Positions 1 to 30,021 of a stretch of DNA of 30,021 nt are shown here, in pieces. The DNA is from a virus. The position numbers and the translations under genes were made by a program. Position 1 is the first letter of the stretch, and every line of letters starts with the position of its first letter. Location of the stretch: IMG/VR virus record IMGVR_UViG_3300042892_001878, positions 1 to 30,021 of that record, one strand, 5' to 3'. The notes beneath the pieces are model-generated. The model did not search any database. It was not told where the DNA came from and saw nothing but the letters and a program-made list of their open reading frames with translations.

Positions 1-3000
1 AAGATGCTGCTGGTATAAGTGGATCTATATAGCTGTCCTCGTAAATTCCTTTGAATCTACTAGGTACTCCAGAAGCCAAAGGAGCTCCTACTGCTAACCA
101 AACATTATCAGGACTGATAGCAATGGCGTCTCCAAAACTATTTGCCGTTGTATTTGTAAATTCAGTCTCTGGTTGTAGTATTTCTTTTACAGACAATCCT
201 GTGGCAGTTTCCGAGTACACCATTACAGAGTTGGCAGATGGTATACCTGTGATAACCTGTTTGAGGTTGGCAGCATATACCACAGCTCTTCCTGTATTTC
301 TAGGATCTGTGGCTCCAAAATTGGTGATTGTTTTTTCAGCGTACAATCTTTGTTTTTCAACAACTTCCCAATTGCCCACAGTTTCGTCGGCGTTGTCGAT
401 CCATAATTTTGATCCTTGCTTTAACAGGGCAGCGGTTTGATCTCCAATATCCTGATAAGAATCAAATCTAGATTGCGTCAACAAATATATGTTGTATTGT
501 ATAGAGCTGATGTCTGGGGCGGCTGGCGTAGGTCCAGCGGCTGCTTGAACAGCAAAGGTATAATCAGTCACCGCTACAACTTTGTAAAATCCAGTAAAAT
601 TTTCAATGTCTTTTATGCCTACAATTTCATCCAAGACTAATCCGTGTTTTTGGTTCACGGTTACAGTAACTACGTTCGTGGCAGAATCTTTGACAATGTC
701 TTCAATTGTTAGAGCAGTAGAGAGATTTAATCTCAACACTGTCCAAGATGCATTATCAAAAGTAACCCATATGTGAGAATTTTCAACCAAGGATGAAATA
801 TCCAGTGATAATATGTCGTCTCTTGATCTAACAAATAACTCTATTTGATCTGTTTTAACATATCCGGCATTTCTAGTAATTCCTTGATAGTTGGTCAACG
901 GATTAATGTCAACACTGTAAGGAATCAAGGACCTAGTAAAATTAGTTTGATTTACTCTTAGATATTTGTCCGATAAATTTTTAGAAATTGGGCCGTTAGT
1001 AATAACTATGGCCTGTGGATTTACCAACAGATTATCTTTGACAATTTCAAATTCTATTTCATTGAGTTGGTCTAGGCCCCCTAGTCTACCAACATTAAAA
1101 GCCCATTCTTCATCTAGTACAATACTATCGGCAGTGATTCTACTGAGCTTGTCAAAAACTTTGACCACAGCGTTAGCTGTGCCTTTTTCTCTGATAAAGC
1201 CTTGATACAATTTAAATTGAGTGACATTATCTTCTGCAAGATTCTGTAGGTATTCTCTAGTTTGATATCCTATTAGATGTCTTGCTAGCTCTCGCTGACT
1301 GGCGCCGGCTCCGTCAGCGTCTACGTTATAATAATCTTCAAATTGACTAACTCTAACATCAAAATTGCTGATCAGTCCTTTGGCAGGGGTTGTATCTAAT
1401 TTGGTCCAATTACTGTCATTAAATTGAATAGATCCCTGTTGATTTACTAGACTGGTCCAATTGTAAGATTTGTAATTGACGATGTCGCCTAGTTTATAAT
1501 CAGTAAAGGGTTGCCAGATCTGTATATTAACATTGTCAAATAAGAATCCCGGACTTGTATAATCGCCGTCCCAGTCAACTGTGCGGAATCCACGACTCTT
1601 GATACGTTCTTGACGATAGCCCGTTGGCTTATCATATAACACATCATTAAACACTGTACGATCATCAAAAATTGTTACGTGTTCTTTCAAAACAAAATAA
1701 CATCTAAAAAAGTATATGCCGTCCGAGTCGTTGACAACATCCACCGTTAATTTTTTAAACTCTCTGTTGACATTTATAAATTCCACAGGCAGAATGGTCC
1801 CATCAACTTTTAAAATATTATAATCATAAAAGCTATCGAGCAGATTGTCAGCAACTCCGATGTCAATGTTTAATTCTATTTTTGCAGCAGCAGGACTCAA
1901 CGTGATTAATGAGCTGTCAGCCCATTGGTGTTTTGACCAAAACAATAATTCTTTTATTGAAGTAATCCAATCTTTGGCTGATTCTAGATTGCCATCATAA
2001 CCGGTAAATTCAAATCCCTGTGATTGTAGATATGCATCATAACCTATGATAAAATCTGCGATTTCTTGTAGAGTTGAAAATATTGTTCCGTAGGGTATTT
2101 CTTGTACCGTGGCTGTATTTACAGTTCTTCTTCTAAAAACTTCTACTGCACCTACCAACGGCAATTTTGCTATTCTTTGCCAAAATTGTACATCAAAATC
2201 TATGCCACTGGTGTGAGATTTAATACATCTGTAAAAAATATCGGCTACTCTAATTATTGTTCCATTGCCAAAAATCTTGTTAGATTCCCAGTCGATGAAA
2301 TTTTCACTGACACCACCTACTGATAGCAAAGGATCATTGGTGCTTTTAACAGCTTCAAAATATTTAAAGTAAGGTTCACTGATGTCATAACCAAAAAGTT
2401 TAAAACCACCAGCCAGTTTTTCAATCACTACTGCACTATAACTTGGACTAGAAATTGGTGCGCTAATGTTAAAATTAATATCATAATTTTCTTGAGGAAG
2501 AAAAATATTGCTAGTGCTGGCGCTGGGATTTTTACTATCTAAAATATATTTTTGTTGACTTTGATCTACAAATCCACTTAATCTAGTAGACAAATTAACA
2601 TCTAAATTATCTATTTTCTTTTGCAGCACTGATTCAGTCAGTCCCCTCGATCTTAAATAATCTACAACATAATTTACAAGGCCAGAAGTTTGATTGCCTC
2701 CAGATGTTGGAACAATAATATCCGAATTCTTAAAGAATAAATTTGTATTTTTATTAACTGTTTGACCAATTTTGTTAACTTTGATTCTAGATTTATCAAG
2801 AGTTTCAATGATAAATTCGTAAGGTCTCATTAGACATAGTGCCAGCATAATAACAAATGGATAATCACTGCTACTACGCCAGGCGTATTCCACTGGGGCT
2901 ATGTCACCAAATTTAAATGTGCCTTTATTGTTGTATAAAACAAAATTAGTAGCTGCTCCCGATTCAAATGGGCTTAATAGGTTACCGTCTCCGTCTACAG

Positions 3001-6000
3001 GAATATGATTTAGCAGTGTAGCTCTTTTGTATCTATCATAAATTCCTGCTCGAGATCCTTGGCGGATTATACCAGCAGCTAGATCTTCCCACAGTAGTAA
3101 ATTATTTTTTGTATATGGTGCTGAACCGTATTGGTCTTCCCACCAGCTAGGTTGTTGACTAAATCCCAACATTTCCCAGGGACAACGATGTGGTCTATCA
3201 GTATCATACAACCAAGTATACACTCCTCTCCACCATCCAGGTAAATTTAACTGCCCGGTAGGATCCCCCATATTTGAATAGGTGTAGGTAAAAGAATCTT
3301 CACTATCAAAAAATGTGTTAGTTAGATAGTCTACATTTGTTTCACTAAACCATCTTAGAAATTCAGAACTGATTACGCTGTCTAAATCTTGTTTAGTGTA
3401 TGTAGATGATCCGTAGTATCCTCCAAGAATATTATCTTGACTAAACAAATCTTCTGTATATTCTTGTTTAATGTTATTGTAGATTCGTTTTTCTAATTCT
3501 AATAATACATCATCTCGGAAATCACCGTAGGCTACTGTGATACTGCCATCGTGACCTCGAATAACATTGATAGGAGTTACGTAGGTATCATCTAAAAACA
3601 AAGACGGAATATAGGTTTTATATAAACCTAATTTTGAAGGAGTTGGCGGAATAAAACAGAAACTTGAAGAAACATATTCTTTTATTTGAATAATATCTCC
3701 TTGTGTTAGTGCTTTGGAAATACTAACAAATCCAAACGTATCATTAAATGTATAATCGATACCATGAATCAACTGCACATTGTTAATATAGATATATACT
3801 GCTGTTCTGCTAAGTTGGGTTAAGTTAAATTTTGCGTTTAATGCAAAAGTTATAATTTCTGTGTCTTCTACAACGTATTCTTTGAGATTGTAGGCGCCGC
3901 TGCCCACCATATCAGAATCTGCAAATGCATCTTTTTGCGTTTTAACTTTAGACATAGTGGCCAATATTTCATCAACAAATCCAACAGGATCTAGATTATA
4001 TATGGCGGTTTCAGCAAATTTAATAAAGTTATTTTTAAATTCTGTATAAGATTTTTTTGCGTACTGAATAGATTTAATAACGTTTACGTGTTTGTCGCAC
4101 AGTAACATTATTGCTGTAGGAGTAATTCCTGAATGTTTTAGAAATCTTCTTGAAAGATTTTGATATCCGGTAAGATCTCTTAGATTACTCGAGCCTGGAT
4201 ATGATCCGTTAAATTGATCAAATAAGTCTAGCGCCGTTGAAACATGATCGACTGCCTGTCCTAGAGTAAATGTTTTTACTTCGCTGTTCAGAGGATTTTT
4301 TTCAAGTCCTACTGGAATCTCATAATATCCCAAGTGAGGATCTGCATCTGCAAAAACTTTAATTGTAACAATGTCATTTATTTTAAAACTGGTAGGAAAC
4401 GTAAAAATATTCTGATTTCTAGTGTAGCTTCCAGAATATTTTATTCCGTTAACGTAGATTAAAATTTTAGAAATCTCATCGTCTTGAACGTCTGTCCATT
4501 TGATACCATTGCTAACAATTTGTGTTGAAACTTCAGTAACTGTGGTACTGTAAATTACCGGTTGTAAGTATGTTCGATCAGATTTAAGCCATCCGTTGGC
4601 ATAACTTCCAGTATGTGTAAATTTGTAATAACCTTGTCTAATTGTCTTGTTGAATACTTTTTTGTCAAAATTATAATTAAATGTATCTACATCCCAGTCA
4701 AAATTAAATTCAATATCTCCTACATTGTTGATATTTAGATAACTTAAGCTAAATCCTAATTCGGTATCAACAATACTGTTTCCAACTTTATAGCTTACTA
4801 GTTTAGTTCCTAAGAAACTGCTAACAGGATATGTGTCCATGTCTCCGTAACTGACACCATTATCGTCAAATACATCAAATAACGGACTTTGATTTACTGC
4901 GGTTTTCTTTTGACTGGCTACCCAAGATGTACCGTTAAAGTGATACATTATTCCTTTGTTTAATAGGCCGCGTCTAACAAACACTCCGTCACCGATGGTA
5001 GAAGTTGCGTCGGTAGTTTCTACTAAATTGATTTGTCTACGGTTATTGTGAATTATAAAGTTCACTGTGTAAATTCTATTATTGGCTAATGTGTCGGTAT
5101 CTGCTGTGACCAATAATCTAGCACCATTAAATAATTCTTCACCGTCGACATTGTATCCAATACTGCCTTCTATGGTTGAAAATACGTCGGTGGTAAAAGT
5201 ATCAATAAAATCAACTGGCGTTTTTGCTAGGCTACCGTGATTGAATAACTGCAGATTTGAAGAAAATTCAATAATAGGTCTTTTGGCTCTCGCTGTTTCA
5301 ATCGAATCAAACTCGCTATCGTTAAAACTGTGTGCCTGTTCTAGAACCGATCGGTGAAACCATCTGTTGTATCTACTCCAAGGATTTGAATCTTGGCTGG
5401 CTCTATTAATTGTAATATAGTCTTTGAATTCTGGATATGTGGCCGCATCATCAAAGGGCTCTGTGTCAAATCCGCCATCGTCAAACAACACTTCTAGACT
5501 TGTTGTGCTAAGGGTCGGGGGAGATAAATCTTGAAATCTAATTAATCTAATAGATTCTCCAACACCTTCTATTACCCAAGTGTCTGCGGAATATTTTGTA
5601 GGTGTTACTAGACCAGAAAATCTAACTTTCATACCGTTGGTAAATGTAATACCATTACTGCTGACATATGTGGTTTTACCAATAACTTCGTTAGTGATAT
5701 CAATTTTGGTATTTGATTCAATATCAGCAACAAGGAATCTACCAAATCTATTAATATCTGTGGCGCTTTGATAAAATAATACATCGGGTGCATCTAACGG
5801 TACAGTAAAAGTCAAAGTACCATTAGTTGCTCCTTGCCCGGTAATTCCTGTATTATAGTCTAATGCAGTAGCTTGACTAGCTGCTTCGATATATTCCCAA
5901 TCTTGACTATCTTCGTCTATGGTACTTCCATCAGTTACAGGAATAAAAGTTTTAGCTTTCCATAACTTGTTATTGAATACTGCAAATTGACCTTGCTGAT

Positions 6001-6673
6001 ATGGTAGATAAGGTTTGTAAATTAATGATCCAGTATCATAGGCAGTTTTAATAACAAACCCTTCGCCCGGTGCATTGACCTGAAATTTGTAGGTTTGTCC
6101 TCTATAGAGTGTGAGAGAGGGATTTAACGACAGACCGTCTGGGAAAAATACCCAAGATGATCCTACTCCTAATCTTACTCTATATGTGCTGGTTATAGAC
6201 TGTCGTTGACCAAATACTGTGATAGGTGGAGGACCATCCGGCACCCAATAGTATTCACGAAAATTTACAAACTTGTCCCAATCGATCGGAGGATTCCAAG
6301 AATAGTGATCTTGATCTGTGATTAAATCATCTCTTTCTAGATTGTTGCCAAAAAATTTCAATTGATTTTTAAAATCTATATAATCATAAAAATTTTCTAC
6401 TTTGTCTTTTTCTTTGATTGTAACACCAGGTTCTAATTGATATCTACTTCTAAGAGTTGCATCTGTGTCTAAGTATACGTCCGAACCATTATAAGTTTTA
6501 CCGTATCTACGGCCTACATAACCAACTGTTTTAGATAACGTACCAGGTTGAACCAAGGGATCAACAACTGCAGACATAAATTTTGCATTAGTTTCAGTTT
6601 GAAAGACTTCTGGTAGAAGTTCTACAGTTCTGCGAATTGGTAACTGACTTTGAGGGAAAATATCTTTTGCCAT
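1..6673 (-). CDS. Giant baseplate/virion structural protein in the gp7 position (partial, C-terminus cut off by window)
   Basis: An uninterrupted minus-strand frame runs from ATG at 6673 to the left edge, at least 2224 codons with no stop found when translated. It starts 4 nt after the gp6 stop codon, with no clear Shine-Dalgarno site, so translation is probably coupled to gp6. The N-terminus has the motif LPIRRTVELLPEVFQTET, then VGYVGRRYGKTY and SWNPPIDWDKFVNFREYYW, which I recognise from very large uncharacterised structural proteins of T4-like marine phages that follow gp6, where T4 has wedge protein gp7. Most of the chain looks like beta-rich, Tyr/Asn/Asp-rich repeats. Near residues 2170-2190 a segment reading FGDAIAISPDNVWLAVGAP resembles an FG-GAP beta-propeller repeat. 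T4 gp7 is about 1030 residues, so this is more than twice as long. The structural role is fairly sure; equivalence to gp7 is inferred from position only. Confidence 0.8.
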   Translation of the reverse strand, partial: MAKDIFPQSQLPIRRTVELLPEVFQTETNAKFMSAVVDPLVQPGTLSKTVGYVGRRYGKTYNGSDVYLDTDATLRSRYQLEPGVTIKEKDKVENFYDYIDFKNQLKFFGNNLERDDLITDQDHYSWNPPIDWDKFVNFREYYWVPDGPPPITVFGQRQSITSTYRVRLGVGSSWVFFPDGLSLNPSLTLYRGQTYKFQVNAPGEGFVIKTAYDTGSLIYKPYLPYQQGQFAVFNNKLWKAKTFIPVTDGSTIDEDSQDWEYIEAASQATALDYNTGITGQGATNGTLTFTVPLDAPDVLFYQSATDINRFGRFLVADIESNTKIDITNEVIGKTTYVSSNGITFTNGMKVRFSGLVTPTKYSADTWVIEGVGESIRLIRFQDLSPPTLSTTSLEVLFDDGGFDTEPFDDAATYPEFKDYITINRASQDSNPWSRYNRWFHRSVLEQAHSFNDSEFDSIETARAKRPIIEFSSNLQLFNHGSLAKTPVDFIDTFTTDVFSTIEGSIGYNVDGEELFNGARLLVTADTDTLANNRIYTVNFIIHNNRRQINLVETTDATSTIGDGVFVRRGLLNKGIMYHFNGTSWVASQKKTAVNQSPLFDVFDDNGVSYGDMDTYPVSSFLGTKLVSYKVGNSIVDTELGFSLSYLNINNVGDIEFNFDWDVDTFNYNFDKKVFNKTIRQGYYKFTHTGSYANGWLKSDRTYLQPVIYSTTVTEVSTQIVSNGIKWTDVQDDEISKILIYVNGIKYSGSYTRNQNIFTFPTSFKINDIVTIKVFADADPHLGYYEIPVGLEKNPLNSEVKTFTLGQAVDHVSTALDLFDQFNGSYPGSSNLRDLTGYQNLSRRFLKHSGITPTAIMLLCDKHVNVIKSIQYAKKSYTEFKNNFIKFAETAIYNLDPVGFVDEILATMSKVKTQKDAFADSDMVGSGAYNLKEYVVEDTEIITFALNAKFNLTQLSRTAVYIYINNVQLIHGIDYTFNDTFGFVSISKALTQGDIIQIKEYVSSSFCFIPPTPSKLGLYKTYIPSLFLDDTYVTPINVIRGHDGSITVAYGDFRDDVLLELEKRIYNNIKQEYTEDLFSQDNILGGYYGSSTYTKQDLDSVISSEFLRWFSETNVDYLTNTFFDSEDSFTYTYSNMGDPTGQLNLPGWWRGVYTWLYDTDRPHRCPWEMLGFSQQPSWWEDQYGSAPYTKNNLLLWEDLAAGIIRQGSRAGIYDRYKRATLLNHIPVDGDGNLLSPFESGAATNFVLYNNKGTFKFGDIAPVEYAWRSSSDYPFVIMLALCLMRPYEFIIETLDKSRIKVNKIGQTVNKNTNLFFKNSDIIVPTSGGNQTSGLVNYVVDYLRSRGLTESVLQKKIDNLDVNLSTRLSGFVDQSQQKYILDSKNPSASTSNIFLPQENYDINFNISAPISSPSYSAVVIEKLAGGFKLFGYDISEPYFKYFEAVKSTNDPLLSVGGVSENFIDWESNKIFGNGTIIRVADIFYRCIKSHTSGIDFDVQFWQRIAKLPLVGAVEVFRRRTVNTATVQEIPYGTIFSTLQEIADFIIGYDAYLQSQGFEFTGYDGNLESAKDWITSIKELLFWSKHQWADSSLITLSPAAAKIELNIDIGVADNLLDSFYDYNILKVDGTILPVEFINVNREFKKLTVDVVNDSDGIYFFRCYFVLKEHVTIFDDRTVFNDVLYDKPTGYRQERIKSRGFRTVDWDGDYTSPGFLFDNVNIQIWQPFTDYKLGDIVNYKSYNWTSLVNQQGSIQFNDSNWTKLDTTPAKGLISNFDVRVSQFEDYYNVDADGAGASQRELARHLIGYQTREYLQNLAEDNVTQFKLYQGFIREKGTANAVVKVFDKLSRITADSIVLDEEWAFNVGRLGGLDQLNEIEFEIVKDNLLVNPQAIVITNGPISKNLSDKYLRVNQTNFTRSLIPYSVDINPLTNYQGITRNAGYVKTDQIELFVRSRDDILSLDISSLVENSHIWVTFDNASWTVLRLNLSTALTIEDIVKDSATNVVTVTVNQKHGLVLDEIVGIKDIENFTGFYKVVAVTDYTFAVQAAAGPTPAAPDISSIQYNIYLLTQSRFDSYQDIGDQTAALLKQGSKLWIDNADETVGNWEVVEKQRLYAEKTITNFGATDPRNTGRAVVYAANLKQVITGIPSANSVMVYSETATGLSVKEILQPETEFTNTTANSFGDAIAISPDNVWLAVGAPLASGVPSRFKGIYEDSYIDPLIPAAS

Positions 6674-6677
6674 AATT

Positions 6678-9600
6678 TTATTGTGTTGAGTTTACTATAG
6701 ATGCCACATCTGCACGTATTTCAACCGCAGTAATTGCTGTAACAATTACGATATCATCTACTGTTGCGCCGCTGATAAAAATTTCTTCTGGTTGACTTTG
6801 TATTTCAAATAGACTACCGAATGTTTGGTCTGGTTGTCTAGGTACGATCACAAGATTACTAACATCCGGTGCAACTTCGTTGGTAATGTATGTAATTAAT
6901 TCTCCTAGGTAAAATCTGTCTCCGAAATCCCAATTGTTAATATCAAAGAAACTGTTGATTGCCGAAACTATTCTTACCTTTAGATCATTATCATTGATTG
7001 TTTTGTAGGGATTTTTGACCACTTTAAATTGTGCCTGTAGTTTAGGATCGGCTGTACTACCAAATAGAATTTTGTAATTTACAGGATGATAGATTAATTC
7101 ATCACTGATAGATTTAATTAAATTCAACTGCGTTCCGAATGCTATTCTCAATGCGTCACTAGTTGGAACTTCAGGTTGGCTTATGGCTCCTGCTATATAC
7201 TTTCTAAATTCAGTATCGTAGGTTCTTGTTAAAAGAAAAATATCCATTATATTACTTACACTAGGATCTATTCTTCGATCAATGTTGGCATTATGAATAT
7301 ATTGAAATTTGAGATCGGCTCGACCTATCACTGCTTTGTAATCAGATTCGATTATCAAGGTATTAGTGCCTAGGTCAACACGCTTTATTCTATTTTCATT
7401 ACTGGCATAAAAATAAATTAATTGTCCGTTGACATAATCAGAAATAATAATATTGCTTTCAGTTTGTCTAATTAGAATAGTATCGTTGATGTTATCAACA
7501 TAAGAATACGTTGTGTATCCGGAAGCATCTGTTGTTTTATAAAAAAACAAGTATTTTAGATCTAGATCTTGACCAACTATCTGTTCAAACGAATCAGGGT
7601 TGTCAATAACACCATCGTCGTCGCTGTCGGCAAATGATAGTTTTATTTCATTGGCACTTTGATAACCATCTTCAAATTTGATTACATCACTGACTTCAAA
7701 TGTTTTGTCATTTTTCAAAGCATTTATCAAGCCGTTATCGGAATTTATTCCAAGAATATTAACTTTGTCTTTGACTGTTTTTCCAGTTGTTCTATCAAAA
7801 GTTTTTTGATTTACATCAAAATAAAATCTGTTCTGTTCTAGACTTCTAAAAATATAATCTAGTCCTCTGATTCTCACATTATAACTGTCTGGCTGTCTTA
7901 CAAACGCTACTATCCAAGACGTGTCTAGATTACTGTTAGTAGTATCTCCGGCACGACCTAGACTAAAATCATTTAATAGATCAATATTTGCAGAGGTAAT
8001 AATTTTCCAAGAACTTTCTATAGACTCATATCTTAGACCAAAATTCACATTCAAGCTAATGAGATTGGTCATTTCATTTTCTAGAGCAGTTGGCAAGTTG
8101 TTGACGAATCTAGGAACTATCCGTGTCGCAATTGCTCCTGTAGGTACAACATCATTGAACACAATAGGACCAAGTCCGTTGGCCAATGCTCCGCGGCCAG
8201 CGTTAGTTCCGTCTCCTGTAATTTTAACAACTTTAACCCAAATTCTATCTGTCTGTTCTACATCTGCGGCACTGACGTTGACGATCGCACCCTTTTTAAA
8301 GGCCTTACCGGCAGGAGGTTGAAATTTAATCAGTGCTCCTGCAAACACATATTTCAAAGAGTTAGTGGTATATGTTCCAACTTTGAATAATGACTGATCT
8401 ATGTTGTTGATAAAATAGCCCGTGGATGAATTTACATCGTTGGTAGTTTGCGTCCAAAGTGTGTTTGAATCTGTGAATTGTATTTTTGTAAAATTTGTTA
8501 GATAAAAATTATACACATCTGTGTTGGTCAACAGGGGTTCTATGTTGTTTCTGATGTAATTTATAATATCAATTCTGTTGGTATACTTGAAAGACTCTGT
8601 TCTTTCTGTTTGTTCTTTGTATATCACTCCATCGTCTGCAAAAACATTTACACTTGAGTATTTTCCGCTGGCATCAATTACGTCAAAATTTCTACTGATG
8701 CCGCTGCTGGTTCGATTGATAGCTTTGACTTTTAAAATATCTTGACTGCTGGACAATGGGGCTAGATTATAATCTTCCCCAGTGATCATGCGATTTTGTG
8801 TGTAATAAATTGCAGGAGCACGGGCTTTGATACTGTCAATGTCTTCAGAGGCTGTTGCAGTGCTAATGGTATATTTCAAACTACAACTGATCAATAAGTC
8901 GTGTCTTACACCTGCTTTGTTTATATAAGGCACAGAAATATTGATTGCTCGCATTTCAGCAGGACTAACTGTGTAGCTGAGACCGTTACTGACTCTATAG
9001 TATGCTTTGAAAGCTCCTTGGGGCAAGTTGCCATAAGTGCCGTCTGCAAATACCAAATCAATTTTATCATCTTCTTTGGTAATCACACTATAGATATTTC
9101 TTATATTTGAATTGATACTGTTGTAGGCAATATTGCTGCCTGTGATACTGCTAACCTTGGTCCACGCAGATCCTTGTGTGCCATCTGAATTTGTGGCAAA
9201 CAACCAAACATCTGAATCATTGATTCCGGTAACATCAACAGAAATAACTTCGTTTGTGGTAGGAACATCAACACTAAAATCAGTTAATTCTAGACTGCCT
9301 TGTTTCAACAGCATAAAGAAACCAGTGTTAGCACTGGCACTGCCTTTGCCGTCTTGTCTATAAATAAATCCTAATTGACTGCCGGGAATAGGCGGTTCTT
9401 CATAGTAATCTTCTGCGCCGATAAAACTGGTACTTACCAATTCAAACGGCATCTTTCTACTGGCCACTATTTTTTCAAAGTTGAAAATTGGTACATCTGT
9501 AAAATTAGATCTAAATCTATACTGTTGTGAATCAATGCCTTGAATTGTGTCAGTCCCCTGACTGCGGCCAAATTCAGTGTTGTCTGCCATTGCAGAATTT

Positions 9601-10079
9601 ATAACTAAAATAAATTGCTCTAACCAATTTGAATTGGTAGGATCATTCCAAATAATTGTTTGGCTGGCAAGATTCTTGTTGTTGCTGTCTAGTACCCCTT
9701 CTGTGGTAGACACTGTGTCAAATTTAATTAAGCCTTGTGCAGGAATATTTCTTCTGCTGTTGTAGGAAATCAATCGGGCTAATCGAAGTACAGACTCTTT
9801 GGTTTCTGCTAGTTCTAAAAAATTCTCTCTACTGGCTAGGTCAGTACGGAAAGCTAGACTCTGTCCTAGAAACGCAACTGCATCTATCAGTGCTAGATAT
9901 TCTGAACTTTCAATATAATCGTTAAAATCTTCTGGATAATTTTCACGAAGATAGGTGATAATAACCCTACGCAGATTTTCAAAATCATAGCTTTTAAAGT
10001 CAGCATTTTTAAAGGTCTGATAAATTCTTTTCCAGTCCTGGTTTAAAATTAAATTGTTCTGTCTAGACGTAGTTGTCAT
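6678..10079 (-). CDS. 6: Baseplate wedge protein gp6 (J-like family), enlarged
   Basis: 1133 residues, against about 660 for T4 gp6. The N-terminal 130 residues (motifs DWKRIYQTFKNADFKSYDF, FLGQSLAFRTDLASRENFL, ARLISYN) match the start of gp6 proteins of marine T4-like phages; gp6 belongs to the baseplate J-like group that builds the dimeric ring of the wedge. The C-terminal 200 residues (LTRTYDTEFRKYIAGAISQPE, then a gpJ-like fold ending in a short Ile/Val-rich tail) also fit. The middle (roughly 450-850) is an expanded Asn/Asp-rich region with DSDDDGVIDNPDSF, a calcium-loop-like Asp cluster. It lies directly downstream of gp25, as in T4-like baseplate operons, and has its own late-promoter-like element 19 nt upstream. 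The sequence AGGGAA before the ATG serves as ribosome binding site. Confidence 0.85.
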   Translation of the reverse strand: MTTTSRQNNLILNQDWKRIYQTFKNADFKSYDFENLRRVIITYLRENYPEDFNDYIESSEYLALIDAVAFLGQSLAFRTDLASRENFLELAETKESVLRLARLISYNSRRNIPAQGLIKFDTVSTTEGVLDSNNKNLASQTIIWNDPTNSNWLEQFILVINSAMADNTEFGRSQGTDTIQGIDSQQYRFRSNFTDVPIFNFEKIVASRKMPFELVSTSFIGAEDYYEEPPIPGSQLGFIYRQDGKGSASANTGFFMLLKQGSLELTDFSVDVPTTNEVISVDVTGINDSDVWLFATNSDGTQGSAWTKVSSITGSNIAYNSINSNIRNIYSVITKEDDKIDLVFADGTYGNLPQGAFKAYYRVSNGLSYTVSPAEMRAINISVPYINKAGVRHDLLISCSLKYTISTATASEDIDSIKARAPAIYYTQNRMITGEDYNLAPLSSSQDILKVKAINRTSSGISRNFDVIDASGKYSSVNVFADDGVIYKEQTERTESFKYTNRIDIINYIRNNIEPLLTNTDVYNFYLTNFTKIQFTDSNTLWTQTTNDVNSSTGYFINNIDQSLFKVGTYTTNSLKYVFAGALIKFQPPAGKAFKKGAIVNVSAADVEQTDRIWVKVVKITGDGTNAGRGALANGLGPIVFNDVVPTGAIATRIVPRFVNNLPTALENEMTNLISLNVNFGLRYESIESSWKIITSANIDLLNDFSLGRAGDTTNSNLDTSWIVAFVRQPDSYNVRIRGLDYIFRSLEQNRFYFDVNQKTFDRTTGKTVKDKVNILGINSDNGLINALKNDKTFEVSDVIKFEDGYQSANEIKLSFADSDDDGVIDNPDSFEQIVGQDLDLKYLFFYKTTDASGYTTYSYVDNINDTILIRQTESNIIISDYVNGQLIYFYASNENRIKRVDLGTNTLIIESDYKAVIGRADLKFQYIHNANIDRRIDPSVSNIMDIFLLTRTYDTEFRKYIAGAISQPEVPTSDALRIAFGTQLNLIKSISDELIYHPVNYKILFGSTADPKLQAQFKVVKNPYKTINDNDLKVRIVSAINSFFDINNWDFGDRFYLGELITYITNEVAPDVSNLVIVPRQPDQTFGSLFEIQSQPEEIFISGATVDDIVIVTAITAVEIRADVASIVNSTQ

Positions 10080-10097
10080 TTTCGTTCCCTATACTGA

Positions 10098-10105
10098 TAT
10101 TTATT
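10098..10105 (-). promoter_or_regulatory. Late-promoter-like AATAAATA upstream of gp6
   Basis: In the 46-nt gap between gp25 and gp6 the minus strand reads ACAATAAATATC. One base differs from the T4 late consensus TATAAATA that is read by gp55. With the usual spacing transcription would start near 10091, leaving a leader of about 12 nt that contains the AGGGAA ribosome binding site. It could boost gp6 and the giant gene within the operon. AT-rich DNA makes chance matches common, so the placement is the main support. Confidence 0.4.
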
Positions 10106-10125
10106 GTAAAAATAAAATGCGTATT

Positions 10126-10560
10126 TTATGTTATTGTGTTATCTCTATCAAAGTCTAAACGCAGTGTATCGGTGATATCAAATGGTAGTATCACTATTTC
10201 TGCTTCTATGCGTATGCCTTGTTGTGTGCTATCTATAGACACTGAGTTTACTTTTACACGTTTATCAAAATTAATAATTTCTTCAACATCTTTAGCAATT
10301 GCTGCTTTTATTTCTGGGGTAAAATTCTCAAATAGCGTATCCCAGATAATAGTTCCAAATTTAGGATTTTCTAATTTTTCACCCTTTCTAATATAGAAAT
10401 GGTTGATGAGATCTTGTTTGATCAATTCTGCATCGTACAACTTGTAGTTTCTTTTAAATTCCTTAGAACTAAATCCCCTGTATCGAAAATTGCCTGAATT
10501 TGCATTTCCTAGACTGGCTTTGTTTTTTGCAATAACTGTGTTGGTATATATTTTTGCCAT
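10126..10560 (-). CDS. 25: Baseplate wedge protein gp25 (GPW/gp25 family)
   Basis: 144 residues, close to the 132 of T4 gp25. It has the family pattern: a central KGEKLENPKFGTIIWDTLFE stretch (residues about 60-80), followed by a helix and a strand segment VKVNSVSIDS. Gp25 proteins start sheath assembly and join the wedge at the top of the baseplate; the fold is lysozyme-like but not enzymatic. The ATG at 10560 is preceded by TAAGGAAA, an AAGGA ribosome binding site that overlaps the gp5 stop codon, 11 nt upstream. It sits between gp5 and gp6. Confidence 0.85.
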   Translation of the reverse strand: MAKIYTNTVIAKNKASLGNANSGNFRYRGFSSKEFKRNYKLYDAELIKQDLINHFYIRKGEKLENPKFGTIIWDTLFENFTPEIKAAIAKDVEEIINFDKRVKVNSVSIDSTQQGIRIEAEIVILPFDITDTLRLDFDRDNTIT

Positions 10561-10571
10561 AATTTATTTCC

Positions 10572-12053
10572 TTAGAACGGAGTATCACTGGGTTTTTTGT
10601 ATTTGCGCCAATCACTAGGTGGTGTTCGCATACTAGCACTTTCGCCTTCATATCGACCGTCAACGTCTCGATCTGTTAGATCTGGTTTGACTTTTGTAGC
10701 ATCTAGATTTTCGTGGAAAGGATACGGTTCAGCTGTGGGCATCCTTCTTACTATAACTGTTCTGTCTACATCATCTTCGTTGGGTGCTGGAAGGTCTGGT
10801 AGACTGTGTGTCTTTAATCTTAACGCTTTTGTTGCTACTGGGCCGTTCATATGAATTTCTGCGGCAGTTTCTTTATAACTACCTGTTACATTTAAATCCA
10901 TGGTTCCGCCAACGGTAATTTTACCGTTAGTACCTACAATCACATTGTAGTTTGCACCAGTTTCAACTTGCATTTCTCCGTTTACTTTAAGGTTAAAATT
11001 ACGGCCAACTTCTAGATTAAAATCTCTATCAGCAACAAAATTAAAATCTTGTTTAGTTCTAATATTAATACTGTCCTCGGCATAGATGTCAATTTTACCG
11101 TCGCTGGTAAATTCAATCCAGGCTGTGCCCCTGCTGTTTCCGATATAAATCAAATCTTCAGAATTATGAAATAACAATTGATGTCCTGTTCTAGTCCTAA
11201 TTCTAAAATGTTCGTTGTAGGGAATATCTTTTAGTCCTTCGGGATTTTTTACATAGGTAGGAGCTCCGTCAGTGGGCTTTGTTTCTCTATAGTATCTGTC
11301 ATCACCGTCATCCATAACAAAATGTGTTCCTCCGAGTCTTTGAACCGGAACTGGTGTTGGTGTTGGACTTTCTCTATTTCCCAAAAACTTTTTCTTGCCA
11401 TTTCTATCTACAGGACCAGGACTGCTCATTCCAAACACCATGTTTGGCACATCTCGTCTTGACGTAGAAGTACTGGTTCCCCTTACTTCATCTCTAGTTA
11501 GTCCCTGAATTTTAAATCGTCTAGCAATAGGATGCACAGCTCTAGGTATTTTATCAATTTCTAAATTTTTGTCGCCTTCGTTGGCTTTTCTATTATGTTC
11601 AACCACAGGTAGCGGATGTTCCTCCTGCTGATAGTCTTCGTCTGTTTTATACGCAGTGGTTCCGCCAATAGCAGGGACCATGTGATTTTGAAATTTATCT
11701 TGAACATTTGCCACCCAATAGCCCTGATCTGGTTTTCCGTCTATGAAAAGCACAATGCCGGTTACGCCGGTGTCTGGAGGAACACCCCAGAATCCATAGC
11801 TCATCTGAGAATCATCTGCTGTGACATTTTGTCCAGTGAACTCAAAAGGTGTACATCCATAAAACGGGCTGGCATATTTTACAAAATAGGTTTGACTTTC
11901 ATTACCTATTTGATTTCCAGAGTCTCGAATAAGCACAACTTCAAGGCCGCCTTGAAACAACAGATCTGCATGCCCTATAATTTTAGCCAAATAAGGAGCA
12001 CCGGTAAGACTACCTTGTGAATTTTCTCGTTGGTCTTCTCTTTTTTCAATCAT
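10572..12053 (-). CDS. 5: Baseplate central spike protein, gp5-like, without visible lysozyme domain
   Basis: 493 residues. Residues about 15-115 look like the gp5/VgrG OB-fold (GAPYLAKIIGHADLLFQGGLEV, then YGFWGVPPDTGVTGIVLFID and GYWVANVQD). A linker of charged and Pro-rich sequence follows (PTPTPVPVQRLGGTHFVMDD). From about residue 290 there is a short-period repeat typical of the triple beta-helix needle: IDIYAEDSINIRTKQDFNF, NLEVGRNFNLKVNGEMQVE, GKITVGGTMDLNVTG. T4 gp5 carries a lysozyme domain of about 170 residues between these parts; here the linker shows nothing like it. The protein would form the membrane-piercing spike. It starts 1 nt after the stop of the upstream hub-like gene, so translation is coupled. 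Confidence 0.78.
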   Translation of the reverse strand: MIEKREDQRENSQGSLTGAPYLAKIIGHADLLFQGGLEVVLIRDSGNQIGNESQTYFVKYASPFYGCTPFEFTGQNVTADDSQMSYGFWGVPPDTGVTGIVLFIDGKPDQGYWVANVQDKFQNHMVPAIGGTTAYKTDEDYQQEEHPLPVVEHNRKANEGDKNLEIDKIPRAVHPIARRFKIQGLTRDEVRGTSTSTSRRDVPNMVFGMSSPGPVDRNGKKKFLGNRESPTPTPVPVQRLGGTHFVMDDGDDRYYRETKPTDGAPTYVKNPEGLKDIPYNEHFRIRTRTGHQLLFHNSEDLIYIGNSRGTAWIEFTSDGKIDIYAEDSINIRTKQDFNFVADRDFNLEVGRNFNLKVNGEMQVETGANYNVIVGTNGKITVGGTMDLNVTGSYKETAAEIHMNGPVATKALRLKTHSLPDLPAPNEDDVDRTVIVRRMPTAEPYPFHENLDATKVKPDLTDRDVDGRYEGESASMRTPPSDWRKYKKPSDTPF

Positions 12054-12054
12054 A

Positions 12055-13956
12055 TTATGCTCCCGGAGCGTTTATATATGTTCCGGTATCTCGTTCTGGT
12101 TTATCTGTTTTTGTTGGGAATACATCTCCACTGCCGCTTTGATCTTGAGCAGGTATCCTAAAACCTGCTATTACCTGTGTGAATAAATTGCCTTTAAATC
12201 TAGCTTCTGCTTTTGTAACCTTAAACAATCCACTAAACGGACTGGGACTTTGTCCTTCAGGAAAATAATAACCGCCGGGATCAGCAGCGGCCGCGCCTCC
12301 AGCATCTGGATCTGCAGGAGTTCTAAAATTTACCACCACCCAAATATCTGTGGCTTCGTGATTCATGGTTCCATTTTCAGTTACTTGATCGTCACTGTCA
12401 CTATGAAAATTACTGTATCCAACTTCAGGAAGGAAATAGGGATCGCCTAAAATTTCTAAATCTAGATTTATTTGATTTCCTACACTGTTAAGATAAGCCA
12501 TATAAAATTCATTGGCGATTTTTTGTTCGGTACTGGTTTGACCTGACCCGCCTTTGAACGGAATATTTCCCGTGGCCATATCAAATTTTGCAGAAGCAGC
12601 ACCTCCTCCTACCGATGGAGCTGAGGCTCCTTGTGCCTGTTTACTAGTCATTGTGGGGCTAGGTCTAGATGTGTTTGTAGAATTATTAGCAACACCCCCC
12701 GAGTCTTCAACCTTGTTAGGATCAATAGCTGTAAACAGCATATTTTTTATTTCAATGTTGAATTTAATGATATCTGTGTTTAGACCTGTGTATATATAGT
12801 TGTATTCTTTTTGTGCGGCACTTTTGCAGGCTGCTATTCCTTTACTTGTGGCTTCTGGCGATAGATAAGCACTGTGATGTATTTTATAAGGCTGCACTCT
12901 AAAAGTAATTTCTTTAGAAAAATCCTTAAGTTTGGGATCAAGATCTAATAGTTTTACATCAACGTTGGTTTTCCACCAAGTTACTCTACCTTGATCGTCA
13001 ATTAATGCTTCGTTGGTTGCTCGATCTCTAGCTTCTCTAGTGCTGAGAATCACCTGATCAATGATGTTTGTGATGCTGGTATCTTGACTAAATTGCAGAG
13101 ACTTTTCTTTAGGATTGATAGACATTTTTCCCCTAATAATTTTTCCGCTGGCTTCGTCGTAGATGTCTCCTGCACGTTTGGGTTTTTCAGTTCCGCCTTG
13201 GCTTTCTGGTGTAAATTCTAGATCATTACCGGGACTGCGGCCATAGGGATTATCTCCTACAAATTCTATATTGTACTTGTCCGGATAGGTTTTTTTCTGA
13301 TCTTTTACAAGTTGATCTTCTCTCTTGTTTAAAAAAGATACTAAACTAAACTCAGGATGATCTACTAGCACTTCGTTGCTGTTTTTGCCCACAAGTTTTA
13401 CGTCGTTAAAAACTTTGTTCATCTGCTGAGATAATGCCACATGATTGTAGGGGAAACATTCTACCTTGTAGGTGCTGCCTGCTTCATTGACTGTAAAATT
13501 TGCATTCATTAGTTTTACTAACCAATTAAATGGTCCTACAGTCATACTCTCTCCTGGTCCGGTCCATCCTACAAATTCCAATCTCAACACATAGGCAGCA
13601 TTATCAAGATAACTCTTGTATCCGGAATTCACCGCTGCTGCCTGACAGCTCTGAAGAAATAGTCCCATACTGTAAGGTTCAAATACTTCAAATTCAAGTT
13701 TTGACCAAGGTCCCGACCCTGTGCCATTGGTAGGAACTACAAAATTTGTTATCGAAAGATTGTCAATAAAATATTCAGGGGCACCGTAGGCTGTTTGTAC
13801 TCTTGCAGCACCATCTCGACCTGCACTTGATACAATGACATTTGGCAACTGACCGCTGCGATAAGATTGAGAATTTAGCTGAGCTGGACTAGCACAAGAA
13901 AACGTAAACAAACAATTGTATGAAACAAATTGTTCTAAGATATTAGGTAGTGCCAT
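12055..13956 (-). CDS. Virion structural protein, probable baseplate hub (gp27 position)
   Basis: 633 residues. The N-terminus (LEQFVSYNCLFTFSCASPAQLN, then VQTAYGAPEYFIDNLSI) and the segment WLVKLMNANFTVNEAGSTYKV resemble conserved structural proteins that lie between gp53 and gp5 in T4-like marine phages. A Ser/Thr/Gly-rich linker lies at about 430-470. The C-terminal part has DLEILGDPYFLPEVGY and FSGLFKVTKAEARFKGNLFTQ, a pattern seen in hub or LysM-type baseplate proteins that bind the spike. Because its partner gp5 follows immediately, a gp27-like hub role is likely, but I infer it from position. The start is 2 nt after the gp53 stop, with GGAAG as ribosome binding site inside the end of gp53. 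Confidence 0.65.
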   Translation of the reverse strand: MALPNILEQFVSYNCLFTFSCASPAQLNSQSYRSGQLPNVIVSSAGRDGAARVQTAYGAPEYFIDNLSITNFVVPTNGTGSGPWSKLEFEVFEPYSMGLFLQSCQAAAVNSGYKSYLDNAAYVLRLEFVGWTGPGESMTVGPFNWLVKLMNANFTVNEAGSTYKVECFPYNHVALSQQMNKVFNDVKLVGKNSNEVLVDHPEFSLVSFLNKREDQLVKDQKKTYPDKYNIEFVGDNPYGRSPGNDLEFTPESQGGTEKPKRAGDIYDEASGKIIRGKMSINPKEKSLQFSQDTSITNIIDQVILSTREARDRATNEALIDDQGRVTWWKTNVDVKLLDLDPKLKDFSKEITFRVQPYKIHHSAYLSPEATSKGIAACKSAAQKEYNYIYTGLNTDIIKFNIEIKNMLFTAIDPNKVEDSGGVANNSTNTSRPSPTMTSKQAQGASAPSVGGGAASAKFDMATGNIPFKGGSGQTSTEQKIANEFYMAYLNSVGNQINLDLEILGDPYFLPEVGYSNFHSDSDDQVTENGTMNHEATDIWVVVNFRTPADPDAGGAAAADPGGYYFPEGQSPSPFSGLFKVTKAEARFKGNLFTQVIAGFRIPAQDQSGSGDVFPTKTDKPERDTGTYINAPGA

Positions 13957-13958
13957 GA

Positions 13959-14270
13959 TTAACTTCCAGCAGTGGTTGATAACGCAGCATTAATATTGGC
14001 CTTAGCTGGACAGAAAATTGTAGTTCCGGGCGAAAAATCGTAGATAGGATCTTTTAGTATTGATCTGTTTCTTTGTGCAAATACCCACCACAATTTTGCA
14101 TCTTGATAAAGATCAAATGCCAATAGATCCGGACGATGCTTGTATTGATTTTCAATAACATATTTAAAATCATCATCAGAGATTGGAATCGTCCGTAGAG
14201 TCAGTAATTCCAAATACAGTGTATTTTGTTTGGTTATGTACCAAGGACTAGTTTTTTTATAAATTTCCAT
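13959..14270 (-). CDS. 53: Baseplate wedge protein gp53-like
   Basis: 103 residues, shorter than the 196 of T4 gp53. The block HRPDLLAFDLYQDAKLWWVF followed by AQRN and DPIYDFSPGTTIFCP (residues about 46-88) is the conserved gp53 signature: a tyrosine/tryptophan-rich patch and a LysM-like end. Gp53 clamps neighbouring baseplate wedges together. It starts 3 nt after the stop of the upstream tube-initiator-like gene, and its own stop lies 2 nt before the next start, so it is part of a tightly packed operon. Confidence 0.75.
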   Translation of the reverse strand: MEIYKKTSPWYITKQNTLYLELLTLRTIPISDDDFKYVIENQYKHRPDLLAFDLYQDAKLWWVFAQRNRSILKDPIYDFSPGTTIFCPAKANINAALSTTAGS

Positions 14271-14273
14271 ATA

Positions 14274-15299
14274 TTAGAAAGAAATGCTGCCGCCGTTATT
14301 AACATATGCGCTAAGATTAAATCCTCTTTGAGAACTTTTACTGTACACAGGCTGGCAAGTGATTTGTATAGTACTGAGTCTAGGCACGGATGCGCCTGCT
14401 GCAAGTATGTAGTGAACATCATCTTTAAAATCAACCTGAAAAGATTTTATCACCACAGGAATAAATCCTAATACTTCACCATATCCAGACAAGGTACAAA
14501 TTGGAGGAGGATTTCCTTGCGGAGAACTATTCCCAAAAAACATCTTAGTCAACCCACGACCTAGAGCAATTGTGCGCAGCCAATTAGCAGCATCTTCTTC
14601 AGTTTCAACTGGAAATTCTCCACTAATACTAATATCATCTGAAGTACTATTTTTATACACAGGATGAGGGAAATTTGCGTGGACTAGTTCTTGATTGTTG
14701 TAGTTTGCTTTATTTGATAGACTGAAAGAGGGTGTTGTTGGAAAAATAATTTGTCCGAACATTGAATCAATTTTTATACGCCAATCACCTTCGTTACTGG
14801 GATATACCTGCACTATCGAAGCTTCTTCGCCTAGTGCTAACGTGGCGGTGCTGGGAATATTTTTTGCTCTGGCAGCACTAATTAAATCAAGTCCTATATT
14901 TGCTAATGCAGCCGCTTGTTGTGCTGGTCCGCTTAACAATCCTGTGGCCAGTCCAGCAATACTGCCTCCTGATGCAATATTGTCAATGACGCTCTTTCCG
15001 GCTGTGGCAAAACTGCTGGCAGCATCTGACAGAGATGATAAACCGTTTTGTGCAAAATTTTGCACAGTTCCGGATAAATTACTAACACCAGATGAATTTA
15101 ATTTTCCAGTAATGCCATTTAAGTTGCTGCCAAATCCGCCACTAAGTCTATTTACAGTGGCATCTAAACTTTGTTTGGCAAGACTTGAATTAGGCATACT
15201 GAAATTGCCAGCAGACTGATTTGCAGCATTGGCCAGATTGCCTAGCTCACTGCCGATCTTTGAAGCAAGATTTTGTATTGGGTTTATAGATAATGACAT
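14274..15299 (-). CDS. Baseplate-to-tail-tube protein, gp48/gp54-like (tentative)
   Basis: 341 residues, comparable with T4 gp48 (364) and gp54 (320). Residues 1-150 are Ala/Ser/Gly/Asn-rich and helical-looking. Residues 155-341 hold the ordered part: SIVQVYPSNEGDWRIKID, ISGEFPVETEEDAANWLRTI, and PPPICTLSGYGEVLGFIPVV followed by IKSFQVDFKDDVHYI. This last block (a proline-rich turn, then SGYG, PVVI, DDVDY-like) recurs in tube-initiator or baseplate structural proteins of myophages. It is the first gene of the minus-strand baseplate operon, with an AATAAATA element 20 nt upstream and GGA as a weak ribosome binding site. Baseplate role is likely; the exact counterpart (gp48 or gp54) is uncertain. 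Confidence 0.55.
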   Translation of the reverse strand: MSLSINPIQNLASKIGSELGNLANAANQSAGNFSMPNSSLAKQSLDATVNRLSGGFGSNLNGITGKLNSSGVSNLSGTVQNFAQNGLSSLSDAASSFATAGKSVIDNIASGGSIAGLATGLLSGPAQQAAALANIGLDLISAARAKNIPSTATLALGEEASIVQVYPSNEGDWRIKIDSMFGQIIFPTTPSFSLSNKANYNNQELVHANFPHPVYKNSTSDDISISGEFPVETEEDAANWLRTIALGRGLTKMFFGNSSPQGNPPPICTLSGYGEVLGFIPVVIKSFQVDFKDDVHYILAAGASVPRLSTIQITCQPVYSKSSQRGFNLSAYVNNGGSISF

Positions 15300-15318
15300 A
15301 ATTAATATCCGTTTTGTC

Positions 15319-15326
15319 TATTTATT
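15319..15326 (-). promoter_or_regulatory. Late-promoter-like AATAAATA for the baseplate operon
   Basis: The 71-nt gap between the divergent baseplate operon and gp55 contains GAATAAATAG on the minus strand. With T4-type spacing transcription would start near 15312, leaving a 12-nt leader before the ATG at 15299. It is the only candidate promoter I see at the head of the baseplate operon. Confidence 0.5.
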
Positions 15327-15370
15327 CTTTATAAAATGTGCTATTATATTACTAAAAGGAATAACATTTA

Positions 15371-16228
15371 ATGACTATCATTGCTCAGCCTCCCAAGATC
15401 AAATACCTTACCAACAAGGATTTGCTCCGAGAAATACATCTTAGTAAAAATACCTACTGTAGTTTTACTCTGCCCGAATACAGCGAATACGATCTTATTG
15501 TTGTTAATCTTGCAAAAATCAATGTAAGAACCGTGGCAGAAGCCAAAAGAAATAGAGCTATAAAAATGGCAAAACAGGCTCACGAAGCAGCAGTGATTGC
15601 AGGTGGTAAGAAAATATCCATTAAAGAATTCGAAGTGGACTATCGCAAGGTACAAAAGCAAGATTTGGTATTTCGTGTAATGACCTTTGATCATATTCCG
15701 CTAGCGCCAGGTCGTAAAAAGACTTTGAAAAATACCGCAGACAGTCACGACAAGGTAAATTTTCCACCATTCCAACATTGGAAGTTTGATGACAACGATA
15801 ATTTAATCTGCGTGGGAAAAAGCCATTGGAAAGGTGGATTACTCGATGGCGAGTTCAACAAAGAACATGGACAAATGACTAACAATCTAGCTCGTATGTT
15901 TATTAAACTCTGTGAAAGATATGCCACTCGTGGCAATGTTAGAGGGTATACCTACAACGACGAAATGCGTGGGCAGGCCATCTTACAGCTTACTCAAATC
16001 GGCCTACAGTTCGATGAAAGTAAATCGGACAATCCTTTTGCCTACTATACTGCTGCTGTTACCAACAGTTTTGTTAGGATCATCAACATTGAAAAACGCA
16101 ATCAAAATATCCGAGATGATATTTTAGAAATGAATGGAATGAATCCAAGTTGGACTCGACAGAACAGCGGAAACGGAGTCAGCGGTGCAGTGAGTACTAG
16201 TTCAGTGGATGGTAGTGATTGGGATTGA
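15371..16228 (+). CDS. 55: Late-transcription sigma factor gp55, with long N-terminal extension
   Basis: 285 residues, against 185 in T4. The C-terminal half carries the gp55 signature: an acidic/aromatic helix region (NNLARMFIKLCERYATRGNV), then QAILQLTQIGLQFDESKSDN, PFAYYTAAVTNSFVRIIN and EKRNQNIRDDI, which correspond to the sigma region 2-like core that binds RNA polymerase and melts TATAAATA promoters. The N-terminal 100 residues are basic and have no T4 counterpart that I can recall. The C-terminal tail is Ser/Gly-rich and ends DGSDWD; I see no obvious hydrophobic sliding-clamp motif. ATG at 15371 is preceded by AAAGGA 10 nt upstream. The gene is divergent from the baseplate operon it would activate. 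Confidence 0.88.
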   Translation: MTIIAQPPKIKYLTNKDLLREIHLSKNTYCSFTLPEYSEYDLIVVNLAKINVRTVAEAKRNRAIKMAKQAHEAAVIAGGKKISIKEFEVDYRKVQKQDLVFRVMTFDHIPLAPGRKKTLKNTADSHDKVNFPPFQHWKFDDNDNLICVGKSHWKGGLLDGEFNKEHGQMTNNLARMFIKLCERYATRGNVRGYTYNDEMRGQAILQLTQIGLQFDESKSDNPFAYYTAAVTNSFVRIINIEKRNQNIRDDILEMNGMNPSWTRQNSGNGVSGAVSTSSVDGSDWD

Positions 16229-16254
16229 CCTAGTTGTTGTATATATGTTACAAT
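16225..16254 (+). promoter_or_regulatory. Possible sigma70-type promoter for gp47
   Basis: TTGACC (16225-16230), an 18-nt spacer, and TACAAT (16249-16254) preceded by TG at the extended -10 position. The -35 box overlaps the gp55 stop codon. Transcription would start near 16261, only about 9 nt before the gp47 ATG and inside its AAGGAGA ribosome binding site. The boxes are good but the leader would be nearly absent, so this may be a chance match. Confidence 0.35.
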
Positions 16255-16269
16255 AACTAAGGAGATTCT

Positions 16270-17280
16270 ATGAACCTATTTAAAAAAGTAGCTTGTTTTA
16301 CTGATATACATTTTGGACTAAAAGGTGGCAGTCGCACACATAATCAAGATTGCGAAGATTTTGTTTCTTGGTTTTGTGATACTGCAAAAGCACAAGGTTG
16401 CGAAACTGCAATCTTTCTAGGTGACTGGCATCATAATCGTAGCACTACAGATGTTAGTACTATGAACTATACTGTCAGCAACTTAGAAAAGTTAAGTCAA
16501 AGTTTTGAAAAAGTCTATTTCATTCTAGGCAATCACGACCTGTTCTACAAAGACAAGCGTGAAATTAACTCAGTAGAGTTTATGCGCCTGTTTCCTAATA
16601 TTATTCCAATTAGAGAAACACTAACTCTAGGCGATGTTACTATTATGCCTTGGCTAGTTGCTGACGAGTGGCGAGATATTCCTAATATCAAAAGCAGATA
16701 TATGTTCGGACATTTGGAATTGCCTAGCTTTTATATGAATGCCATGATACAGATGCCTGATCACGGCACAATTCAATCTGGACATTTTGTAAATCAGGAA
16801 TATGTGTTTACAGGGCACTTTCACAAACGTCAACACAGTAGAAATATTCATTACATTGGTAATGCTTTTCCGCACAACTATGCAGATGCAGGTGACGATG
16901 ATCGTGGTATGATGATGCTAGAGTGGGGGGGCTCACCTGAGTTTAAGTCTTGGCCCGGACAGCCTACCTTTAGAACATATAAACTGAGTCAAATTATTGA
17001 CAAGCCAGATCAATTGCTACGAGAACGTATGCACTGTCGTGTGACCATTGACTTGCCTCTCAGTTTTGAAGAAGCAAATTTCATCAAAGAAACATTTGTG
17101 CCCCAGTACAAACTGCGAGAGCTTATGTTGATTCCGGAAAAAGTTGAAGTTGATGCCAACTCAACACCCATCGATATTAATTTTGAAAGTGTAGATACCA
17201 TTGTGATGAATCAGATAAACGCCATTGACAGCGGTACCTTTGAAAAGAGTCTGCTGTTGGAGATATACAACGACCTATGA
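16270..17280 (+). CDS. 47: Recombination nuclease subunit gp47 (Mre11/SbcD family)
   Basis: 336 residues, as in T4 gp47 (339). All metallophosphoesterase motifs are in order: FTDIHFG (D12, H14), LGDWHH (D52, H54), LGNHD (N88, H89), GHLE in the middle, and TGHFH (H183, H185). With gp46 it forms the two-metal nuclease/ATPase complex that resects DNA ends for recombination-dependent replication; in T4 it also takes part in host DNA breakdown. The start has AAGGAGA 5 nt upstream. Its stop overlaps the gp46 start (ATGA), so the two subunits are made together. A run of seven G lies at 16925-16931. Confidence 0.95.
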   Translation: MNLFKKVACFTDIHFGLKGGSRTHNQDCEDFVSWFCDTAKAQGCETAIFLGDWHHNRSTTDVSTMNYTVSNLEKLSQSFEKVYFILGNHDLFYKDKREINSVEFMRLFPNIIPIRETLTLGDVTIMPWLVADEWRDIPNIKSRYMFGHLELPSFYMNAMIQMPDHGTIQSGHFVNQEYVFTGHFHKRQHSRNIHYIGNAFPHNYADAGDDDRGMMMLEWGGSPEFKSWPGQPTFRTYKLSQIIDKPDQLLRERMHCRVTIDLPLSFEEANFIKETFVPQYKLRELMLIPEKVEVDANSTPIDINFESVDTIVMNQINAIDSGTFEKSLLLEIYNDL

Positions 17281-19055
17281 TTAAGATTAAAAATTTAACC
17301 GTGCGCAATTTCATGAGTGTGGGCGCACAAACACAGGCTATTGATTTTGATCGCGGACAACTTACTTTGGTCTTAGGCGAAAACCTTGACCTAGGTGGCG
17401 ACGACAGTGGAGCTCGAAATGGCACAGGTAAAACTACTATTATCAACGGTCTCAGCTATGCCATCTACGGCAATGCACTGACAAACATCAAGAAAGATAA
17501 TCTTGTAAACAAAATCAACGGCAAAGGCATGTTGGTTACTATGAGTTTTGAAAAGGATGGAGTTGACTATCACATAGAAAGAGGTCGTAAGCCCAACGTT
17601 TTAAAGTTTACTGTTAATGGACGAGAACAAGAAAATCTAGATCAAGATGAAAGTCAAGGCGACAGTAGAGAAACACAAAAATCCATCGAAGATGTATTTG
17701 GTATGACTCATGACATGTTTAAACATCTTGTGGCCTTAAACACTTACACAGAACCGTTTCTGTCGATGAAGGCTGCGGATCAACGAGCCATCATTGAACA
17801 ACTACTAGGTATTACCTTGTTGAGTGAAAAAGCCGAGGCTCTTAAAGAATTAATCAAGATCAGCAAGGATTCTATAGTTACAGAAAATACCAAGATTGAA
17901 ACTATAAAAATATCTAACGATCGCATACAACAAAGCATAGAGTCACTAGAACGTAAACAAAAGATGTGGGAAGAGCAAAATGAAACCAGCATCACTAATC
18001 TTGCCAGAGCAATTGAAAAGCTTCTAGACATAGATATCGATCAAGAAATTGCCGCACATAGAGCATTAGATGTCTACAACACGAAACGTAAGGCTATCAA
18101 CGATCTCACTAGCTGGATCAAACGGTGCGAGCTAGACGAATCTAGAGAAATCAAAGAGATGGATAAACTTAAAGCAGACATTGCTAGTTTAGAAAATCAT
18201 ACCTGTTATAGTTGTGGACAAGGTTTTCACGATGACAAACAGGTAGCGTTATTAGAAAAGAAACGTAAAGATCTGCAAGAAACTGCCTTGCAGGCATTAG
18301 CAACTAATACACAATTGTTGGAACATACTGATGCTGTTAAAAAGTTAGGTGAACTAGGTGAAATGCCCGCAGTGATCTACGACAATCTAGAACAGGCGTT
18401 GAATCACAAAAATACACTCAGCGGATTCGAACGTGACATAGAGATCAAAGCAGGCGAAACCAATCCCTATCTTGAACAGATTGAAGAATTAAAACACACC
18501 GCAGTTCAGGTCATTGACTATGACAATCTTAATGAGATAATCAGAATCAAAGATCATCAAGAGTTTTTACACAAGTTGTTAACCAACAAAGACAGTTTTA
18601 TCCGTAAACGCATAATTGATCAAAACTTAGCCTATCTCAATCAACGATTGACCTATTATCTAGACAAGATTGGCCTGCCGCACACTGTAGAATTTCAAAA
18701 TGATCTCACTGTAATTATCACACAGTTGGGACAGGATCTAGACTTTGACAATCTCAGTAGGGGTGAACGTAACAGACTGATTCTATCCTTATCGTGGGCA
18801 TTCCGCGATGTGTGGGAAAACCTATACCAGGCTATTAATCTATTGTTTATTGACGAACTTGTGGATTCAGGTATGGATGCCAGCGGAGTTGAATCAAGTA
18901 TTGCTGTGCTCAAGAAGATGACTCGTGAACGCAACAAGAATGTTTTCCTAATCTCGCATAGAGATGATCTAACCAGTCGTGTTAATCACGTGCTCAAAGT
19001 TATCAAGGAGAACGGATTTACAAGTTACAGCAACGATGTGGAGATTGTTGCTTGA
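17277..19055 (+). CDS. 46: Recombination ATPase subunit gp46 (Rad50/SbcC family)
   Basis: 592 residues, near the 560 of T4 gp46. Walker A is GARNGTGKT (residues 45-53); the coiled-coil arms (about 170-300 and 330-420) flank a zinc hook CYSC (C310, C313); the ABC signature is LSRGE (493-497); Walker B is LLFIDE (522-527) and the H-loop histidine is H561 (ISHRDD). It binds and hydrolyses ATP to drive DNA end processing by gp47. It overlaps gp47 by 4 nt at the start and the next gene by TTGA at the end. Identification is firm. Confidence 0.95.
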   Translation: MIKIKNLTVRNFMSVGAQTQAIDFDRGQLTLVLGENLDLGGDDSGARNGTGKTTIINGLSYAIYGNALTNIKKDNLVNKINGKGMLVTMSFEKDGVDYHIERGRKPNVLKFTVNGREQENLDQDESQGDSRETQKSIEDVFGMTHDMFKHLVALNTYTEPFLSMKAADQRAIIEQLLGITLLSEKAEALKELIKISKDSIVTENTKIETIKISNDRIQQSIESLERKQKMWEEQNETSITNLARAIEKLLDIDIDQEIAAHRALDVYNTKRKAINDLTSWIKRCELDESREIKEMDKLKADIASLENHTCYSCGQGFHDDKQVALLEKKRKDLQETALQALATNTQLLEHTDAVKKLGELGEMPAVIYDNLEQALNHKNTLSGFERDIEIKAGETNPYLEQIEELKHTAVQVIDYDNLNEIIRIKDHQEFLHKLLTNKDSFIRKRIIDQNLAYLNQRLTYYLDKIGLPHTVEFQNDLTVIITQLGQDLDFDNLSRGERNRLILSLSWAFRDVWENLYQAINLLFIDELVDSGMDASGVESSIAVLKKMTRERNKNVFLISHRDDLTSRVNHVLKVIKENGFTSYSNDVEIVA

Positions 19056-19285
19056 CCACAGAAGCGCACGACAAAATGATCCAGGCCTTTCAGGAATATT
19101 TCAAATGGCAGGATCGTTTTGAATATAAAAATTCAGACGAAGCAGGCATTAAGGCAAGAAACGCACTATCAGAAATTAGAGATCAGGCAAGTATACGACG
19201 AGTAGAAATACAGGAAAAACGAGAAATACGAAAACAAGCCAGAAAAGGCATGGTAGGAAGGCCCCCTAAGATACATAAGGGATGA
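19052..19285 (+). CDS. Small conserved basic helical protein of T4-like phages, TTG start
   Basis: 77 residues, function unknown. The sequence is strongly helical and charged (AFQEYFKWQDRFEYKNSDEA, then KARNALSEIRDQASIRRVEI) with a very basic end (RKQARKGMVGRPPKIHKG). Similar small proteins next to gp46 occur in marine T4-like phages. TTG at 19052 is chosen because GGAG lies 8 nt upstream and TTGA overlaps the gp46 stop, giving translational coupling; the first ATG (19076) has no ribosome binding site. Its own stop overlaps the next gene's start by ATGA. The GRPPK sequence near the end resembles an AT-hook, so DNA binding is possible, but this is only a suggestion. Confidence 0.75.
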   Translation: MTTEAHDKMIQAFQEYFKWQDRFEYKNSDEAGIKARNALSEIRDQASIRRVEIQEKREIRKQARKGMVGRPPKIHKG

Positions 19286-19716
19286 CATGGTTATATAAGA
19301 AAAAAATCGTTGATGAAATCTCGGAAGAGTATATCGGATTCGTATATCTTATTACAAATGTCGTCTCTGGGCGCAAATATATAGGCAAAAAACTAGCTAA
19401 ATTTGCAAAGACCACTTATAAAACAGTGACTTTGAAGAACGGCAAAAAGAAGAAAAAGAAAATTAGAGGCAAAATTGAAAGCGATTGGAAGGACTATTAT
19501 GGTTCTAGTGATGCTTTAACAGCAGACATACAGGCCTTAGGCAAAGAAAACTTCACCAGAGAAATTCTATTCTACTGCAAAAACAAATCAGAATGCAGCT
19601 ACATCGAGGCAAGAGAACAATTTAAACACAAAGTTCTAGAATCAACTGACTGGTACAACGGTCACATACAGGTTCGAGTTCACGGCTCACACATCCTCAA
19701 AAAACCCAAAAAGTAA
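19282..19716 (+). CDS. GIY-YIG nuclease-like protein
   Basis: 144 residues. The GIY-YIG core is visible: GFVYLITN (19-26) followed by RKYIGKK (31-37), then a Lys-rich loop (KNGKKKKKKIRGKIE), WKDYYGSS, ENFTREILFYC, and a probable catalytic glutamate in CSYIEAREQF. This resembles the conserved stand-alone GIY-YIG proteins of T4-like marine phages rather than intron-borne homing enzymes, which are usually longer and carry a DNA-binding tail. It probably cuts DNA, perhaps branched or host DNA; the substrate is unknown. It is the last gene of the gp47-gp46 chain (ATGA overlap) and lies just before the structured non-coding region. Confidence 0.8.
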   Translation: MTWLYKKKIVDEISEEYIGFVYLITNVVSGRKYIGKKLAKFAKTTYKTVTLKNGKKKKKKIRGKIESDWKDYYGSSDALTADIQALGKENFTREILFYCKNKSECSYIEAREQFKHKVLESTDWYNGHIQVRVHGSHILKKPKK

Positions 19717-19725
19717 TAGACAGAC

Positions 19726-20070
19726 ACTGCCGCAAGGCACACTTAGGCTCAATAAATCCAGGCAAAAGACTGCCAAATAAGCCCGCACCGGCGTTGTTAG
19801 TGTGCCCTTAAAGCTGGATCTCGGATCGCAGTCAATGGAATTCCCTACTTGGTGGAGGGGTTGTACAGTAGTATCCTTAACAGGACCATGATCGGATATG
19901 CCTACGGAACCGGTTTACTGTACAAGAAAAAGTTATTCAAGGCTAAAAGAGGGTGAAGAACCCACGGCTGTAAGTATGTTAGCGTATATTTGCAGACTCG
20001 CCGTCGTATTAAGACGCAGCTAAAGGTACCGGACGACCGCCTTGGTAATGCTGTAACGCTATGTGACATT
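19726..20070 (+). ncRNA. Candidate large structured RNA between the GIY-YIG gene and the late genes
   Basis: No frame is usable here, and the base composition is visibly richer in G and C than the neighbouring genes. Complementary pairs found by eye: GGCACACT (19736-19743) with AGTGTGCC (19799-19806), enclosing GGCT/AGCC (19746/19780), GGCA/TGCC (19761/19771) and CGC/GCG (19784/19791); CCCT/AGGG (19843/19856); TTGTACAGTA (19861-19870) with TACTGTACAA (19916-19925), 10 perfect pairs, enclosing GTATCC/GGATAT (19871/19894); GGGT/ACCC with loop GAAGA (19951/19960); TAGCGT/ACGCTA (19980/20056) enclosing CGTC/GACG (20002/20013) and ACC/GGT (20036/20044). A GNRA-type loop GCAA (19732-19735) suggests the plus strand. 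It matches no tRNA, tmRNA, RNase P or rRNA signature I know. Boundaries and expression are unproven. Confidence 0.55.
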
Positions 20071-20079
20071 GTGCAACTC

Positions 20080-20229
20080 AGATAATGTTCATTTTTAGCC
20101 CGTCAGGGCTAAGTGTGACTGAACAATCTAGATAATATTTAAAGTGCTTCGCACTTAATGTAATCAATGTTAAGAGAAAGAAAATTCGTTGAGCGACAAG
20201 CGAAAACGAATATGAGCTTTAGCTCATAT
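20080..20229 (+). other. Chain of four hairpins before the first late head gene
   Basis: Four stem-loops in a row: (1) 20080-20129, TTAGCCC-GTCA-GGGCTAA inside GTTCA/TGAAC and AGAT/ATCT; (2) 20142-20156, AAGTGC-TTC-GCACTT; (3) 20184-20211, ATTCGTT/AACGAAT with a 14-nt loop; (4) 20210-20229, ATATGAGC-TTTA-GCTCATAT. Hairpins 3 and 4 share two bases, so they are abutting or alternative. None is followed by a T-run on either strand, so they are not simple terminators. They may be the 3' part of the RNA candidate upstream, processing or protection structures, or protein-binding sites. They end 5 nt before the late-promoter-like element. Confidence 0.6.
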
Positions 20230-20233
20230 CTGT

Positions 20234-20241
20234 AATAAATA
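20234..20241 (+). promoter_or_regulatory. Late-promoter-like AATAAATA for the internal head protein pair
   Basis: TAATAAATAACG lies just after the hairpin chain. T4-type spacing gives a start near 20248 and a 17-nt leader to the ATG at 20265, containing TTGGAA as ribosome binding site. Placement is ideal for a late gene that follows an early gene block. Confidence 0.5.
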
Positions 20242-20264
20242 ACGTATAAGGCTTTGGAATAATA

Positions 20265-21767
20265 ATGAAAATTCATAATCTACTACTGACATCTGATACT
20301 TCTGAATATACTTCTCGTAAAAGTATATTTGAAAGCATTGGTCAAGGAGATACTTACTTTACTAAATGGGAAAAAGAAATACATCCTGTTCTTTGTGAAG
20401 TTGCATTAACTCCTGATCAAATACAACAGCTATTCACGGCTGTTGAAAAAGGATCTGATCGTAGTATGTTGGGCAAAGGCCTAGATGCTGCCAAAGCTGC
20501 TCCAGGTAAAATCAGTGATGTTTGGTTTAATAAGTTTGGAGGCATGCTACAGGACAGTAGTCCAGTTAAAGCATTTGATCAAAAATTTGAAGAGATCAAA
20601 TCAAAGATTGCTGCTGAAAATCCAAAACTAGCTGCTAGTTTGGCCAAGTACGGTGAGTATGCCAAGAATAATCCTAAACTACACAAATTCTTACTGGGTA
20701 TTGCAGGCTCTGTTGCCGCAGCATTGGGTGTTGCAGTAGCAGGCGGTGTAGGTGCAAGCGTGTTGGCCATTGGAACAGGAACTGCAATTGCCGTGGGCAT
20801 TGTTAATATTGCTGACCGGTTGCTACAAGGTCAAAAAGCTTCAACCGCGATCGGACGTGGAGCAACAGCAGGTATTGTTGCAGGTATTACAGCAGCCGCA
20901 ATGGCTGGTGTTGGTAAGTGGGCTGCGGGCCTACGTGAAAAGTCTATTCCAATTGGTGATACTGGACTTGAAACAATAAGTTATAAGGCAACACGAAAGT
21001 TGAGTTCGTTTGGTATGGAACATACTGAAATGACTCAAGGGTTCGATGTTGTTGTTGATGCAGATGCAGCATCGGGAATTAGATCAGCAATAAAGGCCAT
21101 GCAGAATGGAGATACTACAGCATTTACTGAACTTCAACGACTTGGCAGAATGGTGCATTCTGCGGATTATAAAGCACAAATGAAAGATATTGCAGGTGCT
21201 GCAAAAGATCTTGCATTAAACAATGATAGTTTATTACAGTGGATCAAAGGCCTAACACAGGCAGCATCAGCTGTTGGTGGAGCAGCCGCTGGTCAAGCAG
21301 CAGGCGCAGCAGGCGAAAAACCAGCAGCAAAAGAAGGATTTACTACTAATGGTAAAAAATTAAGTGAAGGTCAGATCTACATGGTGTTCAATCGAGTTTG
21401 CGCACAGCAACAATTGAACGAAGGCCCATTGGATTTTATCAAAGGTGCTGCCGCCAAAGGCATGAACAAACTAAAAACTGTTGGTAAAAATTTAACAACT
21501 AAGTTCACTGCTGACAAATTAAATTCAGCCTGGCAAAAAGCTGGAAGCCCTACAGACAGCGAAGAAGTAGCCAAAATTTTAACTGGCGCTGGAGTCGGCG
21601 ACGATGTAGTGAAAAAAGTCTACGCAGATTTAAAAATCTCTTCTGAGCCTGCAGCTCAAGCGGCAACTGGCGGATATGCAGAAATTAAAAAGTCAATAAT
21701 GCAGTTAAATACTAAAGATCGACAACGCATGATACAATATCTCACCAAACAAATAGGAAAAGCATGA
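20265..21767 (+). CDS. Probable internal head/ejected protein with membrane-hairpin segments and a prohead-protease-like site
   Basis: 500 residues, no family I can name. Residues 1-70 are mixed helical. Residues about 145-190 and 203-220 are long Gly/Ala/Val-rich hydrophobic stretches (FLLGIAGSVAAALGVAVAGG, then a second) that could insert as a membrane hairpin. At 384-387 there is LNEG, followed by PLDFIKG, matching the T4 gp21 prohead-protease consensus (L/I)-x-E|G. A second possible site, IFES, lies at about 21-24. The last 30 residues (YAEIKKSIMQLNTKDRQRMI, then QYLTKQIGKA) share a motif with the next gene. Together this suggests a protein packed inside the head, cut during maturation and perhaps ejected with DNA. 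The function is inferred. Confidence 0.7.
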   Translation: MKIHNLLLTSDTSEYTSRKSIFESIGQGDTYFTKWEKEIHPVLCEVALTPDQIQQLFTAVEKGSDRSMLGKGLDAAKAAPGKISDVWFNKFGGMLQDSSPVKAFDQKFEEIKSKIAAENPKLAASLAKYGEYAKNNPKLHKFLLGIAGSVAAALGVAVAGGVGASVLAIGTGTAIAVGIVNIADRLLQGQKASTAIGRGATAGIVAGITAAAMAGVGKWAAGLREKSIPIGDTGLETISYKATRKLSSFGMEHTEMTQGFDVVVDADAASGIRSAIKAMQNGDTTAFTELQRLGRMVHSADYKAQMKDIAGAAKDLALNNDSLLQWIKGLTQAASAVGGAAAGQAAGAAGEKPAAKEGFTTNGKKLSEGQIYMVFNRVCAQQQLNEGPLDFIKGAAAKGMNKLKTVGKNLTTKFTADKLNSAWQKAGSPTDSEEVAKILTGAGVGDDVVKKVYADLKISSEPAAQAATGGYAEIKKSIMQLNTKDRQRMIQYLTKQIGKA

Positions 21768-21768
21768 T

Positions 21769-22893
21769 ATGAGAATACAAGAAATATTAATTGAATCACA
21801 TCAACTTGACGAAGGTCCAATTCTAAATAAAATTGGATCTGCTGTGGGCAAAGGTGTAGGTGCGTTGGCTAAAGGTGTCGGAGCAGTAGCAGGTGGTGTT
21901 GCTGGACTTGGCGCAGCAGCTAAAAAAGGATTTCAGGCAGGTAAAGCTACTGTGGCCAGCGCAGGGGATGATGCAGATCCAGCAGCAGGTGGTGCAGCAG
22001 CAGGTGCCGGTGGCGCAGCAGGTGCAAAACCTGCTGCAGGAAGTGGCGGAACTTCTACAAAACCCAAAGGTTTTTTAGCGGGAGTAAAAGCAGGTCAATC
22101 TCAAGGATTATCAGCATTTAACGATCCAAATGTAGTTGGCAGTTCTACACCAGCAGGTAGTTCTGCTGGAGCAGCAGACGATGAAGATCCAGCACCAACA
22201 GCGGGAGCTACAACTCCACCTAGTGCTACAGATATCAACAAGGCCGGACCAAAAGGCACAGCGCAAGCTAAGCCAATACAAGGTACGGTTGCAAAACAGG
22301 CAGCTGCTAAAACTGGCGCTGCACTTGCAGGTCAAGATCAAGCACAGGCTGGTCAAACAATGTACACTCAAGTAAAAGCAAATATTGATAAGCTAGATAA
22401 AAAAGGCAAGCAAAGAATTTTACAGTTGCTACAAAAATCAATGGCAGCTCCAGCAGCAAAACCCGCAGCAGGTGCTGCGCCGGCAGCAGCTCCAGCAGCT
22501 ACACCTGCTCCAGCAGCAGAACCAACAGCGCCTGCGGCAGCGGCTCCTGAAGCACCAGCAGCTGAACCAACAGCGGCAGCACCAGCTAATACAATGGCTA
22601 ATGCACCGGTAAGCAAAACAAATACAGCTAAACCTGGAAATCCAAATGCAGCACCTGCCGCAGAACCACCAGCAGCGCCTGCCGCACCTACAAAAACAGG
22701 TGGTAAAGTAGCAGGACAACTAAGTCAAACACCAGGCGCTATTGCTAAACGTGCTAAACGCACAGCAGCAGCTTCTGCTAAAACAGCAGGTGCAGGAGCA
22801 TTTGGTCAAATGACCAAACAAGTTCAGACAGCCGGAAAAATTAATACTGGCAGTATGGTACTTGAAGGGTTTAGTCTTTTTAGAAAGAAATAA
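21769..22893 (+). CDS. Ala/Pro/Gly-rich probable internal head protein with targeting-like N-terminus
   Basis: 374 residues. It starts 1 nt after the previous stop codon, with AGGAAAAG upstream. The N-terminus MRIQEILIESHQLDEGP resembles the short capsid-targeting peptides of T4 internal proteins, and LDE|G (13-16) fits the gp21 prohead-protease consensus. Then follow GSAVGKGVGALAKGVGAVAG, which is Gly-zipper-like; an Ala/Gly/Pro linker; a charged helical module at 199-225 (YTQVKANIDKLDKKGKQRIL); a long low-complexity Ala/Pro/Glu/Thr part (about 226-310); and a basic end with VLEG near residue 365, a weaker cleavage candidate. The module at 199-225 and the GP-starting segment are shared with the preceding protein. 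The linker composition argues for a flexible chain packed with DNA. A terminator follows directly. Confidence 0.7.
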   Translation: MRIQEILIESHQLDEGPILNKIGSAVGKGVGALAKGVGAVAGGVAGLGAAAKKGFQAGKATVASAGDDADPAAGGAAAGAGGAAGAKPAAGSGGTSTKPKGFLAGVKAGQSQGLSAFNDPNVVGSSTPAGSSAGAADDEDPAPTAGATTPPSATDINKAGPKGTAQAKPIQGTVAKQAAAKTGAALAGQDQAQAGQTMYTQVKANIDKLDKKGKQRILQLLQKSMAAPAAKPAAGAAPAAAPAATPAPAAEPTAPAAAAPEAPAAEPTAAAPANTMANAPVSKTNTAKPGNPNAAPAAEPPAAPAAPTKTGGKVAGQLSQTPGAIAKRAKRTAAASAKTAGAGAFGQMTKQVQTAGKINTGSMVLEGFSLFRKK

Positions 22894-22904
22894 ACAAAAT
22901 AAAA

Positions 22905-22925
22905 GGACTCCTAAGAGTCCTTTTT
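22905..22925. terminator. Bidirectional intrinsic terminator
   Basis: GGACTC-CTAA-GAGTCC (22905-22920) followed by TTTTT on the plus strand and preceded by AAAA (22901-22904), which reads as a T-run on the minus strand. It lies exactly between two convergent units: 12 nt after the stop codon of the internal head protein and 2 nt beyond the stop of the minus-strand frameshift extension. Confidence 0.88.
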
Positions 22926-22926
22926 G

Positions 22927-23160
22927 TTAGAAGAACGGTAAGTTTGTTTTCTTGGTAGTTTCTAGATTGTCTTTAATAATCTCGCCAACAATTTCTCTTT
23001 CATCCCAACTAAGATTCATTGCTTCGGCATAGCTCATACCTCGCATATACCAAGCCAGTTGGAGGGCTTCTTTCTTGATCTTCCGTACCTCTTTTTCCAT
23101 CTTTTCGGCTTCCTGTAAGATCTCCGGTACGGAAAGTTTTAAGATCTTACTGCGAAAAAA
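22927..23160 (-). CDS. -1 frame extension of the gp26-like gene (tail-assembly chaperone, gpT/gp51-like); or separate small gene from ATG 23100
   Basis: The -1 frame is open from the slippery site in the gp26-like gene to TAA at 22927-22929, adding 75 residues: basic helix (KMEKEVRKIKKEALQL), AWYMRGMSYAEAMNLSWDER, and a tail ending TNLPFF. I recognise the AWYMRGxSYxEA and KxxLPFF-like pattern from small proteins that follow gp26 in T4-like marine phages. No ATG, GTG or TTG lies between the slippery site and ATG 23100; translation starting there would give 57 residues and has AGGAAG 8 nt upstream. The frame stays open through RSKILKLSVPEILQEAEK before that ATG, which favours a fusion product of about 357 residues, but both routes may be used. 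Confidence 0.75.
   Translation of the reverse strand, partial: FFRSKILKLSVPEILQEAEKMEKEVRKIKKEALQLAWYMRGMSYAEAMNLSWDEREIVGEIIKDNLETTKKTNLPFF
23115..23160 (-). promoter_or_regulatory. Probable programmed -1 ribosomal frameshift site
   Basis: On the minus strand the gp26-like codons AAT TTT TTC contain the heptamer T TTT TTC (23160-23154) in the X XXY YYZ register, so both tRNAs can re-pair after slipping back one base. Three bases later GTAAGATCT (23150-23142) can pair with AGATCTTAC (23123-23115), nine perfect pairs, with the zero-frame stop TAA (23141-23139) in the loop. The spacer is shorter than the usual 5-9 nt; opening two pairs would restore it. AGATCT is itself a palindrome, so part of the match could be chance. 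Confidence 0.65.
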
Positions 23161-23999
23161 TTTGATTGATCCATAGTTACTGGCATCAGAAATTCTGTTT
23201 CACAACTAGTACATTTGACTTCTTGAGCAGGAATATCAATCTTGCTTTTTAATGCCTGAACATGATCTGAAATAGCATTGAAAATTTCTTTAGGCGAATT
23301 GTGAATAAAGTTTTTTATTTCGGTTTCATCGGTTTCAATACCATCTGGAGTTTCTATCTGTGCTACACATTGAGCAATTACATCAACTGTTAACTGTGTA
23401 AGTTTGCTAAAACTCTTGCCAAACTTGTCTAATTTTTCTTCATCGCTGAGTGTTTCGTCGTTGATCACTCCAAAGATACGCTGTTGCTCTAGACTTTTTA
23501 AACTGGTCTGTGTCATCTCTAGATAGGTATAGGGTCTAACATAAACAGTTAATGGATCTACAACAACTTTGGGATCAAACTGAAATTGATTTAATTTTTC
23601 TAACCAAGTGTTGAGATTGATTTCGTAATCATTTTCTGCATTGCAATTTGGACAATTTGTGCTGACTTCCATTTTTTCACCGTAGGTTGCAATACGTACA
23701 GCTACCAATGCCGCATCAACATCAATGCTAGGCATCTTCCAAGGATCTTGAATTGCAGGAATACAACTTTTGAGAACTTCTACAGTGCTTTGACCATTCA
23801 ACAGTGCATCTGGAGTTTTAAACATCAGTTCATCTTTGGCAGTCATTGCATAGACAGCATAGTCGCCTGTGGTACTTATGTCCAGAGCATCTTTAGCGTA
23901 GTATTCACCCTTAGAAGGCAACCTAATATAAATTTTAGGCTGTCTGTACCAATTAGACAACATGGTCTTCTTGGGCTGTAGGGGTTGGTTGTTTTCCAT
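23139..23999 (-). CDS. 26: Baseplate hub/tail-assembly protein gp26-like, zinc-binding
   Basis: 286 residues from ATG 23999. That start is preferred because GGAG lies 9 nt upstream; an in-frame TTG at 24014 falls on that ribosome binding site. The N-terminus (NWYRQPKIYIRLPSKGEYY) and AMTAKDELMFKTPDALLNGQ are the family signature of the T4 gp26-type baseplate hub assembly proteins. Two CxxC pairs (C116/C119 in CPNC, C263/C266 in CTSC) would bind one zinc ion. In T4, gp26 and gp51 act in hub assembly and are not major parts of the final tail. Its place next to the tape-measure-like gene and its -1 extension make it equivalent to the G/GT tail-assembly chaperones of other phages, which is my inference. 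It is the only minus-strand gene among the plus-strand late genes here. Confidence 0.82.
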   Translation of the reverse strand: MENNQPLQPKKTMLSNWYRQPKIYIRLPSKGEYYAKDALDISTTGDYAVYAMTAKDELMFKTPDALLNGQSTVEVLKSCIPAIQDPWKMPSIDVDAALVAVRIATYGEKMEVSTNCPNCNAENDYEINLNTWLEKLNQFQFDPKVVVDPLTVYVRPYTYLEMTQTSLKSLEQQRIFGVINDETLSDEEKLDKFGKSFSKLTQLTVDVIAQCVAQIETPDGIETDETEIKNFIHNSPKEIFNAISDHVQALKSKIDIPAQEVKCTSCETEFLMPVTMDQSNFFAVRS

Positions 24000-24012
24000 A
24001 GATTTGATCTCC

Positions 24013-24020
24013 AATAAATA
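24013..24020 (+). promoter_or_regulatory. Late-promoter-like AATAAATA for the tape-measure-like gene
   Basis: CCAATAAATACT on the plus strand; the predicted start near 24027 leaves a 42-nt leader to the ATG at 24069, which has CCGGAAAA as a modest ribosome binding site. It faces the minus-strand element at 24036-24043. Confidence 0.5.
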
Positions 24021-24035
24021 CTATTAACGGTATCT

Positions 24036-24043
24036 TATTTATA
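24036..24043 (-). promoter_or_regulatory. Late promoter TATAAATA (exact T4 consensus) for the gp26-like gene
   Basis: The minus strand reads TATATAAATAAGATAC, containing the exact T4 late box. The predicted start near 24029 gives a 30-nt leader with GGAG before ATG 23999. Confidence 0.6.
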
Positions 24044-24068
24044 TACGCAGTTTTTCCGGAAAAAATTA

Positions 24069-27000
24069 ATGGCCCAAAAAGTAGAAATTGACATCCCTGG
24101 CGTTGGCAGAGTCACTGCTGACAATGCCGCATCAGAACATACTTTAAATGAATTGTTAAAAGTGATGCAGGGCATCCAAAAACAATTTAAATCAGGTACA
24201 GGACCTGGTGGATCTGCCGGTGCCGGAGCTGTTGGCGGCGCAGCTAAACCTGCTGCCGGAGCTGCTGCTCAAAATAAAGTTCAACAACAGCAGACACAAC
24301 AAACAGGAAAAAGCAGCCAGGCTTTTACTAAACTGGGAATAGCCACAGGTGTAGCTGCTAAAGGTTTTGACAAACTATCAACAGGAACAGGAATAGTCAC
24401 TGGTAGTTTCTTGGGTCTTGCTGGTAGTGCAACTGCACTAATAAATCAGTTTGCCAATATGGGCAACAGTCTAACCAGCGCCGCACAGACATTTAATTCA
24501 ATACCAATTGTCGGAGGATTACTTGCTGGAGTGTTTGGCGCAGTAGCAGCCGCTGCTGAAAAACAACTGGGATCTTATCAAGCATTGGCCAACTCTGGCG
24601 CTACGTTTGGCGGCAGTATGAATGCTATGACTAATGCTGCAAGTGGCGCAGGATTAACAGTAGAACAGTTCAGTAAGATTGTAGCTGCCAACGGTCAAGC
24701 CATGGTTGCATTAGGTGGCACCACAGAACAAGGTGCCAAGCGATTTGCTGACCTAGGTAAGAAAATGAAAACTTCTGGACTTGGAGACGAGTTGCTGAGA
24801 ATGGGATATTCAACTGAAGGTGTAAACCAAGGTATGGCCAGTTATATTCAAGTAATGGGATCTAACGGCAGATTGCAAAATGCCAGTACAGCACAACTGG
24901 CTCAAGGATCAGCAACCTATATGAAAGAACTGGATGGCCTGGCCAAGATCACAGGTTCTACTAGAGAAGAAAAACAAAAAGAAATGGAAGCATTGGCCAA
25001 AGATGCACAGGTTGAAGCTGCCATGCAGCATCTGGATGACAAACAACGTCAGCAGATGTTGAGTTACATTACCAGTTTTCCAAAAGCTCAACAAGGTGCT
25101 ATTAAAGACATGTTGGCCACGGGTACTATTACTACAGAAGAAGGCGTGAAAATGGCTGCCATGTATCCTGAACTGGCAAGACAGTCTCAGGCATTTGGTA
25201 GAACACTAGCTGCTGGTGGAACCATTAGCAAAGAAGCAATGAACACTGCTAAAAACAGTGCTATTGCAGAAGCTAGAGAACGAAATAAAAATCTTAGTAG
25301 TGTTGGTAAGTTCAACAAAGAAATGGGAGATACATATGCTGGCGGTGCGCAATTAGCAAGGCAAAGTATTGATGGATTATCTAAAGCGTCAGCAGAACAA
25401 GCTACTACAATTAAAAACGCTGATCAAGCAGCCGCACTGGAAAAATCTAAACAAAGACTAGCTGAATTTAGCAATGCATTTACCAACTTCTTGGCAGGCA
25501 GCGGCCTAATTGAAGTTATGATGGGAGCTTTAGAAACATTAGGTGCTGTAATTACTGCTGTGGCTATACCTGTGTTTAATGTGTTTGCAAGTGTGCTAAA
25601 ATCAGTTACGCCGTTTATCTCTGATACTCTAGTCCCAGCAATTCAAGTTTTAGGATTTTGGATATCAGAAGGTGTTCTACCAATACTGATGAAATTGGGG
25701 AACATTATTGGAACTATGTTGAATCCATTGATGGAAGGCACAGGCAGTGTTATTTCGGGAGTTCTTGAACCTGCACTCTATGGAATTAGTGATTTTATTG
25801 AAGACAATCTAGAACCTGTGATGGCGGTGCTTATGGGAGCAGTTATTGGTCTTACTGCTGCTAAAGTTGTATCTACTGTTTCTGCCTGGGCCAGTTCAGC
25901 AGCTGACATGGCAAAAACCGCGGCATCAGTTCCGTTTATTGCATCAATGATAGCTATGGCTGCTAGTGTTTGGGCTACTGTGGCTCCTTTTCTAGCACTT
26001 GCTGCTCCTGTGCTTCTCACAGTGGCTGCTATAGGATTATTAGTATACGGTGCTAAAAAGTTAGGCGTTGATTTCAAAGTGTTAAGCGATGCTGCTAGTT
26101 TTGTTGGTAGTCTTATTAAAACTGTATTCTTGCAATTTCAAAAGGGATTGTTTAGTCTACTGAATAAAATTCCCGGAATGAGAGGAGACTTTGACGAAGC
26201 TATCAAAGGTGTTGATGAACAATTAACGTCCGAAGGTCAAAAACGTAGTCAGCTTACCGACGATATGGGTAAGCGTATGCAAGACAATCAAGATAAAGAT
26301 AAAGCAGACAAAGCTGCTCAAGCCAAAGCTGAAAGAGAAGATCTTAGAAAAACAAATCCAGAAGAAGCCAAGAAACTAGACGACAGAGATAAACGTGATG
26401 CAGAAAGAACAAAACGTAGCGAACAGCGTGAAAAAGATGCCATTGAACGTAAAAAGCAGGCTGAATTAAAAGCTGTTGGAGACAAAACCGAAGCTGAGAA
26501 AAAAGCAGAAGAAGCCAAAAAAGAAACTAAAGAAGTGGATATGTCTGGTCCACAGGCCATGCTTAAATCATTTAGTGATCAACAAAATGGATTTCTTAGC
26601 AAGAAAATAGAAGCTGCTGGAGGTGGTGGAGGTGGTGGCAAAGCTACATCGGCTCCCGGAAAAGCGTCATCTGGTGGAGGTGGTGGAGGTGGTGGAGGTG
26701 CCGCATCATCTTCCGGTGGTGGAGGTGGTGGAGGTGGTGGATCGGCTAGTGGAGATATGAGCGGTCCAAAATTACCAGCTGTAGGTGATAAACAACCAAC
26801 TGGACCATCACCAGACAGCATGCAGGCTGATGTTGGCGATCTATCAAAATATCTAAAACTTCAACCTGGCGTAAATCTACAAGGTCTAGAACCTGGAGTT
26901 CAAAAACGTCTTGCCGGAATGGCATCGGAATATTTTAATTCCACTGGTCAAAAGATTCAGATTAACACTGCCTATAGAGATTCAAAAGAACAAGCAGAAC

Positions 27001-27686
27001 TATTTAAAAAGTACGGATCACCTAGAGCTGCACCTCCGGGACGCAGTAAGCACGAAGTTGGTCTAGCATTTGATATGAATTCTGCAGATGCTAACAAAGC
27101 AGTGGGTCTAGGACTATTTGACAAATTTGGATTTGCTCGTCCGGTTAGTGCAGAAGCCTGGCACGTTGAAGCTAGAGAAGCCCGAGGAGGATCTCCCGAT
27201 AATCCAGCAGCACCTGGCAAAGGAGTAATGGTCGCAGGCGCTGGCGGAAAAGCAACAAGTCCGGATTCGGGTAAACCTTCGGCAAAAAACGGAGGAGTTA
27301 TAAAAGGACCGATGAGTGGGTATGGAGCAAACTTACACGGCACAGAAGCAGTAGTTCCATTGCCTGACGGGAAAAAAATTCCAGTGACTGTAAACGGAAT
27401 GTCTGATTTTAAATCTGTAGTATCGTCCGCACAAGGAGGTTTATCAGCATTAGCAGCCGGCGCTGATGCATCAACTCAATCAACAGCTGATACTACTGCT
27501 ACCAGTGCATCTTCTAGTGCAGACAGTGGGTCTGGTCAAGAAAGTGCAGTATCGCTGCTATCTTCGTTAAATAACAAGATGGACCAACTAATATCTATCA
27601 ATGGACAATTGGCCAATATTAATAGCGACCAATTACGTGTGCAAAAAGGATTTAGTTTTGGTGATGTGTTTAAATCACCTGTATAA
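24069..27686 (+). CDS. Tape-measure-like tail protein with C-terminal M15 (VanY-like) peptidase domain
   Basis: 1205 residues. The start is VEIDIPGVGRVTADNAASEH followed by a helix. Hydrophobic Ala/Gly-rich segments lie at about 95-170, 480-560 and 590-665; a long charged helical region follows (about 730-850). Three glycine runs (about 850-895) form a flexible linker. The domain at about 940-1045 has SKHEVGLAFDMN (H995, D1002) and EAWHVEA (E1029, H1032), the zinc ligands and base of the M15 family of D,D- or L,D-peptidases that cut peptidoglycan stem peptides. The last 90 residues are Ser/Thr-rich, then a helix ending GDVFKSPV. Its position between the chaperone-like gene and the portal, size and hydrophobic segments fit a tape measure that also opens the cell wall; T4 gp29 is only 590 residues and has no such domain. 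A tail-associated hydrolase other than the tape measure is the alternative. Confidence 0.72.
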   Translation: MAQKVEIDIPGVGRVTADNAASEHTLNELLKVMQGIQKQFKSGTGPGGSAGAGAVGGAAKPAAGAAAQNKVQQQQTQQTGKSSQAFTKLGIATGVAAKGFDKLSTGTGIVTGSFLGLAGSATALINQFANMGNSLTSAAQTFNSIPIVGGLLAGVFGAVAAAAEKQLGSYQALANSGATFGGSMNAMTNAASGAGLTVEQFSKIVAANGQAMVALGGTTEQGAKRFADLGKKMKTSGLGDELLRMGYSTEGVNQGMASYIQVMGSNGRLQNASTAQLAQGSATYMKELDGLAKITGSTREEKQKEMEALAKDAQVEAAMQHLDDKQRQQMLSYITSFPKAQQGAIKDMLATGTITTEEGVKMAAMYPELARQSQAFGRTLAAGGTISKEAMNTAKNSAIAEARERNKNLSSVGKFNKEMGDTYAGGAQLARQSIDGLSKASAEQATTIKNADQAAALEKSKQRLAEFSNAFTNFLAGSGLIEVMMGALETLGAVITAVAIPVFNVFASVLKSVTPFISDTLVPAIQVLGFWISEGVLPILMKLGNIIGTMLNPLMEGTGSVISGVLEPALYGISDFIEDNLEPVMAVLMGAVIGLTAAKVVSTVSAWASSAADMAKTAASVPFIASMIAMAASVWATVAPFLALAAPVLLTVAAIGLLVYGAKKLGVDFKVLSDAASFVGSLIKTVFLQFQKGLFSLLNKIPGMRGDFDEAIKGVDEQLTSEGQKRSQLTDDMGKRMQDNQDKDKADKAAQAKAEREDLRKTNPEEAKKLDDRDKRDAERTKRSEQREKDAIERKKQAELKAVGDKTEAEKKAEEAKKETKEVDMSGPQAMLKSFSDQQNGFLSKKIEAAGGGGGGGKATSAPGKASSGGGGGGGGGAASSSGGGGGGGGGSASGDMSGPKLPAVGDKQPTGPSPDSMQADVGDLSKYLKLQPGVNLQGLEPGVQKRLAGMASEYFNSTGQKIQINTAYRDSKEQAELFKKYGSPRAAPPGRSKHEVGLAFDMNSADANKAVGLGLFDKFGFARPVSAEAWHVEAREARGGSPDNPAAPGKGVMVAGAGGKATSPDSGKPSAKNGGVIKGPMSGYGANLHGTEAVVPLPDGKKIPVTVNGMSDFKSVVSSAQGGLSALAAGADASTQSTADTTATSASSSADSGSGQESAVSLLSSLNNKMDQLISINGQLANINSDQLRVQKGFSFGDVFKSPV
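26619..26741 (+). repeat. GGT/GGA triplet runs encoding poly-glycine linker
   Basis: Three blocks of GGTGGTGGAGGT-type triplets (26619-26638, 26672-26700 and 26715-26741) encode runs of 7 to 9 glycines separated by short Ala/Ser/Lys segments in the tape-measure-like gene. Such triplet runs are prone to length change by slippage. They separate the helical rod from the peptidase domain. The long proline-coding frame on the other strand is only their shadow. Confidence 0.85.
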
Positions 27687-27698
27687 TTTGGAAGAATA

Positions 27699-29405
27699 AT
27701 GAGCTGGAAAAAGTACTTCACACCGGTAAAAATAGAAAATCAAACAGGATCTATGAGTCCCATTGGCGGTGGTCGACCAGGGCCAGCCCGTGCAAACTAT
27801 TCTAGTTTTTTACCTGATGTTTATGCAGGAAGCCCTAATCGTGTTGAACGATATATGCAGTATGATACTATGGACATGGATTCAGAAGTCAATGCTGCCT
27901 TAGACATACTTGCAGAATTCTGCACACAAAAAGACAAAGAGAATGCCACACCATTTCATTTTTATTTTAAAGGCAAGCCTACTTCAACAGAAGTAAAATT
28001 ACTAAAAGACAGTCTGCAAAAGTGGACAAAACAACAACAATTTGAAACAAGAATATTCCGAATTGTGCGGAACACATTTAAGTACGGAGATTGTTTTTTT
28101 GTTAGAGATCCCCAAACACAAAAATGGTTGTTTGTAGATGCAGCCAAAGTTACAAAAATTATCGTCAATGAAAGTGAAGGCAAGATACCTGAACAGTATG
28201 TGATCAAAGACATTAATTTTAATTTTAAAGAATTAATTGCAACTACTCCTCACAACACAACTAATACTGCACCCAGCGGTACAAGCAGCTATTCCAGTGG
28301 CGGCGGATTAGGTCGTGGCATGGTTGGTTCAGTCGCACAACCACCAGGTACTAGATTTCATAATCAAACCAATGAAGTTACAGTAGATGCTAAACACGTA
28401 GTGCATATCACACTCAGTGAAGGATTAGATAACAACTATCCCTTCGGCAACAGTTTGTTAGAATCCGTATTTAAAGTCTACAAGCAAAAAGAATTGCTTG
28501 AAGATGCGATTATTATCTATCGTATACAACGTGCCCCAGAAAGACGTATTTTTTATGTCGACGTTGGAAATATGCCAGCACACATGGCCATGAGCTTTGT
28601 TGAACGTGTCAAAAACGAAATACAACAAAGACGCATTCCTAGTAGTACAGGTGGCGGACAAAACATGGTTGATGCTAGTTATAATCCACTTAGTGCAAGT
28701 GAAGACTACTTTTTCCCGCAGACAGCAGAAGGGCGTGGTTCAAAAGTAGAAACACTACCAGGCGGTACTAATCTAGGCGAAATCACTGACCTGCGTTATT
28801 TTACTAACAAATTATTCCGTGCTTTAAGAATCCCCAGTGCATATTTGCCCACAGCAGTTGACGAAGCCCCAAACAGTCTAGCAGATGGCAAAGTGGGCAC
28901 AGCATATATTCAAGAACTAAGGTTCAATGAATACTGCAAACGACTGCAGGCCATGGTAGTAGAAACTTTTGATGTTGAATTTAAATATTGGATGAACAAC
29001 AATGGCATCAATATTGATTCCAGTTTATTCGAATTAAAATTCAACGAGCCACAGAATTTTGCAGCCTATCGTCAGGCTGAACTAGACACCACTAGGGCAG
29101 CAATATTTTCGCAGGTCCAAGAGATGCCGCACCTCAGCAAGCGTTTTGCTCTAAAGAGATTCTTGGGACTATCAGAAGAAGAAATCAAAGAAAACGAACG
29201 TATGTGGAGAGAAGAAAACGGCGGAAACTTAACACCTGTAGCAGATGCTTCTAGTCAAATGCGTAGCATAGGTATTACACCGGGTACATTAGGAGCAGAA
29301 ACTACAGCGCAAGATCAAGAAGCTGATCCAGCTATGGCAGCGGCAGCGGAACAGCAGGCTGCTGCCCCAGCAGATCAGGCCGCACCAGCACCTGCCGCAG
29401 TCTAA
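27699..29405 (+). CDS. 20: Portal vertex protein gp20
   Basis: 568 residues, near the 524 of T4 gp20. Clear family features: MSWKKYFTPV start, RVERYMQYDTMDMDSEVNAA, LDILAEFCTQ, RNTFKYGDCFFVRDP, RIQRAPERRIFYVDVGNMP, the LPGGTNLGEITDLRYFTNKL stretch and AYLPTAVDE. The dodecameric portal forms the head vertex through which DNA is packed and ejected and to which the neck attaches. The C-terminus is an Ala/Gln/Pro-rich tail (from about residue 540), like the neighbouring head proteins. GGAAG lies 4 nt before the ATG; 12 nt separate it from the tape-measure-like gene. Confidence 0.95.
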   Translation: MSWKKYFTPVKIENQTGSMSPIGGGRPGPARANYSSFLPDVYAGSPNRVERYMQYDTMDMDSEVNAALDILAEFCTQKDKENATPFHFYFKGKPTSTEVKLLKDSLQKWTKQQQFETRIFRIVRNTFKYGDCFFVRDPQTQKWLFVDAAKVTKIIVNESEGKIPEQYVIKDINFNFKELIATTPHNTTNTAPSGTSSYSSGGGLGRGMVGSVAQPPGTRFHNQTNEVTVDAKHVVHITLSEGLDNNYPFGNSLLESVFKVYKQKELLEDAIIIYRIQRAPERRIFYVDVGNMPAHMAMSFVERVKNEIQQRRIPSSTGGGQNMVDASYNPLSASEDYFFPQTAEGRGSKVETLPGGTNLGEITDLRYFTNKLFRALRIPSAYLPTAVDEAPNSLADGKVGTAYIQELRFNEYCKRLQAMVVETFDVEFKYWMNNNGINIDSSLFELKFNEPQNFAAYRQAELDTTRAAIFSQVQEMPHLSKRFALKRFLGLSEEEIKENERMWREENGGNLTPVADASSQMRSIGITPGTLGAETTAQDQEADPAMAAAAEQQAAAPADQAAPAPAAV

Positions 29406-29407
29406 AA

Positions 29408-29415
29408 TATAAATA
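29408..29415 (+). promoter_or_regulatory. TATAAATA just before the gp67-position gene (doubtful promoter)
   Basis: An exact T4 late box lies between gp20 and the next gene. At the usual spacing transcription would begin near 29422, on the ATG itself (29420-29422). It could serve only a leaderless start or the gene after next, or be an accident of AT-rich sequence. Confidence 0.3.
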
Positions 29416-29419
29416 CAAT

Positions 29420-29665
29420 ATGCTCCTATTAGAATTTTTATATTTTAACGACAATAACAATGATTTTGCTGTTGATCGTAGATACGACAGCTCCAGAGAT
29501 TCTTCTGTGGTCAAAAAAAGTGACACACGAAAGATTCGACTAACACTTAGACAAATAAATCAATTGCGTCAACAAAGTGAAGCACACGAATTTGAAGAAC
29601 AATCAGAACAAGAATTCATAAGACAAATGTATGGAACACCAGTTGAAGCAGCGCCAGCGGAGTGA
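29420..29665 (+). CDS. Small conserved protein in the gp67 (prohead core) position
   Basis: 81 residues, the length of T4 gp67 (80). The sequence has DFAVDRRYDSSRDSSVVKKS followed by DTRKIRLTLRQINQLRQQSE and a Glu-rich helix ending FIRQMYGTP. I recognise this VKKSDTRKxRLTLxxINxLR pattern from small proteins that follow gp20 in marine T4-like phages, where they are placed as prohead core or scaffold components. It is more basic and less acidic than T4 gp67, so homology is not certain. There is no Shine-Dalgarno site, so it is probably translated by coupling from gp20, 14 nt upstream. Its end overlaps the next gene by 35 nt. Confidence 0.65.
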   Translation: MLLLEFLYFNDNNNDFAVDRRYDSSRDSSVVKKSDTRKIRLTLRQINQLRQQSEAHEFEEQSEQEFIRQMYGTPVEAAPAE

Positions 29666-30021
29666 TGTAGCTTTTGTACTAGGCAATGGCAAAAGCAGAC
29701 TAAACGTAGATCCTAGAAACTTTCAAGAACGTGGCGTTGTATACGGGTGTAACGCCTTGTACCGCGAATTTGCCCCAGATTATCTAGTAGCAGTTGATGT
29801 CAAAATGGTGAATGAAATTATAGCTTCGGGCTATCATAGAACACATCAGGTATGGACTAATTCCAACAAAGGCATAACATCAAAAACAAATATAAATTTT
29901 TTTAGCCCGCACAAAGGTTGGAGCAGTGGTCCCACTGCATTATGGTTTGCTAGCACACACACCTATCAAACTATCTATATATTAGGGTTTGATTATCAAG
30001 GAGCTGCTGGAAAATTTAATA
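29631..30021 (+). CDS. Conserved phage protein of unknown function, Rossmann/MptE-like pattern (partial)
   Basis: Open from ATG 29631 to the right edge (130 codons seen). It overlaps the end of the previous gene by 35 nt in another frame; TTG at 29643 is an alternative start. The sequence shows VAFVLGNGKSRLNVDPRNF (residues about 13-31), YGCNALYREFAPDYLVAVDV, GWSSGPTALWFA and IYILGFDYQG. A glycine-rich turn after a hydrophobic strand, then D-x-L-V-A-V-D and a final LGFD strand are reminiscent of DUF115/MptE-like or glycosyltransferase-like Rossmann folds. Similar proteins occur near head genes of T4-like marine phages. The substrate is unknown. Confidence 0.7.
   Translation, partial: MEHQLKQRQRSDVAFVLGNGKSRLNVDPRNFQERGVVYGCNALYREFAPDYLVAVDVKMVNEIIASGYHRTHQVWTNSNKGITSKTNINFFSPHKGWSSGPTALWFASTHTYQTIYILGFDYQGAAGKFN

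Follow-up and report, generated by a model that had tools for sequence, protein, structure and literature searches.

The gp26-like gene on the minus strand of the window (the whole stretch of viral DNA analysed, 30,021 nucleotides) ends in a slippery heptamer, T TTT TTC, and is followed by an open -1 frame. A programmed -1 frameshift is by far the best reading of this arrangement, judged from the sequence and its relatives. The frameshift very likely gives rise to a short and a long product, which probably act as a chaperone pair in the manner of lambda G/GT in the assembly of the baseplate hub or tail. The features of the site, their conservation, the covariation in the downstream stem, the selection on the -1 frame and the homology of T4 gp26 and gp51 are direct observations.

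The proposed frameshift site

The 0-frame end of the gene reads AAT TTT TTC GCA GTA AGA TCT TAA. The first-pass annotation had described a T TTT TTC in the correct register four codons before the stop, a nine-pair stem just downstream whose loop contains the stop codon, and a -1 frame of 75 codons that has no start before 23100. All of these are present. The heptamer, of the form X XXY YYZ, is found base for base at 23160-23154 in the register of the 0 frame, positions 23150-23142 pair with 23123-23115, and the first start of the -1 frame is the ATG at 23100-23098. No ATG, GTG or TTG precedes codon 18 of this frame (read in locus L009, which is identical to the window here), and upstream the frame is closed 15 codons before the slip. 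A slip at the heptamer would join residues 1-282 of the gp26-like protein to 75 further residues, giving a long product of 357 aa, the size that had been predicted.

Table 1. Features at and around the end of the gp26-like gene in the window
Feature	Position	Strand	Remarks
gp26-like gene (short product)	23139..23999	-	286 aa, ATG at 23999; in-frame TTG at 24014
Slippery heptamer T TTT TTC	23154..23160	-	in register with the 0 frame
Stem 5' arm (GTAAGATCT)	23142..23150	-	begins 3 nt past the heptamer
Stem 3' arm (AGATCTTAC)	23115..23123	-	compensatory changes among relatives
0-frame stop TAA	23139..23141	-	inside the stem loop
-1 reading frame, 75 codons	22930..23154	-	C-terminal extension of the predicted long product; stop TAA 22927-22929
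ATG at codon 18, the earliest in the -1 frame	23098..23100	-	candidate independent start in the window
1205-aa protein, VanY domain, putative tape-measure or virion protein	24069..27686	+	divergent neighbour, context only; PF02557 E 8.3e-08

The gp26-like protein belongs to the family PF12322, T4_baseplate (E 1.8e-16, 61.0 bits against a curated cut-off of 24.5), and matches the baseplate hub family phrog_150 with an E value of 1.3e-20.

One point about the surroundings needs correction. Many tailed phages make two tail-assembly chaperones by frameshifting just upstream of the tape-measure gene, but here the putative tape-measure gene (24069-27686) lies on the opposite, plus strand, so the gp26-like gene is divergent from it and not upstream of it in an operon. 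The VanY-type peptidase domain of the neighbour sits near its C-terminus. On the other side, a perfect hairpin with T runs on both strands (AAAAGGACTC ... GAGTCCTTTTT) was read from the sequence at 22901-22925, in the space that separates the -1 frame from the convergent gene at 21769-22893, and resembles a bidirectional terminator.

Conservation of the heptamer

Two IMG/VR searches, each represented by the best 80 of more matches, gave 132 window-type loci whose proteins are 36-100% identical, and T TTT TTC is in register in all 132. The same was found in 80/80 cyanophage-type IMG/VR loci, again the best 80 of more matches. When the C domain alone served as query, the heptamer was present in 80/80 viral loci (best 80 of more matches) and in 9/9 contigs of bacterial genome bins; many of the viral loci lie on the same contigs as the window-type loci. 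Because only the best 80 of more matches were kept per search, the sample leans towards the query. Dereplication at 85% at the nucleotide level reduced the 132 loci to 77 and the 80 to 65, and every one of the remaining loci has T TTT TTC.

The use of this codon pair elsewhere in the same loci is very different. In ORFs of at least 200 codons in the dereplicated loci, a pair of phenylalanines is encoded as T TTT TTC in 23 of 231 instances in the window type and in 6 of 215 in the cyanophage type. Set against this, 132/132 and 80/80 loci with the heptamer are not a matter of chance, and a chance heptamer was rejected on this control.

Since the window is a metagenomic contig and poly-T is common in A+T-rich phages, one might suspect that the T run arose by chance, or that an error in sequencing or assembly has split one gene in two. 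Such a run followed by a -1 frame recurs, however, in 21 named phages as T TTT TT(C/T/G), and T TTT TTC in 212 IMG/VR loci among the matches listed (142 after dereplication), with the FF codons, the register, the stem and the -1 frame all conserved. Chance or error is refuted by this conservation, and the probability left to it is practically nil. The first-pass annotation had held that conservation of the heptamer and of the open -1 frame would support a frameshift, and both are conserved in divergent relatives.

The -1 frame as a coding sequence

The -1 frame is 75-77 codons long in 75 of the 76 dereplicated window-type loci that are not cut by a contig end, and its consensus in this group is RsKILnLslPEIL...WYMRGLSYSE...ENLETTKKTGLPFF. 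The one exception among the 76 is locus L128 (gp26 59% identical), in which most of the C domain is lost. L128 equals L129 and L046 around the slip and diverges after C-frame codon 8, from about position 4830, by deletion, recombination or misassembly. On the one strand searched, the rest of L128 holds no copy of a 60-nt piece taken from the C domain of L129 (best 27/60).

Selection was measured on -1 frames of equal length, which were available for 69 window-type loci (75 codons) and for 20 and 16 cyanophage-type loci. In the window type, pN/pS in codons 6-17 is 0.50 in the -1 frame versus 1.02 and 1.67 in the other frames, and in codons 18-74 it is 0.27 versus 1.51 and 1.71. The cyanophage-type values are 0.31-0.32 and 0.17-0.23 in the -1 frame and 0.59-4.69 in the others. 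Changes in codons 6-17 are limited in every frame because the 3' arm of the stem also lies there. The frame past the 0-frame stop is thus open and under selection at the level of protein, and the protein-like character ascribed to it earlier appears as purifying selection among the relatives.

The C domain might instead be made as a separate protein with no frameshift at all, by stop-start coupling or from an internal or non-AUG start. In its favour, Phosso, Atu_ph07, 121Q, KVP40, Cr30, phiM12, RL38J1 and D493 have an ATG that either shares bases with the gp26 stop or comes shortly after it, and D493 has the overlapping ATG and no heptamer. An ATG also lies within ten codons after the slip in 60/63 cyanophage-type loci, where a free C protein could therefore also be made. 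With GTG and TTG counted, a start before codon 10 is possible in 42 of the 75 window-type loci, in 27 of them within codons 0-9 and in 15 upstream of the slip, and in the window the codon-18 ATG is preceded by AGGA at 10 nt, as read from the sequence.

The counts over the whole group point the other way. The first ATG comes at codon 10 or later in 62 of the 75 window-type loci on which codon positions were counted (63 in the cyanophage type). An SD-like motif stands before an ATG, GTG or TTG in 5/75 window-type loci and is missing in the other 70, in a test that covered starts from the slip onwards, in codons 0-39. Codons 6-17, which lie ahead of the ATG of the window, are under purifying selection in the relatives. 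A separate start would also leave unexplained both the invariant T TTT TTC and the fact that T4 gp51 is a fusion. From the counts of ATG codons, start codons and SD-like motifs, a separate start is unlikely as the main route in the window-type group and possible in single loci. As the sole route it was rejected on the start-codon and SD counts together with the selection in the -1 frame. The reading without any frameshift is very improbable, and the -1 frameshift is preferred.

The downstream stem

The 55 nt after the heptamer of the window fold at -11.9 kcal/mol with a z of -2.16 (locus L009). For the same stretch the mean z is -1.53 over 76 window-type loci and -2.36 over 64 cyanophage-type loci. 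In the window-type alignment, which holds 72 sequences (71 distinct) with L128 and the surviving L136-L140 excluded, 89.3% of the cells of the stem pair, and 52 cells are changed on both sides versus 13.8 in shuffles (0/500). When the partner arm is slid by 1-3 columns, pairing is at most 50.7%.

The cyanophage stem is a different one, with 11 pairs and beginning five bases after the heptamer. Over all 65 loci (63 distinct), 80.7% of its cells pair, and 29 are changed on both sides versus 11.1 in shuffles (0/500); slid, it pairs in at most 48.1%, while a slide of +2 still gives 26 cells changed on both sides. The figure of 0/500 is not a probability in either group, the sequences being related, and the score for paired cells favours the stems because they were picked from folds of the same sequences.

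In two of the five covariation measures the stems hardly exceed the shuffles. Pairs changed on both sides number 4 versus 4.1 in the window type and 5 versus 3.3 in the cyanophage type, and pair types number 14 versus 12.0 and 14 versus 11.6. A conserved and covarying structure is found downstream of the heptamer in both groups. The usual spacing between a heptamer and its structure is 5-9 nt, and the window-type stem, only 3 nt after the heptamer, falls short of it. The stem is predicted to stimulate slipping.

Proposed mechanism and function

In the proposed mechanism most ribosomes would read the gp26-like gene to its stop and produce the 286-residue form. A fraction, with tRNAs on TTT and TTC, would slip back by one base at the heptamer, with the hairpin 3 nt downstream as an aid. 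The slipped ribosomes would read 75 more codons and produce a long form of about 357 residues. The short and long forms would then pair as chaperones in the assembly of the baseplate hub or tail, like lambda G/GT. That slipping occurs, its rate, and the roles given here to the stem and the long form we infer from sequence. The frameshift that the first-pass annotation had put forward is supported, with the slip itself a prediction.

At the sequence level the two predicted products share their N-terminus through the -1 slip, as a G/GT-type pair does. A position directly upstream of the tape-measure gene, typical of G/GT, was not found in the window, and T4 gene 26 is without such a position too. 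For this reason the pair is described as working like G/GT and as a member of the T4 gp26/gp51 family, not as a homologue of lambda G.

The AlphaFold model of the gp26-like protein of the window has a pLDDT of 88.4. Foldseek retrieved nothing for it from the PDB at E <= 0.001, and a sequence search of the PDB with the protein gave a best E of 0.58. VIA-align lists the HK97 tail assembly chaperone 2ob9_B against residues 11-112 of the model (Z 5.9, rmsd 5.4, 85 aligned residues) at rank 15 among unrelated rows, a level that the tool calls middling, and the likeness of the N-terminal part to the HK97 chaperone fold is suggestive. The model of the C domain consists of two long and two short helices (pLDDT 92.1), and its best VIA-align Z is only 3.7. 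The C domain has no Pfam match and a best E of 0.049 in PHROGs; the C part of phage GAP32 matches phrog_18291, a family of unknown function.

Two CxxC pairs of the gp26-like protein, C116 with C119 and C263 with C266, are conserved in at least 90% of 60 relatives, so the protein may bind metal. The two reference alignments hold 60/78 and 57/75 of the prepared references. A fold search of viral models with gp26 also links uncharacterised proteins of 384-686 aa in the giant phages phiRSL1, RSF1, RP12, phiEaH2 and Special G, which are possible unnoticed gp26 counterparts on the strength of the models.

The frameshift could be real and its products be assembly factors specific to the hub, without G/GT-like action on the tape measure. 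PMC3004832, in its accessible part, counts T4 gp26 and gp51 among the chaperones of hub assembly, and the conserved CxxC pairs, the missing Foldseek match and a gene that is not adjacent to and upstream of the tape-measure gene would all fit such a role. It is at odds with the making of a short/long pair by a -1 slip, which marks G/GT-type genes (so also PMC12846349, in its available text), with the published assignment of tail assembly chaperones in T4-like phages (Vladimirov 2022, as far as the accessible text goes) and with the listing of the HK97 chaperone by VIA-align. Products confined to the hub are rather unlikely, and the G/GT-like pair is the preferred reading.

Named phages and the two genes of T4

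Named-phage searches matched 64 and 1163 records, and 26 named phages were hand-picked. A single gp26-like gene is found in 22 of them, and 21 of these 22 have T TTT TT(C/T/G) before a -1 C frame. The heptamer is T TTT TTC in Atu_ph07, Phosso, PA5oct, 121Q, GAP32, Munch, P-SSM2, S-PM2, KVP40, Aeh1, DLP6, SCTP-2, RaK2, Vibrio 2.275 and Aeromonas 65. It is T TTT TTT in HTVC008M, Cr30, phiM12, RAS14 and XacN1, and T TTT TTG in RL38J1. The gp26-like gene of SCTP-2 is known from tblastn only.

The exception is Vibrio phage D493 (L263 1672), whose single gp26 gene lacks the heptamer and whose C frame is preceded by an ATG that shares bases with the gp26 stop. The pattern that the first-pass annotation had held to speak against a frameshift, a lost heptamer together with a small protein that is retained and has a start of its own, turned up in this phage only. 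D493 is a possible case of loss of the slip.

T4, RB49, 44RR and Acj61 are organised differently. Each carries a pair of PF12322 genes, one per strand, and near the end of gene 26 none of the four has a T TTT TTN. Slip and second gene occur together in 0/26 of the hand-picked phages. Above its cut-off the PF12322 profile found one match in each of 11 IMG/VR contigs, which may be fragments, and one in each named phage except these four (two each) and SCTP-2 (none). An additional match below the cut-off is present in contig G011 and in phage Acj61. With at most one match above the cut-off in each, the idea that the one-gene phages hold another gp26-type gene was rejected. The downstream ORF was likewise rejected as a positional counterpart of T4 gene 51, since in T4 it is gene 25 that comes after gene 26, and gene 51 lies in divergent orientation. 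A T TTA AAG does stand in register in T4 gene 26, 35 codons from the end of the gene, and has no counterpart at the position of the slip.

T4 gp51 consists of a whole PF12322 domain (residues 1-201, E 3.9e-52) and a 48-residue extension. The first-pass annotation had held that gp26 and a small downstream protein, separate in T4, are here one recoded gene. The recoded fusion is supported by the sequence; the other half has to be revised, as T4 gp51 is no small separate protein but a second PF12322 domain with its extension. The C-terminal part of T4 gp51 matches phrog_634 (E 1.2e-23), and phrog_634 is the -1 frame behind the gp26 slip in all six non-T4 references (P-SSM2, S-PM2, KVP40, HTVC008M, Cr30 and phiM12). 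The small gp51 genes that are annotated separately in cyanophages and the like sit behind the slip, and the extension of T4 gp51 matches the cyanophage C frame by profile (hhalign 92%).

For the window-type C domain the profile comparisons by hhalign give 99.4% with the named jumbo phages and 1.4% with the tail of T4 gp51. Compared with the cyanophage type, the window type alone gives 0.7%, the window type with the named jumbo phages added 24% and the jumbo phages alone 51%. In addition, phrog_634 is absent from the PHROGs matches of the window C domain at E <= 1. With profile matches this weak, common descent of the window C domain and gp51 rests on position and not on sequence.

A comparison published in 2010 (PMC3037559) states, in the part of it available, that the gp51 of cyanophages and marine vibriophages is without its initial ~200 residues and that Aeh1 alone has no gp51. 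In Aeh1 (L261 2217) a C frame lies behind T TTT TTC, and the "missing" gp51 may be this unannotated -1 frame. One slip site would account for both the short gp51 of cyanophages and vibriophages and the absent gp51 of Aeh1, and the lack of ~200 N-terminal residues fits a product whose first part is gp26. This suggests that the long product is overlooked when the C part is annotated as a gene of its own, as short or as absent.

The arrangement would be old in the T4 superfamily. It is likely that the slip is the ancestral and still prevalent route to a short and a long hub chaperone in jumbo, cyanobacterial, rhizobial, vibrio and uncultured lineages, and that T4-type gene 51 is a duplicate of gene 26 that hard-wires the frameshifted fusion, the direction of change being deduced from this distribution. 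In T4, RB49, 44RR and Acj61 the slip would have been replaced by gene 26, for the short form, and gene 51, for a second gp26-type domain with the extension. Where an ATG just follows the slip, the gene could yield three products, a free C domain besides the short and the long form. If this history is true, the small gp51 of cyanophages is a fragment of the long form and gp51 is not really missing in Aeh1.

Comparison with known systems

In 2004 Xu, Hendrix and Duda reportedly described tail assembly chaperones made by a -1 frameshift, lambda G/GT among them. As in lambda G/GT, the short ORF of the window belongs to a tail-assembly gene and carries its slippery heptamer a few codons ahead of the stop, and the predicted long product is the short product with a C-terminal extension from the -1 frame. 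Unlike in lambda, the protein is of the PF12322 family with CxxC pairs, the gene is divergent from the putative tape-measure gene and not upstream of it, and the downstream hairpin encloses the stop.

The T4 pair is homologous within PF12322, with gp51 the longer by a C-terminal extension, and in this it resembles the predicted short and long forms. The difference is that T4, like RB49, 44RR and Acj61, encodes the two proteins separately, one on each strand, and lacks T TTT TTN, whereas the window has one gene with a predicted slip. The suggestion that gp26 and gp51 are the T4-type counterparts of G and GT is supported, and a T4-like chaperone pair had already been published (Vladimirov et al. 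2022, in the portion available). The cyanophage type shares with the window a single gp26, a -1 C frame, T TTT TTC in 80/80 loci (best 80 of more matches) and a covarying hairpin. It differs by the ATG that usually comes just after the slip (60/63) and by a C domain of about 60 aa that has no clear profile match to the 75 aa of the window.

A -1 slip at a poly-T near the end of TAC-N, as here, has also been proposed for the TAC locus of Adele (Vandenendeviridae, PMC12846349), and, by the accessible text of that paper, the genomes examined there have no premature stop in the -1 frame. The Adele motif is GTTTTT, in another phage family and upstream of the tape-measure gene.

The tail assembly chaperones of T4-like phages were assigned by Vladimirov, Gautam and Davidson (2022, Virology 566:9-15, known here in part). 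That work is cited in the available text of the PRFect paper (PMC10885494) for T4-like phages of which some, instead of frameshifting, encode the short form in one gene and the fused long form in another, and in that of the Adele paper (PMC12846349) for poly-T slippery sequences in T4-like TAC-N genes. The pattern across the superfamily may thus be partly or largely contained in Vladimirov 2022. For the site in window-type or jumbo phages, no description was found in the open-licence literature searched. The site in the window is a strongly conserved case of a known kind of -1 frameshift. Its value is that it would explain the gp26/gp51 arrangement across the T4 superfamily, including a gene 51 that is oddly short or missing, and the phages with one gene offer a direct test of gp26/gp51 function.
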